Positions 1 through 64,000 of a stretch of DNA of 64,000 bases are shown here, piece after piece. The notes below the pieces were generated by a model. The model saw only the letters and a program-made list of their open reading frames with translations, had not been told where the DNA came from and searched no databases. This DNA comes from Propionispira arboris. GTDB lineage: Bacteria > Bacillota > Negativicutes > Selenomonadales > Selenomonadaceae. The stretch spans positions 62,001 through 126,000 of the forward strand of contig NZ_FNZK01000014.1 of NCBI RefSeq assembly GCF_900109225.1, in the 5' to 3' direction. How positions within the stretch are numbered: the stretch's first letter is position 1; every line of letters begins with the position of its first letter. A program made the translations under genes and the position numbers.

Positions 1-405
1 GGTAAAGTTACGGCAAAAACTCTTACGATGGATGCAGCTGAAAAACTAATTCGTGAGAAACAACTGCAACCGCAATGGATGGCTGATCAGGGACAATATT
101 ATTTTGAATATGAAGAAGATGGTAGATTATATCGTGTTTGGCAGGAAGATGCCCGTTCGATTGCGCTCAAAGTGGGGCTTGCCGATAAATATCAGCTGCC
201 TGGTGTGGCAGCCTGGCGAAAAGGGTTTGAAAAGCCGGAAATTTGGGATGTTATTGATAAGTCATTGAATGTGAAACCTATAATGCAGGGAAAAAACGTG
301 CTAACCGATCCCACGGTTGATTCGCTGCATATGAATCGAAATGATAAAAAACAATCGAGTGCTCAGATCAATCAAGGTGTAAAGAAAAAAGTATACACAC
401 AATAA
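1..405 (+). CDS. GH18-family glycosidase, C-terminal part (5' truncated by window edge)
   Basis: The reading frame is open from base 1, so the gene begins before the window; about 134 codons are visible. The segment with aromatic residues YYFEYEEDGRLYRVW, followed by ARSIALKVGLADKYQLPGV and AAWRKGFEKPEIWDVI, matches the last beta-strands of glycoside hydrolase family 18 proteins of the spore-germination/YaaH-like type, where the barrel closes with a conserved Trp. The tail after about residue 100 is hydrophilic, lysine-rich and probably unstructured. The likely role is hydrolysis or binding of peptidoglycan or chitin-like glycans. The catalytic DxxDxDxE motif would lie upstream of the window, so activity cannot be judged here. 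The gene ends at a strong hairpin shared with the convergent LysR gene. Confidence 0.75.
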   Translation, partial: GKVTAKTLTMDAAEKLIREKQLQPQWMADQGQYYFEYEEDGRLYRVWQEDARSIALKVGLADKYQLPGVAAWRKGFEKPEIWDVIDKSLNVKPIMQGKNVLTDPTVDSLHMNRNDKKQSSAQINQGVKKKVYTQ

Positions 406-410
406 AAAAA

Positions 411-455
411 TGACAGCTGTTCAATATATTTTTGTATTGAACAGCTGTCATTTTT
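411..455. terminator. Bidirectional intrinsic terminator
   Basis: A perfect 15-bp stem (TGACAGCTGTTCAAT with ATTGAACAGCTGTCA) has A-rich and T-rich flanks on both sides. It lies between two convergent genes, so it can stop transcription from both. Confidence 0.9.
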
Positions 456-458
456 ATT

Positions 459-1355
459 CTATTTTTGGATATTTCCTTTTTGCAGACTCAAAGTTCCTTT
501 ACAAAAATCAATGAAGGATTGAGCAGCTTTAGAAATATAACGATCTTTTTTCCAAGCAAGGCCAACATCAACAAAAATTGGCTCTTCCAGCGGAAGGGCT
601 TTAATGCCAGGTGTATCTTCGGCAATAAAATCCAATAGATAGGCAAGTCCGACATCGCTGGCAACCAGACCTTTAATCGTTTCAATTTGATTTGATTCTA
701 AAACGATATTTGGCGTGATATTAGCACTTTTTAGTTTTTGTAAAACTAAATGACGTAAATAGGATCCTTCTTTTAGCATAATGAGGTCAATATCATTCAT
801 ATCTGAGATATTGATTGACTCTTTGCTGGCGAGTTCATGATGTTCAGGTACACATGCCAAAATTTGATTCGTAGACATTGGAAGAAGTTGTAAATTTTGC
901 GAAGCACCACTAATGATAACAATTCCAAAATCGAGTTCATCACGTTCTAATTGTTCGCGAATCGCCATGGAGCCTTCTTCATATAAATAAATATCAAGAT
1001 GTGAATAGCGACGCTGGAAACTCGAAAATATTTTAGGGAAAAGATAAGACCCTATCATGGAAGGAATACCAATTTTAATAGTACCTTTCTGTAATTGCTT
1101 ATAATCGTTGACCTCAAGCACAGCATCTTGAATATTGCGTAAAGCAAGTTCAATACGATTTAAGAATACAGCACCTTCAGGTGTTAAGGATAGTTGCTTT
1201 TGGCTGCGATCGAAAAGTTGAATACCCAATTCAGCTTCAAGTTTTTTTATTGCTACGGTAATATTTGGTTGTGATACACGGAGTCTTTCAGCCGCACGGG
1301 TAATGTTTTTTAAACGGCTGGCCATTTGAAAATATTCTAATTGTCGTAATTCCAT
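459..1355 (-). CDS. LysR-family transcriptional regulator (CynR/CysB-like architecture)
   Basis: This 298-residue protein is the usual LysR length. Residues 1-60 form the winged helix-turn-helix (ELRQLEYFQMASRLKNITRA, then SQPNITVAIKKLEAELGIQL), and the remainder is the two-lobed periplasmic-binding-like effector domain starting near residue 90. It is probably a DNA-binding regulator sensing a small metabolite. The target is unknown: no divergent metabolic gene sits next to it, only a 500-base AT-rich gap and then motA. LysR proteins commonly regulate themselves and a divergent neighbour, so control of motAB is possible but unsupported. Confidence 0.9.
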   Translation of the reverse strand: MELRQLEYFQMASRLKNITRAAERLRVSQPNITVAIKKLEAELGIQLFDRSQKQLSLTPEGAVFLNRIELALRNIQDAVLEVNDYKQLQKGTIKIGIPSMIGSYLFPKIFSSFQRRYSHLDIYLYEEGSMAIREQLERDELDFGIVIISGASQNLQLLPMSTNQILACVPEHHELASKESINISDMNDIDLIMLKEGSYLRHLVLQKLKSANITPNIVLESNQIETIKGLVASDVGLAYLLDFIAEDTPGIKALPLEEPIFVDVGLAWKKDRYISKAAQSFIDFCKGTLSLQKGNIQK

Positions 1356-1854
1356 TTTTTCTCTCCATATTCATAGAATTTAGATGATTTAAATTGTAAT
1401 GATAAATTGAAGTTATCTAAATATTATTATATCATATTTGGGAAGAATAATAAGACATTATATCTAAAATTTATTATTTTATAAATCATATCTTGTTAAA
1501 ACACACAAAATCATTCTTTTCGTCAAGGCATTTTTTCTTAAATATTTTATTTGCATAAATGATATTAATATAGTAACATACTATTGATAAAAAATAAATA
1601 TCGTTGATTTTTTAAAATAAATTTAACTTTTTGGTAAATATTCCGATATAAATAACAGGGATATATTAACAGATTGTCAAAGAGAAAATAAATGAAGATA
1701 ATAATCACAATATTAGATAGGATTTTTCTGTTTTCTTGTGGAATATTATGTATTAGTTTAGATAAACTGATTTTACTCCCTTCGGGGTTCAGGTAAACAT
1801 TTATGAGTATTCAATGATGAAATTTAGTGGTACGTGAAAAAGGAGGACTTTCTT
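1356..1854. other. AT-rich intergenic region between lysR and motA
   Basis: About 500 bases have no convincing ORF. The region is strongly AT-rich and must contain the promoters of the divergent lysR and motA genes. A small GC-rich patch with inverted symmetry (CTCCCTTCGGGG, about 1778-1789) lies upstream of motA. I recognise no known riboswitch. Confidence 0.5.
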
Positions 1855-2640
1855 TTGGAAAAGTCAACATTATTCGGTCTATTATTAGGGTTTATTTCAG
1901 TCTTTGTGGGAATGGTTCTGAAAGGTGCTCCGATTTCTTCACTTAATAACCCGGCAGCGTTTTTGATTATTATCGGAGGAACTTTTTCTTGCCTTTTGAC
2001 GGGTTTTACTTCGGATCAAATGCGTACATTTCCAAAACTGATTAAGAAAACATTTCAGCCGCCATCGACTCGGCCAAAAGCAGAGTTGTTGAAGCTTTTT
2101 GTTGAGTTATCGCAGATTGCACGTCGTGAAGGAATTTTGGCTTTAGAAAGCAGAGTATCTGATATTGAGGATCAGTTTTTTAAATCTGGCTTAAATATGG
2201 TCATTGATGGTATGGATCCGGAATTTGTCGGTGATGTTCTTGATGCAGAACTTGAAGTTATGGAACAGCGCCATAATGATGGTATGTCGATTTTTACACA
2301 AGCGGGTACATATGCACCAACCCTTGGGGTTTTGGGTGCCGTGGTAGGTCTGATTGCAGCATTAGGAAGTTTGAATGATATTGATAAACTCGGACATTCT
2401 ATTGCGGCAGCATTTATTGCAACGCTGCTGGGTATTTTTACGGGATATGTACTGTGGCTGCCGATTGCCAATAAGCTAAAAATGCTGTCAAAACTTGAAA
2501 TAGCTGAAAAACGTATGATTATTGAAGGTGTTTTGTCCTTGCAAGCCGGTGATTCACCAACTGCTATCGAAGCGAAGCTGATGGTGTTTATTCCGCAGTC
2601 AGAACGTGACCAAATTAAGGACAGTAAGGCGGGGAACTAA
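1855..2640 (+). CDS. motA: Flagellar motor stator protein MotA
   Basis: MotA forms the proton- or sodium-conducting stator with MotB in the inner membrane. I take the TTG at 1855 as the start: it gives the family N-terminus MEKSTLFGLLLGF and has AAAGGAGG just upstream, whereas the longer GTG frame from 1834 would include the ribosome binding site. Four membrane segments are visible: residues about 1-25, 32-52, and a pair near 145-195 containing APTLGVLGAVVGLIAALGSL. The cytoplasmic loop carries the torque-generating charged residues. Length (261 residues) is typical. motB follows after 3 bases, so the two are co-transcribed. Confidence 0.93.
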   Translation: MEKSTLFGLLLGFISVFVGMVLKGAPISSLNNPAAFLIIIGGTFSCLLTGFTSDQMRTFPKLIKKTFQPPSTRPKAELLKLFVELSQIARREGILALESRVSDIEDQFFKSGLNMVIDGMDPEFVGDVLDAELEVMEQRHNDGMSIFTQAGTYAPTLGVLGAVVGLIAALGSLNDIDKLGHSIAAAFIATLLGIFTGYVLWLPIANKLKMLSKLEIAEKRMIIEGVLSLQAGDSPTAIEAKLMVFIPQSERDQIKDSKAGN

Positions 2641-2643
2641 AAT

Positions 2644-3405
2644 ATGGCTAGAAAAAAGAAACATAAGGCACACGAAGAACATGCTAGTGAAGCATGGCTG
2701 TTGCCTTATTCGGATCTTTTAACTTTGTTGCTGGCACTGTTTATTGTATTGTTTGCAGTATCGCAGACGGATCAGAAGAAAGTAACCGAGATGGCACAGG
2801 CCTTTAGTGCAGCGTTTAACACGGGTGGACCATCTATGTTTGACAAGGCTGGGCCGAACATGACACAAAATACAGAAATTCCTGATGATAAAGAAATCAA
2901 TCAAGCCTATGTCGACGAAAACCAGCAGCTTACAGCAGTAAAAGAGGCTCTTGATAAATATATCAAGGAAAATGGTTTGGATGCAGAGTTAAACACAGTG
3001 CTCACGGAAGATGGACTTATGATCAGCATTAAAGAACGCGCTTTATTCCCATCGGGCAGTGCGGATCTTGTGGCTGATTCACAGAAAATTGGTCCGGTAA
3101 TTGCCGGTCTTTTAGGGTCAATCAAACAGAATGTTGTTATTTCCGGGCATACCGATAACATTCCAATTTCAAATGCGCAATTTCCGTCGAACTGGGATTT
3201 AAGCTCACAAAGAGCCAGCAATTTTACGAAATTTATTTTAGAGCAAGGTGATAATTTGAATCCGGCTCGTTTTAGTGCTGTGGGCTATAGTGAATATCGA
3301 CCGGCTGCCAGCAATGATACGGAAGAAGGCCGTGCGAAAAATCGACGCGTAGAAGTTTTGATATCGCGTGCTAATCATAGTAGTAAAATGCAGACAATGC
3401 AGTAA
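2644..3405 (+). CDS. motB: Flagellar motor stator protein MotB
   Basis: 253 residues. A basic N-terminus (MARKKKHK) is followed by one membrane helix containing the ion-binding aspartate in SEAWLLPYSDLLTLLLALFI (D at about residue 24). The C-terminal OmpA-like peptidoglycan-binding domain spans about residues 115-240, with NVVISGHTDNIPI and NRRVEVLI as conserved parts. MotB anchors the stator to the cell wall and gates ion flow with MotA. It is translated directly after motA. A hairpin terminator follows, so motAB is a two-gene unit. Confidence 0.94.
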   Translation: MARKKKHKAHEEHASEAWLLPYSDLLTLLLALFIVLFAVSQTDQKKVTEMAQAFSAAFNTGGPSMFDKAGPNMTQNTEIPDDKEINQAYVDENQQLTAVKEALDKYIKENGLDAELNTVLTEDGLMISIKERALFPSGSADLVADSQKIGPVIAGLLGSIKQNVVISGHTDNIPISNAQFPSNWDLSSQRASNFTKFILEQGDNLNPARFSAVGYSEYRPAASNDTEEGRAKNRRVEVLISRANHSSKMQTMQ

Positions 3406-3430
3406 CTTTTATAAAATTGATACAAAAGGC

Positions 3431-3470
3431 AGCTAACTTTTTAATTTTGGTTAAGGAGTTGGCTTTTTTT
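3431..3470 (+). terminator. Intrinsic terminator after motAB
   Basis: AGCTAAC pairs with GTTGGCT (one G-T pair) and is followed by a run of seven T. It lies just upstream of the acpS ribosome binding site. Confidence 0.6.
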
Positions 3471-3488
3471 GTGGTTGGGAGGAAAAAT

Positions 3489-3869
3489 ATGATTTTAGGT
3501 ACAGGAATTGACATAATAGAGATCGAAAGAATAAAAAAAGCAATTAAAAATAAACGTTTTCTTGAAAGAGTTTTTACTACAAATGAAATTAAATACTGTC
3601 AAAGCAGAGGGGCACAAGCAGCTGCATCGTATGCTGCTCGTTTTGCCGGGAAGGAAGCTGTTTTAAAAGCTTTTGGTACGGGACTCGTGAAAGGAACTTT
3701 ACTGGATATAGAAATATTGCCCGATGAAAAAGGCTGCCCCCATGTTTTTTTAAATGGATTTTTTGGTGAGGAAGCAAAACGGTTAGAGGTAAATAAAATT
3801 TTTATATCACTAAGCCATGCCCATGCATATGCAACGGCACAGGTAATTTTTTGGAGGGATTCACTATGA
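3489..3869 (+). CDS. acpS: Holo-[acyl-carrier-protein] synthase
   Basis: AcpS moves the 4'-phosphopantetheine arm from CoA to acyl carrier protein. The start at 3489 gives MILGTGIDIIEIERI, the family N-terminus with the Mg-binding Asp, preceded by GGGAGG. The second signature, AARFAGKEAVLKAFGTG, lies at about residues 50-66, and ISLSHAHAYATA at the C-terminus is typical. At 126 residues it is full length. A longer frame from 3417 is open but has no ribosome binding site. Its stop overlaps the nnr start (ATGA), a usual Firmicute arrangement. Confidence 0.95.
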   Translation: MILGTGIDIIEIERIKKAIKNKRFLERVFTTNEIKYCQSRGAQAAASYAARFAGKEAVLKAFGTGLVKGTLLDIEILPDEKGCPHVFLNGFFGEEAKRLEVNKIFISLSHAHAYATAQVIFWRDSL

Positions 3870-5416
3870 AAGTAATAACTGTAGCAAAAATGAGAGAAGT
3901 CGACTCTGCCGCAATGGAACAATATGGTATACCAGCAGTAGCGTTGATGGAAAATGCTGGGACTGAGGCAGCAAAATTGGTTGAGAAACTCGTGGGGAAT
4001 TTAAAAAATAAAAAAATTTGCATCTTTTCTGGCTCAGGAAATAATGGCGGTGATGGGTTTGTGGCTGCCAGGCACCTTAGCAATCGTGGAGCCCGGGTGA
4101 AGATTTTTTTATTAGGAAATATAGATCATATAACGGATGAAGCTAAAATTAATTTGGAAATTGTTGAAAATATGAATATTGATATTTTGCAGCTCGTAAC
4201 GGAACGCGACTGGGATAAGGTGCAAGTTGCATTGGCATTTTCGGATTGTTTGGTTGATGCACTGCTAGGGACGGGCTTTAAAGGAAACTTGACGGAGCCG
4301 TTGGAGCAAATAATTCAAATGATTAATAATTCAGGGAAAAAGGTGCTATCAATTGATTTGCCAAGTGGTGTGGAGGCGGATACGGGTAATGTTGCATCGG
4401 TTGCTGTTAAAGCAAGTATGACGTTATCACTTGGACTTGCCAAGGTCGGACTGCTATTTTATCCTGGTGCACAAATGACCGGAGAACTTTTTGTTGATGA
4501 TATTGGAATTCCATCTGTATTGCTCGAAGATTCGAAAATTAACCAAACTCTAATTGATTTAGAAATGGTTCGACGGCTTCTTGTGAAAAGATCGCCAGAT
4601 GTACATAAGGGGATTTGTGGCAGAGTCTTAGTTATAGCTGGCTCACCAGGTCTTACCGGAGCTGCCGCGTTGGTGACGAAAGCGGCTCTGAGAAGTGGTG
4701 CGGGTGTAGTTACTTTGGCTGTGGCCAAAAGTCTGCATGATATTTTTGAAGTGAAATTGACGGAAGTTATGACGGTCTCGCTGCCTGAAATTGATACGGG
4801 CATATTAGGACTATCCGCTTTGCCCAAATTACTGGAATTAGCACAGCAGTATGACGTTGTCGAAATCGGTTCAGGGCTGGGGCGCAATCCTGCCACAGTT
4901 GAATTGATTCAAGAGTTTGTTCGTCAAACCGATCGTCAATTGATTCTTGACGCCGATGCAATTAATGCGTATCATGGCAAAGCTTTGTCATTGAAAGAAG
5001 CACAGATTATGCCGATATTAACGCCGCATTTAGGTGAATTAGCTACTTTGTTGAATTTGTCGATAGAAGAAATAAAAGAAGATCTATTAGAAATTTCTCG
5101 CCGGGCAGCGGCTGAATATAATGCAATTTTTGTGGTGAAAAGTGCGAAGACAATTGTTGTATATCCAGATGGTAATATTTATATTACGACGACAGGTAAT
5201 GCTGGTATGGCAACAGCGGGGAGCGGCGATGTTTTAGCGGGAACCATTAGTGCTCTGTCTGCACAGGGGCTATTGAGTTATACGGCAGCAATTGCTGGTG
5301 TATATTTGCATGGCTTTGCAGGTGATTTAGCAGCTCGTGCAGGCATGTCCGGGATTATTGCCAGTGATATTGTAAACGCAATTCCGTCGGCTCGTTTTGG
5401 AATTGAAGCAGAGTAA
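3866..5416 (+). CDS. nnr: Bifunctional NAD(P)H-hydrate epimerase / ADP-dependent dehydratase
   Basis: This enzyme repairs damaged nicotinamide cofactors: the N-terminal YjeF domain (about residues 1-215) epimerises R- and S-NAD(P)HX, and the C-terminal ribokinase-like domain (about 225-515) dehydrates S-NAD(P)HX using ADP. Visible motifs are GSGNNGGDGFVAARHL in the first domain, and GRVLVIAGSPGLTGAAAL and GNAGMATAGSGDVLAGTI in the second. The ATG at 3866 is used because it has GGAGGG upstream and overlaps the acpS stop. The alanine racemase gene often found after nnr in Bacilli is absent; a toxin-antitoxin pair follows instead. Confidence 0.95.
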   Translation: MKVITVAKMREVDSAAMEQYGIPAVALMENAGTEAAKLVEKLVGNLKNKKICIFSGSGNNGGDGFVAARHLSNRGARVKIFLLGNIDHITDEAKINLEIVENMNIDILQLVTERDWDKVQVALAFSDCLVDALLGTGFKGNLTEPLEQIIQMINNSGKKVLSIDLPSGVEADTGNVASVAVKASMTLSLGLAKVGLLFYPGAQMTGELFVDDIGIPSVLLEDSKINQTLIDLEMVRRLLVKRSPDVHKGICGRVLVIAGSPGLTGAAALVTKAALRSGAGVVTLAVAKSLHDIFEVKLTEVMTVSLPEIDTGILGLSALPKLLELAQQYDVVEIGSGLGRNPATVELIQEFVRQTDRQLILDADAINAYHGKALSLKEAQIMPILTPHLGELATLLNLSIEEIKEDLLEISRRAAAEYNAIFVVKSAKTIVVYPDGNIYITTTGNAGMATAGSGDVLAGTISALSAQGLLSYTAAIAGVYLHGFAGDLAARAGMSGIIASDIVNAIPSARFGIEAE

Positions 5417-5431
5417 AACGTTAAGAAAAAA

Positions 5432-5460
5432 TTGACATTTGAGTATAAAAATTTTATACT
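5432..5460 (+). promoter_or_regulatory. SigA-type promoter overlapping a perfect palindrome (likely antitoxin operator)
   Basis: TTGACA (5432-5437) and TATACT (5455-5460) are separated by exactly 17 bases. The spacer and -10 box lie inside a perfect 9+1+9 inverted repeat, AGTATAAAA-A-TTTTATACT (5442-5460). RHH antitoxins autoregulate by binding such palindromes, so this is a good candidate operator for the protein encoded at 5500. Confidence 0.75.
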
Positions 5461-5499
5461 AATAATAGATTTTAATGCTATAACTGCGGGGGTGGAAAG

Positions 5500-5745
5500 A
5501 TGGCAGAATTAAGGCGCATTATGATCAGTATTCCCGATAATATGCTTGAACAAATCGATACGATTGCTTCAATTGAAAAACTGAGCCGCAGCCAGTTTGT
5601 TCGTGATGCAATGGGCATTTATATCGAAGATCGCAGGCATAGGGCTTTTGTCGAAAGCATGAAAAAAGGTTATCAAGAAATGGCATCAATTAATTTGACG
5701 TTGGCGGAAGAGGGTTTATATGCCGATATGGCAGGACAGGAGTAG
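5500..5745 (+). CDS. ndoAI: EndoAI/MazE-type ribbon-helix-helix antitoxin
   Basis: 81 residues. The N-terminal ribbon-helix-helix fold ([16 protein letters not shown], then [16 protein letters not shown]) binds DNA as a dimer; the C-terminal part (about 45-81) is acidic and would wrap around the toxin. It sits 2 bases before the MazF-type toxin gene and behind the palindromic promoter at 5432-5460, the normal layout of ndoAI-ndoA. In the family the antitoxin blocks the toxin's RNase site and represses its own operon. Confidence 0.9.
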
Positions 5746-5747
5746 CC

Positions 5748-6098
5748 ATGATTGTAAAACGAGGGGAGATTTATTACGCTAATTTAAGTCCTGTAATAGG
5801 TTCGGAACAGGGTGGACTTAGACCTGTTTTAATTGTACAGAATGATGTTGGTAATAAATACAGCCCTACAGTCATTGTGGCGGCAATTACCGCGCAGATT
5901 AGCAAAGGCAAGCTGCCGACGCATGTTGAATTGAATGCCAGGGAGTGTAATCTTGAACGAGATTCCGTGGTTCTTTTAGAACAGCTGCGAACTGTAGATA
6001 AAAAGCGGTTAAAAGAAAAGATCACGATACTACAAGATAAATTCATGGTCAAAGTGGATGAAGCCATTGGAATCAGTGTAGGCTTGGTACAATTTTAA
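5748..6098 (+). CDS. ndoA: EndoA/MazF-type mRNA interferase toxin
   Basis: At 116 residues it matches Bacillus EndoA closely in length. PemK/MazF signatures are visible: [20 protein letters not shown] at the N-terminus, [13 protein letters not shown], and the [10 protein letters not shown] strand. The protein cleaves single-stranded mRNA at a short recognition sequence and slows growth when free of antitoxin. It is translationally coupled to ndoAI, and a terminator follows at 6113. Confidence 0.95.
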
Positions 6099-6112
6099 TT
6101 CGTTTGATGTTT

Positions 6113-6142
6113 AATAGGCAGGTTTTTTTCTGCCTATTTTAT
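6113..6142 (+). terminator. Intrinsic terminator after ndoA
   Basis: AATAGGCAG pairs with CTGCCTATT, with T runs in the loop and tail. Confidence 0.8.
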
Positions 6143-6184
6143 TTTTGCAAAAAGTTGGGGATTTTCGAGGTGATGGTTTCGATC

Positions 6185-7075
6185 ATGTTTTTTTTGAAAA
6201 ATAAAATACAGGTTTGTAGTGTATTCATCATATTAAGTCTTTTTCTTTTTACTGGATGCAGCACAAAGACGCTACAGCAGGGGCAGCTGCAAAATCAAGA
6301 GTCGCAGAATGTGACGATTAAAATGCTTGATATTGGACAGGGTGATTCGGTATTAATCAGAACTTCCGAACAGGTGATTATGATTGACACAGGTGATGTC
6401 GATGAGCGAGAACGCTTGCTGAGTCTCCTGAAAAAAGAAGGGATAACAACGATTGATAAATTGATTATTACCCATCCTCATAGTGATCATATTGGCGGAG
6501 CTTATATTTTATTCAAACAATTTAATGTCAAAGCAGTTTATGATAATGGACAAACAACGAATACGAAAACCTATCAGACTTATTTGAAATGGATAAAAGA
6601 TAAGAACATTGCCTATAAACAAGTTTTGGCGGGGGATCAATTGGATTTTGGCGGTGGTGTCAGTTTCAGGATTTTTAGTCCGACAGCACAGATGATTAAG
6701 GCAGATGGTGATTTAAATGCAGATTCTATTGTCGGTAAACTTATTTATGGTGACTTTTCGATGTTGTTTACTGGCGATAGCGAAGCTGAGACAGAAAAGG
6801 GCCTATTGAAAACATATGGCAAAGAGCTAAAAAGTACGATATTGAAAGTACCTCATCATGGCAGTAAAACTTCTTCCAATCGAAACTATCTGCAAGCTGT
6901 TGCACCAGAGGCTGGCTTGGTTTCACTTGGTGCAGGCAATGATTATGGTCATCCGCATCAGGTTACGCTGAATAAATATAATGCTTTAAATATCAAATTA
7001 TACCGTACGGATCAGGATGGATCGATTACGGTTACCTCAGATGGGAAAACCTATAACATTCAAAAGGAGAAATAA
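6185..7075 (+). CDS. Lipoprotein metallo-beta-lactamase-fold hydrolase (ComEC C-terminal-like)
   Basis: The N-terminus FIILSLFLFTGCSTK is a type II signal peptide with a lipobox (FTGC), so the enzyme is anchored outside the cytoplasmic membrane. From about residue 45 it is an MBL domain of the ComEC/Rec2 C-terminal type: KMLDIGQGDSVLI, the zinc-binding ITHPHSDHIGG, FTGDSEAE, and VPHHGSKTSS. Free-standing versions are thought to be nucleases or nucleotide hydrolases, which is unproven here. The start is uncertain: ATGs at 6173 and 6185 are both plausible and share a weak GAGG. A longer frame from 6104 would run through the terminator and is unlikely. DUF3006 follows after 5 bases, a recurrent partner. 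Confidence 0.85.
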   Translation: MFFLKNKIQVCSVFIILSLFLFTGCSTKTLQQGQLQNQESQNVTIKMLDIGQGDSVLIRTSEQVIMIDTGDVDERERLLSLLKKEGITTIDKLIITHPHSDHIGGAYILFKQFNVKAVYDNGQTTNTKTYQTYLKWIKDKNIAYKQVLAGDQLDFGGGVSFRIFSPTAQMIKADGDLNADSIVGKLIYGDFSMLFTGDSEAETEKGLLKTYGKELKSTILKVPHHGSKTSSNRNYLQAVAPEAGLVSLGAGNDYGHPHQVTLNKYNALNIKLYRTDQDGSITVTSDGKTYNIQKEK

Positions 7076-7080
7076 ATAAA

Positions 7081-7299
7081 ATGCAAGCAGTAATTGATCG
7101 TTTTGAAGAAAATAAAGCGGTGCTTCTGTTAGGTGATGAAGAAATAAAAGTAATATTTCCTAAGCAATATTTGCCGGATGGTGTAAAGGAAGGGGATTAT
7201 TTACAGATAGATCTTGCGTACGATGAAGCTGCAACTGCAGCGGCAAAAAATGAATCCGAACGTTTATTGAGTGACTTGAAACGAATGAATAACCAATAA
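7081..7299 (+). CDS. DUF3006 domain protein
   Basis: 72 residues: MQAVIDRFEENKAVLLLG opens a small beta-rich domain typical of DUF3006, then an acidic and basic tail. Such proteins are commonly encoded next to MBL-fold ComEC-like hydrolases, as here. No biochemical role is established. It is co-transcribed with the preceding gene. Confidence 0.8.
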   Translation: MQAVIDRFEENKAVLLLGDEEIKVIFPKQYLPDGVKEGDYLQIDLAYDEAATAAAKNESERLLSDLKRMNNQ

Positions 7300-7367
7300 T
7301 ACAGGAAAAATAACTTGAAATAAGCAATGAAATTAGCGATAATTTTATTGACAGGAGTTGTACTTTA

Positions 7368-8414
7368 TTGAATAAAAAAATACTTTTCGTATTCTGTATT
7401 TTATGCATCCTATTGGTTCCGACTACCTATGCGGCAAATAATCGGGCAGCCTATAAAATGAATCAGTTTAGTTATTCGATACTTCAAACCAATAAGCAAA
7501 ATACCGCATTGCGGATTGAAATTGGTTTAAATAAAGCGAGTAATGATTTTAAAGTCCATATTGATCCGGCAGCACCAAAGAACTTGATAATTGATCTCAA
7601 TGATATTGGAATTGGGAACATAAAACACAATATTTCTTTAGATGGAACGTTTGCGAAAGACATTAATTTTTCGCAAGTTAATAATAACAGTAAGGCTGTG
7701 ATTCTTTTACCGCAAGCTGTGGCAATGATGCAATATAAAGTCTATACAATGGCAGCAGATAAGAAAACAAAAAAACCTTTTCGCATTGTGATTGAAATAA
7801 TGAATAAAGGTTTGGACTTTAACGTAAATGGTGTACAAGGGAAAACGATTATTCTCGATCCGGGACATGGCGGTAGTGATTCTGGGGCGATTGGACCAGA
7901 TGGAATAATGGAAAAAGATGTGACGTTTGCTGTAGCCAAAAAAGTACAGTCAATGCTAGAATCATCGGGAGCAAAAGTTATTATGACGCGTACGGATGAT
8001 GTTGATGTATATGGTGTAAATGCTTCAGATCGTCAAGAACTCCAAGCTCGCGTCGATGTGGGGCGGAGAAATCCGACCGCGAATGTATTTTTGAGTATCC
8101 ATGCCAATTCTTTTACGAATCCGCAGGCCCATGGTACGGCGACCTATTATTATGCAAAATCACCAAGTGATGGACTCTTGGCGCAAGCACTGCAAGATGG
8201 CATGGTAGAGTCGGGAGGACTGTATGATCGTGGTATATCTGAAGCAAATTTCTATGTAATCAAGTATTCAGCTATGCCAGCCGCTTTGGTAGAAATGGCA
8301 TTTGTTTCAAATCCAACGGAGCAAGACTTATTGAATTCAAATTCATTTCAAGATAAAATGGCGAAAGGAATTTGTAAAGGTCTAAGTGCTTTTTTTGGAC
8401 AAATGAGAAATTAG
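7368..8414 (+). CDS. N-acetylmuramoyl-L-alanine amidase with AMIN domain
   Basis: A secreted zinc amidase that cuts the bond between MurNAc and the peptide stem. It starts at TTG 7368 with AGGAG upstream. Residues 1-22 form a signal peptide (ILFVFCILCILLVPTTYA). An AMIN-type localisation domain covers about residues 40-145, and the Amidase_3 domain runs from about 160 to 345. Zinc ligands are visible in IILDPGHGGSDSGAIG (His), the Glu in MEKDVTF, FLSIHANSF (His), and the catalytic Glu in ALVEMAFVSN. The next gene, a GerMN lipoprotein, is 15 bases away. Confidence 0.93.
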   Translation: MNKKILFVFCILCILLVPTTYAANNRAAYKMNQFSYSILQTNKQNTALRIEIGLNKASNDFKVHIDPAAPKNLIIDLNDIGIGNIKHNISLDGTFAKDINFSQVNNNSKAVILLPQAVAMMQYKVYTMAADKKTKKPFRIVIEIMNKGLDFNVNGVQGKTIILDPGHGGSDSGAIGPDGIMEKDVTFAVAKKVQSMLESSGAKVIMTRTDDVDVYGVNASDRQELQARVDVGRRNPTANVFLSIHANSFTNPQAHGTATYYYAKSPSDGLLAQALQDGMVESGGLYDRGISEANFYVIKYSAMPAALVEMAFVSNPTEQDLLNSNSFQDKMAKGICKGLSAFFGQMRN

Positions 8415-8429
8415 AGAGGTGGAACGTCG

Positions 8430-9014
8430 ATGTTGAAAAATTCAAAGTATGGGATTGTAATCATGATGTTCATTTTATTGCTTAGTATGGCAGGATGTGA
8501 TTCAACAGGGACAACAGTTGATAAAAAATCGTCATCGGATACGCAGTCGTCGACCGAGCAGCAGAAAAAATCTGAAACGAAGCCAGATCAAACGAAAGTG
8601 ACAGAAACGATTAAAGTGTATTTTCCGAATGATGAAGGAACAAAATTGATTGCGGAATCCAAAAAAATAAAAAACAGCGGTGCTGATCAGTATACCGAAA
8701 CAATCAACGCCTTATTGGAAGGTAGTAAAGACAAAAAAGTTGTATCCATTATTCCAGTGGGAACCAAGCTACGTTCCGTGAAAGTAGATAAGGGGATTGC
8801 CTATGTGGATTTCAGCCAGGAGTTTATTAAAAAGTTCAATGGCGGTTCTACGGGGGAATTGATGCTCGTTGGCTCTATTGTTGATACATTGACGGAGTAT
8901 CCGGAAATTAAAGCCGTGCAAATCTTAGTTGAAGGCAAAAAAGTTGAGACAATTGCTGGACACATGGATACAAGTGAGCCCATTAAACGAATGAAAGATC
9001 TTTTGAAAAATTAA
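8430..9014 (+). CDS. GerMN-domain lipoprotein
   Basis: 194 residues. The lipoprotein signal ends at the lipobox SMAGC (Cys at about 23). A Ser/Lys/Gln-rich linker is followed by a GerMN domain from about residue 60 (TIKVYFPNDEGTKLI, IAYVDFSQEFIKKFNGGS, VDTLTEYPEIKAVQILVEG). In spore formers GerM contributes to the sporulation channel and to peptidoglycan-linked processes. Here it is paired with an amidase, pointing to a cell-envelope role. No sporulation-specific promoter was identified. Confidence 0.88.
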   Translation: MLKNSKYGIVIMMFILLLSMAGCDSTGTTVDKKSSSDTQSSTEQQKKSETKPDQTKVTETIKVYFPNDEGTKLIAESKKIKNSGADQYTETINALLEGSKDKKVVSIIPVGTKLRSVKVDKGIAYVDFSQEFIKKFNGGSTGELMLVGSIVDTLTEYPEIKAVQILVEGKKVETIAGHMDTSEPIKRMKDLLKN

Positions 9015-9089
9015 AAATTTAGTTGTAAATATTTATTCTTTTTGTTACAATGAGTCTGTTTATTAAATAAATAAAAATTTTATAAATCA

Positions 9090-9172
9090 TTCCACTAGGG
9101 GAGCGAAAGCTGAGAGACCGCAAGGTCGACCCTTGGAACCTGTTGGGGTAATACCTGCGTAGGGAAGTGGCT
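9090..9172 (+). promoter_or_regulatory. TPP (THI-box) riboswitch
   Basis: The conserved thi-box elements are present in order: CCACTAGGGGAGC, GCTGAGAG, ACCCTTGGAACCTG, GGGTAATACCTGCGTAGGGAAGTGG. The outer P1 helix pairs CCACT with AGTGG. It precedes thiC and is followed by a terminator hairpin, so thiamine pyrophosphate binding should cause premature termination. Confidence 0.97.
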
Positions 9173-9187
9173 ATTGGTTTTCGCGAG

Positions 9188-9232
9188 AAAAGCCATTCAG
9201 CCGTTTTATGCTGGATGGCTTTATTTTAATTT
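9188..9232 (+). terminator. Riboswitch expression platform (terminator)
   Basis: AAAGCCATTCAGC pairs with GCTGGATGGCTTT, followed by TTATTTTAATTT. It lies between the TPP aptamer and the thiC start at 9251, the standard transcription-attenuation layout. Confidence 0.85.
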
Positions 9233-9250
9233 ATAGGAGGTTTATGAATT

Positions 9251-10558
9251 ATGGCAACACAAATGCAAATGGCTCGTCAAGGAAAAATTACTGATTTTAT
9301 GAAACTGGTGGCCAAACAAGAACAGGTGGAGGCTGATCTGATTCGTGATCGTGTCGCCGCGGGAACGATTGCAATCTGTGCAAATATAAATCATTCATCA
9401 TTGATTCCACGGGGCGTTGGACAAGGTCTTTCCACAAAAGTAAATGCAAATATTGGTACTTCAAGTGCTTATCCTGATTTAGAACCAGAACTTTTAAAAT
9501 TGGCAGCTGCCATTAATGCTGGTGCGGATGCTGTCATGGATTTAAGTACAGGCGATCATATTGATATTTCACGTCAGAAAATAATAGAACAATCAACTAT
9601 TATGGTGGGTACGGTGCCAATTTATCAAGCTACTGTCAATGCCATAAAAACTCATGGAGCGGTTGTAGATATGACTTCAGATGATTTGCTGCATGCAATA
9701 GAACAACAGGCGAAAGACGGAGCTGATTTTATGACATTGCATTGCGGCGTGACCAGAGAAACGATTATGCGAATGCGTCGTCAAACCCGTGTGATGGACG
9801 TGGTGAGTCGCGGTGGATCTTTTATTACAGGCTGGATGCTGCATAATGAAAAAGAAAACCCACTATATGAACATTATGATGATATTTTAGATATTTGTGA
9901 AAAATATGATTCTACGATTAGTTTAGGAGATGGTCTTAGACCAGGCTGCCTGGCGGATGCAACGGATCGTGCTCAAATACAAGAACTCATTATTTTAGGT
10001 GAATTGGTTGATCGTGCGTGGAAACGAGGTGTTCAAGTTCTTGTAGAAGGACCGGGACATGTACCTTATGATCAAATTGAAGCGAATATGAAACTGCAAA
10101 AACAACTTTGCAAAAATGCACCATTTTATGTGCTGGGACCTTTGGTTACAGATATTGCACCGGGCTATGATCATATTACAGCAGCAATTGGCGGCACCTT
10201 GGCGGCAGCGAGCGGAGCTGATTTCCTGTGCTATGTAACTTCTGCTGAACATTTGGCTTTGCCAACGATAGAAGATGTTCACGAAGGTGTTATTACTTCG
10301 CGGATTGCAGCGCATGCGGCCGATATTGTAAAGGGTATTCCAGGTGCCAAAGAATGGGATTTGAAAATGGCCAAAGCACGCAAGGTGCTGGACTGGGATG
10401 CTCAGATGAATCTTGCTATCGATCCTGAAAAAGCTAAAGGTAAACGTGGCGCCAGAAATGAAGAAGGTGCAGAAGGCTGTTCCATGTGTGGAGAGTATTG
10501 TTCGGTAAAAATTGTAGGTGAATATCTAAATAAACCCGTTACGTATTGCAATGAGTAA
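9251..10558 (+). CDS. thiC: Phosphomethylpyrimidine synthase ThiC
   Basis: A radical-SAM enzyme that turns aminoimidazole ribotide into HMP phosphate, the pyrimidine half of thiamine. 435 residues, the shorter bacterial form lacking the long N-terminal extension. Visible parts are GADAVMDLSTGD, the long central TIM barrel with VEGPGHVPYDQIEANM, and the C-terminal Fe-S motif EGCSMCGEYCSVK (CxxCxxxxC). The start ATG has TAGGAGG upstream. The gene stands alone under a TPP riboswitch; no other thi gene is adjacent. Confidence 0.98.
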   Translation: MATQMQMARQGKITDFMKLVAKQEQVEADLIRDRVAAGTIAICANINHSSLIPRGVGQGLSTKVNANIGTSSAYPDLEPELLKLAAAINAGADAVMDLSTGDHIDISRQKIIEQSTIMVGTVPIYQATVNAIKTHGAVVDMTSDDLLHAIEQQAKDGADFMTLHCGVTRETIMRMRRQTRVMDVVSRGGSFITGWMLHNEKENPLYEHYDDILDICEKYDSTISLGDGLRPGCLADATDRAQIQELIILGELVDRAWKRGVQVLVEGPGHVPYDQIEANMKLQKQLCKNAPFYVLGPLVTDIAPGYDHITAAIGGTLAAASGADFLCYVTSAEHLALPTIEDVHEGVITSRIAAHAADIVKGIPGAKEWDLKMAKARKVLDWDAQMNLAIDPEKAKGKRGARNEEGAEGCSMCGEYCSVKIVGEYLNKPVTYCNE

Positions 10559-10673
10559 ATATGTAGAATCTTTTTTTGATTTTAGGTGTTAAAAAAAGGG
10601 TTTTAGGAATAAATCGCGAAATCAGTACCATAGTAAAACTTCAAAAAATAAAAACTCGCTAGGAGGGTTTATT

Positions 10674-11054
10674 ATGGGGAAGATAAATAAAATCTTAGTT
10701 CCGGTCGATGGTTCGGTAAATGGTTGTAAAGCAGTAGATCAGGCAATCTTTTTTGCGGATAAATGCAAGGCCGATTTAGATTTCGTTTATGTAGCTAGCA
10801 GTATTAATAAGGATATTCCCAGTGATCTTGTTTTTGATCGCATCTGGGAAAAAATACCGCAGGATTTAAAAGCAGAACGTCATGTAGAATCAGGGAACAT
10901 ACCAAAGGCAATTTTGAAAAAAGCAGCAGACTGTAATAGTGATATGATTATTATGGGAAGTCGTGGACTCGGTCTTTTCCGCGGGGCTTTGATTGGCAGT
11001 GTAAGTCAAAAAGTGGTGGAAGATTCTACAATTCCAGTTATGGTTATCAAATAG
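10674..11054 (+). CDS. Universal stress protein UspA family
   Basis: 126 residues with the Rossmann-like Usp fold: KILVPVDGSVNGCKAVDQA at the start, and the ATP-binding signature IIMGSRGLGLFRGALIGSVS (G-2x-G-9x-G-S) near residues 98-117. Probably a cytosolic ATP-binding stress protein. Its ribosome binding site is AGGAGGG. It is monocistronic, between the thiC spacer and a terminator. Confidence 0.93.
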   Translation: MGKINKILVPVDGSVNGCKAVDQAIFFADKCKADLDFVYVASSINKDIPSDLVFDRIWEKIPQDLKAERHVESGNIPKAILKKAADCNSDMIIMGSRGLGLFRGALIGSVSQKVVEDSTIPVMVIK

Positions 11055-11067
11055 AAAAAATGACGAA

Positions 11068-11117
11068 AAGACTGTTTCCCAACATGCTGCAGAGCAAAAG
11101 GAAAACAGTCTTTTTTA
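11068..11117 (+). terminator. Intrinsic terminator after usp gene
   Basis: AAGACTGTTTCC pairs with GGAAAACAGTCTT (one bulge), followed by TTTT. Confidence 0.8.
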
Positions 11118-11128
11118 TTATAAAAATA

Positions 11129-11150
11129 AAAGAGGCCCGAAGGCCTCTTT
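11129..11150 (-). terminator. Intrinsic terminator for reverse rubrerythrin
   Basis: AAAGAGGCC-CGA-AGGCCTCTTT is a compact GC-rich hairpin flanked by A and T. It lies 10 bases after the stop of the minus-strand gene. Confidence 0.75.
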
Positions 11151-11160
11151 GTCAATCCAA

Positions 11161-11706
11161 TTACTTTGTGAAATAACGTTTTAATAAACCATTGAATCCA
11201 GAACCATGGCGTGCTTCATCTTTTGCCATTTCATGAACGGTATCATGGATTGCATCCAAATTAAGTTGTTTGGCAAGTGTTGCCAATTCTTTTTTACCAG
11301 CACAGGCACCTTGTTCAGCAGCTACGCGCATTTCAAGATTTTTCTGCGTGCTTGATGTAAGGACTTCACCGAGAATTTCAGCGAATTTTGAAGCATGTTC
11401 AGCTTCTTCGAATGCATAACGTTTGAAAGCTTCGGCAATTTCAGGATAGCCTTCGCGATCCGCAACGCGGCTCATAGCGAGGTACATACCAACTTCACTG
11501 CATTCTCCAGTGAAGTTTTGACGAAGGCCTTCAACGATGCGAGCATCAACGCCTTCAATAATTCCTACATGATGTTCATCGGCAAACGAAAGATCACCGC
11601 TTTGTTCAACGAATTTTGAAGCAGGTGCTTTACAAATAGGACATTCAGCTGGAGCGTGGTCTCCTTCATGTACATAACCACAAACTGTGCAAACAAATTT
11701 TTTCAT
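11161..11706 (-). CDS. Reverse rubrerythrin (rubredoxin domain N-terminal, ferritin-like C-terminal)
   Basis: Peroxide-reducing protein of anaerobes. The rubredoxin-like site comes first ([14 protein letters not shown], then [11 protein letters not shown], about residues 4-30), and the four-helix diiron domain follows ([49 protein letters not shown]). This order is the reverse of classic rubrerythrin and is known from clostridial revRbr. It takes electrons at the rubredoxin site and reduces hydrogen peroxide at the diiron site. It is monocistronic, with a ribosome binding site TGGAGG. Confidence 0.93.
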
Positions 11707-12067
11707 TTAAAATTCCTCCAAATATATATGTATAATTTTTATTGTATTTTCAGTACCGAGCTGCTCAATGTATTTCCTGTTCGGTATTGATTATGTTTTT
11801 AGTATAGCGGATGTTACTTTATTTTGAAATGCCCATAAATAAGCAAATTTGTTTATTTTTATATGTTTTTCTACATTTTTCGCCGTAATTCATTATTTAG
11901 CATAACTTTTCAATTTTGATTATTAATAAATAATTATTATTAATAAAATTGTGCTATTTTATTTATTCATCCTATATTGCTGCGAATGCTTAGTACTGGT
12001 ACGCATTGTGAAAGTAAAGGTTAGCGGGTATAATTATAACAGATGATAGAGTAGGAGTGTATGCAGA
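11707..12067. other. Intergenic region with an AT-rich palindrome
   Basis: 361 bases without a gene. They hold the divergent promoters of the rubrerythrin and tsaE genes. The segment 11921-11947, TTATTAATAAATAATTATTATTAATAA, is shown here only by its repeated core TTATTAATAA; it is dyad-like and resembles the AT-rich boxes bound by PerR-type peroxide regulators. That assignment is a guess from appearance. Confidence 0.4.
12006..12034 (+). promoter_or_regulatory. SigA-type promoter of the tsaE operon
   Basis: TTGTGA, a 17-base spacer, then a perfect TATAAT; the tsaE start is 34 bases downstream. Confidence 0.75.
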
Positions 12068-12541
12068 ATGTTTCAATTAAAAACGTCATCACCAGAAGAA
12101 ACGTATGCATTTGGGCAAAAACTAGCTGATAAAATCAGACAGGGGATGGCCTTTTGTTTAGAGGGTGATTTAGGTGCAGGCAAGACTTTACTGGTACAGG
12201 GATTGGCAAATGCTTTGCATGTTATCGATGAGGTCACGAGCCCAACGTTTGCCATTATGAATGTATATGATGGTGATTATACGATATATCATTTTGATTT
12301 GTATCGTTTGGAGTTCGAACGCGAGCTGGAAGACATTGGATTTTATGAGTACAGCGAAACCGAAGATGCTGTTATTATTATTGAGTGGCCGGATCGTTTT
12401 CCCGATGATTTGCCAAATGATTATATTGGCTTGAAAATAGATCGTGGTAGGCTTGAAAATGAGAGAATAATTACGATTTCACAGCAAGGTAAAAAGAATC
12501 AAAAGTTTTATGAGGAGTTGAAAGAGCTTTGCCGATTTTAG
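12068..12541 (+). CDS. tsaE: tRNA threonylcarbamoyladenosine biosynthesis ATPase TsaE
   Basis: 157 residues. The Walker A motif is GDLGAGKTLLVQGLA (about residues 34-48), with SPTFAIMNVY and YHFDLYRLE typical of the YjeE/TsaE family. TsaE hydrolyses ATP to cycle the TsaB-TsaD complex in making t6A37 on ANN-decoding tRNAs. It overlaps tsaB by 13 bases, and the cluster tsaE-tsaB-rimI-tsaD is the standard Firmicute order. Confidence 0.95.
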   Translation: MFQLKTSSPEETYAFGQKLADKIRQGMAFCLEGDLGAGKTLLVQGLANALHVIDEVTSPTFAIMNVYDGDYTIYHFDLYRLEFERELEDIGFYEYSETEDAVIIIEWPDRFPDDLPNDYIGLKIDRGRLENERIITISQQGKKNQKFYEELKELCRF

Positions 12542-13239
12542 CGTTAGATACATCGACATTGGTATCAAGTGTGGCGATTGCTTCACCAGAAAAATTAATT
12601 GCGGAGCTGATCCTACAGACGAAATTAACCCATTCTGAAGTCTTGATGCCTCATATTGAACAAATTTTAGCAATGACAAAAATAAAAAAAACAGATCTGA
12701 CGGGAATTGCTGTCAGCATTGGACCGGGTTCGTTTACCGGGCTGCGGATTGGTTTAGCTGCGGCAAAAGGTATGGCCTATGCACTCAAGCTTCCTATAGT
12801 CGGTGTTTCGACTTTGGCGGCATTGGCTTACCATTATCCGATGCCGAATATATATATAGCACCACTATTGGATGCACAAAAAGGAAATGTATATATGGCA
12901 CTATACCGTTGGGAAAATGGAATATTACAAGAAGTGCAGGCACCGGTAGTCAAATCGTTTGATATGGTTTTACAAGACGGGCAGGTACTTGATTTACCAG
13001 TTGTTTTCGTGGGGGATACGGCGCAAAAACAGGCACTGGCTATTGCCGAAGCAGGTGGAAATGTTGTTCCGGCTATGCCGCAATTGGTTATGCCGCGTGC
13101 CGCGAATGTAGCCATGCTGGGACTGTCCGAGTTTGCCAAAGGCAAAACGGATCATGTGATGCAGCTAGAACCTGTTTATATTAGACGCTCTGAAGCAGAG
13201 GTGCTTTGGGAACGCCGAAATGGGAAAAGTGAAGAGTAA
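12529..13239 (+). CDS. tsaB: tRNA threonylcarbamoyladenosine biosynthesis protein TsaB
   Basis: 236 residues, starting at TTG 12529 inside the end of tsaE. The actin-like fold is shown by LALDTSTLVSSVAI at the N-terminus and GIAVSIGPGSFTGLRIGLAA (about residues 58-77). TsaB is a non-catalytic scaffold dimerising with TsaD. Its stop codon shares a base with the rimI start (TAATG). Confidence 0.95.
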   Translation: MPILALDTSTLVSSVAIASPEKLIAELILQTKLTHSEVLMPHIEQILAMTKIKKTDLTGIAVSIGPGSFTGLRIGLAAAKGMAYALKLPIVGVSTLAALAYHYPMPNIYIAPLLDAQKGNVYMALYRWENGILQEVQAPVVKSFDMVLQDGQVLDLPVVFVGDTAQKQALAIAEAGGNVVPAMPQLVMPRAANVAMLGLSEFAKGKTDHVMQLEPVYIRRSEAEVLWERRNGKSEE

Positions 13240-13694
13240 TGAATCTTACATTTAAACAAATGACACAGGATGATATTGATCAAGTTGTGCAAGTTGAAGA
13301 AAATTCATTCAACAATCCCTGGTCAAAGCAGTCTTTTTGCGAGGAAGCCGCTAATCCGGTTGCATATTATTTATTGCCGCTGATGGCGGGAGAAATTATC
13401 GGTTATGTTGGTGTGTGGTTTATTCTGGATGAAGCCCATATTACGAATGTGGCAGTTTTGCCGGAGTATCGCAAACAAGGAATCGGTGAAAAAATGATGC
13501 GTGAAATACTTCGTATTGCTAAAAATAATGGTGCTGTGGCGATGACTCTGGAGGTCAGGCCATCGAATGTTTCTGCGTTGGCGCTTTATAATAAACTTGG
13601 TTTTGTCAGTGAAGGTATCCGTAAACAGTATTATGAAGATAATGGTGAAGATGCAATTATTATGTGGCTTAGAAATATTGATACATTTGCTTAA
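13239..13694 (+). CDS. rimI: Ribosomal protein S18 alanine N-acetyltransferase RimI
   Basis: A 151-residue GNAT acetyltransferase. The acetyl-CoA loop is RKQGIGEKMMREILR (about residues 84-98), followed by MTLEVRPSNVSALALYNKLG, the RimI hallmark. In this cluster it is translationally coupled to tsaB. The substrate is presumed to be the S18 N-terminus, as in other bacteria, though other targets are possible. Confidence 0.93.
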   Translation: MNLTFKQMTQDDIDQVVQVEENSFNNPWSKQSFCEEAANPVAYYLLPLMAGEIIGYVGVWFILDEAHITNVAVLPEYRKQGIGEKMMREILRIAKNNGAVAMTLEVRPSNVSALALYNKLGFVSEGIRKQYYEDNGEDAIIMWLRNIDTFA

Positions 13695-13739
13695 GGTACG
13701 ATTTAATTTACATATAGATGGAGTGGAGGTTTTTTTTTG

Positions 13740-14768
13740 ATGGAAGATAAAGCTTGTTTGACGCTGGCCATCGAATCAAGTTGTGATGAAACGTCAGCAG
13801 CTGTGCTCTCGGGTGGACGAATTATTTTATCCAATGTCATTTCAACACAAATTCCGGTGCACCAAAAATTTGGTGGTGTTGTCCCGGAAATTGCATCGCG
13901 TAAACATATTGCTAATATTATGCCTGTGATTGATGAAGCACTTAGACAGGCACAGGTCAGCTTAACCGATATAAATCAAATTGGTGTAACATACGGACCA
14001 GGTTTGGTAGGAGCGCTGCTGGTCGGCGTGTCAGCGGCTAAGGCATTAGCCTTTTCACTGGATATCCCGCTTATTGGGGTCAATCATTTGGAAGGTCATA
14101 TTTTTGCCAATTTTTTAGCTCATCCTGAACTAAAACCGCCTTTTGTGGCTTTAGTTGTTTCTGGCGGGCATACATCACTGGTACATGTTAAAGACTACAA
14201 TACGTTTTATTTAATCGGGCAAACACGCGATGATGCTGCCGGGGAAGCTTTTGATAAAGTTGCTCGTGTTATGGGGCTGCCCTATCCAGGTGGTCCGCAA
14301 ATTGATAAATTAGCCAAACTAGGCAACGCAGATGCGATTGCATTTCCTCAGGCACTCAGTGGAAAAGGCAATTTTGAATTTAGTTTCAGTGGACTTAAAT
14401 CGGCTGTGCTCAATTATTTACATAATGCTGAGCAAAAAGGTGAAATTGTTAATAAAGCAGATGTTGCGGCGTCTTTTCAGAAAGCCGTTATTGCTGTTTT
14501 AATCGATAAAGCATTGCAGGCTGTCGAAAAAGCAGGGCTGACAAAGCTGGTGTTAGCAGGCGGTGTTGCCGCAAATAGTGCACTGGAAAAACAGTTAAAA
14601 GCTTCAACGGAGGCTGCTGGGGTTGAATTTTACTATCCAAATATGATATTATGTACAGATAACGCAGCCATGATTGGCTGTCGGGCTTATTATCAAAGCC
14701 TGATGGGAGATTTTGCTAATTTGTATTTAAATGCAATTCCAAATTTAAAATTAACCGATAAGGAATAA
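13740..14768 (+). CDS. tsaD: tRNA N6-adenosine threonylcarbamoyltransferase TsaD
   Basis: Catalytic subunit that transfers threonylcarbamoyl to A37 of tRNA. I use the ATG at 13740 (GGAGG 10 bases upstream) rather than the adjacent TTG. 342 residues. The metal-binding [18 protein letters not shown], and [11 protein letters not shown] are visible, with the N-terminal [11 protein letters not shown]. It is the last gene of the tsaE operon, followed by a terminator. Confidence 0.97.
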
Positions 14769-14785
14769 GAAAAAACATTCAATGG

Positions 14786-14826
14786 AGAATGCACTTTCTA
14801 AAGAAAAAGTGCGTTCTTTTTTTGTA
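14786..14826 (+). terminator. Intrinsic terminator after tsaD
   Basis: AATGCACTTT pairs with AAAGTGCGTT, followed by a run of T (14816-14823). Confidence 0.85.
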
Positions 14827-14924
14827 TACAATATTATTCATGATCCAGGAGCTGTATTTAAAGGAATTATGGACATTTCAAGGGAAATCAAATATGGTTA
14901 GAAGGAAATGGAGGCGGCTTAAGC

Positions 14925-16343
14925 ATGAGCTCATTAGCAGACAATTGCCGAAAATTTACGAAATTATCGGCAATGCAGATAGAAATTTTAAAACGAATCA
15001 GTATGAGTTTTCCATTGATTGCCGATTTGGCTCATGCGCACTTAACGGTTTATGTGCAATCAAAAGAGGAAGATCGGCTGATTATAGCCGCTCAGGTCAA
15101 GCCCCATACTACGTTTAGCCCGATTGATATTGGACAAGCTGGTGAAAGTATCCGTGTTCAGGAAGAACCCATCATTTGGCGAACAATGACGACGGGAAAA
15201 CCAATTCAGGGTAAACGGGAATGGGTTTGGGGTCTGATGATTGATATGTATACCTTTGCGATTCATGACGGTGCAAAAGTCATTGCTGTCATGAGTTTTG
15301 AGACCAATTCGGAAGAACTAAAAATAGATGGTTATGCACAGCTTTTAGAAACGGCTTGTGTTATTTTGGTCAATGCCCGTAAACCGATTGATGCGGATCT
15401 GTATAGACCTCTTTCTGCGAGTGATGGTATCATCATTACAGATCAAAACAATCGAATCATTTTTGTTAATACAGCTGTAGTTCGTATTTATAAAGTATTA
15501 GGTGTAGGCAATCTGATTGGGTATCATATGTTTGACCGTCAGTTGACAATGCATATTACCAAAGAGACGATTGTGAGCCAGCGGCCTTATGAAAAAGAAT
15601 TAGAAGCTGGGGACTTGGTTTTGGTCCAGCGGAATATCCCCATTATGGAAGCGGGGAAATTATTACGGCGTGTGGTGATTATTTCTGATATCACCGAACT
15701 TCGGATGAAAGATAAAGAAATTCTTATAAAATCAGCAGTTATACAGGAGATACACCATCGTGTGAAAAATAATCTGCAAACGATTGCGAGCCTGCTCAGG
15801 CTGCAGTCGCGACGCAGTAAATCAGAAGAGGTAAAAGCAGCTCTTCGGGAAAGCGTAAACCGTATTTTAAGCATCTCGGTCGTGCATGAGTTTTTGTCGC
15901 AGCAAGATGCAGAAATTATTGATGTGGTGGAAGTAACAAAAAACATTTTAAGTCTGGTGGCACAAAATATGTTAGACCCTGACTTTGAATTGGAAACAAG
16001 ATTTTCGGGTGGTACAATTATTTTGCCATCCGAACAGGCCAGTAACTTGGCGCTGATTATAAATGAATTGGTTTTAAACTCGATTGAACATGCTTTTGAA
16101 AATTAAACAACCGGTATTATCGGGCTGGATATTACAAAAAGCAAAATGGAATATGTGATTGATCTTTATGATAATGGTGCCGGGCTGCCGGATGATTTTG
16201 AACCACGCAATTCAAAATCCCTGGGGCTGCAAATTGTGCGTACCTTGATTGAAGACGATATGTCTGGCACATTCGAATTATATAATGATCATGGAACACA
16301 TGCAAAAATCACAGTCCCTAGTAGTCTTGGAGGAGGTAAATAA
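14925..16343 (+). pseudogene. PdtaS-like sensor histidine kinase interrupted by an in-frame TAA
   Basis: The frame reads as one 472-codon kinase except for a TAA at 16104-16106. Before it are an H_kinase_N/GAF-like sensor (about residues 10-150), a PAS segment (about 160-260), and a HisKA_2 domain whose H-box is EIHHRVKNNLQTIASLLRLQ. The ATPase N-box is LALIINELVLNSIEHAFEN. After the stop, in the same frame, come the G1 box (DLYDNGAGLPDDF) and G2 box (SLGLQIVRTLIED). The stop therefore separates the N-box from the G-boxes and should abolish ATP binding unless read through. The partner ANTAR regulator starts 3 bases after the end and looks intact. No frameshift is needed, so this is a nonsense change or a single-base sequence error. 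The start ATG 14925 has GGAGG upstream. Confidence 0.85.
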
Positions 16344-16346
16344 CTG

Positions 16347-16931
16347 ATGGAATCTTTAAAACTTGTAATTGCCGATAATGAATCGATTATTCGTATGGAC
16401 TTAAAAGAAATTTTGGAAGAGGCCGGACATGAAGTTGTTGGTGAAGCGGTTGATGGTTATAAAGCGATTGAATTGACGAAAAAATACCGTCCTGACCTTG
16501 TTATTATGGACATCAAGATGCCAGAATTGGATGGGATTGCCGCTGCAAAAGTTATTGCTGATCAGAAATTAGCACCAGTTCTTTTACTTACGGCATTTAG
16601 TCAAAAAGAAATTGTCGATCGAGCCAAAGATTCCGGTGTGTTAGCCTACCTTGTGAAACCAGTCAAAGAAAGCAATCTTTTTCCGGCTATGGAAATTGCT
16701 TTATCCAGATTTAGAGAAATCAAACAGCTTGAGCAAGAGTTGGACGATGTAAAAAATTCATTGGAAATGCGTAAAATTCTCGATCGGGCGAAAGGAATTT
16801 TAATGAATGCCTATGGCTTGAGTGAGGCTGAAGCATACCGCAGAATACAACAATATAGTATGGCAAAACGCAAGACAATTAAAGAAGTTGCTGAATCAAT
16901 TATTCGGTCTGCTTTGAAAAAAAAATCATAA
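16347..16931 (+). CDS. Response regulator with ANTAR RNA-binding domain (PdtaR-like)
   Basis: 194 residues. The receiver domain (1-120) has the phosphoacceptor in DLVIMDIKMPELDG (D55) and the switch Lys in LVKPVKES. After a short coiled coil comes the ANTAR domain (about 135-190: ILDRAKGILMNAYGLSEAEA, YRRIQ, IKEVAESII). ANTAR regulators bind paired hexaloop hairpins in mRNA leaders and prevent termination, so this is a post-initiation regulator rather than a DNA binder. It is adjacent to, and presumably phosphorylated by, the kinase at 14925, which is broken in this sequence. Its RNA targets are not evident within the window. Confidence 0.93.
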   Translation: MESLKLVIADNESIIRMDLKEILEEAGHEVVGEAVDGYKAIELTKKYRPDLVIMDIKMPELDGIAAAKVIADQKLAPVLLLTAFSQKEIVDRAKDSGVLAYLVKPVKESNLFPAMEIALSRFREIKQLEQELDDVKNSLEMRKILDRAKGILMNAYGLSEAEAYRRIQQYSMAKRKTIKEVAESIIRSALKKKS

Positions 16932-16934
16932 AGT

Positions 16935-16985
16935 AAAAAAGCCCCTATAAAATGTTATTGTTTTACATTTTATAGGGGCTTTTTG
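16935..16985 (+). terminator. Intrinsic terminator after the ANTAR regulator
   Basis: A 16-bp perfect stem, AGCCCCTATAAAATGT with ACATTTTATAGGGGCT, followed by TTTTT. Confidence 0.9.
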
Positions 16986-17016
16986 CGAATATTTGCATCA
17001 TTTTTAAAAAAAGCCC

Positions 17017-17045
17017 TTGATTTTTTGGCCAAAATTATATATCAT
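17017..17045 (+). promoter_or_regulatory. SigA-type promoter of groESL
   Basis: TTGATT, a 17-base spacer, TATCAT. It lies just upstream of the CIRCE operator, so a bound repressor would overlap the initiation region. Confidence 0.6.
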
Positions 17046-17056
17046 AAGAATTGTAA

Positions 17057-17083
17057 TTAGCACTCGCTTCGAACGAGTGCTAA
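17057..17083 (+). promoter_or_regulatory. CIRCE operator (HrcA binding site)
   Basis: A perfect TTAGCACTC-N9-GAGTGCTAA inverted repeat, the exact CIRCE consensus. It implies heat-shock control of groES-groEL by HrcA, which is not encoded in this window. Confidence 0.97.
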
Positions 17084-17124
17084 CAAAATAAAATTATTTA
17101 CATAAATAAAGGAGGAAAATAAAA

Positions 17125-17409
17125 ATGATTAAGCCATTAGGCGACAGAGTTGTCATTGAAGTTTCAGAAGGCGATGTAAAAACTGCAAGTGGTATCGTAT
17201 TACCAGATACAGCGAAAGAAAAACCGCAAAAAGGTAAAGTTGTAGCAGTTGGCACAGGTAAAATTCTCGAAAATGGTCAGAGAGCAGCTATTGATGTAAA
17301 AGCGGGCGACAGCATCATTTTCTCCAAATATGCCGGAACTGAAATTAAAGAAGACGGTAAAGATTATCTGATTGTCAGTGAAAGAGATATTTTAGCAGTT
17401 GTTGAATAA
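17125..17409 (+). CDS. groES: Co-chaperonin GroES
   Basis: 94 residues: [16 protein letters not shown] at the N-terminus, a mobile loop (about 17-33, [18 protein letters not shown]), and [15 protein letters not shown] near the roof hairpin. Seven subunits cap GroEL during folding. Ribosome binding site GGAGG. It is the first gene of the CIRCE-regulated operon, 52 bases before groEL. Confidence 0.98.
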
Positions 17410-17446
17410 TTGCTAAATAGTCTATCTTTAACATATTAAAAATTAG

Positions 17447-19108
<1,662 letters not shown>

Positions 19109-19109
19109 T

Positions 19110-19345
19110 CTGTAAAGATTATGTGTAGAAAATATAATTTTATAAAATCAGCACTGCACATGTTGATTTTATAAAAGGAATGGTGCCTGACCGTTTTCTT
19201 TGTAGTGAATTTATATTTTAGCTGGGAATCGCTGCACACGGTTTCAAGTTGAAATATGATCATATAGAACTCAGGAGGCATAAAAAGTAAAATAAACCAA
19301 GACCTTTTTTGATGTCACGATCATTTTGGTCTTGGTTTATTTTTT
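19110..19345 (+). ncRNA. Structured non-coding unit A downstream of groEL (candidate RNA, ends in terminator)
   Basis: No credible ORF lies on either strand, but the sequence is rich in self-complementarity. Hairpin 1 (about 19140-19173) pairs TTTATAAAATCA with TGATTTTATAAA around a loop containing CTGCACA. Hairpin 2 (about 19221-19251) pairs CTGGGAATC with GGTTTCAAG (one mismatch) around GCTGCACAC. A longer-range CCTGA/TCAGG pairing encloses hairpin 2, followed by GGAGGCAT. The unit ends in a strong terminator (about 19294-19345; AAACCAAGACC with GGTCTTGGTTT, then T-rich). Unit B repeats the same elements. I do not recognise a known RNA family; existence as an RNA is inference. Confidence 0.5.
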
Positions 19346-19905
19346 ATTAAATCGATAATTTTTTTATAGATTAGTTGACAAGTCCTGCTACATTGGATTA
19401 TTATGTAAATTATATGGAATGAAATATTTTGTACGGAACGGACTCTGCACACACAAGATCTTCGTAATTTTTTTAGGCAGCTGTAAAAAATTGATGAACT
19501 CATACAAAAATGAGAGTTATGGATTGAGGCTGCCTTCTCATCGCGATTGAAGTCATAGCAGCACCAGAATTTTAAGAGGCAAAACACAATCAATATATAT
19601 TCATGTATTGATTGTTGAAAAATTTTTATACAATTATTGCTGCACACTTTAATTGTATAAGATTACCTTTAAAATTTATATTTAATCAGGTGCCACGACT
19701 TGATTAGCAGTCAGATTTTATAGGTATTATATTCTTGCAGATTTTATATCTGCAAGAACAGATGAACCTGAGATTTAGCCATCTACTGCTGTACACTTTG
19801 GTTAGCTAAAACGCAGGTTTGTCAAAAAAAACCAGGGAGGCATCCTACCCTAACTGGAACAAAGACTTCGAAGATGATCTTGATCATTTTTGGAGTCTTT
19901 GTTTT
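19346..19905 (+). ncRNA. Structured non-coding unit B (candidate large RNA, ends in terminator)
   Basis: About 560 bases without a credible gene, with a dense series of stems. AGGCAGC...GCTGCCT (19475-19534) encloses AACTCAT/ATGAGAGTT. Next are CAATCAATA/TATTGATTG (about 19587-19614) and TATACAATTA/TAATTGTATA (about 19627-19660), the latter with a GCTGCACAC loop. TTCTTGCAGA/TCTGCAAGAA (19732-19758) follows, then AACCTG/CAGGTT (about 19765-19819) enclosing a hairpin with a loop CTGCTGTACAC. GGGAGGCAT precedes a terminator (about 19858-19905, ACAAAGACT with AGTCTTTGT). The CTGCACAC loop (also at about 19443) and the GGAGGCAT segment are shared with unit A, which suggests tandem related RNAs or one modular RNA. 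Confidence 0.5.
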
Positions 19906-19913
19906 ATATAAAA

Positions 19914-19951
19914 AAAATCCGCTGCTGGTTTGAGATTTGGCAGCGGATTTT
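19914..19951. terminator. Bidirectional intrinsic terminator
   Basis: AAAATCCGCTGC pairs with GCAGCGGATTTT, A/T-rich on both sides. It lies just downstream of the minus-strand gene at 19969 and of unit B. Confidence 0.8.
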
Positions 19952-19968
19952 GTGTGGGAGCATCATAG

Positions 19969-20187
19969 CTAGTGAATATGTTTTCTCAAATGAATAGAAT
20001 TTAATAGATCAACAACTGCAATAAATAAAAAGAATAGACAAATAACTTTCGTGGTAAAAGTGAGAATATGCAATGCTGTTTCAAAATAAATACTCCACAC
20101 TCCTATGATTGGTGAAATGAAAAGAAAAATCATTAAAGCACCAAAAGACATTAAAAATAAATAAGCAGCGGGGCAATTTTTTAGCAT
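19969..20187 (-). CDS. Small two-helix membrane protein, unknown function
   Basis: 72 residues with two hydrophobic segments (about 8-30, AYLFLMSFGALMIFLFI; about 42-60, TTKVICLFFLFIAVV) and a basic, His-containing tail. The start ATG has AAAGGAGATG upstream on its strand, which supports a real gene. No family is recognised. It is monocistronic with a terminator behind it. Confidence 0.6.
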   Translation of the reverse strand: MLKNCPAAYLFLMSFGALMIFLFISPIIGVWSIYFETALHILTFTTKVICLFFLFIAVVDLLNSIHLRKHIH

Positions 20188-20490
20188 GATATCATCTCCT
20201 TTTATACTTCTATTATATTCTGAATTTTCTGTTTTGTGAAGCAGAAAAAGTGAAAAAGGGACATAAAATGAAGAAAATATGAATAACTTTGCTTATTAAG
20301 TCCGGTGTAGCAGGGATTTTTTTGAATATATAGAATTTTAAAGATATGTGTTAAACTATGAAACAGTTGAAAAGAACATACTTTTTTTACATAACCCATA
20401 TATTCGGATCTTTCCAGAATGTTAGAAACTCATTTTGTGTTTTACTTATAAGGCATTGCTTTATAAAAATTATAGAAGGAGAGATGTAAA
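20188..20490. other. AT-rich intergenic region upstream of the chemoreceptor
   Basis: About 300 bases between divergent genes. I see no convincing ORF or known RNA; it should hold the promoters of both neighbours. Confidence 0.4.
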
Positions 20491-22212
20491 ATGGATTGGT
20501 TTAATAATTTAAAGGTCAAGCAGAAACTTAGTGTGTTAATCATTGTTTTTAGTTGTGCTGTTGTTTTGGTGGGGTCTATAGGTTATATCAATTTGAAACA
20601 AAGTAGTGAATACACGGATAAGATGTACGAAAACAATTTAACTGAAATGCAATTATCATATGAAAGTCGGATTTATATACGAAGAATTCGAACCGATATA
20701 TTAGATCTCATGATTACGACAGATGCAAATGAAAATAAAAAATTATCAGGTCAAATAGCGGATTCGAGAAAATTACTCGGCGAAACTTTAGCAAAATATG
20801 ATACCTTACCATTATCACAAGAACAAAAAGGTAATGTTAAGGAATTACAAAATAATATAGCGAAATATCGTGATGGCAATAATATGGTTGTTGATTTAGC
20901 TTTACAAAATAAACATACTGAAGCCTATACGTTATATAAGACAACGGTAGAGCCTTTGGCTGATATAACATCTAAGACCTTGCAAACGATTACGGATGTA
21001 TCAAAGAAAAATGCCGATCAGATGAATCAGGCATCAAAAGACAATTTTGCCAAAGCAAGTATGATGTTTGTACTTATTACCATTTTTGCTGTTATCATTG
21101 GAGCCGGTCTCGGCATTTTGATTGTGAAGCAAATTGTAAAACGTTTGGGCGAATCGGTAAGCTTTTTAGGGGGAATTGCCTCAGGTGATTTTTCGCAAAA
21201 TGTTGCAGACAGTAATATGCAAGATAAAAGTGAATTTGGTGTCTTGTCGAAAGCAGTTGACTTAATGAATCGAAATATTCGAACCTTAATCAAACAACTG
21301 CTTAACACATCCGAACAATTGGCGGCGGCCTCACAAGAATTAACTGCAAGCGCTGAGCAGTCAGCTCAGGCATCGGCTCAGGTTGCAGAATCAATCACAG
21401 AAGTAGCAAAAGGGGCCGAAAAACAATTGGAAATTGCCATTACCACCAATCGTATTGTGGAAGAGATGGCAAAGGGAATTCATCAAGTGACTGAAAATAC
21501 AATTGAAGTGGCTAAATCTACAGAAAAAACTTCTGTTGCAGCTGTGGCTGGCGGGAAAGCTGTACAAAAAACCGTTGGACAGATGGGGGTTATTGAGCAA
21601 AAAACCAATAATACCGCGGATGTCATTGGGGAGCTGGAAGGTAAATCTAAACAAATCGGACAGATTGTATCTTTGATTTCAAATATTGCCGAACAAACAA
21701 ACCTGCTGGCATTAAATGCGGCCATTGAAGCAGCCCGGGCCGGGCAGGCTGGACGCGGCTTTGCTGTGGTTGCCGATGAAGTGCGGAAATTGGCAGAACA
21801 GTCTGCTCATGCAACAAAGGATATAACGAGCTTGATTGCGGAAGTTCAGTTTAAGACGCAATCTGCCGTTACTTTTATGAATGAAAGCAAACGTGAAGTG
21901 AAAATCGGCTCGGAACTGGTTGATTTAGCGGGGCAAAATTTTAATGAAATTTTAGAAATGATTAAAGGAATATCAGATGAAGTCAATGAAATATCAGCAG
22001 CAACTGAACAGCTTACCAGCGGTACCGAAGATGTTGTAACAGCGGCTGGTGGAATTAGTGCACAAACGAAAAAAACGGCTGAAGAAACAGAAACGATTTC
22101 TGCGGCAACGGAAGAACAATCGGCATCTATGGAAGAAATTGCGTCAGCAAGTACACATTTGTCAACGATGGCCGCAGAACTACAAGAGGCTATTCAAAAG
22201 TTTAAAGTTTGA
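20491..22212 (+). CDS. Methyl-accepting chemotaxis protein (4-helix-bundle sensor)
   Basis: 573 residues. TM1 is about 10-30 ([20 protein letters not shown]), a periplasmic four-helix bundle covers about 31-185, and TM2 is about 190-213. A HAMP domain follows, then the long signalling coiled coil. The kinase-interacting hairpin tip [20 protein letters not shown] is intact. It would control CheA for flagellar taxis and fits the motAB genes nearby. The ligand is unknown. Ribosome binding site AAGGAGAG. A terminator follows. Confidence 0.95.
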
Positions 22213-22220
22213 TTTTAACA

Positions 22221-22262
22221 AAAAGGGAATGCATGGGCTTTTAGCCTGGCATTCCCTTTTTG
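22221..22262 (+). terminator. Intrinsic terminator after the chemoreceptor gene
   Basis: AAAAGGGAATGC pairs with GCATTCCCTTTT, followed by T. Confidence 0.85.
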
Positions 22263-22280
22263 TGATACATATGGTCGTTG

Positions 22281-22571
22281 CTATTTTACTTTGCTGGCAA
22301 ACAGATAAATTAAAATTGTTGCGGCAATGCCGAAGACACCATAAATTGGACCTTTTTCAATAAATGCATAAATCGTCGCCGCTAAACAAAAAATCACAGC
22401 AAAAAATGTTTGTTTGGCACTTTCTTTACGAAAGGCAAACGTTTTATAGTCTACACCGGTGGCGGCTTTAAAACAGTCTGGGCAGATGATGCTTTGTTCA
22501 TTTTTCGCCTCTTTATGCACAAGGGCTTCTTTTTCCGTAATGACTTTGCCGCATTTTTGGCATGTTAACAT
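22281..22571 (-). CDS. Zinc-ribbon membrane protein, unknown function
   Basis: 96 residues. The N-terminus MLTCQKCGKVITEKEA and ICPDCFKAATG give two CxxC pairs, a small zinc ribbon. Two hydrophobic helices follow (about 54-70 and 74-92). The start has AGGAG upstream. The function is unknown; the layout (cytosolic zinc ribbon plus membrane hairpin) is common in uncharacterised Firmicute proteins. Confidence 0.7.
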   Translation of the reverse strand: MLTCQKCGKVITEKEALVHKEAKNEQSIICPDCFKAATGVDYKTFAFRKESAKQTFFAVIFCLAATIYAFIEKGPIYGVFGIAATILIYLFASKVK

Positions 22572-22631
22572 GGGCTCAACTCCTGCAATATAAATTCATT
22601 GTATTTTAGACTAAAATTCATTTTATCATAT

Positions 22632-22973
22632 TTAGAAATTTCGTGCGATACTTTGGATGAGTGGGTAATCATAAGAGTCTCCCTTCATTGCTTTATAGGC
22701 AGCAACCAGAGAGGTAATGAAAAATACAGCACCGACTATACATAAAAAAGGAATTAACAAGATACCAATGAGCAGATGTACTAAAAACATAACGATTGTT
22801 GAACATAAAACAAACATGGTTTGTGCAATCAAGGCTTGTTTCGCATGTTCATGGACAAAAGAATCGCTTTTTTTGAGCAGTACAATGATTAATGGTACAA
22901 TAATCAGTCCGATTCCGAGCAAATAAGCCAGATGCGATAGAACTGCTAAAAATTTTTGTTCACCGGAAATCAT
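22632..22973 (-). CDS. DUF4870-type membrane protein
   Basis: 113 residues with about three membrane helices and the characteristic start EQKFLAVLSHLAYLLGIGLI, then FVHEHAKQALIAQ between helices 1 and 2, typical of the DUF4870 (Tic20-like) family. The function is not established. Its ribosome binding site is AAGGAGG. Confidence 0.8.
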   Translation of the reverse strand: MISGEQKFLAVLSHLAYLLGIGLIIVPLIIVLLKKSDSFVHEHAKQALIAQTMFVLCSTIVMFLVHLLIGILLIPFLCIVGAVFFITSLVAAYKAMKGDSYDYPLIQSIARNF

Positions 22974-23034
22974 AAAAAAACCTCCTTAAAATCCGTTTTC
23001 ATTATAGTATAACATTAAATTGATAGAAGAAAAT

Positions 23035-23063
23035 AGAGTATCCTCGTTGAAAAAGGATACTCT
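23035..23063 (-). terminator. Intrinsic terminator after the yeiH-like gene
   Basis: AGAGTATCCT pairs perfectly with AGGATACTCT. It lies 25 bases beyond the stop of the minus-strand gene at 23089, with an A/T-rich tail. Confidence 0.8.
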
Positions 23064-23088
23064 AGTCTATTTTTATGAGATTTTTATT

Positions 23089-24069
23089 TTAGATGAGGCC
23101 GATGATCCTCTGGACGATCAAGGATACGACAGCGACGGCAATCCAACAGCACAGCCCTAAAGTAATTGGTTTGAGACCGTTTTGAATTAATGATTTTAGA
23201 TTTGTATTTAAACCGATTGCACTCATTGCTAGAATAATGGAAAATTTACCCATATTGCCTAATGCAGATGTGATTGCATTAGGCAATATGCCACTTGTAT
23301 TAACAATGGAAGCAACAACAAACCAGAGGATAAACCAAGGAAATATTTTTGCAAGGTTAAATGTACCGGTTTTCTTTTGGTCTTGTGCTGTAAGAAAAGC
23401 AAACAGCAGGCATACTGGTACAATCATCAAAGCGCGCGTCAATTTTACGATCGTGGCATAATTTCCAGCGGCCGTGCTATAAGAGTAACCAGCTGCCACA
23501 ACGGAAGAAGTATCATTAATCGCAGTACCGGCCCACATACCAAAACCAGTATTGCTTAAATTTAAAAAGTGACCAATAGCAGGAAAAATAAAAACAGCTA
23601 TAACATTGAATAGAAAGATTGTGGAGATAGAAAAAGCGACATCCTGATCTTTGGCACCGATGACCGGTGCAACTGCAGCAATGGCAGAACCGCCACAAAT
23701 CGCTGTACCTGCTCCAATAAGGATCGTTGTATCTTTATCAAGCTTTAGCACTTTACCAATGCCATAGGCGACACCAAAGGCCGTAATTAGTGTAAAGATC
23801 ATTACATAAAGTGATTGTGAGCCGACTGCCATGACATGAAATAAATTCATTTCGAAGCCGAGTAGAATAATGGAGTACTGTAATATTTTTTTGCCGGTGA
23901 ATTTGATGCCTGTTTCAAAAGATGATGGACGTTTAAATGTTGCTGCGGCAATGCCGAGTAAAATGCCGAATACAGGACCGCCAATAATCGGAAATTGATT
24001 ACCCAAAAAATAAGCAGGGATTGCAAATAAAAAACAAAATAAAATACCTTTGATGTGTTGTTGATTCAT
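23089..24069 (-). CDS. YeiH/PSE-family putative sulfate exporter
   Basis: About 326 residues of inner-membrane protein with roughly ten hydrophobic segments. Family motifs are visible: GLFIGIAA-like GGPVFGILLGIAAATFKRP, IGAGTAICGGSAIAAVAPVI, and GMWAGTAINDTSSVVAAGYSY. The PSE family is annotated as exporters of sulfate-like anions on limited evidence. I use the ATG at 24069, because the GTG at 24081 overlaps the AAAGGAG ribosome binding site. A LysR regulator is divergent, the usual yeiH-yeiE pairing. Confidence 0.88.
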   Translation of the reverse strand: MNQQHIKGILFCFLFAIPAYFLGNQFPIIGGPVFGILLGIAAATFKRPSSFETGIKFTGKKILQYSIILLGFEMNLFHVMAVGSQSLYVMIFTLITAFGVAYGIGKVLKLDKDTTILIGAGTAICGGSAIAAVAPVIGAKDQDVAFSISTIFLFNVIAVFIFPAIGHFLNLSNTGFGMWAGTAINDTSSVVAAGYSYSTAAGNYATIVKLTRALMIVPVCLLFAFLTAQDQKKTGTFNLAKIFPWFILWFVVASIVNTSGILPNAITSALGNMGKFSIILAMSAIGLNTNLKSLIQNGLKPITLGLCCWIAVAVVSLIVQRIIGLI

Positions 24070-24180
24070 TAAAAAATTCACTCCTTTTCTTGTTGTAAGC
24101 TTAGCACTTGCACATTGATATGTAAAATAGTATAATTTTATAAAAACGATAGGTAAAAATAGATGAAAGGAGTAAAGCGA

Positions 24181-25065
24181 ATGACTTTACGGCATTTAAA
24201 CATTTTCCTGTGTGTTTGTGATGAAAATAATATGACACGTGCTGCGGCACAGCTTCATATGACGCAGCCTTCGGTCAGCCAGGCAATTCAAGAATTAGAA
24301 GAGCATTATGAGGTGCTGCTATTTGAAAGATTGGGGCGTAGATTGTTCATCACGGAGGCTGGACAACGCTTGCTGAGTTATGCGCAACGGACGATGAGCC
24401 TGCATCAACAGACGGAATTGGCGATGCGTGAATTTGGTCAGGTATATCATCTGCGAATTGGTGCCAGTGTAACAATCGGGGAGTGTGTCTTGATTGATTT
24501 GATACAATATATGTATGAGATGAATCCCAATCAGGATATTGTTTCTGAAATTCATAATACGGCAGAGTTGGAGAAAATGCTGTTGCAAGATGAATTGGAT
24601 TTGGCACTGGTGGAAGGTGTTATTCAGTCTGAATCTTTGATCGCGCAGCCTTTTTTAGCGGATGAATTAATTTTTATCGCATCACCACAAAGTGCTTTTT
24701 TAGAAAAAAAAGAAATTTCCTTGATGATGCTTAAAAAAATGAAATTTTTTGTGCGTGAAGATGGCAGTGGTACGCGTGATTTATTTACGAAACTGATGCA
24801 GCAGCATGCGGTGGATTTTGAAATCAGTGGTGTTTACAATAATGCAGAAACTATAAAAAAAGCAGTCATTGCGGGTCTTGGCGTCAGCGTTATTTCAAGG
24901 CGTGCCGTAAAAAATGAATTGGCTAGAGGTGAGCTATGCAGTTTTACTGTAGAAGATTTATCGTTTAAGCGTGACTTTCATATTGTGTATCATAAAGATA
25001 AATATATATCGAAAGAATTGCAGGCCACGATTGAACTTTGTCGCAACATAGAGGGTATCCTATAA
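24181..25065 (+). CDS. LysR-family regulator (YeiE-like), divergent from yeiH-like exporter
   Basis: 294 residues from ATG 24181, which has AAAGGAG 6-7 bases upstream; a longer frame from 24163 would include that site. The N-terminal HTH is LRHLNIFLCVCDENNMTRAA plus MTQPSVSQAIQELEEHYEVL, and the effector domain starts near residue 85. YeiE-like regulators usually sit divergent from the PSE exporter and control it; here the two starts are about 110 bases apart. Confidence 0.9.
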   Translation: MTLRHLNIFLCVCDENNMTRAAAQLHMTQPSVSQAIQELEEHYEVLLFERLGRRLFITEAGQRLLSYAQRTMSLHQQTELAMREFGQVYHLRIGASVTIGECVLIDLIQYMYEMNPNQDIVSEIHNTAELEKMLLQDELDLALVEGVIQSESLIAQPFLADELIFIASPQSAFLEKKEISLMMLKKMKFFVREDGSGTRDLFTKLMQQHAVDFEISGVYNNAETIKKAVIAGLGVSVISRRAVKNELARGELCSFTVEDLSFKRDFHIVYHKDKYISKELQATIELCRNIEGIL

Positions 25066-25151
25066 ATATTGCAGGAGTTTGTGTGAAAAATCACGAATTA
25101 TTATTACTTTATGGTATAGCGAGAGGAAAGAACTGAGGTGGACTTATTTTA

Positions 25152-26234
25152 ATGAAAGCAAACTTAACAGCGTCGCAAAAAGCGGCCCAAGGCATACGAT
25201 TATCCTTTGATGATGCAATGGAATTGTATCGTTTGAATGATTTATTATCTTTGGCCGAGTGGGCGCGTGTCGCAAAAGAACGGAAAACCGGCAAGAAAGT
25301 TTATTACAATGTGAATCGGCATATCAATTTGACAAACATTTGTACAGCAAATTGTCCGCTTTGTGCATTTTCCTGTAAAGCAGGAGATCCGCAGGGGTTT
25401 ATTTTATCAAAAGAAGAAATACGCACAATGCTTATTGCAACAGCAAAAAAAACACCTGGACTCACGGAAGTTCATATGGTAAGTGCACTGCATCCAGACG
25501 AACCATTTTCTTATTATGTGGATATTGTTAAGACGGTGAAAGATGTTTTGCCAAATGTTCATTTAAAAGCCTTTACTCCAGTGGAAATTGTTCATTTTGC
25601 CCAGATTGCAGATTTGTCCATAGAACAAGTACTGATTATATTAAAAGAAGCAGGACTGGATTCTCTGCCAGGCGGTGGTGCAGAAATTTTAGATGATGCG
25701 GTACGTAAAATCATATGTCCGAATAAAGCCACGACAGCGCAGTGGATTGAAACAATTAAAACAGCCCATCATCTTGGTATTTTAACGAATGCGACAATGA
25801 TGTACGGCCACATTGAAACAATAGAACAGCGAATTTCTCATTTATTTACATTACGCGATATACAAGATGAGACAAATGGCTTTCAAGCGTATGTATCGTT
25901 TCCCTTTCATCCGGCAAATACAGAGCTTTCTCATTTAAAACGTGTTTCTTCATGGGAAGATCTCAAAATGATTGCGTTGTCACGTTTGATTTTAGATAAC
26001 ATAGATCATATTAAAGCCTTTTGGATGATGCTGACTCAGCCAATTGCACAGCTTGCTCTGGCTTTTGGTGTTGATGACCTGGATGGCACAGTGGAAGAAG
26101 AAAAAATAATCCATGCTGCCGGGGCTACAACAAAAGCAGGAATTACAAAATTAGAAATTATAAAAATGGTTGAAGAAACAGGCTATGTGCCAATAGAACG
26201 AGATACATTCTATCATCTCGTGAAACAAATATAG
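25152..26234 (+). CDS. mqnE: Aminofutalosine synthase MqnE (radical SAM)
   Basis: The enzyme joins the chorismate-derived enolpyruvyl benzoate to SAM-derived adenosine in the futalosine menaquinone pathway. 360 residues. The [4Fe-4S]/SAM motif is CTANCPLCAFSC, after NRHINLTNI, which is the MqnE form rather than the MqnC form. LDSLPGGGAEILDD is shared by the MqnC/MqnE/CofH family. It is the first gene of a four-gene cluster, with mqnA 18 bases downstream. Confidence 0.92.
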   Translation: MKANLTASQKAAQGIRLSFDDAMELYRLNDLLSLAEWARVAKERKTGKKVYYNVNRHINLTNICTANCPLCAFSCKAGDPQGFILSKEEIRTMLIATAKKTPGLTEVHMVSALHPDEPFSYYVDIVKTVKDVLPNVHLKAFTPVEIVHFAQIADLSIEQVLIILKEAGLDSLPGGGAEILDDAVRKIICPNKATTAQWIETIKTAHHLGILTNATMMYGHIETIEQRISHLFTLRDIQDETNGFQAYVSFPFHPANTELSHLKRVSSWEDLKMIALSRLILDNIDHIKAFWMMLTQPIAQLALAFGVDDLDGTVEEEKIIHAAGATTKAGITKLEIIKMVEETGYVPIERDTFYHLVKQI

Positions 26235-26252
26235 ACGTAAGGAGGGGTTTTT

Positions 26253-27092
26253 GTGGAAACTCCTAAATTAGGGCACATTAATTTTTTAAACTGTCTGCCG
26301 TTGACATACAGTTTAAAATATGATGGCTTTGACCAGGGCTTAGCTGTTTCATCCGCCGTGCCGTCCGTGCTTAATGAAGATATTGTTCAGAACCGGCTTG
26401 ACGTAAGTCCGGTATCGTCCATTATTTATGCACGCAATAATGAAAAACTTTTGCTTATGCCAGACGTGAGCATTACAGCTGATGGTGATGTTCAAAGCAT
26501 AATTTTAGTATCGAAAAAACCAATTGAAAAATTGAGCAATGATAAAATTCTCTTAACGGCAAAATCGGCGACGTCACATTGTCTTTTGAAAATTGTGCTC
26601 AGTAAGGCGTATGGCGCCAGACCCAATTACTATATCCGTAATATTGATATGGATACTGTGCTATCGGGTGATATTACAGCAAAACTTTTGATCGGTGATG
26701 ATGCACTTTATGCGAAATATCATAAACAGGCAGGTTTGTATTATTATGATATTGGGGCACAATGGAAAAAATTAACAGGACTTCGTATGGTATATGCTGT
26801 TTGGGTTGTAAATCGAAAATTTGCTGAAAAAAGACCGGATCTTGTGCAGTACACGTATGAAAAAGTGACACAGGGTTTTAAAAATGGGTATGCAAAAAAA
26901 AGACAGGCGATTGAGTCGATTCTAGATAGCAAACCATTTTCCTTTACGCAGCTGGATGAATATCTCGATGTGATCAAATGGGATTTAGGGCAGGAACATT
27001 TAGAAGCTCTTTTGACTTTTTACACGATGGCGCATGAATTGAATTTGATTGATCATGTACCGGAAATTGAAATAGCGGAGGTTTATCGATGA
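26253..27092 (+). CDS. mqnA: Chorismate dehydratase MqnA
   Basis: 279 residues, starting at GTG 26253 with AAGGAGG upstream. It has the periplasmic-binding-like fold of the MqnA/MqnD family: LGHINFLNCLPLTYSL at the start, SVPSVLNED-like AVPSVLNEDI, and LLIGDDALYAKY. MqnA removes water from chorismate to give 3-enolpyruvyl benzoate. Its stop overlaps the mqnC start (ATGA). The single paralogue here is MqnA-like; no MqnD is present in this window. Confidence 0.9.
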   Translation: METPKLGHINFLNCLPLTYSLKYDGFDQGLAVSSAVPSVLNEDIVQNRLDVSPVSSIIYARNNEKLLLMPDVSITADGDVQSIILVSKKPIEKLSNDKILLTAKSATSHCLLKIVLSKAYGARPNYYIRNIDMDTVLSGDITAKLLIGDDALYAKYHKQAGLYYYDIGAQWKKLTGLRMVYAVWVVNRKFAEKRPDLVQYTYEKVTQGFKNGYAKKRQAIESILDSKPFSFTQLDEYLDVIKWDLGQEHLEALLTFYTMAHELNLIDHVPEIEIAEVYR

Positions 27093-28114
27093 GTTTGACA
27101 GAAAAAGAAGGTCTGGAACTTTTGTGCCATGGTGATCTATTGGCGCTGGGGAAAATGGCAGATATAGAAAGACAGAAAAAACATCCAGGGAAAACGGTAA
27201 CCTTTATCATCGATCGAAATATCAATTACAGTAATATTTGTGTAAATGAATGTAAATTTTGTGCATTTTTTAAACGCCAAGATGATAAAGATGCCTATGT
27301 TCTATCGAAACAGACTATTTTAGATAAAATTCAAGAAACGATAGATGCCGGTGGCACGCAGGTCATGATTCAAGGTGGTCTGCATCCAGAGCTGGATTTA
27401 GCTTATTATGTAGATATGCTCTCGACCATCAAAGAAAAATTTGATATTCGCATACATTCCTTTACAGCTACGGAAGTTTTATATATGGCGCAACAGGCAG
27501 GCCGTTCCGTACTTGATACATTGAAGGAACTTCAGGCAGCCGGCCTTGATTCTTTGCCGGGCGGCGGAGCGGAAATCCTGGTTGACCGAATCCGTCAGCG
27601 TGTTAGTCCAAAAAAAATTATGACAGATGACTGGCTTCATGTTATGGAATGTGCGCATCAAATCGGTATGGAAAGTACGGCTACAATGGTCATTGGCATG
27701 GGAGAAACCATGGCAGATCGCATTGAACATATGGAAAAGGTGAGGGCGCTGCAAGAAAAAACAGGTGGATTTCGTGCTTTTATTACGTGGACCTTCCAGC
27801 CGGGGAATACGCAGCTTGGCGGTGAGAAAACATCGTCTTGGGACTATTTGAAAACATTGTCAATGACGCGCCTTTATATGGATAATATTTCTCATATTCA
27901 AGGCTCATGGGTCACACAGGGGCAAAATATTGGACAGGTTACCCTGGCTTTTGGTGCCAATGATCTTGGCAGTATCATGCTGGAAGAAAACGTTGTACGT
28001 GCGGCTGGCACGGCCTATCAAATGTCGATCGATAAGATGGTTAATATGATCCGTGCAGCGGGTTATGAAGCGGCACAGCGTGATACAGAATATAATATAA
28101 TTAGGAGATTTTAA
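27089..28114 (+). CDS. mqnC: Cyclic dehypoxanthine futalosine synthase MqnC (radical SAM)
   Basis: 341 residues. The motif CVNECKFCAFF after DRNINYSNI is the MqnC form of the CX3CX2C cluster site. GGLHPELDLAYYVDML and LDSLPGGGAEILVD are family blocks. The enzyme cyclises dehypoxanthine futalosine. It is translationally coupled to mqnA. Confidence 0.93.
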   Translation: MSLTEKEGLELLCHGDLLALGKMADIERQKKHPGKTVTFIIDRNINYSNICVNECKFCAFFKRQDDKDAYVLSKQTILDKIQETIDAGGTQVMIQGGLHPELDLAYYVDMLSTIKEKFDIRIHSFTATEVLYMAQQAGRSVLDTLKELQAAGLDSLPGGGAEILVDRIRQRVSPKKIMTDDWLHVMECAHQIGMESTATMVIGMGETMADRIEHMEKVRALQEKTGGFRAFITWTFQPGNTQLGGEKTSSWDYLKTLSMTRLYMDNISHIQGSWVTQGQNIGQVTLAFGANDLGSIMLEENVVRAAGTAYQMSIDKMVNMIRAAGYEAAQRDTEYNIIRRF

Positions 28115-28116
28115 AA

Positions 28117-28947
28117 ATGAAGACAATTCCTCAAGCCCAATACGCTGTAGTTGGTGGTTCGGGTACATTATCAAGTGATTTTCCGTTAGGCGCAAAGGCA
28201 GCGGATGTGAAAATAATAGAAGATAATCTGGTTTTTGAAACACCGTATGGCGAAAGTCCGTTATTTCGTATTTTTCAAGTAGCCGATAAAAAAGTTATTA
28301 CGTGTAAAATGCATGGCTGGCGTAGTGGTGTCGGTCGCGCTGATGCTTCTCGTCAAGTGTTTTGGGTATTTCGTGAAGCTGGCGTAAAACGTATTATCGC
28401 CGAAGGCGGTGTTGGTACGATTAACCATTTGATGGATATTCGTGATTTTATGATTCCTGATGATTATCTTGATATGTCTGTACGTAAGGATGTTGGTCTT
28501 GAAGGCCGCTATTTACTGGTTATGCGTGATGCCTTATGTACACAAATGCGTGCTGAGCTTATTGAGCAGACACGCAAACATTTTGATGGCCGCATTTTTA
28601 CACGCGGTATTTATGCGAATACAGATGGCCGTCATTTTGAAAGTCCGGCTGAAATTGCCATGCTCAAAGGTCATGCTGATATTGTCGGACAAAGTATCTG
28701 CCCGGAAGTATATCTTGCTCGTGAAATTGGTGCGTGCTATGCAGGTCTTTACTATACGGTTAATTATGGTGAAGGCATTGTTAAATCTTGGTCACATGAT
28801 GATCTCGAAGCTATTTTTTATGATGATGCACCGATGATTAGTAAGATCATTCTTGATACGATTCGAAATTTGCCCTTTGATGGAGATACATGCGAGTGTA
28901 AAGATTTGCGAAAAGAAACGTTACTCAAAGAAGTTTATAATAAATAA
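28117..28947 (+). CDS. MTAP-family purine nucleoside phosphorylase in the menaquinone cluster
   Basis: 276 residues, starting 2 bases after mqnC. The N-terminal AVVGGSGTL and the substrate block CPEVYLAREIGACYAGLYYT resemble 5'-methylthioadenosine phosphorylases, although the family's usual NxTxxPE signature is degenerate. The futalosine pathway needs an enzyme that removes the base from (amino)futalosine, usually MqnB or MTAN. Placement in the operon suggests that this divergent MTAP-like protein fills that step. A true phosphorylase would give a different sugar product, so either it acts as a hydrolase or it simply salvages purines. A strong terminator follows. Confidence 0.8.
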   Translation: MKTIPQAQYAVVGGSGTLSSDFPLGAKAADVKIIEDNLVFETPYGESPLFRIFQVADKKVITCKMHGWRSGVGRADASRQVFWVFREAGVKRIIAEGGVGTINHLMDIRDFMIPDDYLDMSVRKDVGLEGRYLLVMRDALCTQMRAELIEQTRKHFDGRIFTRGIYANTDGRHFESPAEIAMLKGHADIVGQSICPEVYLAREIGACYAGLYYTVNYGEGIVKSWSHDDLEAIFYDDAPMISKIILDTIRNLPFDGDTCECKDLRKETLLKEVYNK

Positions 28948-28993
28948 AGAAACGGTTTACAGAACAAATTTTATCTGTAAACCGTTTCTTTTT
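28946..28993 (+). terminator. Intrinsic terminator of the mqn cluster
   Basis: AAAGAAACGGTTTACAGA pairs with TCTGTAAACCGTTTCTTT, followed by T. Confidence 0.92.
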
Positions 28994-29024
28994 AATAAAA
29001 AATAATTAAGATGGCAATGTCATC

Positions 29025-29876
29025 TTATTTGAACCGTTCAACATATACTTCCAGATGATTTGCGGCATTGGTAACTTCCGCAAGATTCGCCGTGATTTGT
29101 TGTGTCGAGGCAGCTTGTTCTTCACTGATGGCTCCAGTGGATTCAATAGCTTTTGATAATTCAATAACGGCACCATTGATTTCGGCTAAGATTCGCTGGA
29201 TTTTTTCAGTTGCTTGTTTGGATTGTTCAGCGAGTTTTCGTACTTCTTCAGCAACAACAGCAAAACCGCGTCCTTGTTCACCGGCTCTGGCTGCTTCGAT
29301 CGCAGCATTCAAACCAAGTAAATTCGTCTGTTGGGCAATATTATTAATGAAGTTGATAACTTGGATTGTTTCACTATTTTTATCTTTTAAGTTTGTTGCT
29401 AAAACAATCGCATCCTGACCGCCCTTAGCCAATTCACCAGCACTAATAGCAATTTGTTCTACGGTTTCATAAGCCGTTTTGGTTGAACTGGCCAGCTCGC
29501 TTACTGTAGTGATGAGATTTTCATTGCTTTCGGTATCGATCCCCGAACTCAATGTTCCAATGACTTCGTTATTTAATCCGTAAATCGGTGTAAATATCGT
29601 TTTGATTGGACGACCATATACTTCTTTAGGTACATTGGCGAACGTATCTTTTTTCGTACGAATACATTCAACGATAGTTGGAATATCACCAATTGGTTTG
29701 CCAGCTTGTAAATCCAGTTCAAAATCTTTGGCTCGATAGTAATCTAAATATGCTGTCAAATCGCTGAGCCCAACGGCCATATCTTCACGAGAAATATGAT
29801 TGAGATAAGGTAAAACGAGTTTAAACGCGCTGAGAATATCCTCGTTTGTCTTTATATTATCAGTTGAAATCATCAT
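29025..29876 (-). CDS. Short soluble methyl-accepting chemotaxis-type sensor
   Basis: 283 residues with no membrane segment. An N-terminal sensor-like region (about 1-115, ending [20 protein letters not shown]) leads into an abbreviated signalling domain with the intact tip [20 protein letters not shown] and [18 protein letters not shown]. Probably a cytosolic chemoreceptor feeding CheA; the signal is unknown. It starts with AAGGAGG upstream on the minus strand. Confidence 0.9.
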
Positions 29877-30171
29877 AAAGCCTCCTTGTATTATTTTTAG
29901 ACATTAAGATATAAATTCGATAATTCTGATAAAGTTCCTCTTAATTTTTTTTATAAATCCTGTGTTTTGGCTGGAAAAACGATAGTTGAGTATTTTGTCT
30001 TAGGAAAAACGATATAAAGACAAGGGATAAGAACGAAATATCAGGCTGTTTTTAGTGAAAGTGCAGTACCTATCCTGCTTATTGTGTTAAGAATTTTAGA
30101 ACGAAGTAGAAAAGTATTATATAGTTGTGCTATAATTGAACGATATTAATACATGAGGAGGACTTCTTGAA

Positions 30172-31707
30172 TTGAGCAACAAAGAGATGTTATTAGTGCT
30201 GGATTTTGGCGGACAATATAGCCAATTAATTGCCAGACGGGTAAGAGAATGTGGCGTGTATTGTGAAATTGTGCCATACGATTGCAGTATTGAAAGAATT
30301 AAATCGGAGAACCCAAAGGGAATTATTTTTTCAGGTGGTCCGAATAGTGTATATGCAGAGGATACTCCTAAAGCAGATCCAAAAATATTTGAACTGGGTA
30401 TTCCTATTTTGGGGATTTGTTATGGACATCAATTTATGGCCTATACATTAGGTGGTAAAGTTGAACATGCTGCATCTGGTGAATATGGTAAAACAGCACT
30501 AACACTTGATTCATCAGCTAACTTATTTAAAGGGATTGATTCAGACAATGAAAGCTGGATGAGCCATATGGATTATGTGTCTGAAGCTCCAGCTGGTTTT
30601 AAGGTCGTTTCATCTACCAAAACCACACCTGTTGCGGCTATGATTAATGAAGCAAAAAAATTATATGGAGTACAATTCCATCCAGAAGTAGAACATACAC
30701 CATTTGGCAGACAAATGATCTCTAATTTTTTAGTTGATATTTGTAAGGTTAGTGGTGACTGGAATATGGCTTCATTTGCTGAAGAAAAAATTGCAGCTAT
30801 TAAAGAACTGGTAGGCGGAAAAAAAGTTCTTTGTGCATTATCCGGTGGTGTGGATTCCTCCGTTGCTGCGGTTTTGGTACACCGTGCTGTGGGACAACAA
30901 TTAACTTGTGTTTTTGTTGATCACGGTCTGCTTAGAAAAGATGAAGGCGATCAAGTAGAAACGATTTTCAGAAAACAATTCGATATGAATTTGATTCGTG
31001 TCGATGCGAAAGATCGTTTTTTAGGAAAATTAAAAGGTGTTTCTGATCCGGAAACAAAACGTAAAATTATCGGCGAAGAATTTATTCGTGTGTTTGAAGA
31101 AGAGGCGAATAAACTCGGACAGATTGATTATCTGGTTCAGGGAACAATCTATCCAGATGTTGTCGAAAGCGGCACAAAAACTTCGGCAACGATCAAAAGT
31201 CATCACAATGTAGGCGGCTTGCCGAAAGATATGAAATTTGGTTTGATTGAACCATTGCGGGAACTGTTTAAAGATGAAGTTCGCGCCGTTGGTGAAGAGC
31301 TCGGCATTCCACATAAACTTGTATGGCGTCAGCCTTTCCCAGGTCCGGGGCTTGCCATTCGTGTCTTAGGTGAAGTGACCGAAGAAAAATTACTGGTTAC
31401 GCGTGAAGCGGATGCAATCTTCCGTGATGAAATCGCGAAAGCCGGTCTCGAAGAAAAAATCTGGCAGTATTTTGCCTGCCTGCCTAATATACGCTCCGTA
31501 GGTGTAATGGGAGATGGACGTACGTATTGTCATACAATAGCTCTTCGTGCTGTAACCAGTTCCGATGCGATGACTTCTGATTGGGCACATATCCCTTATG
31601 AAGTACTCGATAAAGTTTCCCGCCGTATCGTAAACGAAGTAGAAGGCGTAAATCGTATTGTCTACGACGTAACTTCAAAGCCACCAGCGACTATCGAGTG
31701 GGAATGA
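30172..31707 (+). CDS. guaA: GMP synthase (glutamine-hydrolysing)
   Basis: 511 residues. It starts at TTG 30172 with GAGGAGG 10 bases upstream; TATAAT lies at 30131-30136. The class I amidotransferase domain covers about 1-190 (nucleophile Cys in [26 protein letters not shown]). The ATP pyrophosphatase domain has the P-loop [19 protein letters not shown], and the C-terminal dimerisation domain ends in KPPATIEWE. It converts XMP to GMP. A terminator and then a Tn7-like module lie directly downstream. Confidence 0.98.
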
Positions 31708-31721
31708 CAAAAAAAATAAGA

Positions 31722-31763
31722 GAAAACCACAACTCCTTTATTTAAAAAGGGTTGTGGTTTTTT
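31722..31763 (+). terminator. Intrinsic terminator of guaA
   Basis: AAAACCACAACTCC pairs with GGGTTGTGGTTTT (one G-T pair), followed by T. Confidence 0.88.
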
Positions 31764-31813
31764 GTTTTAGACTTTTTAGATGAAGATAAGGAACACTTGG
31801 AAAATATGCTGGC

Positions 31814-31851
31814 TGTTGTCATGGGGCACTGCCATTTATTCTGAAAAGGGC
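31814..31851 (+). repeat. Inverted repeat, left arm (partner 32033-32069)
   Basis: GGGGCACTGCC-N-TTTATTCTG then AAAAGGGC is complementary, with two or three differences, to GCCCTTTACAGAATAAACGG plus CAGTGCCCC at 32033-32061. The match continues weakly into GTCATGG / CGACATGG. The arms are about 180 bases apart and flank the hairpin at 31879-31928. Confidence 0.8.
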
Positions 31852-31878
31852 CAAATGGTTTAGCCTGCCGACATAGAC

Positions 31879-31928
31879 AAAAACGACCTTGCATTAAAGC
31901 TTTTCGAAGCTTATGCAGGGTCGTTTTT
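31879..31928 (+). terminator. Very stable hairpin with T tract
   Basis: AAAACGACCTTGCAT pairs with ATGCAGGGTCGTTTT, and the inner AAGCTT/AAGCTT stem closes on a TTCG loop; seven T follow. It probably terminates or insulates transcription at the guaA side of the element. Confidence 0.85.
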
Positions 31929-32032
31929 TTATCCTAAACCCGCGTAAATACAGGAATTTATGCTTGCTAAAGAGAGCGGTCACCATGGAGTGGCAGGTAT
32001 TTCTGGCAAAGCCAGAGAGAATATATAAAAAT

Positions 32033-32069
32033 GCCCTTTACAGAATAAACGGCAGTGCCCCGCGACATG
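32033..32069 (+). repeat. Inverted repeat, right arm (partner 31814-31851)
   Basis: See the left arm. It is followed at once by the TTTTGGGAA motif cluster. Confidence 0.8.
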
Positions 32070-32086
32070 GTGATATTTTCTTTTAT

Positions 32087-32252
32087 GCTTTTTGGGAAAA
32101 AGCATAGTACTATGATTTTCATGAATATTGGCTTGAAACGCCCGTAACATGGGGCGAAAGAGTATATTCATGATGTTCTGTTTCCCAAAAACCGAATCTC
32201 CAATTCCCCCAAAACCGCCCATTTTCATTTTTGGGAAGTGCTTTTGGGAAAA
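32087..32252 (+). repeat. Cluster of TTTTGGGAA motifs in both orientations upstream of tnsA
   Basis: Five occurrences: GCTTTTTGGGAAAAAGC (32087-32103, itself palindromic), TTTCCCAAAAA (32181-32191), TTCCCCCAAAA (32204-32214), ATTTTTGGGAA (about 32226-32236) and TTTTGGGAAAA (about 32242-32252). They may be binding sites for TnsB or an operator for the tns operon; neither is shown. Confidence 0.55.
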
Positions 32253-32297
32253 TGGAGTCAAGCAGCAGAGCGTTCCTCATATGGAGGTTTTGCAAAG

Positions 32298-32618
32298 GTG
32301 AGGAAGAAAAATTTTAAAGGTCGTTGTGAAAAACGTGTCATTGCCAAGTGCAATGAGGTATGCAGGACATACGATGCGATCCAGTACGCTTATGCGGATA
32401 TTCTGCAAGCAAGTGATGAAGTAAAAGAAATCAGGTGCAATGTCTCGCTTGATGGGCGGGACATTGGCCACTATACATCGGATTTTGTCTGCGTTAAGTC
32501 TGACAATGATTTGATGGTGCGTGAATGCGTATTTCGTAAGTTTCTGATGAAGCCGCTTACAGTCAAGTTACTGGATGCTTCAAGAGAATACTGGTTAAAG
32601 CATGGGGTAACAGATTAG
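32298..32618 (+). CDS. tnsA: TnsA-like endonuclease (short form)
   Basis: Start GTG 32298 has GGAGG 10 bases upstream and gives MRKKNFKGRCEKRVIAKC; an open frame extends to 32238. 106 residues with the N-terminal TnsA nuclease layout: a Glu-bearing helix (EVCRTYDAIQYAYADIL), then IRCNVSLDGRDIGHYTSDFV (catalytic-type Asp) and MVRECVFRK, where the E-x-K motif of classic TnsA is altered. It ends at a TAG after HGVTD, and GLVIDEET follows in frame, so the original end may have been a few residues later. In Tn7, TnsA cuts the 5' ends of the transposon. Identification rests on layout and position before tnsB. Confidence 0.6.
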   Translation: MRKKNFKGRCEKRVIAKCNEVCRTYDAIQYAYADILQASDEVKEIRCNVSLDGRDIGHYTSDFVCVKSDNDLMVRECVFRKFLMKPLTVKLLDASREYWLKHGVTD

Positions 32619-32631
32619 GGGCTAGTCATTG

Positions 32632-34455
32632 ATGAAGAAACATGATTTGTTGAAGGAGGGTAACAACATTATCAGGGTTTTAGAGATACAGCCTAATAAA
32701 ATCCTCATGATCGACTGTATCAAAAGAACAATGCCCATATGGGGAGAATCTTCGGTTTTGGATTCCTTTTCTGGCTGTACTGATGAAGTAATGAACCATG
32801 CTACAAATTTTACCGTCACTGATATTGAAAATCTGAATGCTGATCAGAGAAAAGCAATGTATGACCGCTATACGTTGATTGCCCCAATGCTTCCTTTTAT
32901 AGCGGATGAAAGAATGCGTTCTAAACTTATTGGTTCTACAGCTATAGAACACAACATATCCAAACAGACCATCAGAAATTATTTGTGCTTGTATTTGGTC
33001 TATATAAATATAACAGCCCTTGTTCCAAGGCAGCGCTTAGATGATGATGGAAAGCTCACACAAGATGAAAAAAACATGCGATGGGCTTTGAATAAATTCT
33101 TTTATACCACGAAAAAGCAATCTCTTATGACTGCTTATACCATGATGTTGAAAGAGAAATATTGTGATTGTATGAGCATTTTGGGAGATATATATCCATC
33201 TTTTTATCAATTCCGTTACTTTTACCGTAAAACAAAGAAGATACAGAACTTTTATATTTCTCGAGATGGATTAAAGAATTACCAGAGGAATAATAGACCT
33301 CTTATTGGCGATGGTCAATCGTTTGCTCCTGCCATTGGCGTTGGTATGCTGGACGCTACTGTATGCGATATTTACCTTATCAATGATGCTGGCAATCTTG
33401 TGGGCAGACCCATTTTAACGACCTGTATTGACGCTTACAGCGGTTTATGTTGCGGGTATGTCTTATCATGGGCGGGTGGCGTGTATAGCCTTAGGGGATT
33501 GATGTTGAACATTATTGCGGATAAAGTCGCTTGGTGCAAACAGTGTGGTATTTCTATAAATGCAGAGGATTGGTCTTGTAATAAACTTCCTGCTACGTTG
33601 GTCACGGATATGGGGAGTGAATACAAATCTGAAAATTTTGAGCAAATTGCAGAGCTGGGCGTTAAAGTAATTAATCTCCCCTCATATAGACCTGAATTGA
33701 AAGGCATGGTGGAAAAATTCTTTGATGTGGTTCAGTCAACCTATAAAAAGCACCTGAAAGGCAAGGGGGTGATTGAGCTTGATTATCAGGAAAGGGGAGT
33801 ACATGATTACAGGAAAGATGCTTGTTTGACCATGGTGGATTTTGAGAAAATTATCCTTCATTGTATTATCTATTATAATGCCCAACGAATAATTGAAAAA
33901 TTTCCTTATACCGAATCCATGATTGTCGAGAATGTAAAGCCCCATGCAAGCTGTATTTGGAACTGGGGTAGATCTCAAATGGGAGCTAATTTGATTGAAG
34001 TAGGTGCTAAAGAGCTTATACTTACGCTATTGCCAAGAGTCATAGGTAAATTTAGCAGGTTTGGTTTGAAAGTGAACAAAATGCGTTATCATTGTGACGG
34101 GTATACAGAGCAATATCTCAATGGTGGTGAAGTCATGGTTGCCTATAACCCAGAGGACGTTACTTCTGTATGGCTATTGGAAAATGGAATATATACTAAA
34201 TTTACCATTATTGAATCCAGATTTGAGGGTAAAGATTTGACTGCTGTACAGAGTTTACAAACAGCCCAGAGAGCCATTGCAAGAGGAGCCAAGCCGGATA
34301 ATCTACAGGCACAGGTTGGTCTTGCGCGGCACATTGAGACTATCACTGACAACGTTGGAGGCAGTATTGATGTAAGCATTAAAAACATTCGTGACACCCG
34401 GAAACGGGAGCAGAGTAAACACCATAGAGACTATATGAAAGGAGCCAAACCATGA
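32632..34455 (+). CDS. tnsB: TnsB-like DDE transposase
   Basis: About 607 residues from ATG 32632. The central rve integrase fold shows the DDE triad: MLDATVCDIYLINDAGN (first Asp, about 238), LVTDMGSEYKSENFEQIAEL (second Asp, about 324) and PELKGMVEKFFDVVQ (Glu, about 360). N-terminal DNA-binding helices and a C-terminal Mu-type beta-barrel region flank it. It makes the 3' strand cuts and joins. The stop overlaps the tnsC start by 4 bases, so tnsB-tnsC-tniQ are translationally coupled. Confidence 0.92.
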   Translation: MKKHDLLKEGNNIIRVLEIQPNKILMIDCIKRTMPIWGESSVLDSFSGCTDEVMNHATNFTVTDIENLNADQRKAMYDRYTLIAPMLPFIADERMRSKLIGSTAIEHNISKQTIRNYLCLYLVYINITALVPRQRLDDDGKLTQDEKNMRWALNKFFYTTKKQSLMTAYTMMLKEKYCDCMSILGDIYPSFYQFRYFYRKTKKIQNFYISRDGLKNYQRNNRPLIGDGQSFAPAIGVGMLDATVCDIYLINDAGNLVGRPILTTCIDAYSGLCCGYVLSWAGGVYSLRGLMLNIIADKVAWCKQCGISINAEDWSCNKLPATLVTDMGSEYKSENFEQIAELGVKVINLPSYRPELKGMVEKFFDVVQSTYKKHLKGKGVIELDYQERGVHDYRKDACLTMVDFEKIILHCIIYYNAQRIIEKFPYTESMIVENVKPHASCIWNWGRSQMGANLIEVGAKELILTLLPRVIGKFSRFGLKVNKMRYHCDGYTEQYLNGGEVMVAYNPEDVTSVWLLENGIYTKFTIIESRFEGKDLTAVQSLQTAQRAIARGAKPDNLQAQVGLARHIETITDNVGGSIDVSIKNIRDTRKREQSKHHRDYMKGAKP

Positions 34456-35702
34456 CAAATTTTTCAGACATCATCAATGTTCTGCCTCGTATGAAGTCGG
34501 GAACTGATTTGATAACAGCATTGGAAGTATTGCCTAAATATAATCCGGCAAGCTGTAATGCGGATGCTCCCGTCAGGCTTATGGCGTTATCGGATTTATA
34601 CAGGGTGTATATTCCATCACAAATGTCGCTGGAAATCTATAGCAAATTGTATTTGGCTCTTTTGCGATCTATGCAGAAGAAGGGAACGAAGTTGGCAATA
34701 CAGCAGCAGAATCAAAACTATAGAGCTATCATACAGCAGGAATATAGCGGCATCATGGGCGGCTCTGACAGCTTTACGATTATTGGAACATCTGGTATCG
34801 GTAAGAGTTCTGCTATCAGCAGATCCATTAACCTGATTACAGAGAATCGAGTAATTGAAGTTGATAATCCCTATACGCATGTCGTTCCGAGTGTGATTGT
34901 GCAATGCCCGTTCGATTCCTCAGTAAAGGGGTTGCTATTGGAAGTTCTGCGTAAAGTTGATGAAGTTTTAGACAGCAAATATTATCAGAATGCTCTAAGA
35001 GCAAGAGCTACAACCGATATGCTCATTGGTTCTGTAAGTCAGGTTGCTCTTAATCATATTGGTATGTTGGTAGTGGACGAGATTCAGAATGTAGCCAACA
35101 GTAAAAACGGCAAAAGCTTGATTGGGGCTTTGACGCAGCTTATCAATAACAGTGGAATTAGTATCTGTATGGTTGGCACTCCTGAAAGTAGTAGGTTCTT
35201 TGAATCGGCGATGCAACTTGCACGACGTTCCGTGGGATTGCAGTATACGACTATGAGCAATGACAAATATTTTCAAGATTTCTGCAAGGTCATGTTCAAA
35301 TATCAGTATGTGAAGCAAAAAACAGAAATTACGGATGGAATCCTTGCATGGCTTTATGAGCATAGCGCCGGAATTACATCGGTTGTGGTAGCTTTGATTC
35401 ATGATGCACAGGAAATCGCAATTTTGAATGGCAAAGAAATTTTGAATCTGGAGTCTTTGAACGAAGCTTATGAACAGCGGCTATCTCTGCTTCATGGCTA
35501 TATTCAGCCGTCTATTTCACATGGCAAACAGACCTCTAAAATCAAGAAAAAAACGCCGATCTCTACTGCTATGGTTACTCAGAATAAAATTTCAGATGAT
35601 CGTATTCGTATTGCTGATTTTGTTGTCCAAGCTAAGAATGAAAGTATAGATATTGTGCAGCTTTTAAAGTCCAATATGCCTGTAGTGGAGGTAGCGGTAT
35701 GA
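34452..35702 (+). CDS. tnsC: TnsC-like AAA+ ATPase
   Basis: 416 residues. Walker A is IIGTSGIGKSSAISRSI (about residues 113-129), Walker B is HIGMLVVDEIQNVANSKNGK, and SICMVGTPESSRFF is the sensor 1 region. TnsC polymerises on DNA and links target choice (TniQ) with TnsAB. It overlaps tnsB and tniQ by 4 bases each. Confidence 0.92.
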   Translation: MTNFSDIINVLPRMKSGTDLITALEVLPKYNPASCNADAPVRLMALSDLYRVYIPSQMSLEIYSKLYLALLRSMQKKGTKLAIQQQNQNYRAIIQQEYSGIMGGSDSFTIIGTSGIGKSSAISRSINLITENRVIEVDNPYTHVVPSVIVQCPFDSSVKGLLLEVLRKVDEVLDSKYYQNALRARATTDMLIGSVSQVALNHIGMLVVDEIQNVANSKNGKSLIGALTQLINNSGISICMVGTPESSRFFESAMQLARRSVGLQYTTMSNDKYFQDFCKVMFKYQYVKQKTEITDGILAWLYEHSAGITSVVVALIHDAQEIAILNGKEILNLESLNEAYEQRLSLLHGYIQPSISHGKQTSKIKKKTPISTAMVTQNKISDDRIRIADFVVQAKNESIDIVQLLKSNMPVVEVAV

Positions 35703-37162
35703 TAGCTTATTTCCCTGCTGCATATCCAGATGAGCTACTTTATAGTCAGCTAGCACGGTACTATACGAAATCAGGATATATGGCTTACAGCTTTGCGGCT
35801 GAAGAACTGTTTGTATCAAAGACTGTACGTCCAGATATGGAGTTTATCAATAGTTATACTCCTGCCGCAGTACAGGCTATAACAAGAGATATATCCATGG
35901 AAGCAGTCATTGAAAAGCATACTATGTTCCCTTGCTATGGGCGATTTTTGCCGAAAGAACGCAGACAAAAAGCATTTCAATCATTGGTATCTATGTTGGG
36001 GAATTACTATAATCTCTTGCCGATACCTCAAAGCAAGAATGGCAAAGTTCATTGTTTACGCTACTGTCCGGCTTGTGCAGCTCATGATAGAGAACAATAT
36101 GGAGAAGCATATTGGCATCGGATACACCAGATAATAGGAATTCATGTTTGCCCAGTTCATCGGTGTTACTTGATGGATAGCAGTTTGATGATCAGTGGGA
36201 AAGCTACGCCATCTTTCAAGACAGCCGAGGAAATGATACCACAATCGGAATACTGCGTATCTACAGATAATGAAATTGAAATCCGCGTAGCTGTTTATAT
36301 GGCAGAGGTTTTTCAGGCTGATGTTGACATCGATTCATGTGCTACGGTTGGTGATTTTCTTCATTCTAGAATGGCCAATACCCAATATCGGTCTGTACGT
36401 GGAGAGCAGCGTAATATTGCACTCTTTCATGCAGATTTTACAGAGTATTATAGGAACTTGTCCCAAAACTGGTTTACGGAATTATGGCAGACACAGAAGG
36501 TGCTGACGAATAATAGAGTGAACTTCTATGAAATCTGTCTCATGGCTATGTTTCTTGGTATTACCACTGATGAAATGGTACATATGGAACTGCCAGAAAA
36601 AACACAACAACAGCTTTTTGATGAAGCGGTTTACAGACTTCATGAACAGGGTCTGAAGTATACTGCAATTGCAAAAATTCTCAGTGCTCCATATGTAATT
36701 GTTAAGACCATCGGTGAACGGAAGTATGGAACTTATCATAAGCCAACTAAAGCGTCACTCAAAAGCGGCGCGAAGCCTCAAAACTGGAATCAGATTGATG
36801 AGAATACACTACCACTTGTAAAAGAAGCTATCAGCCAGCTGCAGGGCGATGGAACAACCAGACCTAAAAAGATTACTACTTTTACTGTTGAGAAAATCTT
36901 ACATCTTTCCAGTAAGAAAATATCTTTGTATCTACCAAAATGCCTTGCTGAGATACAGCGGCATGAGGAATCACAGGAGCAATATTGGGCTAGAGAAGTA
37001 GCTTGGGCTGCACGTCATGTAAGAGATAGTGGTGTCACTTTGACATGGCGCAAGGTAAGGGATTTAACGAACATACGCCGTAGAGATTTTGAAGCTTGTC
37101 TGCGGTATATCCCTGAACATGCAGATATTGAGCTTGTTGAACAGATACTACCCCTGCTGTAA
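35699..37162 (+). CDS. tniQ: TniQ/TnsD-family target-selection protein
   Basis: 487 residues. The N-terminal TniQ domain (AYFPAAYPDELLYSQLARYY) carries a zinc site seen as RYCPACAAHDREQYGEAYWH and IGIHVCPVHRCYL. The long C-terminal half with helix-turn-helix-like segments (about 300-345, 430-475) is expected to bind target DNA, as TnsD does at attTn7. The length is TnsD-like rather than the short Cas-associated TniQ, and no Cas gene is near. The likely target is the chromosomal site beside guaA. There is no TnsE-like gene. Confidence 0.88.
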   Translation: MIAYFPAAYPDELLYSQLARYYTKSGYMAYSFAAEELFVSKTVRPDMEFINSYTPAAVQAITRDISMEAVIEKHTMFPCYGRFLPKERRQKAFQSLVSMLGNYYNLLPIPQSKNGKVHCLRYCPACAAHDREQYGEAYWHRIHQIIGIHVCPVHRCYLMDSSLMISGKATPSFKTAEEMIPQSEYCVSTDNEIEIRVAVYMAEVFQADVDIDSCATVGDFLHSRMANTQYRSVRGEQRNIALFHADFTEYYRNLSQNWFTELWQTQKVLTNNRVNFYEICLMAMFLGITTDEMVHMELPEKTQQQLFDEAVYRLHEQGLKYTAIAKILSAPYVIVKTIGERKYGTYHKPTKASLKSGAKPQNWNQIDENTLPLVKEAISQLQGDGTTRPKKITTFTVEKILHLSSKKISLYLPKCLAEIQRHEESQEQYWAREVAWAARHVRDSGVTLTWRKVRDLTNIRRRDFEACLRYIPEHADIELVEQILPLL

Positions 37163-37528
37163 AATAGTCAATGAGTGTATAAGAATGGTGAATATATTGA
37201 AAACATTATAAGTTGTTAAAGCATTTTATCTTTCCTTTTTATGCTTCGTTTGTGGAAAAATAATTTTGATGGTAAAATAAGCCGGTTAGGGTGAATAGCT
37301 TTTCAAGTATCTTGACAGCCCAAAGATTCCATAAAGACATGTATTCATTGGCAGTGGCTGTAACATAGATTCTATCTCTCCATTTAATAATAAAAAATCT
37401 TATCGGATATATAACTAAACCATAAAAATTGGCTCTGACACTCTTTATGGTACAGAGAAAGCTAAACCTGAAACTTTGTGCGATAACCGCACAGCAATTT
37501 TAATTAGCAATTTCTAAAGGAGATTAAA
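37163..37528. other. Intergenic region between tniQ and the MocR gene
   Basis: 366 AT-rich bases without a credible ORF. Two small dyads lie near the downstream gene: CTCTG...CAGAG around a TTTATGG core (about 37433-37457), and TGTGCG-ATAAC-CGCACA just before the ribosome binding site. They could be MocR operators. I could not find a copy of the left-end repeats to mark a transposon right end. Confidence 0.45.
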
Positions 37529-38914
37529 ATGTACTTATTAGTTTCAAGTAGTAAAAAGCCACTATACCAGCAACTATACCAGCAGATACGTGATAAAATT
37601 CTAAGCGGTGAACTCAGTGAGCAGGCTAAACTGCCTTCATGCCGACACCTTGCGACTGAACTTCATGTTAGCAGAAATACAGTGGATACCGCTTACCAGC
37701 AACTTTTATCTGAAGGTTATATTGTTGGCAAAAGCCGTAGCGGATACTACGTAGAAACAATTCCCAATACTAAATATTCTGTTTCTACAGAAGTTGCTCC
37801 AGATACTACTGCCGAATTGCAATTGGACAGAATATTATACGATTTTCGGTATGGCAATCTGAGCCAGCAGGCATTTCCATTTGCACAATGGCAACGATTA
37901 ACTAATTTCTGTTTGAAACAATACAAGGAACAATTTATGAACTACGGCGACTTGAGAGGTGAACCTGGATTACGACGAGAACTGACAAAATATTTGCATG
38001 AATATAGAGATGTCCAATGTACACCCGATCAAATATTGATTACTTCAGGAACTATTCAATGCCTTAGGCTTATTTGTCAGCTTATCAAAAATGAAATAGA
38101 CACCGTAGCCATGGAGGACCCCGGTTTCTCCGATGCTCACTCAGCTTTTACCAACCGCGGTTTTCATGTCCCACTAGTTCCGGTAAATTATCACGGTCTC
38201 AATGTTAAAGCCTTACGGAACACCACTGCTAATGCTGTATATGTGACACCCTCACATCAGTTTCCAACGGGACGAACTATGTCGATAGCCCGAAGATTAC
38301 AGCTTATTGATTGGGCCTATGAACGGAATGCTCTGATTATTGAAGATGACTATAACTGTCATCTTCGCTATGATGTAAAACCAGCACCGGCTTTACAAGG
38401 ACTAGCACCAGATAAAGTGATTTACATTGGCAGCTTTTCCAAAATCCTTTCTCCCTCATTAAGAATTGCTTATATGGTATTGCCGAAAAACGTAGCATTG
38501 TCCTTACAGCAAAAAAACAAAAATTTTTCTTGTTCAGTACCATTCATCATTCAAAAACCGCTAGAGCTCTTCTTACAGGAAAATCTTTTTGAAGGTCATT
38601 TGCGAAAAATACTTCGCCAGTTTAAGAAAAAAAGAGATATTTTATTACGTGCACTACAAAAGCACTTCGGCGAAACTATTACAGTGTCTGGAGAAAATGC
38701 CGGTATTCATGTTCTACTAGATTTAAACCAACCGATATCTTCAGCAATTTTGATTGACAAGGCACTTAAGGCTGGCATATATCTTTCTAGCAACAATATC
38801 TGGGTAGAATCTTCGCCCAGTAAAATGGGGCGTGTTCTCTTGGGTTATGGGGGCATAAAAGATGAGGATATCGATCCGGCCATTCGTTTATTGCGCCAAA
38901 TTTGGCTTAAGTGA
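37529..38914 (+). CDS. MocR/PdxR-type regulator (GntR HTH fused to aminotransferase fold)
   Basis: 461 residues. The GntR winged helix (about 1-70: PLYQQLYQQIRDKILSGELS, LHVSRNTVDTAYQQLLSEGY) is followed by a fold-type I aminotransferase domain. IIEDDYNCHLRYD and the PLP lysine in IYIGSFSKILSPSLRIAYMV (Lys in SFSK) are present. Such proteins sense PLP or an amino compound and control vitamin B6, GABA or taurine genes. The target here is unclear; it is convergent with an EamA-type exporter. It may be cargo of the Tn7-like element or chromosomal. Confidence 0.92.
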   Translation: MYLLVSSSKKPLYQQLYQQIRDKILSGELSEQAKLPSCRHLATELHVSRNTVDTAYQQLLSEGYIVGKSRSGYYVETIPNTKYSVSTEVAPDTTAELQLDRILYDFRYGNLSQQAFPFAQWQRLTNFCLKQYKEQFMNYGDLRGEPGLRRELTKYLHEYRDVQCTPDQILITSGTIQCLRLICQLIKNEIDTVAMEDPGFSDAHSAFTNRGFHVPLVPVNYHGLNVKALRNTTANAVYVTPSHQFPTGRTMSIARRLQLIDWAYERNALIIEDDYNCHLRYDVKPAPALQGLAPDKVIYIGSFSKILSPSLRIAYMVLPKNVALSLQQKNKNFSCSVPFIIQKPLELFLQENLFEGHLRKILRQFKKKRDILLRALQKHFGETITVSGENAGIHVLLDLNQPISSAILIDKALKAGIYLSSNNIWVESSPSKMGRVLLGYGGIKDEDIDPAIRLLRQIWLK

Positions 38915-39001
38915 GTTGATTTAGTTTATCTCCCAACGAGAAATCAACTCTTCTGAGATCCTTTTCACCTTACGTTTCTTTACCCCTTAATAGCACGTCC
39001 T

Positions 39002-39925
39002 TTAACGAACAAAAATCTTTGCCAATGATTTACCTAAGACAGCAAAAAAGGAAGTCTTTGCTAAGGAGAAAATTAACAGAGCGAGCCAAATGCAGGAAAA
39101 GGAAATAAAATGAACCGACGTAAATGTCTCCTGATAAAGAAAGATACCAAGCAACAATGTTAAAGTGGGTGTTACATATTGGATCACCCCTAAAATGCTA
39201 AAAGGCAATTTATTGGCGCCCTGGGCAAACAATAATAAAGGGATTGGCGTTATAATGCCTGTACCAATTAAAAAGAATGATGTTGGCGTAAACGAAAAAG
39301 AAAACGAATGCTCACATGTTGTTTCTAAATACAATAAATAGGCACAAGCGATTGGAGTTATCAGCATCGTCTCTAGAGTGATCCCCGTAATTGGGCGCAC
39401 CATCACCATTTTTTTACATAATCCATATAAAGAAAAACTGCCAGCCAGCGCTAAAGATGCCCAGGGAACAGAACCAAAATTCCAAGTTAAGTAACCGACA
39501 GCAGCTCCGGCTAACAAAACAGCAAGATTCTGCCAACCATTCAACCGCTCGTTCAATACCCCTACACCTAATAAAACATTTACAAGCGGGTTGATATAAT
39601 AGCCAAGGCTTGTTTCAATCATGTGGCCTTCATTGACAGCCCAAATATAAACAAGCCAATTCAAACTAATTAATAGGGCCCCGCAAATCACGACAAATAT
39701 TTTCTTAGGCGAAGATACAATGGCTTTCACTTCTTCGATAAACTCCCGATGACGACGAAGTAAAAAAATCAAACAAATCATGAAAACTAAAGACCAAAGA
39801 ATGCGGTACGCTAAAATATCTGGTGCTGAAACGTCCCTTAGCAGTTTCCAATAAACAGGCAAAACGCCCCATATAACATAGGCGCCCACAGCCGCAACTA
39901 ATCCCGAATTATCTTGTAATTTCAT
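39002..39925 (-). CDS. rarD: RarD/EamA-family drug/metabolite transporter
   Basis: About 307 residues with ten hydrophobic segments, and the RarD start GLVAAVGAYVIWGVLPVYWK. ATG 39925 is preferred because the upstream ATG at 39937 is part of the ribosome binding site (GGAGG). RarD proteins are inner-membrane exporters of uncertain substrate. Transcription converges with the MocR gene; an upstream promoter region lies at 39926-40150. Confidence 0.88.
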   Translation of the reverse strand: MKLQDNSGLVAAVGAYVIWGVLPVYWKLLRDVSAPDILAYRILWSLVFMICLIFLLRRHREFIEEVKAIVSSPKKIFVVICGALLISLNWLVYIWAVNEGHMIETSLGYYINPLVNVLLGVGVLNERLNGWQNLAVLLAGAAVGYLTWNFGSVPWASLALAGSFSLYGLCKKMVMVRPITGITLETMLITPIACAYLLYLETTCEHSFSFSFTPTSFFLIGTGIITPIPLLLFAQGANKLPFSILGVIQYVTPTLTLLLGIFLYQETFTSVHFISFSCIWLALLIFSLAKTSFFAVLGKSLAKIFVR

Positions 39926-40154
39926 AAAAACCTCCATCCTGCCACTACTGTCAGCGACATAAATAGTAATGAAAAATGGCGTGCGGCTTCACTACTCTTA
40001 GGAAGAAGATACACTAAAAAAGTATGATAAGGTAAGTCATATGTTGCACTGGTTTTCTTAAATCAGTATAAAAGCCAATGCAAGAACATCTTTCAAACAC
40101 AAACAAGTAGTTCTGTAGTAGTCAAGCAAATTTGTAACACTTGGTGATAAACTT
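39926..40154. other. Intergenic region between rarD and IS3 remnant
   Basis: No gene is seen. It contains the rarD promoter region and presumably a decayed IS end next to the transposase fragment. Confidence 0.4.
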
Positions 40155-40387
40155 TTATGCCGCCATCCGGGCAGCGTAAGGAGTCAAACCACCATTATAT
40201 GAATGCGGTTGTATTTACCATATATGAACTGGTATATTCCATGATCAAGTGACTCGATATCTTTGAATTTTCGCAGATTGAAATACTCATTTTTCAGCGT
40301 ATTGTAGAAACGTTCCATTGGTGCATTGTCATAAGGACAGCCTGCATGGCTCATGCTTTGCTGGACATGGTTCTGCTCGCAGAATGG
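40155..40387 (-). pseudogene. IS3-family transposase C-terminal fragment, frameshifted
   Basis: The minus strand encodes HVQQSMSHAGCPYDNAPMER then FYNTLKNEYFNLRKF, the end of an IS3-type DDE transposase (OrfB) including the region of the last catalytic Glu. After NRIH a 4-base deletion, judged by the expected SYNGGLTPYAARMAA that continues in another frame, breaks the reading frame. The upstream four fifths are missing, with an abrupt junction at about 40388. It is a dead remnant. Confidence 0.85.
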
Positions 40388-40500
40388 AATTTTTTTGTGT
40401 GCGCGTTTCCAACATAGGTAGATGCAAATGCGTTGGCTGCAGCTGCAATGACCAGTACCAATGCGGTTAAGACAATCAATACTCTACGTTTGGTAAACAT
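40351..40500 (-). pseudogene. Small exported protein with Ada-like metal-binding start, truncated by the IS3 remnant
   Basis: ATG 40500 with GGAG upstream opens a clear signal peptide (VLIVLTALVLVIAAAANAFA) followed by YVGNAHTKKFH. That is the start of the YVGNxxxxKFHxxxC small metal-binding domain seen in nuclease- and competence-associated proteins. The sequence then runs into the IS3 fragment and stops after 49 codons, before the expected cysteine. It lies 37 bases after the flavin reductase and was probably co-transcribed with it. Confidence 0.65.
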
Positions 40501-40537
40501 GAGACCAGCTCCCTTATTAAAATTATTTTATGAGCCT

Positions 40538-41074
40538 TTATTCGATGATGTATGCACGTACAATTTCTCCATAGTATGCGATAGAGACGTCTCTGTTGGA
40601 ACCATGGAATGAACCATCAACATCTTGCGGATAGCAGTTAGCTTGATTCTCGGGTGTCATAGCTTTTAAATCTTGCTTTTGCTTATATACCACCTTGCAT
40701 TCTAGTGTTAGTGGAAGTTCTTTGATACCTGGAACCGTGATTGCGAAGGGAGATTCTAGCGTTAGGCCCAATTCCTTGATTTTATCGGTTTTATAACCAC
40801 TTTTGGTTCCGCAGAAACCAAGGATTTTCTTGTCATAGTCACCATAGGGGATATTGACTGTGAATTCTCCATTTACATCTAACTGTTGTCTAGTGAACCG
40901 TCCCTCACGAACAAAAGTGATGAAGACTGGCTTGCGCCATTCAATCCCGAACATGCCCCAGGATATTGTCATGGAATTCACTCGGTTATTGGCTTTTGTT
41001 GTGACTAGGACACCTTCTTGTACAGCCTGCATGATTTCTTTTGTGTAATCGAAGACATTGATTTCTTTTTTCAC
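40538..41074 (-). CDS. Flavin reductase-like / FMN-binding split-barrel protein
   Basis: 178 residues. The pattern GVLVTTKANNRVNSMTISWG, then PVFITFVREGRFTRQQLDVN and FTVNIP, is that of FMN-binding split-barrel flavin reductases common in anaerobes. It probably binds FMN and moves electrons to an unknown acceptor. It follows the small gene at 41089 by 14 bases. Confidence 0.85.
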   Translation of the reverse strand: MKKEINVFDYTKEIMQAVQEGVLVTTKANNRVNSMTISWGMFGIEWRKPVFITFVREGRFTRQQLDVNGEFTVNIPYGDYDKKILGFCGTKSGYKTDKIKELGLTLESPFAITVPGIKELPLTLECKVVYKQKQDLKAMTPENQANCYPQDVDGSFHGSNRDVSIAYYGEIVRAYIIE

Positions 41075-41088
41075 GGTATTGTTCCTCC

Positions 41089-41328
41089 TTAAATTAAACT
41101 GTCTTTAAACAGTATCGCTAAATCGGGATATTTTCCGGCTTCGATATCTGCCGTTAGTTCTGGATCATATTCTGGATGTAGAACCCATTTGCGAACACGT
41201 TGTGCGAAGAACTTGTCTTCGCAGGGGATGGAAGGGCGGATATAGAAAAGAGCTTCTTTCTCAGTATCTTTCAAGCTAAATTTTCGTTTCATCATTTTAG
41301 TATAACAGGTCATTCTATAATACCGCAC
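41089..41328 (-). CDS. Small hypothetical protein upstream of the flavin reductase
   Basis: 79 residues at most; translation may start at one of the internal Met codons 12 or 13, since no ribosome binding site is evident before the first. It is rich in charged residues with a Trp and ends EYDPELTADIEAGKYPDLAI. No family is recognised. A TATACT hexamer just upstream of Met12 could be a promoter -10 for a near-leaderless message. Confidence 0.45.
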   Translation of the reverse strand: MRYYRMTCYTKMMKRKFSLKDTEKEALFYIRPSIPCEDKFFAQRVRKWVLHPEYDPELTADIEAGKYPDLAILFKDSLI

Positions 41329-41470
41329 ACTAATTATTGCTTTAATTAAGTGTTAAATGTGTGCTGATTCAGCCAATGTTTTCCTCCTCACCTATTGATA
41401 GAAGGAAGCTATACTACGAAGTGGTTTACACTATTTTCACTATCAAGTTACGACCTGTACTGAGTAAACA

Positions 41471-41512
41471 ATTCCAGGGAGAACAGGATTTACTGTTCTC
41501 CCTGGAATTACA
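41471..41512. terminator. Bidirectional terminator-like hairpin
   Basis: A perfect 15-bp stem, ATTCCAGGGAGAACA with TGTTCTCCCTGGAAT. It lies 47 bases downstream of the minus-strand gene at 41559. Confidence 0.8.
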
Positions 41513-41558
41513 AACTATTTATATAAGCTTGGGTTTCAGGAGCATAGCTAATCTCTAT

Positions 41559-42395
41559 CTAGAATAATGATTCAATCGCCGCTACTGGACATAGTTTGGC
41601 ACACGGACCTATACCGACACAACGTTCAGGCTGAATCATGAATTGGTTTTCGCCTTCTACAACCGCACCAAATGGACAAACCTTCATACATTTACCACAT
41701 TTGATACATTTATCAGTAATTGTTCGATGCACAGGTAGTCCAGACAACCGCCTTTGTACGCTTTTCCAAGCCTCACCATATTCCAATATTTCACCAGCTT
41801 TAAAAAAAGCATCCCGCCCAGCTGTTTTATAGGCAATATGCATTGCTGCATCGTACCCAGCCGTAACGCCAGCTGCCGTGATAATCCGACCGCTATCAAT
41901 AAATCGCTCATCTTTTTTCAGCGTTATTGTAGGATCAATAGCCAATAAAGCATCAAAAGCAAGATGATGTGTTGTAGCCGATGACTCTTTAAGTAATCCT
42001 GCCTTTGCAAGTAATAAAGCTCCGCTACACACAGAGAAGGTAATCTCTGCATTTTTGCTCTGATTTTGTAGCCAATCAATTACATTTGGATTAGATAAAA
42101 GCGCCTCTGTTATTCGACCGCCAGGAACAACTAATATATCAATCGCGGGGCAATCGCTAAAATCATATTCAGCCTTAAACACTAATCCCCCCGCGCTAAC
42201 ATGTATATCTTTTTTAGTCTCGCTGACAGTAAAAACGTCATACATGGCATGTGGTGTCTGATATAGCGTGGTTTGCTTTTCAGGATGTCCGGAATCTACA
42301 GCAGTAAATACATCATAAGGTCCAATGAAATCGGTTGGCTCAACACCATCAAACAAAAATATGCCTACTTTCAAGAACAATTTATTGTTATCCAT
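41559..42395 (-). CDS. DJ-1/PfpI-family protein fused to a 2x[4Fe-4S] ferredoxin domain
   Basis: 278 residues. The N-terminal DJ-1/PfpI (ThiJ) domain, about 1-210, has FLFDGVEPTDFIGPYDVF and the nucleophile elbow FSVCSGALLLAKAGLL (Cys about 121). The C-terminal 60 residues carry CIKCGKCMKVCPFGAV and CVGIGPCAKLCPVAAI, a ferredoxin with two [4Fe-4S] sites. DJ-1/PfpI proteins include isonitrile hydratases, chaperone/deglycase-like proteins and amidases; a fused ferredoxin implies a redox-coupled reaction or regulation. It is monocistronic. Function unknown. Confidence 0.85.
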   Translation of the reverse strand: MDNNKLFLKVGIFLFDGVEPTDFIGPYDVFTAVDSGHPEKQTTLYQTPHAMYDVFTVSETKKDIHVSAGGLVFKAEYDFSDCPAIDILVVPGGRITEALLSNPNVIDWLQNQSKNAEITFSVCSGALLLAKAGLLKESSATTHHLAFDALLAIDPTITLKKDERFIDSGRIITAAGVTAGYDAAMHIAYKTAGRDAFFKAGEILEYGEAWKSVQRRLSGLPVHRTITDKCIKCGKCMKVCPFGAVVEGENQFMIQPERCVGIGPCAKLCPVAAIESLF

Positions 42396-42855
42396 AACTT
42401 ATAACCCCCAATTTTTATTATCCGTGCACGTGATAGTTATATTAAAGCATGTAAACTATCTTTCGTAAAAGGGCCAGATTTGAAAAAAGGAAAGAGGCCA
42501 GTCTTTGAAAGTCAATATCAGTGACTCATTACATCAATATTATGCAAATTCGTAAATAAACTGGCAACTCATAAGATGTCATACTACCTGCTTTAAATTT
42601 GTCCGCAATAGCAAAATTAAATCATATTGATATCCCAATACCTAAACCAATAACTTCTATGATCGGCCATCTGTAAATGGGAGCAAGGGGTTAAGAGTTT
42701 TACTAGTACTGAAATGCTTTACCGAAGGGGGGGCTTGTTTATTTCTTTATAAAAATAGTTTAATAAGCGAATTTCAGAGATTTAATCGTTTGCCTCAACC
42801 TGGTCTATCAAATGAGCTGTATCCGAAATGATATATTATTTATCTGACACCATAA

Positions 42856-42892
42856 GAATCCCCGTGCCTCAACTGGCATGGGGATTCATTTT
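42856..42892. terminator. Hairpin repeated at 63685 (element border marker?)
   Basis: GAATCCCCGTGCC pairs with GGCATGGGGATTC, followed by ATTTTAT. Almost the same hairpin (GAATCCC-TGTGC / GCATGGGGATTCATTAT) occurs at 63685-63719 in the same orientation. Confidence 0.7.
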
Positions 42893-42972
42893 ATATGAAG
42901 GGGGAAGAAAATGGTCCTGTTAGAACGATTGCATGTGTAAACGATATCGCTAATAATCTTTTGTGAGAAGAT

Positions 42973-43018
42973 TTCCTAAAGGTTCCATTTTAAGAGAAAT
43001 AAATGGAACCTTATTTTA
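42973..43018 (+). terminator. Intrinsic terminator
   Basis: AAGGTTCCATTT pairs with AAATGGAACCTT, then ATTTTAGTT. Confidence 0.75.
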
Positions 43019-43068
43019 GTTCCGAAAAAGGAGCGTTTTTGGGATCATTAAAAAATCCTGTTTGCGAT

Positions 43069-43098
43069 TTGAATTGAGGATTTTGTCTTTGTTATAAT
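43069..43098 (+). promoter_or_regulatory. Promoter of the Mor-like gene
   Basis: TTGAAT, 18 bases, then TATAAT; 32 bases upstream of the GTG start at 43131. Confidence 0.5.
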
Positions 43099-43130
43099 TT
43101 TAATAATCTGTATGAAAGGAAGGCAATCTG

Positions 43131-43460
43131 GTGATTAATATTAACTTTGATAATATCAACGATGATCTTGTGTATGATGCCTTTGGTGTTGAAGGTAACG
43201 AATCTGATGCACTTAACGATAGCTACCTAGAATTATTTGAGCTTATCGGTAAAGATGCGATGCTAAAATTGTTCAAGCATTTTCGCGGCGATAAGATAGA
43301 TTGCCCTATGCGCTTATATAGCCCGGAATTTATTGCAGACCTTGCGAAGCCTGTAGCAGATAGGCGTGAGCGTGCTAAAATTGCAAGGGCTGGGGGATAT
43401 TCAGCCAAAGTAATAGAGGGCATATTAAATAAGCGTAAGAAAGAAAACGAGGTTGACTAA
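43131..43460 (+). CDS. Mor-like transcriptional activator (putative)
   Basis: 109 residues starting at GTG 43131 (AAGGAAGG upstream). An acidic N-terminus precedes LFELIGKDAMLKLFKHFRGD and IDCPMRLYSPEFI, then a C-terminal helix-turn-helix-like REREKIARAGGYSAKVIEGI region (actual order RRERAKIARAGGYSAKVIEG). This arrangement resembles the Mor/Mu middle-gene activator family found in phages and Firmicute mobile elements. It is the first gene of the integrated element and may control it. Confidence 0.55.
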   Translation: MININFDNINDDLVYDAFGVEGNESDALNDSYLELFELIGKDAMLKLFKHFRGDKIDCPMRLYSPEFIADLAKPVADRRERAKIARAGGYSAKVIEGILNKRKKENEVD

Positions 43461-43591
43461 AAAACACGGTTCTTATTATTGACAGAAGCGGTTTAGTGAG
43501 AAGGTTAACGGTGATACCAAATAAATTGGCGTTGTTATTCGCGCAGGCGATAAAATAACAAATATAATATGTGAAAAGGGGCAAAAGAATA

Positions 43592-44266
43592 ATGAAAAAA
43601 ACAACTATACTTGCAATGGCAGCAGTTACTATGCTAACAACTAGCGTCGGGTTTGCTGCACCGCTGGATGATTATTCAGCAGGAAAAACTCAGGTAGATC
43701 TTACTTGGAGACAATCCGATGTCAAAGCAGAAGGTGATTCCACTGCTGGTGATTTTAATAAAAAAGGTAATATGGAATTTGGGATCACTACCGGCTTAGG
43801 AAACAACTTTGCATTGCAGTACAACAATTTCAATGGCAAATCCAAAGATACTGATTTCACCAATGGTGGTGGGGAATTCAGTGCGGCAGCAACCCTTAAA
43901 ATGCAAGAATTCAATGTGCTTTATAAGGTGGATAAAAATCTGTCTGTATACACTGGCATCACTTCAGTAAAAGGTAGCTTTGATTCCACAATTGGTAATT
44001 CTGAAAGTGATACCAAAAACAAGTTACAATTCGGCGTTATCGGCAGCACCAAACTTGGTGATAAAACAACCGCATATGCAAAAGTTGGTGTTGCATCAGG
44101 AATGACAAATTGGAAAGTCGGTGTATCACAGGAAGTTGCTCCTAACCTTGAATTGAATGTGGATTATGGTAGTCTCAAGGTTAATAAAATGGCATTCAAC
44201 AATGGCATGGGCGATGTTGATATGACAAGCAAGGGCTTGGGTTTTGGGATTAGCTACAAATTCTAA
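43592..44266 (+). CDS. Putative outer-membrane beta-barrel protein
   Basis: 224 residues from ATG 43592 (AAAAGGGG upstream). Signal peptide KKTTILAMAAVTMLTTSVGFA, then alternating polar and hydrophobic strands typical of an 8-10-stranded barrel (VDLTWRQSDVK, NFALQYNNFNG, LSVYTGITSVKGSF, TTAYAKVGVASG, LELNVDYGSLKV). The last residue is Phe (GLGFGISYKF), the BAM recognition signature. This marks the host as diderm. The gene sits inside the mobile region and may alter the cell surface, for example as a phage or exclusion factor; that is inference. A terminator follows at 44305. Confidence 0.8.
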   Translation: MKKTTILAMAAVTMLTTSVGFAAPLDDYSAGKTQVDLTWRQSDVKAEGDSTAGDFNKKGNMEFGITTGLGNNFALQYNNFNGKSKDTDFTNGGGEFSAAATLKMQEFNVLYKVDKNLSVYTGITSVKGSFDSTIGNSESDTKNKLQFGVIGSTKLGDKTTAYAKVGVASGMTNWKVGVSQEVAPNLELNVDYGSLKVNKMAFNNGMGDVDMTSKGLGFGISYKF

Positions 44267-44304
44267 AATACCAGCTAGTTAGCGTATATCTATACCAATA
44301 GAAA

Positions 44305-44343
44305 AAGTAACCTTGGTCAATTCGTTGGCTAAGGTTACTCTTT
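44305..44343 (+). terminator. Intrinsic terminator after the beta-barrel gene
   Basis: AGTAACCTTGGTCAA pairs with TTGGCTAAGGTTACT (one mismatch), followed by CTTTT. Confidence 0.8.
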
Positions 44344-44440
44344 TATATAGTATTTAAAATGTCTTCTATCGAGATTTATCGTTCTTATAGTAAATTGAAA
44401 AAGTTGAAGATTATCATAAATTATGGAAAGGGTGTTCGTT

Positions 44441-44608
44441 ATGAGTATTCGCTGGGTACCTGAATGCAAGTGGTGTGAAAAAAGAGATATGGTGAAAATA
44501 TGTTCAACGAGAAATGACAAGAAGCCAAATGAGTTACCAGAGGTTATGAATGGAATTTGTAAAGCTTCCCCGAATGGCAGGCATGTAGCTGTTTGGGTAG
44601 AACACTAG
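44441..44608 (+). CDS. Small cysteine-rich protein
   Basis: 55 residues from ATG 44441 (GAAAGGG upstream). MSIRWVPECKWCEKRDMV then ICSTRND and GICKASPNG give four cysteines in a CxxC...C...C pattern, suggestive of a small zinc-binding knuckle. No family is recognised. It is 50 bases upstream of the secreted protein at 44659. Confidence 0.5.
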   Translation: MSIRWVPECKWCEKRDMVKICSTRNDKKPNELPEVMNGICKASPNGRHVAVWVEH

Positions 44609-44658
44609 GAACAATCAGGCCAAGTGGCAGAACGGCCTTTAACTGCTGGAGACTATTT

Positions 44659-45129
44659 ATGAGGAAAATTGCAGTTGCCATTATGGGGATTGTCATGATG
44701 ATGGTGGCTTCCGTGGCTTTTGCCTATCCGGGCCATCTTAATGGAGATGCAAATTACATCTTGTGCGATGGACATATGGGGGGAGCGTATTATGTTGACC
44801 GTAGTTCTTTGGTTGTGGAAGAATATAAACCGCCGGTTTATATCATTGCTGTTAACGTTGTAAGCGTACCTGATGCCGATCGTGGCAAGACGAAAATATC
44901 AAATGTAAAAACATATCATTTTATGTATAGATATGATCAACGAAATATGTATGTTCCCATGGAAGATCCAAACTCCGATTTGGATTGGCGATACCTTAAC
45001 CCGAGTGGAACCTATGCAGAAACAGGCGTTGCCATGCCAGCAGGTGAAATAGCTTTTTACTTGGCGTATAATATGCGTTTCTATGGTGAAAAAGGCGATT
45101 TTAAAGATTCATTTTATGACAGAATCTAA
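44659..45129 (+). CDS. Secreted hypothetical protein
   Basis: 156 residues from ATG 44659, which has GGAG upstream; the longer frame from 44593 is unlikely because the signal peptide (KIAVAIMGIVMMMVASVAFA) starts at 44659. The mature part is rich in Tyr and Asp and has no known motif (YILCDGHMGGAYYVDRSSLV at its start). Similar short exported proteins are frequent in Negativicutes. A small hairpin (45143-45168) follows. Confidence 0.65.
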   Translation: MRKIAVAIMGIVMMMVASVAFAYPGHLNGDANYILCDGHMGGAYYVDRSSLVVEEYKPPVYIIAVNVVSVPDADRGKTKISNVKTYHFMYRYDQRNMYVPMEDPNSDLDWRYLNPSGTYAETGVAMPAGEIAFYLAYNMRFYGEKGDFKDSFYDRI

Positions 45130-45142
45130 ATATAGGGAACAG

Positions 45143-45174
45143 AGTGACGGTGGTGTTCCATCGTCACTTTATTT
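45143..45174 (+). terminator. Intrinsic terminator after the secreted protein gene
   Basis: AGTGACGGTGG pairs with CCATCGTCACT, followed by TTATTTATATT. Confidence 0.65.
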
Positions 45175-45186
45175 ATATTATGGGAG

Positions 45187-45309
45187 ATGATTTTATTGCA
45201 AGTAAATAGTGATAGCCTTATGAGTTTAAAAGGTGGAAATACATGGAGTTTCAAGGCGAGCGTGAATAACGCCAGAGTAACTGACTATGAATTTTCAGGA
45301 ATAGACTAA
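45187..45309 (+). CDS. Possible 40-residue small ORF
   Basis: The frame ATG 45187 (or TTG 45196, better spaced from GGGAG) to TAA 45309 encodes a soluble peptide ending NNARVTDYEFSGID. A ribosome binding site is present, but there is no other support. Low confidence. Confidence 0.3.
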   Translation: MILLQVNSDSLMSLKGGNTWSFKASVNNARVTDYEFSGID

Positions 45310-45517
45310 TTTGTTAATTTTAGCAAGGGGGGGAAGCGCCCTCCTTTTATTTATTTTACCTTACATCTTTAATACAAATAACGTCGTTTTCAAATGAAGA
45401 TATTGCAAATATTGAAATGTATAAAGATGGAAGATTGAAATCATAATAAAATAATCGAATAACCTTAAGCTTCGCCTATATATTATGAATTTAGAATATA
45501 TTAGAGGGGGCGTTTTA

Positions 45518-45631
45518 TTGTTGAAGAAGATAATAGATATGGTGTTGTTAGCAGGTTCTGTTATAATTGCTGTAGCAAAAGCTATTATTGAACAGGAGAA
45601 ATCGCAAGAGAATAGGGAAAAAAATTCATAA
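45518..45631 (+). CDS. Small membrane peptide (37 residues)
   Basis: A TTG start at 45518 (or 45521) follows AGAGGGGG. The peptide has one hydrophobic helix (IDMVLLAGSVIIAVAKAII) and a charged tail (EQEKSQENREKNS), and a strong terminator follows 8 bases after the stop. The layout of RBS, single helix and terminator supports a real small gene, perhaps a holin-like or toxin-like peptide; that function is a guess. Confidence 0.5.
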   Translation: MLKKIIDMVLLAGSVIIAVAKAIIEQEKSQENREKNS

Positions 45632-45639
45632 TCGTATAA

Positions 45640-45678
45640 ACAGAGGGCTTTCCGTGTGGAAGCCCTCTGTTTATGTTT
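45640..45678 (+). terminator. Intrinsic terminator
   Basis: ACAGAGGGCTTTCC pairs with GGAAGCCCTCTGT, followed by TTATGTTTT. Confidence 0.88.
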
Positions 45679-45746
45679 TCGTGTAAGAAAAATCAAGTTC
45701 TTCATATCAATTAAATGATAAAGCGATATAAAAGGAGATGTTTTTA

Positions 45747-46685
45747 ATGTCAGCAAATGTAGAAACTATGTTTTACACGAGGGTAGCCCCTTGGCACGGC
45801 CTGGGAGTTCGTGTCGAATCTGCTTTAAACTCAAACGAAGCAATTGAACAATCGGGTCTCAATTGGAATGTCATTCAACGTCCGATCATGACCAGTAACT
45901 ATACACCTATTCCCGGTTACAAAGCAAATATCCGTGATATTGATGAAAAAGTTCTCGGTGTGGTCACTGACCGCTATAAGGTTGTCCAGAACGCAGAAGC
46001 CTTTGCCTTTACAGATTCCTTATTAGGTGAAGGGGTACGTTATGAAACGGCAGGTGCTTTGCAAGGCGGTCGTAAGATTTGGCTGCTTGCCAAACTGCCG
46101 GATAAGTACATCATTGAAGGGGAACAAATTGAACCGTATCTTGTATTTAGCAGTTCTCATGACGGCAACGGTGCTATTAAGGTAGCGATGACTCCAGTGC
46201 GGGTAGTTTGCCAGAATACACTCAACATAGCCCTGTCCTCGGCTAAACGTATTTGGTCAACGGTTCATGTAGGTGATTTAGCTCACAAGATGGATGATGC
46301 GCATAATACGCTTTTATTAGCAGAAAAGTATATGGGAAAACTCGGGGCAGAATTCTCACGACTATCTAAAATTAAACTGACAGATGCTAAGGTGATGGAG
46401 TACATTGACATGCTACTGCCAATGAATGATAATCCTACTGACATCCATAAGAAAAATATCAGTAGGATTCGGGAGGATATGAAGTTACGCTATTTCGATG
46501 CACCGGATCTCAAGGGCTGTGTTGGCAAGAACGCTTATCGGTTTATCTGTGCAGTATCAGATTTTGCTACGCATAGCCAGCCGCTTCGGGAAACTGCCAG
46601 TTACAGGGAAAATGTATTTGCTAAAACGGTAGAAGGCAATCCGTTGATTGATAAAGCCTATGAACTTATCCAAGCAGTTGCATAA
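45747..46685 (+). CDS. DUF932 phage/plasmid-like protein
   Basis: 312 residues from ATG 45747 (AAAGGAG upstream; the earlier ATG at 45738 lies within that site). MFYTRVAPWHGLGVRVESAL and the later NIRDIDEKVLGVVTDRYKVV are signatures of the DUF932/TIGR03299 family found on phages and large plasmids. The biochemical role is not established; it is usually near recombination and replication genes, as here (YqaJ, RadC). Confidence 0.88.
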   Translation: MSANVETMFYTRVAPWHGLGVRVESALNSNEAIEQSGLNWNVIQRPIMTSNYTPIPGYKANIRDIDEKVLGVVTDRYKVVQNAEAFAFTDSLLGEGVRYETAGALQGGRKIWLLAKLPDKYIIEGEQIEPYLVFSSSHDGNGAIKVAMTPVRVVCQNTLNIALSSAKRIWSTVHVGDLAHKMDDAHNTLLLAEKYMGKLGAEFSRLSKIKLTDAKVMEYIDMLLPMNDNPTDIHKKNISRIREDMKLRYFDAPDLKGCVGKNAYRFICAVSDFATHSQPLRETASYRENVFAKTVEGNPLIDKAYELIQAVA

Positions 46686-46775
46686 TCCCATCGATAGACT
46701 CAGATTAAGTACAGGGTATGTGGTGAATAATTTACTGCATATCCTTATTTTATTATGTAAAGAGAGGTGTACTAA

Positions 46776-47717
46776 ATGGCAGTTATTTTAGCGTCAACGG
46801 AGAATATGCCCTATGACGAGTGGCTTGACTGGCGCAAAAAAGGGATTGGCGGTTCCGATGCTTCTGTGGTTTGCGGAATCAATCGTTATAGATCACCGAT
46901 AGAACTCTGGATGGACAAAACCAATCAGATCCCTTATCAGGAAGCTGGAGAAGCCGCTTATTGGGGAACGCAGCTTGAAGCCTTAGTTAGGGCTGAATTT
47001 AGCAAGAGGACAGGGATTGAAGTTAACCCAGCAAATCAGCTTCTGCAAAGTGAAGAACATCCGTTCATGTTGGCAAATTTGGATGGCGAATGTACCCATC
47101 CGACGCATGGGAAATGTGTATTTGAGGCAAAAACAGCTTCCGCTTACAAAGCCGGAGAATGGGACGATGCTATACCGGATGAATACATGTTGCAAGTTCA
47201 ACACTATATGGCTGTTACTGGATACATGGGAACTTATATTGCTGTTTTAATTGGCGGAAATACCTTTCGATGGAAATTCATTGAGCGTGATGAGGCATTG
47301 ATTTCGATGTTGATTCAACTAGAATCCGCTTTTTGGAAACAGGTTCAAGAGGTTGTTCCTCCGCCGATGGATGGTTCAGAAGCAGCGGCTAAATTTCTTA
47401 GTGAACGTTTCCCTAATAGCGTATCTAAGTTAAAGATTGAATTACCAAATACCGCGATTGAACTCATCCGGCAATATGAAGTCGCCTGCGACAATGTCAA
47501 TCAATATGCTGAACAGAAGCAAGAAGCGGAGAATATCTTAAAGCAAATGTTAGGCGATAATGAAATTGGTATGGCTGATGATTGGGTTGTCACTTGGAAA
47601 AGCGTATCTCAGGAACGCTTGGATGGAAAGACATTGAAAGTTGAACATCCAACTCTTTATAAAAAATATGCAAATAAAACATCGTATCGTCGATTCTCGG
47701 TAAAAGCAGCTATGTGA
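46776..47717 (+). CDS. YqaJ-family viral recombinase (lambda exonuclease-like)
   Basis: 313 residues. The nuclease core shows WLDWRKKGIGGSDASVVCGI, AAYWGTQLEALV, then the active-site pair ANLDGECTHPTHGKCVFEAK (D...ExK) and YMLQVQHYMAVTG. The C-terminal 100 residues include a coiled coil. It should chew 5' ends of double-stranded DNA to give 3' tails for annealing. The next gene, 13 bases downstream, is probably its partner. A coupled RecT/Bet-type annealing protein was not recognised. Confidence 0.92.
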   Translation: MAVILASTENMPYDEWLDWRKKGIGGSDASVVCGINRYRSPIELWMDKTNQIPYQEAGEAAYWGTQLEALVRAEFSKRTGIEVNPANQLLQSEEHPFMLANLDGECTHPTHGKCVFEAKTASAYKAGEWDDAIPDEYMLQVQHYMAVTGYMGTYIAVLIGGNTFRWKFIERDEALISMLIQLESAFWKQVQEVVPPPMDGSEAAAKFLSERFPNSVSKLKIELPNTAIELIRQYEVACDNVNQYAEQKQEAENILKQMLGDNEIGMADDWVVTWKSVSQERLDGKTLKVEHPTLYKKYANKTSYRRFSVKAAM

Positions 47718-47730
47718 AAGGACGAATTAT

Positions 47731-48507
47731 ATGAATACAACAAAACTAAAAGATCGATTAGGTGGGAAATTACAGGCCATGCAAGAACCTAAGGAAGAAA
47801 GGAAGATTTTAACTATGCCTAATAAAACAGCAGTAGTTCCGGTCAATTCTGACTATATTGCGTTGACAAATAATGCACTGGATATTATCAGGGAAAATCT
47901 GAAGAATCAACCATTGTCATACCAACTCTTTGATATTATTAAATCCCCGTCTGGAGGGGCAACGTCATTTACGGTGCCGGGGCTAGCTGGAGACGAAATA
48001 TATAAAGAATTGACAGGAATTGTGCTTGATTATGCGACCCCTCGTGCTTATTGGGATACACCTGACCCGGTTGAGGGGACGCCTCCGGTATGCTACAGCC
48101 CGGATAGTTTGATATCGCATGAGGGGAAACCTTGCAACCGTTGCCCGTTCAATGATTTTGGCTCAAAAGATGGTGAGTCCAATGCAAAGGCTTGTAAGGA
48201 ATCCGTGACGATTTTTCTTCTCCGACCAGATAACATTATGCCGATCATTATTCGGGTTCCGGTATCAAGTAAGGTGATATTCCAGCGTTACATGACAAGG
48301 TTAATCGGAAAAATGATGCCGCTCTGTGGGGTGGTTACGAAGATAACGTTAGAGAAAACAACCAATAAAACAGGGCAGCCTTATTCGCTGTATAACTTTG
48401 AGGCGATCAACATCCTCAGTCCAGAAGAAACTGTGAAAGCTAGAACTTTTGGTCAGCAATTTATGGAGGTAGTTAATACCAATGAATTAAATCAGGAAGC
48501 TGGGTAA
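47731..48507 (+). CDS. Cys-rich phage/plasmid protein, possible DNA-binding partner of YqaJ
   Basis: 258 residues, unrecognised family. The middle holds a cysteine group, HEGKPCNRCPFNDFGS and SNAKACKESV, which would bind zinc, preceded by SGGATSFTVPGLAGDEIYKE. The C-terminal part, RYMTRLIGKMMPLCGVVTKI, then LEKTTNKTGQPYSLYNFEAI, resembles an OB-like beta fold. The place directly behind the YqaJ exonuclease suggests an ssDNA-binding or annealing role, but this is from context only. Confidence 0.6.
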   Translation: MNTTKLKDRLGGKLQAMQEPKEERKILTMPNKTAVVPVNSDYIALTNNALDIIRENLKNQPLSYQLFDIIKSPSGGATSFTVPGLAGDEIYKELTGIVLDYATPRAYWDTPDPVEGTPPVCYSPDSLISHEGKPCNRCPFNDFGSKDGESNAKACKESVTIFLLRPDNIMPIIIRVPVSSKVIFQRYMTRLIGKMMPLCGVVTKITLEKTTNKTGQPYSLYNFEAINILSPEETVKARTFGQQFMEVVNTNELNQEAG

Positions 48508-48628
48508 TTGAATGAGCCTAGCCTATTTATATCAAAAAATATGTGTCCGTTTTAACTTGAAAAGTAAAATATTGCAGCAGGGAGATACTACTTCCGGTTG
48601 CATACTTCTTAAGACAGGAGAAAACATC

Positions 48629-48931
48629 ATGTTTACCAACAAAAGATATATTACGTGCGGAATTTCAAGTGCAATTCCAGAGGAACTCCAACTTGCGCTA
48701 TGGAGTATGATTGATAACTTTAGAGCTAGCACAGATATCGAAGTAGACTATTTGCAAATTTTTAGTCTATCCAATCAGAAGGGGAAGCAAAAAATAATAC
48801 ACAGGCAAGAAGAGCCTGTGTATTATAACGAAATAGTAGTTGCGTTCATATGGAATCCTGTAGAAAATGCAAAAATTTTTGTTGTTGATGATGGCGAACA
48901 TTCGACCATGATGTTAGCCGAAGAGTATTAG
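48629..48931 (+). CDS. DUF960 family protein
   Basis: 100 residues from ATG 48629 (AGGAG upstream; the open frame to 48512 lacks support). The family pattern is clear: MFTNKRYITCGISSAIPEEL, VDYLQIFSL, KQKIIHRQEEPVYYNE, and IFVVDDGEHSTMMLAEEY. DUF960 occurs on staphylococcal and other Firmicute phages and plasmids, with unknown function. Confidence 0.85.
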   Translation: MFTNKRYITCGISSAIPEELQLALWSMIDNFRASTDIEVDYLQIFSLSNQKGKQKIIHRQEEPVYYNEIVVAFIWNPVENAKIFVVDDGEHSTMMLAEEY

Positions 48932-48985
48932 AAGAAGCCAGCCTTGTTGTAATTCAGGGATGGTAATTTATTTTGGGAGGAGTGC

Positions 48986-49594
48986 ATGAACACGGAAGAA
49001 ATGAGATCATTATTAGCGGGGTGTTTGCGTGAAAGTTCTAATGGCTATGTTGTAGATGCTCTGCTTGAGAATTATCCAAATGTTAGCGAATTAATGAACG
49101 CTAATGAAAAAGAAATCAGCAGCATTAAAGGGATTGGCGTAGTAAAAGCGAAGCAGCTTAGCGCGATACTGGAATTTGTTCGTAAGGTATATACGCCGGA
49201 TAAAAATAAGCGCATTTTTATTAAAAGTCCTCAAGACGTATTTAATTTAGTACGAGCTGATATGGAGTTTTTGCAAGTTGAGCATTTTGATGTGATTGGC
49301 CTATCAACCAAGAATCACCTCATTTTCAAAGAAAATATTTCGATTGGTTCATTAAATGCCACCATCGTTCATCCACGTGAAGTGTTTAAGGGGTTGATTC
49401 GAAGATCATGTGCTGCTTGCATTTTCGTTCACAACCATCCAAGTTCAGATCCGTTGCCAAGTGATGAAGATATTTTGCTTACGAAGAAATTAGTTGAGTG
49501 CGGCAAACTTATTGACATTGAAGTTCTTGACCATGTGATTGTAGGTGCTATTGGTGGTGGCTATATTAGCCTCAAGGAGGAGGGCAAGATGTAA
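48986..49594 (+). CDS. radC: RadC-family JAB-domain protein
   Basis: 202 residues. An N-terminal helix-hairpin-helix part (ELMNANEKEISSIKGIGVVK) is followed by the JAB/MPN domain with the metal motif FVHNHPSSDPLPSDEDILLT (HxH-x7-SxxD). RadC proteins are common on mobile elements; they were once linked to DNA repair, which is not supported, and are probably metalloproteases or nucleases of unknown target. Ribosome binding site GGAGG. Confidence 0.92.
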   Translation: MNTEEMRSLLAGCLRESSNGYVVDALLENYPNVSELMNANEKEISSIKGIGVVKAKQLSAILEFVRKVYTPDKNKRIFIKSPQDVFNLVRADMEFLQVEHFDVIGLSTKNHLIFKENISIGSLNATIVHPREVFKGLIRRSCAACIFVHNHPSSDPLPSDEDILLTKKLVECGKLIDIEVLDHVIVGAIGGGYISLKEEGKM

Positions 49595-49920
49595 TTGGCA
49601 GATCGAGATACTACTATCAAAAAAATAGATGGGTTAGTCCCTTCTATTTTTTATCCTGGGTTGCCAGTGCCAAATAAAGGTCTCTGTAAAATTTATTCAG
49701 TGGTACAACATAATTGGAAATTGTTAAAAGTTTTCTGGCTAACCCCATAGGAAGCTTTTTTCCACGAAATATGATGAATTTCAAAATAACATCCCCCACT
49801 AACAAGTATTTCCATTTATACCTCATAATATATTATCGTAGAAGTAAAAGATACGAGAAGATTAAATTAGGAGCAATATTTATTTTGCGGATTATAAAGG
49901 GGTGGAATTAGCAGTGATTT
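49595..49920. other. Non-coding stretch after radC
   Basis: No credible gene. It starts with a terminator-like hairpin (about 49628-49652, AAATAGATGGG / TCCCTTCTATTT with a mismatch, then T). The rest is AT-rich. Confidence 0.45.
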
Positions 49921-49930
49921 TTAATCGTTT

Positions 49931-50040
49931 TACCAATAGGGCTGTCTTTAGTAATGGCACATGCCAAAAATCCCAAAACAGCTCTATTGGGACACTTTTT
50001 CAATGTGCCATTAGACTGTAGTCTAATGGCTTATTTTTAA
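49931..50040 (+). promoter_or_regulatory. Attenuator-like leader of the resolvase gene with competing stems
   Basis: Three overlapping pairings exist. A/A': CCAATAGGGCTGT (49933-49945) with ACAGCTCTATTGG (49978-49990). B/B': TAATGGCACAT (49952-49962) with ATGTGCCATTA (50003-50013), interlocked with A/A' in pseudoknot order. C/C': GCCATTAGACT (50007-50017) with AGTCTAATGGC (50020-50030), an 11-bp hairpin with a T-rich tail. C/C' would act as a terminator and shares bases with B', so B/B' is a natural antiterminator. The ribosome binding site of the recombinase gene follows. As DNA, the same repeats could serve as recombinase sites instead. Confidence 0.6.
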
Positions 50041-50053
50041 TGGAGGAATTTGT

Positions 50054-50605
50054 ATGAAGATAGGATATATTCGTGTAAGCACAGCAGAACAAAATACGAT
50101 TCGCCAAGAAATTCTATTAAAAGAGCTTGGCGTTGATGAAATCTTTATTGATAAGGCCAGCGGTAAAAATACCGATAGACCAGAGTTGAAACGTATGCTT
50201 ACCTATGTCCGTCAGGGTGATACTGTTATTGTCGAATCCATCAGCCGCTTTGCCCGTAATACACGAGATCTGCTTGACCTCATTGCCCAGTTGACTACCA
50301 AACAGGTTGAATTTATTTCTAAGAAAGAAGCCATAGATACAACAACACCGACTGGGAGATTTATGCTGACGATATTCGGAGCCGTAGCAGAACTGGAACG
50401 TGAATATATTTTACAACGACAGCAGGAAGGAATCGCTATTGCCAAAGATCTAGGAAAATATAAGGGGCGTAAGCCTATTTGTCACCCGGAATTTGATAAG
50501 GTTGTGGCTATATGGAAATCCGGCAACATGACGGCGGTTGAAGCTATGCGAAGATTAAACATGAAACCTTCTACGTTCTATCGGAAGGTAAGGAAAATCA
50601 AATAG
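50054..50605 (+). CDS. Serine recombinase, resolvase/invertase family
   Basis: 183 residues. The catalytic domain (1-130) begins MKIGYIRVSTAEQNTIRQ with the active Ser at about residue 9, and has VIVESISRFARNTRDLLDLI, TTPTGRFMLTIFGAVAELER and EREYILQRQQEGI. The C-terminal 40 residues form the DNA-binding helix-turn-helix (MTAVEAMRRLNMKPSTFYRK). It is a Tn3-resolvase/Hin-sized enzyme that could resolve dimers or invert DNA. It is adjacent to the inverted-repeat leader at 49931-50040. Confidence 0.95.
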   Translation: MKIGYIRVSTAEQNTIRQEILLKELGVDEIFIDKASGKNTDRPELKRMLTYVRQGDTVIVESISRFARNTRDLLDLIAQLTTKQVEFISKKEAIDTTTPTGRFMLTIFGAVAELEREYILQRQQEGIAIAKDLGKYKGRKPICHPEFDKVVAIWKSGNMTAVEAMRRLNMKPSTFYRKVRKIK

Positions 50606-50727
50606 ATAAATTATCTGTAAAAAAATTTATATTTTACAAGTGAAATCTACAGTAATCCCAGTGTTAACATAGTGGGAGTCTACATTCCTAAAATAAGCAT
50701 AAAATCCCTCAGAAAACAAACGTGTAA

Positions 50728-50768
50728 AATGGAGGGCGGCTCAAAACCGTCCTCTATTTTTTTACAAT
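50728..50768 (+). terminator. Intrinsic terminator after the recombinase
   Basis: GGAGGGCGG pairs with CCGTCCTC (G-T wobble), followed by seven T. Confidence 0.75.
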
Positions 50769-50825
50769 ATTTTTTGTAATTAACTCTTACAAGGAAATAA
50801 AAAAATTTCCTGAGGAGTTGAAATT

Positions 50826-53507
50826 ATGTATAAATTTAATAGCGCAAGAGTCTGCTGGGACAGAAAATATCAGGAGGCAAAACCTACAGGAGAGGTAGCC
50901 GCAATTATAAGCAAAAGAATTGGCTATTCTACGATGAAATTAACGCTGTCAAATATTGAGAACTTCGTCTATCGTGTTGGTTCTTTAGGGCATACTTTCT
51001 GTCCTGCTACTTTTAAAGATGGTAAACGTAGTAAGGAGAATTTTGAACAGCAACAACTAATTGCTTTGGATTTTGATAATAAAGACTCGAATAATTGTAT
51101 TTCATTCAAGGAAATCAAATCTCGTGCCGAGGATTACGAACTACCAATTCTATTTGCCTATGATACATTATCTAGTAAAAATCACAACAAGTTCCGAGTA
51201 GTGTTCTTGAACGATGTTTCTATTACTGACAGAAAAGTTGCAGAAGCTACACAACTGGCTATCGGTACTATGTTTCCTGAAGCTGATACAAGTTGTTACA
51301 AGGATGTATCAAAAATGTATTATGGTGGTAAGCAAATACTTTACTATGATAAAAAAACACCTGAGATCAACGTAGAATCAGTTTTTAGAAATTTATGCTA
51401 TTATTTGAAAGATAAATATAAAGCAAACCACTACAAGGGGAAAATAACTAACTTCTCCAAGACTACAGGTATTGCATTAAACAAGAATGGTTTGTTGGAT
51501 GTTATGGTAATGGGTAATCCGACAGAATATCCTTGTGCAACTATATTAGATGAAAAAGGGAAAAACTCGCCAAGTTCTATTATATATAGTAAAAACTTAT
51601 CAAGTATAAAAGCTGTTGGCGAGAATTTCCCAGAAAAATATTATCGTATAAATTTTAGCACCAATGACTCTTCTGTCGGTAAAAATAATAACAGCAGATC
51701 TTCAATAAATCATAAATCATATAGATCAGCTGATATAAAGGATATAAATCAGAAGTGTGAGTTGTTTAAAGAGTTTGAATCTGGTAAAAGAAGATTGCAT
51801 CATAAAGAATTATATGGAATTTTAACAAATCTCCTTCAGGTAGAAACAGGTTCCCAACGGTTTGTTTCTATTCTATCGAAAAACCCCGCTTTTTATTCTG
51901 ATAATAAGGAAATTTGGGAAGGACGCCATATTCCATATATGAAGCAACATGATTATCGTTCTCAAAATTGCAATGATTTTTGTCCTTATCAGAGCAAATG
52001 TAATCATGGCACCAGCATTCTGTCTACAGTTTGTCCTAAACGAGGAATGATAGAGAAAACACCCGGCTATAGCGAGATATTTCACCCTTTAGAAGAAGTC
52101 CAAAAAGATACTTATAATGCTATCAGCAAAGCTTATTGTGCTAATAATAAACAATTTCAAATTGTAAAGGCAATGACCGCAGTGGGGAAAACAACTAGCT
52201 ATCTGAAGTTGATGTCAGAAAATCCAACGGATAGATTTTTAATTGCTGCACCAACGAATCTCCTAAAAGATGAAATCTACAATAAAGCGGTCAGGATGAA
52301 TATAGCAGTCAGTAAAACTCCGTCTCTGGAACAGATAAAAAATGAAATACCCAGTAAAATATGGAATCGCATCCAACGGATGTATAGTAGTGGACTGCAT
52401 TGTTCGGTACACCCTTATATCAATGAAATATTAAAAAAGAAAGACATTCCCTGTTTGAGGGAATATCTGAAAGCGCGTGAAGAATTAAAGACGTTTGACG
52501 GAAGTATTATCACCACTCATCGTTACTTGCTAAATATGGATGAAAAACGACTTAGAGAATACGATGCCATCATTATTGATGAGGATATTATTTTTAAAAG
52601 TGTCATATCCAATCAGGGTGAGATAACAGTTTCAAACTTAAAAGAGCTGTTAGAGAAGACCACGGATAATCGGCTATTCAATAAGATAACTGAGCTATTG
52701 AAGCACGCTAAAATACAATCATGTATTGAAGTTGACAGCTTTGAATTAGATGACGTTGATGATGGGGACAATGATAAGTCAATACTTTTTGATATACCAT
52801 CATTTTGTTTAGCAGAGCGATTTTATTTACGCAAGGCATCAAAGGAAGAAAAACTAAAAGAAGATACTGTCGCATTCCTAAAGCCTGTAACGTTTAAAAA
52901 TGTAAAATATATTATGGTTTCAGCTACTGTCAATGAAGATATATGTCGTAACTTTTTTGGCAAGGATAATGTAAGCTTTTACGACTGTAAGAGAGCTGAA
53001 TATAAAGGTGAGTTGTATCAATATCCCCGTAAATCTATGAGTCGAACTTGTGTAGCAAATAATGTCGGTATTATGCAGCGATTAATGAAACGCTTTGCTA
53101 TTGACGAAGATAAAGTTATAACTTTCATGAAACAAAATATAGGGTATTTACATTTTGGAAACACCGAAGGCAGTAATGCCTTGGAAGGGGAAGATATTCT
53201 TGTTGTAGGAACACCATATCATGCAGAATTTTTGTACAAACTAGTAGCTTTCACAATGGGAATTGATTTTGATGAAAAGGAGGAAATGACAGCACAATTT
53301 GTAACGCATAACGGCTATCGATTTTGGTTTACGACTTTTAAAGATGAAAATATGAGAGCGATTAATTTTTGGATGATTGAAAGTGAATTGGAACAAGCCG
53401 TGGGTCGAGCACGGCTTCTCCGAAATAAATGTAAGGTGAAATTGTTTTCAAATTTTCCTCTGTGCCAAGCCAAAATGATTTGTGACTTTGATTATGAAAA
53501 AGATTAA
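50826..53507 (+). CDS. Primase-helicase-like replication protein with Cys cluster
   Basis: 893 residues. The N-terminal 200 residues have FEQQQLIALDFDNKD and LPILFAYDTLSSKNHNKFRV, acidic and basic motifs like those of AEP-type primases. About residues 380-405 hold CNDFCPYQSKCNHGTSILST followed by another Cys, a zinc or Fe-S site. From about 440 a helicase core follows: Walker A MTAVGKTTSYLKL, a DExx-type box YDAIIIDEDIIFKS, and an arginine-bearing end near EQAVGRARLLRNKCKVK, as in SF2 helicases. It probably unwinds and primes the element's DNA. Compositionally it is AT-rich like the rest of the element. The family assignment is mine from motifs. Confidence 0.7.
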   Translation: MYKFNSARVCWDRKYQEAKPTGEVAAIISKRIGYSTMKLTLSNIENFVYRVGSLGHTFCPATFKDGKRSKENFEQQQLIALDFDNKDSNNCISFKEIKSRAEDYELPILFAYDTLSSKNHNKFRVVFLNDVSITDRKVAEATQLAIGTMFPEADTSCYKDVSKMYYGGKQILYYDKKTPEINVESVFRNLCYYLKDKYKANHYKGKITNFSKTTGIALNKNGLLDVMVMGNPTEYPCATILDEKGKNSPSSIIYSKNLSSIKAVGENFPEKYYRINFSTNDSSVGKNNNSRSSINHKSYRSADIKDINQKCELFKEFESGKRRLHHKELYGILTNLLQVETGSQRFVSILSKNPAFYSDNKEIWEGRHIPYMKQHDYRSQNCNDFCPYQSKCNHGTSILSTVCPKRGMIEKTPGYSEIFHPLEEVQKDTYNAISKAYCANNKQFQIVKAMTAVGKTTSYLKLMSENPTDRFLIAAPTNLLKDEIYNKAVRMNIAVSKTPSLEQIKNEIPSKIWNRIQRMYSSGLHCSVHPYINEILKKKDIPCLREYLKAREELKTFDGSIITTHRYLLNMDEKRLREYDAIIIDEDIIFKSVISNQGEITVSNLKELLEKTTDNRLFNKITELLKHAKIQSCIEVDSFELDDVDDGDNDKSILFDIPSFCLAERFYLRKASKEEKLKEDTVAFLKPVTFKNVKYIMVSATVNEDICRNFFGKDNVSFYDCKRAEYKGELYQYPRKSMSRTCVANNVGIMQRLMKRFAIDEDKVITFMKQNIGYLHFGNTEGSNALEGEDILVVGTPYHAEFLYKLVAFTMGIDFDEKEEMTAQFVTHNGYRFWFTTFKDENMRAINFWMIESELEQAVGRARLLRNKCKVKLFSNFPLCQAKMICDFDYEKD

Positions 53508-53523
53508 TGTGAGTCTACTATAA

Positions 53524-53560
53524 CGGTGCAGTCATTTGATTGTGCCGTTTTTGATTTTAT
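53524..53560 (+). terminator. Intrinsic terminator after the primase-helicase
   Basis: AACGGTGCA pairs with TGTGCCGTT (wobbles), followed by TTT. Confidence 0.65.
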
Positions 53561-53604
53561 TCTTCAATTAACTAAGTGTTGGTGTGAAATCATGGTTTTA
53601 CCTT

Positions 53605-53678
53605 AATGCGACGAATAAATTGACCATTAAAAATCACTGGGAACGCCAGTCGGTGGCATTGTCGCAGCGCGCTTCATT
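53605..53678. other. GC-richer dyad region upstream of the Rep-like gene (possible origin)
   Basis: TGCGAC (about 53607) and GTCGCA (about 53669) close a stem that encloses GCCA-GTCGG-TGGC. The patch is clearly more GC-rich than its surroundings and stands 60-130 bases before the putative replication initiator, a position typical of a double-strand origin. Speculative. Confidence 0.35.
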
Positions 53679-53738
53679 AAAAAGAAAACCATTTATAACA
53701 ATAGTGTAAAAAATAATTACAATCGGAGGAATTAACAT

Positions 53739-54740
53739 ATGTATCTAAATTATGTTATTGAACTTTCTATGGTGTTGGACAATGAAAGATTCCATAAATT
53801 ATTAACCAGGACTTGTAATCGACTAGAATATTTGGATGATAATAAATATGTTGACCGGACGGGGTCATCTAAAGGAATAGTGGTGACTTACCAAGGCAAG
53901 CAATATAAAAAGAAAGTTCAAATTACTATAAACCCAAGTGTTATGCGAGATGGTGGCGAGTTTACTTCGAGCAAGTTAATCCATAAGCTGGAGCGCTGTG
54001 TTCATGATTATTTCGGGTTAAAGTACAATCTTAATGACTTTAATTTGAAAAGAATGATTCTTATGGCAGACATTGATGTTAGCAGTCAAGAGAAAGTATC
54101 CGCATACGTAAAAGTTCTACAAAGAATTGGCAAGGTAAAAGGGTTCTCGCCATCAAATAATGAGTGCCTTAATGAAAGTGCCAGTTTTTGTTTGGATGGA
54201 AATAGCAACGGCGTTAATTTTCTAATTTATGATTTAAAAGAGGTACTCGCTAATCGAATTAAAGAAGTTGAAACCAATCGTAAAAAGCTGAAATCCATAA
54301 TCGAGAATTCCGAAGGTATTTTAAGGGCTGAAGTTCGGTTGACCGAAGCGAAATCAATTCGGGCATACACCGATAAAATTGATACGTCCAAGCAAATAGC
54401 GGTGTTAGTAAAAAATAGTCAGGATATATTTTTAGCTACTTTTGTGCGTGTAGTCCCTTTGGGTGATTTTTATAAAAAAGATACGGCTACAAAAATTATT
54501 CAAAAGGAAGTACAAGACATGACACTTAGACGGCGAATGCTACGATTGATGGAACTAATACCAGAGAAAAAGTCGTTGTTGCTCGCACAAAAAGCATTGA
54601 ACTATAGAAAAATTGATGATGTTATGGAAGCCCTCGCGAAGATTAATGTGTCGCCCATCACCATCAGCAAGCGACATGATGTGAAGCATTTGAAATGTCT
54701 CTACTCCTATCTTGATGATGAAAATAATGATGATAATTAG
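53739..54740 (+). CDS. Putative replication initiator (gene II/X-like) or unrecognised plasmid protein
   Basis: 333 residues with GGAGG before the start. I do not recognise it firmly. The order of features, a basic beta-rich front (VVTYQGKQYKKKVQITINPS), a helix with LKYNLNDFNLKRMILMADID, NGVNFLIYDLKEVL, and GILRAEVRLTEAKSIRAYTD, resembles phage/plasmid replication proteins of the gene II type, where the last two blocks carry catalytic residues. It follows a replication helicase, which fits. Other DNA-binding roles are possible. Confidence 0.45.
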   Translation: MYLNYVIELSMVLDNERFHKLLTRTCNRLEYLDDNKYVDRTGSSKGIVVTYQGKQYKKKVQITINPSVMRDGGEFTSSKLIHKLERCVHDYFGLKYNLNDFNLKRMILMADIDVSSQEKVSAYVKVLQRIGKVKGFSPSNNECLNESASFCLDGNSNGVNFLIYDLKEVLANRIKEVETNRKKLKSIIENSEGILRAEVRLTEAKSIRAYTDKIDTSKQIAVLVKNSQDIFLATFVRVVPLGDFYKKDTATKIIQKEVQDMTLRRRMLRLMELIPEKKSLLLAQKALNYRKIDDVMEALAKINVSPITISKRHDVKHLKCLYSYLDDENNDDN

Positions 54741-55337
54741 AGTGCATAATTTCATATTCTTAATTATATACAAAAATATTTGACTCGGAATAAGAAAGAG
54801 CATTTGCCGTTCATTCTTTTGCAGGGCTACCAATAAAAATGCAAATTAGTTTATGATGCATTTGATAAAGTAGAAATAAATTTTAAAAACATCGGCACTT
54901 TTCAAATGGATCGAGAAAGTGAATTTTAAAATTACTTACTTAATGGATTTATTAAAAGTATTTTAAATTCAGCGTTCCTTTAGTGATAATGAAAGTACAT
55001 TCAAACGGAATTTGAGTATGATGAGGAATTAAAGTGACATTGCCAGTATCGCCACAAATAAAGATTCATTAAGTAATAATGGGAGGATGATTATAATGAA
55101 TATATTTAGATAACAGAATCGGGTAGTAGATGAGCAAAGAGCACTTCATCTGTAAAAAAATTGCAGGAAATTTGAATTATAAGGAGAAAATTGTATATAA
55201 AGTATATTAACGGTTTTATAAATTATTATAGTTTCAAATTTTGCATTTAGAAAAGTATCAACGGACTTAGAAAAAATAAAAGTGGATTCTTTAACTAAGG
55301 ATTTTGATATATGGACAATCATTAAAGGGGCACAGAA
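54741..55337. other. Gene-free stretch before the defence helicase
   Basis: About 600 AT-rich bases. There are only short, stop-rich frames; the last 100 bases encode a peptide-like stretch (VSTDLEKIKVDSLTKDFDIW) with no start, perhaps a remnant. I see no known RNA. Confidence 0.45.
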
Positions 55338-58313
55338 ATGAGAGAAGTAAAGATGACTGTAGGAAATAATCACATTTTTCAGATACAAGATGAATCCGCT
55401 ACAGAACTTCTTCCGGTAGATGAAATAGTTGAATCTTGGCGAAATGTATTTTCATTTAATGCTCAAGGCGATGACTCTACCGGCCTTCGTCCTGCACAAT
55501 TAGGGGCAATATTTTCGATAAAAGCTCATTGGATTGTATCAAATGAGCCTGCCACTATTGTCATGCCTACAGGAACAGGCAAGACAGAGACAATGATTGC
55601 TACAATTGTATCGGAAATGATAAATCGCACGCTAATTATTGTGCCAAGCAATTTATTGAGGAAGCAAACAGCTAAAAAGTTTTTGACGTTTGGTATCTTA
55701 CAAGATATTGGTGCAATTAATCCTAGTGCGCTAAAGCCAACAGTTACTGCTCTGATCAAAACACCAAAGAAAATTTCTGATTTGGAAAATATTATTACTA
55801 AATCTAATGTTATTGTAACAACTATGTCATTGTTGAAAAAATTTTCTGATGATTATTTAGCAATATTTGTTGAACATTGTGACACATTAATTGTGGATGA
55901 AGCTCATCATATCGCTGCTAATACATGGACAACGGTGAAATATAAATTAAAAAAACTAAAATGTTTACAATTTACAGCAACGCCATTTCGAAATGATGGG
56001 AAAAAAATTGATGGGAAAATAATATATAATTTTCCTCTATCTATGGCGCAAGAACAAGGCTATTTTCAACAAATTAATTTTCTCCCGATTCTTGAATTTG
56101 ATGAAGAAAAAGGAGATCTTTCTATTGCTGAAGCTGCCGTTGCTCAATTGAAAAATGATTTAAAAGCAGGATATAATCATATTATTCTTGTACGTGCAAA
56201 AGATAAGCGTTCTGCAGATCGATTGTATCACTCCATATACTATGCACATTTTGCGGAGTATAATCCTGTATTGGTACATAGCGATATTTCTATGGCAGAT
56301 AGAAATATCGCACTAAAAGCATTGAGAGAAGGAACTTCAAGAATTGTTGTCTGCGTGGATATGTTTGGAGAGGGAATTGACATTCCAAGTTTAAAAATTG
56401 CTGCTGTGCATGATAAATATAAATCACTTCCTATTACGCTGCAATTCATTGGACGTTTTGCAAGATCAAATAAAGGTCTTGGTACAGCAACAGTTATTAC
56501 GAATATAGCTAATGATGATTTAAATGGATCATTACAAGAACTCTATGCTCAAGATTCTGATTGGAACATACTGCTTCATGTGTTGGCAAGTCGAGAAATT
56601 AATAAAGAATTGTCTCTCCAAGAACTTGCCCAAGGATTTGATACTGCCTCATTGCATGGCATGACCATACAACAATTACAACCTAAGATTAGCATGATAG
56701 CTTATAGTACCGCAGAAAAGAAATGGAATACTGCTGCGATATATAATGTATTTGATCCAGATAAATGTTTTTTCACTTTCAATAATACTAATGGCATTAT
56801 TGTAATCATAGAAAAATTGGATTCCAATATTGATTGGACTTCGTTTAAAGGGATCAATGATACTAATTGGCATTTGCATTTGATTTATTGGAAACCTGAA
56901 ATAGAGGCATTTTTTATTAATAGTACGAATAAAAACATTTCTGATAGGATAGCTAATGCACTCTTTAATCAGTCTGAAAGAATAAGTGGTGAAAAAGTAT
57001 TTCGCTGTTTGTATGGAATTAAACGTTTAATGTTGGGAACTATTGGTTTGAAATCTGCAATTGATGGACCAATTCGTTTTCGAATGTTTGCGGGGATTGA
57101 TATTGGTAATGGAATTGCAGAATCGCAAAAAGAAACCTCATTCAAATCGAATTTGTTTGGTGCAGGATATAGTGGGAATGGGAAAGTAAGCATTGGATGT
57201 TCATATAAAGGACGCATTTGGTCTAAATGGGTAGAAAGTATAGATTATTGGATGGATTGGTGTAATGATATTGCTTCTCGTTTGCAAAATGACGAAATCA
57301 ATACATCACAAATATTTGAGGGTGCGTTGGTGCCAGAGATTATTTATGAACGGCCTTTATCGGTTCCTTATGGCATAGAATGGCCTATCGATTTGGATTT
57401 AATAATTGACAACAGCATCTTTATTTCTCATGGATTTAATAATTATTCAATTTATGAGTTGGATATAAAACTTACTGCTCACAGTGAGACTGGTTCAATA
57501 CAATTTTCTATAGGTAACAGTATGGTGTCCGAAGAATATGAACTTCATATATCAAATAGAAGATACGAGTTCAAAACTATAAAGACATGCGGCCTGATAA
57601 TTAAATATCGCAAGCGTGAATATAAACTTGCAGAGTTTTTTAATGAATACCCACCCAGGATTAAGTTTGTTGACCAATCAATGTTAGAGGGGAATCTGCT
57701 CGTTAAGGTGAGTTCAATGCCGCCAGCATTTAATATGGAGCGTATCTTAGCATGGGACTGGTCAGGTGTGGATATTCATAAGGAATCTCAGGGAATAGAA
57801 CGAGATAAACAGAGTATTCAATATCGTGTGATGCAAAATCTTATATCGTCTAATAAATATTGTGTACTTTTTGATGATGATGGTGCTGGTGAGATTGCAG
57901 ATATTGTAAGTATCATAGAAGAAACCGATAAGATAAAAATCCAATTTTACCACTGTAAATATGCACATGGAGATCATCCAGGCGCTCGAGTTGCTGATCT
58001 CTATGAAGTATGTGGACAAGCGGAAAAATCCATTAAGTGGTGCCAAGAATTATCGGCTATTATTGAGCGTCTTATTCGGCGAGAAGCTTTTCGTTCACAG
58101 TCGGGTGGAACACGATTTGAAATAGGTAATCTACGAAAACTTCGCGAAATAAAAAATAAAATGCGAATTCTGCATGTTCAAGTTGAGATCTTTATAGTTC
58201 AACCAGGTGTTGATTCTCATGCACTTACAGATGATATGCTTCGTATTTTGAGTGGGACAGCCGCATATCTAATGGATACTTATAGTATTAATTTGAAAGT
58301 TATTTGTAGCTGA
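55338..58313 (+). CDS. SF2 helicase with C-terminal PD-(D/E)XK-like domain (defence-type)
   Basis: 991 residues. The helicase part (about 45-420) has a Q-like LRPAQLGAIFSI, Walker A VMPTGTGKTETM, DEAH box LIVDEAHHIAAN, FTATPFR (motif III), and C-terminal motifs VCVDMFGEGIDIPSLK and LQFIGRFARS. A long middle region of unknown fold follows. Near 835-900 is VLFDDDGAGEIADIVSI, then IQFYHCKYAHGD and RVADLYEVCGQAEKSIKW, which looks like a PD-(D/E)XK nuclease active site (Asp, then a Lys after the next strand). Such helicase-nuclease fusions are frequent in defence islands. It lies 250 bases upstream of the Gabija-like pair. Start ATG 55338 has AAAGGGG upstream; 55353 is an alternative. Confidence 0.8.
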   Translation: MREVKMTVGNNHIFQIQDESATELLPVDEIVESWRNVFSFNAQGDDSTGLRPAQLGAIFSIKAHWIVSNEPATIVMPTGTGKTETMIATIVSEMINRTLIIVPSNLLRKQTAKKFLTFGILQDIGAINPSALKPTVTALIKTPKKISDLENIITKSNVIVTTMSLLKKFSDDYLAIFVEHCDTLIVDEAHHIAANTWTTVKYKLKKLKCLQFTATPFRNDGKKIDGKIIYNFPLSMAQEQGYFQQINFLPILEFDEEKGDLSIAEAAVAQLKNDLKAGYNHIILVRAKDKRSADRLYHSIYYAHFAEYNPVLVHSDISMADRNIALKALREGTSRIVVCVDMFGEGIDIPSLKIAAVHDKYKSLPITLQFIGRFARSNKGLGTATVITNIANDDLNGSLQELYAQDSDWNILLHVLASREINKELSLQELAQGFDTASLHGMTIQQLQPKISMIAYSTAEKKWNTAAIYNVFDPDKCFFTFNNTNGIIVIIEKLDSNIDWTSFKGINDTNWHLHLIYWKPEIEAFFINSTNKNISDRIANALFNQSERISGEKVFRCLYGIKRLMLGTIGLKSAIDGPIRFRMFAGIDIGNGIAESQKETSFKSNLFGAGYSGNGKVSIGCSYKGRIWSKWVESIDYWMDWCNDIASRLQNDEINTSQIFEGALVPEIIYERPLSVPYGIEWPIDLDLIIDNSIFISHGFNNYSIYELDIKLTAHSETGSIQFSIGNSMVSEEYELHISNRRYEFKTIKTCGLIIKYRKREYKLAEFFNEYPPRIKFVDQSMLEGNLLVKVSSMPPAFNMERILAWDWSGVDIHKESQGIERDKQSIQYRVMQNLISSNKYCVLFDDDGAGEIADIVSIIEETDKIKIQFYHCKYAHGDHPGARVADLYEVCGQAEKSIKWCQELSAIIERLIRREAFRSQSGGTRFEIGNLRKLREIKNKMRILHVQVEIFIVQPGVDSHALTDDMLRILSGTAAYLMDTYSINLKVICS

Positions 58314-58349
58314 CATTATCGTTTGTAGAGAGAGGATGACATAAGTTTA

Positions 58350-58485
58350 AAGGCGTTCGATAACCCGTTCACGGGTAGCAAGTAACATTCCCCTGCGGCA
58401 GTAGGCTGTCATGTGCACCTGCTGGGGAAGTAACCTTTCAAGCGTTATATCAAATACCACCAGCTAAGCTGGTGGATTTTTATTG
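58350..58485 (+). mobile_element. Structured remnant resembling an IS200/IS605-type end
   Basis: No coding capacity, but a compact set of hairpins: CCCG-TTCA-CGGG (58364-58375), TTCCCC...GGGGAA with an inner GCAG...CTGC stem (about 58388-58430), and CCACCAGCT-A-AGCTGGTGG (58457-58475) followed by ATTTTTATTG. This combination looks to me like the right end of IS605-group elements, which also encodes a TnpB guide RNA scaffold. No tnpA or tnpB is adjacent, so it would be a solo end. The last hairpin also works as a terminator for the helicase gene. Confidence 0.45.
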
Positions 58486-58564
58486 TTTTACAAGATATGG
58501 GGGTATATAATGAAAATTAAAATTATTATGGAAAATATTTAATGGATTTGGATTTGAGGGGGAT

Positions 58565-60562
58565 ATGGATGTGTATTTAAAAAAAATTATTATCAAAAAC
58601 TTCCGTAGATTCGGAGAAGAAGGAGTAGAAGTTGTATTTAATAAGGGTGTAAACGCAATTATTGGTGAAAATAATTGCGGGAAATCCGCACTAATTGATG
58701 CAATAAGAATTGCGTTTTCTACAGTTCCTTATAAAAAGGATATTTTTTTTAATAAATCAGATTTTCATATTAATAATAAAGGTGAGGTTGCTCAGAGCGC
58801 GCAGCTAGATTTGCATTTAGAAGATGTCCCTCAATATTTAATAGAAATATGGGACCCTGAACATCCGACACAAGGAGAATTTCATATTAAGTTTTATAAA
58901 ACAAAGACCCCAAATGGAGTTGAGAAAGTTAAAAGTACTGCTTGGGGAGGAAAGTCAGAAGGGAATCCTCTTTCTCCCGACACTTTCGAAGCGATGGAAT
59001 TTGCTTTTTTAGGTGCTCTTCGAGATGCTGAGAGTGAAATGAAGCCATCACGTTCCAGTAAATTAGCTAATTTACTTAGCTCTGTTACAAATAACGAAGA
59101 GTCTAGAAATGATCTAGTACATATTTTGGCAGATGCACAAGGAAATATATTACAAAAACCCCAAATACAAAAGGCAAAAGAAATTATTAACTCCAACTTA
59201 CTAGCTATTGAACAAGATATATTGCGACAGGAAATTGATATTGGTTTAGTCGAACCAAGATTTGAGTCAATCGCCGCATCTTTAAGAGCATGGCTTAAAC
59301 CAAGGTGGTTCTATATTAGTAAAGATGATCCGTTGTATACTACTGTCTTAAAAAAGTGCGAAGAGTTATTATGTCTAGAATGTGTACAACAGGATGCAAA
59401 TGGTCTACATATTGACATCGGTAGATTTTTATCAAAAATTGACAAGAAAGATCAACAATTAAAGAATCAACTAATCCAACTGGTAAACTATTCTTTTGAA
59501 TTATATCAAAACGGGCTAGGCTATAATAACCTCTTATTTATGTCAACTGTTTTAGGTGATATGGCAATTGAAAAAAGTGGGATATGTTATAATTTATTCT
59601 TAATTGAAGAGCCAGAAGCTCATCTTCACCCACAGTTGCAAGAACTCATTCATAATTTTTTTGAAAGTAGACATAAAGCATCTGATACCATTCAGGTAAT
59701 ATATACTTCACATTCCCCAACATTAGTATCCAGAATAGGTGTTGAAAGTATAAATTTATTATATGAAAAAAATCGCAAGATACAGTGTTTGCCACTTGCT
59801 AAAACAGCCATGGATGATACTGATAAAATATATCTTAAAAAATATCTAGATGTTACAAAATCACAATTGTTTTTTGCCAAGGGAATATTATTTGTTGAGG
59901 GTATATGTGAGGCTCTCCTTTTACCAGAAATGGCGCGGTTACTAGAACGCCCATTAGATAAATATGCGGTTGAAATAGTTAATATAAATGGAGTTGCGTT
60001 TAAGCCTTTTGCTAAGCTCCTTACAACAGCAGAATCTTCGTCATGTTTCACAAAGGCAGCTATTATAACTGATGATGATAGGTGTACAGACAAGGATGAT
60101 AAAGATACATATATATCAAAAGACTTAGATTATGATAGTGATATTACTGATGTTATAGAAAAATTGAAGAAAGGAAAGCCTTCAGATAGATTTAAAAATA
60201 TAGAGGAATTATGCGAAGGAACTGAGATTGAATTACAAAATGCAACAAAAACCTTAGAGTATGCTATATCTCTTCACGATAATAATATTTTGCTTATCTT
60301 GCAGGCAATTGAATCGGCATTTCCACGGGTAGGGAAGGCACTATCAGACAAGGTGAATAGCCTCAGTGATATTACTGAAAAAGCCATTTGCATCTGGCTA
60401 TTTATACAAGCGCGTAATGATAGCAAAGGAAAAGTAGCTCAGGCTCTATGTGATCTAATTCAGAAACAATGTGATGAGTTAAAGAAAGGAAACACTGTCG
60501 ATAAACCTTTTGAAGTACCAGAATATATTAAAAAGGCTATTTATTGTGTAACCGAAGCATAG
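58565..60562 (+). CDS. gajA: Gabija-type GajA: OLD-family ATPase/TOPRIM endonuclease
   Basis: 665 residues. ABC-type ATPase: Walker A IIGENNCGKSALIDAI (34-49), then a long insertion, and Walker B LFLIEEPEAHLHPQLQELI with ISS-like IYTSHSPTLVSR (H-loop). The TOPRIM domain follows, with ILFVEGICEALLLPEMARLL (Glu) and AAIITDDDRCTDKDDKD (DxD). In Gabija, GajA is a nucleotide-sensitive DNA nickase that works with GajB against phages. Here the gene is 10 bases upstream of a UvrD-like helicase gene, the defining pair. It is somewhat longer than the type member. The open frame is intact. Confidence 0.88.
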   Translation: MDVYLKKIIIKNFRRFGEEGVEVVFNKGVNAIIGENNCGKSALIDAIRIAFSTVPYKKDIFFNKSDFHINNKGEVAQSAQLDLHLEDVPQYLIEIWDPEHPTQGEFHIKFYKTKTPNGVEKVKSTAWGGKSEGNPLSPDTFEAMEFAFLGALRDAESEMKPSRSSKLANLLSSVTNNEESRNDLVHILADAQGNILQKPQIQKAKEIINSNLLAIEQDILRQEIDIGLVEPRFESIAASLRAWLKPRWFYISKDDPLYTTVLKKCEELLCLECVQQDANGLHIDIGRFLSKIDKKDQQLKNQLIQLVNYSFELYQNGLGYNNLLFMSTVLGDMAIEKSGICYNLFLIEEPEAHLHPQLQELIHNFFESRHKASDTIQVIYTSHSPTLVSRIGVESINLLYEKNRKIQCLPLAKTAMDDTDKIYLKKYLDVTKSQLFFAKGILFVEGICEALLLPEMARLLERPLDKYAVEIVNINGVAFKPFAKLLTTAESSSCFTKAAIITDDDRCTDKDDKDTYISKDLDYDSDITDVIEKLKKGKPSDRFKNIEELCEGTEIELQNATKTLEYAISLHDNNILLILQAIESAFPRVGKALSDKVNSLSDITEKAICIWLFIQARNDSKGKVAQALCDLIQKQCDELKKGNTVDKPFEVPEYIKKAIYCVTEA

Positions 60563-60572
60563 GAGAGATAAG

Positions 60573-62328
60573 ATGCACACTTTAACACCAGAACAAGAAG
60601 AGTTTAATGCTGCAGAGGGTAAAGTTGTGCTTTGTGCTTGCCCTGGTAGCGGAAAAACATATGTGGTGGCAAGAAAACTGTTAAGCTATATACAAACATG
60701 GCAATGTTCCCATCAAGGGGTCGCCGTATTGTCATTTACAAATGTGGCCAGCCAAGAAATTGAGAAACAAGCAAAGGAGCTTATGGATGATGGTTTTAAA
60801 ATCGAACATCCTCATTTTGTTGGCACAATTGATAGTTTTATCAACACATTTATTTTATTGCGGTTCGGGTATCTAATGAATAAAGAAGTACCGAAAAGAC
60901 CAACGATTGTAATAAATAATATTTTTCAATTTCCCTATAAGTATTGGCGAAGTGAATGTCATCGACAAGGTTGTATTGAAGGAATCTGCGAGTTTCGATG
61001 GGATATTAATGGGGATTTATATCGTAAAAAGAATCGCGTAACTTGCTCTGCAGGTACTTATGGCACTCCTTGTAAGCAATATAAAAAAATGCTTTTGGAC
61101 AAAGGGTATGTTTTTCAAAATGAGGCGGCCGCTTTATCTTATCTACTTTTGAAAAAATATCCCGATATTTCCAAGGCTATTGCTGCTCGTTTCCCAATCA
61201 TTATTATAGATGAGACTCAGGATACATCTATCGAGCAAATGGCCGTCCTTGATCTGCTAACTGAAGCAGGTATGCGTTCTGTATTTTTGGTAGGAGATCC
61301 AGATCAGTCAATATATGAATGGAGGAGTGCTACACCTGAGTGCTTTCTTGACAAAATGAGGGCAAAAGAATGGAAAACAATTTATTTGACTACGAATTTT
61401 AGGAGCTCACAGACGATCTGTAATGCAACACAGGCTTTTGCTAATTCTCTAGCTAATAAACCTCCTAGTACGGCGGTTGGAGATTGTGCAAAGCACGGTC
61501 AAAAACCTGTACTGATTTTATATAATGATCAGGTTGACGAGAGTACTATAATTAAAAAGTTTATTGAGTTATGCCAGGATAATTCTATTACGGAGGCTAA
61601 TTCTGATATTGCAGTAGTAACCCGTGGTAGAATACATAGCAATACCGATGTACACGGCCTTTGGAAAAGTATCGAGATTGAGCTGTTGGCTCAATCGGCT
61701 TATGAATGGTACTATAGATCAAGGAAAAAGGCTTTTGAATTATGTGAAAAAGCTCTCTTTAGTATGGCTATTAAAGAGTTGAGAGATATTGACATAACTA
61801 TTGCTGCTGACATTGAAAGCATTATGGTGTATGACACTTGGAAATTCTGGATTATTTCTATATTATGCAGGTTTCCTTCTCCCCAAAAAACATTAAATTC
61901 ATGGATAACAGAGCTTAAAAGTATACTTGTTAACCTTTTGGATCAATTGAAAATTACTTTAAGAGAGGGAATACTTATTGATGAAGTCATAAAGATTAAA
62001 ACAAGAGACAAAAAAATCCTCGTTTTAAAGATATACCATTAAAAAATTATTTTGAAGCTAAAGCCAAAAGGGATATAATTACTTCTTCAGTACATGGCGT
62101 TAAAGGAGAAACCTTTGACAGTACTTTATTACTTGTTCGTAATAAAACGGGTGCAAATACATTAACGCCAAATTTTTTAAACAATGGTGACTTGAATGAT
62201 GAACTGATGAGAATAGCATATGTAGCTATGACTAGACCAAAAAAATTACTTGTAGTTGCTATGCCAAATATTAAAAAACAAAAATACAAAAGGTTTCCAG
62301 CGGATAAATGGGACTATATTTACATTTA
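60573..62328 (+). pseudogene. gajB: Gabija-type GajB: UvrD-like helicase, frameshifted at an A7 run
   Basis: The first frame (60573-62042, 489 residues) has Walker A LCACPGSGKTYVVARKLL, Walker B IIIDETQDTSIEQM, motif III FLVGDPDQSIYEWRSA and motif IV TTNFRSSQTICNATQAF. It then ends with KILVLKIYH. In the -1 frame from the A7 run (62010-62016) the protein continues NPRFKDIPLKNYF..., with motif V SSVHGVKGETFDSTLLLV and motif VI RIAYVAMTRPKKLLVVA, to TAA 62328. Joined, the product would be about 585 residues. Without the second part, the RecA2 motifs V and VI are missing and the helicase should be dead. The cause may be a one-base deletion in A8, a sequencing error, phase variation, or slippage that restores the frame. 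Confidence 0.88.
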
Positions 62329-62557
62329 ATTTGATAGAGTTGAAATTTTGTTAAAGATAGATAATAATCAGTCGCTTTGTGAGTTTTTGTTTAGGAGTTT
62401 AATTTATATCAATTGGACGGATTGTTTCTGTATAAATTTTGCGGAAAAATAGTCTGAGTGATGATGAGAAATAATTATAACACTCAAGTTATTGAATTTA
62501 CTGAGGGCATTTTGCTTGCATAATCCACATTAATGTTGAATAAAGGAGGGGGACAAT

Positions 62558-63172
62558 ATCAATTGCAGAGGTGAAAAACGTAGAATACAAATTGTAACTG
62601 ATTATATAGTTAAGCCAATAGCTTATTTAAGATTATTAACAGGGCAAAAGAAACGAAGTGATGCAGAAGCAAATCTTACTGATAAATACTATATTTTTGA
62701 ATGCATACTTAGATCAAACCACAATATTACGGAAAAAATCATCTGCGGTAATGGAGCTGGAACGCATTTTTTACAGTTGACAAATCAAGAAAGTCCATCA
62801 ATATTTGACCCACTAAAAACTTTTGGCACAGAAAATCAAGGGAATAGTGGGAGGGGGGAAGGTGTCAAGCCTGAACAGTGGAATGAAACGGCAAGACAGC
62901 TATACAATGCAATTCAGTGGTTAATTATTTGCTGGGATATAATTCCTAGAGCGTGGATGCTTGATATTAGAGATAATATTGTTAAGTTAAAAAAAGAAGA
63001 ACCATCTTTACGGCAAATTAAATCAATCAATACAATGATATCTAGAGATTTTAAAAAGAGGACGCTTACTGAAATGATTAACGGCCTTCGTGAAAGTAAT
63101 GATATTAAAAGGTACGATTTTAATTTATTGACATCAAAGCTAGAGAAAGAGGGAAGTAAATCATATTTCTAA
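62558..63172 (+). CDS. Hypothetical protein with only an AUC or late TTG start
   Basis: The frame is open from a TAA at about 62540 to 63172. AAAGGAGG (62542-62549) stands 8 bases before ATC 62558, the position of a start codon; there is no in-frame ATG, GTG or TTG until TTG 62777. The upstream part reads like protein (RIQIVTDYIVKPIAYLRLL, IFECILRSNHNITEK, CGNGAGTHFLQL). So either AUC is the start, the true start codon has mutated, or a shorter 131-residue form is made from 62777. About 204 residues; no family is recognised. It follows gajB and may be an accessory of the defence locus. Confidence 0.5.
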   Translation: MNCRGEKRRIQIVTDYIVKPIAYLRLLTGQKKRSDAEANLTDKYYIFECILRSNHNITEKIICGNGAGTHFLQLTNQESPSIFDPLKTFGTENQGNSGRGEGVKPEQWNETARQLYNAIQWLIICWDIIPRAWMLDIRDNIVKLKKEEPSLRQIKSINTMISRDFKKRTLTEMINGLRESNDIKRYDFNLLTSKLEKEGSKSYF

Positions 63173-63328
63173 GATACATAATCAATAGGTAAAGAATAAG
63201 GCTTGAGTAACACCGATTTAAACTAGTAATAGCTCGGAATTAGAGCAAAAGTCGATTAATCTCTATGCGTGATGATAAAAAAGAAGGCATTCCTAACATA
63301 AACGCATGTTTTTAGGGGAGGAATATTA

Positions 63329-63645
63329 GTGATATTCCCCCCAATAGAGTATTCCACTAATAATATGGAAGCTGATTATGCTGTTAGAATTTCAGGCAAA
63401 AGTATGGAAACTACTATTCAAGATGAAAGCATTGTTTTAGTTAAATGTACCAATGAACTTTTTAATGGCGATATTGGGATTTTTATGTTGATGGAAACAT
63501 TATGTGTAAGAGATATAGTAAATCTGATGAAGAGGTGTTTTTAAAACCTAATAATACATCAGATCAAGTTACTTCTATAAGTATTACTGAAAGTACCGAA
63601 TGTATTATTCAAGGTAAAGTGTTGGAAAAATATAATTCTAGATAG
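63329..63645 (+). pseudogene. S24 (LexA/CI-type) repressor remnant, truncated and frameshifted
   Basis: The open frame 63329-63544 gives ADYAVRISGKSMETTIQDES (Ser nucleophile in KSME) and LFNGDIGIF, the S24 peptidase core. The expected continuation CKRYSKSDEEVFLKPNNTSD..., with the catalytic Lys, is present but in another frame, ending at TAG 63645; the sequence TGTGTAAG has an extra GT relative to TGTAAG. The N-terminal DNA-binding domain is absent. It is a dead phage-type repressor. Confidence 0.75.
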
Positions 63646-63684
63646 AAAACGATTACAATTTTCTAAACATCTAAACTATAAGGT

Positions 63685-63719
63685 GAATCCCTGTGCTGTA
63701 ATGGCATGGGGATTCATTA
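63685..63719. terminator. Hairpin matching the one at 42856
   Basis: GAATCCCTGTGC pairs with GCATGGGGATTC (one wobble), followed by ATTAT. See the copy at 42856-42892. Confidence 0.7.
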
Positions 63720-63778
63720 TGCTGTTATCGTAAGAATATAGGGTTTGGATATAACTTATAGTAAAAGTCCTCAAGCTT

Positions 63779-63873
63779 ACTTCTGTTCTTCTGCTTGCTC
63801 ATTGGCAATGTTATCAAAAAATATATATTATAATATAATTTATATGGTAGAATGATGATGGAAGAACAGAAGT
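63779..63873. repeat. Inverted repeat flanking a promoter-like segment
   Basis: ACTTCTGTTCTTC (63779-63791) and GAAGAACAGAAGT (63861-63873) are perfectly complementary. The 69 bases between them hold TTGGCA and a TATATTATAATATAATT run. The match extends weakly outward (TCCTC / GAGGA). The arrangement could be an invertible promoter or a long stem. Confidence 0.6.
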
Positions 63874-63954
63874 GGAAGAGGATTGCTTACTGTTCCTGAT
63901 ATTTCGACAGCCAGAATTTGGTTTTTACGAACTTAACTGAATGGGAGAGCTACA

Positions 63955-64000
63955 ATGAGTAATTTATCTGACGGTGATATTAAACGATTCCAACAACGGC
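63955..64000 (+). CDS. Start of an unidentified gene (truncated by window edge)
   Basis: ATG 63955 with GGGAGAG upstream opens MSNLSDGDIKRFQQR, which runs off the window. Too short to name. It lies directly behind the inverted-repeat-flanked promoter region. Confidence 0.5.
   Translation, partial: MSNLSDGDIKRFQQR

Follow-up and report, generated by a model that had tools for sequence, protein, structure and literature searches.

CsrB-type RNAs titrate CsrA, whose binding site is ANGGA. In the multicopy LhrC sRNAs of Listeria it has been established that redundant identical motifs, located in loops and single-stranded stretches, serve as interchangeable binding sites, the motif UCCC being directed against Shine-Dalgarno sequences (PMC4132741). 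The sibling sRNAs NgncR_162 and NgncR_163 (NmsR) of Neisseria form an adjacent pair that is 78% identical; both members are sRNAs and, like LhrC, pair with translation starts (PMC9973317). ROOL, GOLLD and OLE are large ornate RNAs of bacteria (PMC12286853). For the Negativicutes, the literature that we searched holds little on non-coding RNA. The Propionispira locus described here adds to this class a well-supported structured RNA locus that is new and without a database family, yet of a known kind, namely a probable structured 3′UTR together with a sibling-like predicted sRNA.

The window, that is the whole stretch of DNA analysed, comprises 64,000 nucleotides of Propionispira arboris. Its non-coding, strongly folded stretch at positions 19109-19910 is located directly 3′ of groEL (17462-19108, + strand) and is flanked on the other side by an opposite-strand ORF of 72 aa. 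The ORF assigned to groEL has GroEL sequence, an ortholog in 38 of the 41 genomes searched, and groES (17125-17409) upstream of it. No conserved ORF was found in 19109-19910, where the frames are not kept in the sister species P. raffinosivorans; a protein-coding reading of the start of the second unit was discarded because its 40-odd-codon frame is broken in that species by a 2-base deletion. The sequence CTGCACA is present at positions 19154, 19232, 19445 and 19640, and CTGTACA at 19789. These five copies of CUG(C/U)ACA compare with a mean of 0.075 copies of CTGYACA in dinucleotide shuffles of 19109-19910 (n = 5000), none of which reached five. The three copies of CTGCACAC in the 64-kb window are likewise all inside this region, and GGAGGCAT occurs at 19274-19281 and 19836-19843, with a strong hairpin and a T-run shortly 3′ of each copy. 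A first-pass annotation of the sequence had proposed two adjacent units, each with its own terminator. This division stands, with terminators at 19289-19346 and 19859-19906, and the locus is two adjacent RNAs, not one. In P. arboris both units have the same order of motifs (CUGCACA, GGUGCC, a CUGYACA hairpin, GGAGGCAU and a terminator), which suggests that they originated by duplication. When the whole region was compared with its own genome by BLAST, no match between units 1 and 2 was reported and only the short motifs are common; with a model based on unit 2 alone, unit 1 of P. raffinosivorans is detected weakly, at 25.5 bits.

Unit 1 (19109-19346, + strand) follows groEL without a convincing promoter, a consensus scan of the + strand having found no good one, and it ends in the first strong terminator 3′ of groEL (19289-19346), which is predicted to fold into a 16-bp stem followed by a T-run. 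The simplest reading is therefore that unit 1 is probably the structured 3′UTR of groESL ending in the operon terminator. Two hairpins of this unit carry the motif in their loops: HP1 (19138-19176; CUGCACA at 19154-19160) and HP2 (19218-19252; CUGCACA(C) at 19232-19239), which score 48 and 44.9 bits, respectively, with a hairpin covariance model (R1) that was itself built from these hairpins. P. raffinosivorans DSM 20765 (G001) carries the locus at the same place after groEL. In this species the stem of HP1 shows A-U to G-C and C-G to U-A changes, that of HP2 shows one-sided variation by G-U swaps, and both loops are identical to those of P. arboris. The terminator contains two double compensatory changes. 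A closing helix is formed by GGUGCC (19182-19187) as 5′ arm and GGAGGCAU (19274-19281) as 3′ arm, with GUGCC pairing with GGCAU at 19277-19281. Two C-G to U-A double changes affect both arms of this helix in P. raffinosivorans, in which the 3′ arm reads CTAAACAC. The observation made at first pass that GGAGGCAU precedes the terminators thus applies to both units, but in unit 1 it is the pairing of GGUGCC with GGAGGCAU that is kept between the species and the sequence that is lost.

Identity between the two species amounts to 98% for groEL, 73% for the body of unit 1, 83% for the 5′ part of unit 2 and 96% for the unit-2 core (19549-19735). In the consensus fold of unit 1, which was derived from the same two sequences and is thereby favoured, all pairs (70/70) are kept in both species, 11 of them being changed on one side and seven on both, versus 39-49% of cells paired and zero or one double changes in slid controls; the double changes, which come from a single pairwise comparison of two carrier species, are the stronger evidence. 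Calculated without the terminators, the fold z-scores are -4.6 for unit 1 and -8.0 for unit 2 in P. arboris and, with the non-coding character of the stretch, these values bear out the folded non-coding region that had been annotated after groEL. The corresponding scores for P. raffinosivorans are -6.3 and -5.0, and for both units in both species the + strand gives a stronger score than the reverse complement. Since an ordinary intergenic control (20188-20490) reaches -3.1, the z-scores alone are not decisive (groEL: -0.2). Every CUGCACA copy that the two species have in common is unchanged. As judged from these two species, selection acts on the RNA structure of unit 1, CUGCACA being kept while the stems change, which is the pattern put forward by the first-pass annotation.

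A promoter (TTGACA-N18-TATTAT; 19375-19404, + strand) that matches the consensus at 11 of 12 positions is located between the units; both hexamers are identical in P. raffinosivorans and the spacer contains one change. Because it has its own consensus promoter and its own terminator (19859-19906, conserved in P. raffinosivorans; terminator scan match 19859-19902), unit 2 (about 19411 to 19906, + strand) is predicted to be transcribed alone. Together with the fold z-score and the conserved core, this indicates that unit 2 is probably a separately transcribed sRNA of ∼0.4-0.5 kb. Its predicted length is ∼495 nt in P. arboris, instead of the ∼560 nt estimated at first, and ∼415 nt in P. raffinosivorans. 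A block of 97 nt (19623-19719, + strand) does not contain any change between the species, though drift is seen in much of the non-coding sequence around it. The GGUGCC of unit 2 (19689-19694) is inside this block and could pair with GGCAUC at 19839-19844, but the energy model does not predict this pairing. The GGAGGCAU of unit 2 (19836-19843) corresponds to GGGGGCAT in P. raffinosivorans. As a separate observation, the terminator of a gene for a flagellin-like protein of 277 aa (L147, L148) has the sequence AGGTGCC-TTTTGCA-GGCATCT and resembles the GGTGCC/GGCATC of unit 2, which may be a coincidence.

According to the energy model, open apical loops are clear only at 19154, 19232 and 19789 in P. 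arboris. The first-pass picture of five loop hairpins was thus right as to the five copies of the motif and too regular as to their structure. The copy at 19445, which is part of CUGCACAC (19445-19452, identical in P. raffinosivorans), is paired within a small 5′ stem, UGUACGGA/UCUGCACA, whose 3′ arm contains it, and is not in an apical loop. The copy at 19640 would form the loop (19640-19646) of a possible hairpin HP4 (19626-19660; 47.9 bits with R1), but it is probably partly paired, as an alternative long-range fold that buries CUGC is better by 7.5 kcal/mol than the local hairpin. HP5 (19775-19809; loop CUGUACA at 19789-19795; 41.6 bits with R1) is absent from P. raffinosivorans, in which ∼75 nt including this hairpin are missing. 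HP4 is identical in the two species and hence uninformative on covariation. When six hairpins were aligned on their loop, 88% of the cells were paired, and the alignment contained 20 double-change cells versus 8 in shuffles, a number attained by 0/500 of these. Model R1 finds the loop hairpins in both genomes and gives no other match with a comparable score. The presence of identical motifs on changing stems points to a common partner for the two neighbouring RNAs.

The first-pass annotation had failed to match the region to a known RNA, and the Rfam search that it recommended agrees: with cmscan at the gathering threshold over the whole window, no Rfam 15 family was found in the region. The only match in the window is an ordinary TPP riboswitch (9087-9182, + strand; 64 bits) just upstream of an ORF (9251-10558) read as thiC. 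Relaxed Rfam matches in the region were below the family cut-offs, the best one having 28 bits against a cut-off of 60, and were dismissed as chance. Homologues were detected by BLAST only in P. raffinosivorans among 60 relatives, and searches for wider carriers with the motif pattern (380 genomes of the class), the hairpin model (60 genomes) and the core model (380 genomes) returned none outside the genus. The sole match of the core model outside Propionispira (G130; E 0.005) resembles a terminator and has neither the loop nor the remaining motifs. Scanning a collection of 84,980 species for an exact 18-mer retrieved P. raffinosivorans; a single further match, in Auritidibacter, was rejected as chance with 12.6 bits only, and the element was not found in the plasmids, phages and viral contigs searched. 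As weak evidence only, no paper of the literature searched contains a word beginning with CUGCACAC. No CTGYACA was seen downstream of groEL among the relatives' loci listed with a readable groEL end; in several of the relatives read, groEL is directly followed by a short terminator. An ancestral element of the groEL 3′UTR was rejected, since CTGYACA is missing from the relatives' downstream regions that were read. Conservation across the Negativicutes, which the first-pass annotation had asked to be checked, was thus not found; among the ∼380 Negativicutes genomes scanned, in which very diverged relatives could be missed, the element is confined to Propionispira. With no other true carrier found and no CTGYACA after the groEL of the relatives read, it appears to be either recent or lost elsewhere.

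A gene for a membrane protein read as YeiH-like (23089-24081, - strand) is located ∼4 kb away from groEL in P. arboris and adjoins it in two other genomes (G040 and G037), so that the stretch holding the RNAs, together with the small ORF and a chemotaxis receptor, has apparently been inserted 3′ of groEL in Propionispira. The small ORF (72 aa; 19969-20187, - strand) is membrane-like, its DNA is 92% identical and gap-free in P. raffinosivorans, and a hairpin at about 19907-19950 is probably its terminator.

We consider it somewhat more probable than its converse that the locus encodes two related structured RNAs, found in Propionispira only, a groESL 3′UTR and an sRNA, which are sibling-like and whose CUGCACA motifs dock one partner. 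Both units would then be regulatory RNAs with several loops that work together much like siblings, and the repeated CUGCACA would constitute redundant docking sites for a common partner, which may be a protein or an RNA carrying UGUGCAG. For this partner the sRNA would compete with the groESL mRNA, or with a piece cut from the 3′UTR of the latter, or the two would jointly act on it. The complement of the motif, GTGTGCAG, shows no excess at translation starts: nearly all of its 71 sites are in coding sequence and about 1/71 is at a convincing translation start, which is chance level. By this sequence test classical mRNA targeting is not supported. One candidate target, a leader read as that of a sodium:solute symporter, was rejected because of a mismatch in the sister species.

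If the partner is an RNA, the loops may kiss in trans with loop GUGUGCAG of the terminator of the major flagellin mRNA (G000:C38:70324-70359, L137; G001:C38:18940-18975, L145), which would link chaperone output to the fate of the flagellin mRNA. In both species this entire 8-nt loop is the exact complement of the CUGCACAC motif, the hairpin with GTGTGCAG being directly 3′ of the flagellin gene and identical in P. raffinosivorans, and among the 71 GTGTGCAG sites examined elsewhere in the genome only at the flagellin gene does a strong hairpin have the site as its apical loop. A complement-loop hairpin model (R3), which combines one real terminator with three made-up stems and serves as a search descriptor only, detects this site with an E-value of ∼1e-11 and otherwise, apart from its own reverse complement, nothing below 1 in either genome. 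The isolated loop-loop duplex has a calculated energy of -12.1 kcal/mol, and ∼0.01 occurrences of a fixed 8-mer are expected by chance in such loops, a value extrapolated from hairpins of the window and before allowing for the several contexts examined. The match is therefore suggestive of kissing at the level of sequence. However, the 3′ region of the flagellin gene hardly differs between the two species, so that its conservation carries little information, and in another member of the Negativicutes (G040), in which such RNAs were not found, the flagellin terminator is almost the same in its stem and in its loop, GTGTGTAGATA (L155), indicating that the flagellin loop probably predates the RNAs and does not depend on them. 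All in all, we regard kissing with the flagellin terminator as quite unlikely. Even less credence is given to the full circuit, specific for the genus, in which two RNAs would present the same loop to a common partner, possibly this terminator, and couple chaperone expression to motility.

Alternatively, the motif could be the site of an RNA-binding protein that also regulates the groESL 3′UTR, with unit 2 titrating the protein as CsrB does. The occurrence of the same loop on different stems, invariant save for the C/U difference in HP5, agrees with such a site, and so does the finding that the complement is no more frequent at translation starts than chance would give. On the other hand, the motif differs from the CsrA site ANGGA and has only four to five copies, of which two are not in clearly open positions, and no such hairpins occur elsewhere in the genome; as it stands, this explanation is tentative and rather doubtful. 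The stems might also merely protect the 3′ ends of the groESL mRNA and of the neighbouring transcript, the shared loops being leftovers of a duplication without a partner. That unit 1 is a 3′UTR whose stems persist while its sequence drifts is what protection predicts, and the common motif order points to duplication. Nevertheless, unconstrained loops should drift at 73% identity and the shared CUGCACA copies are all identical, and the unchanged 97-nt block of unit 2 would be left unexplained, so we hold mere protection of the ends to be unlikely. The first-pass annotation had offered a choice between a new ornate RNA and a tandem regulatory RNA, and it is the second that fits better. An ornate RNA like ROOL or GOLLD that assembles with itself through its loops would also be non-coding, large and highly folded, and the loops contain palindromes (UGCA, 4 nt; UGUACA in HP5, 6 nt). 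Yet Rfam gave no match to ROOL, GOLLD, OLE or another family, the length differs by ∼75 nt between sister species and the element is absent from the phages, plasmids and viral contigs searched, which makes this the case for only very long odds. Should the loops of the two RNAs share a partner, as we propose, the locus would show how a regulatory pair can be made up of the 3′UTR of an essential operon and an sRNA gene next to it. It would also show at what pace RNAs of this sort emerge, this one having been found in a single genus.

With ROOL, GOLLD and OLE the locus has in common that it specifies large folded non-coding RNA in bacteria; it differs from them by the lack of a covariance-model match, a length that varies between two species and its genus-restricted chromosomal location. 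As in CsrB and RsmZ, the same loop is repeated on different stems, but motif, copy number and context are different, the loop being CUGCACA and not ANGGA. The likeness to LhrC is that related RNAs carry one short motif repeatedly, in loops as well as in single-stranded stretches, and that these copies would be redundant binding sites. LhrC RNAs are about 0.1 kb in size and, to our knowledge, have no mRNA 3′UTR relative, whereas unit 2 is ∼0.5 kb and the motif is CUGCACA, with a complement that is not enriched at translation starts. NgncR_162/163 resemble the locus as two adjacent RNAs with a related fold and a common loop; here, in contrast, only short motifs and their order are common and one unit is probably a 3′UTR. 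Identity between the copies is not high, and pairing of the loops with ribosome-binding sites was not seen in the sequence test; we therefore do not call the locus a sibling sRNA. Unit 2 has a promoter of its own, for unit 1 the consensus scan gave no good one, and the two units of P. arboris share a common architecture with the same motif order. The locus may work like sibling sRNAs.
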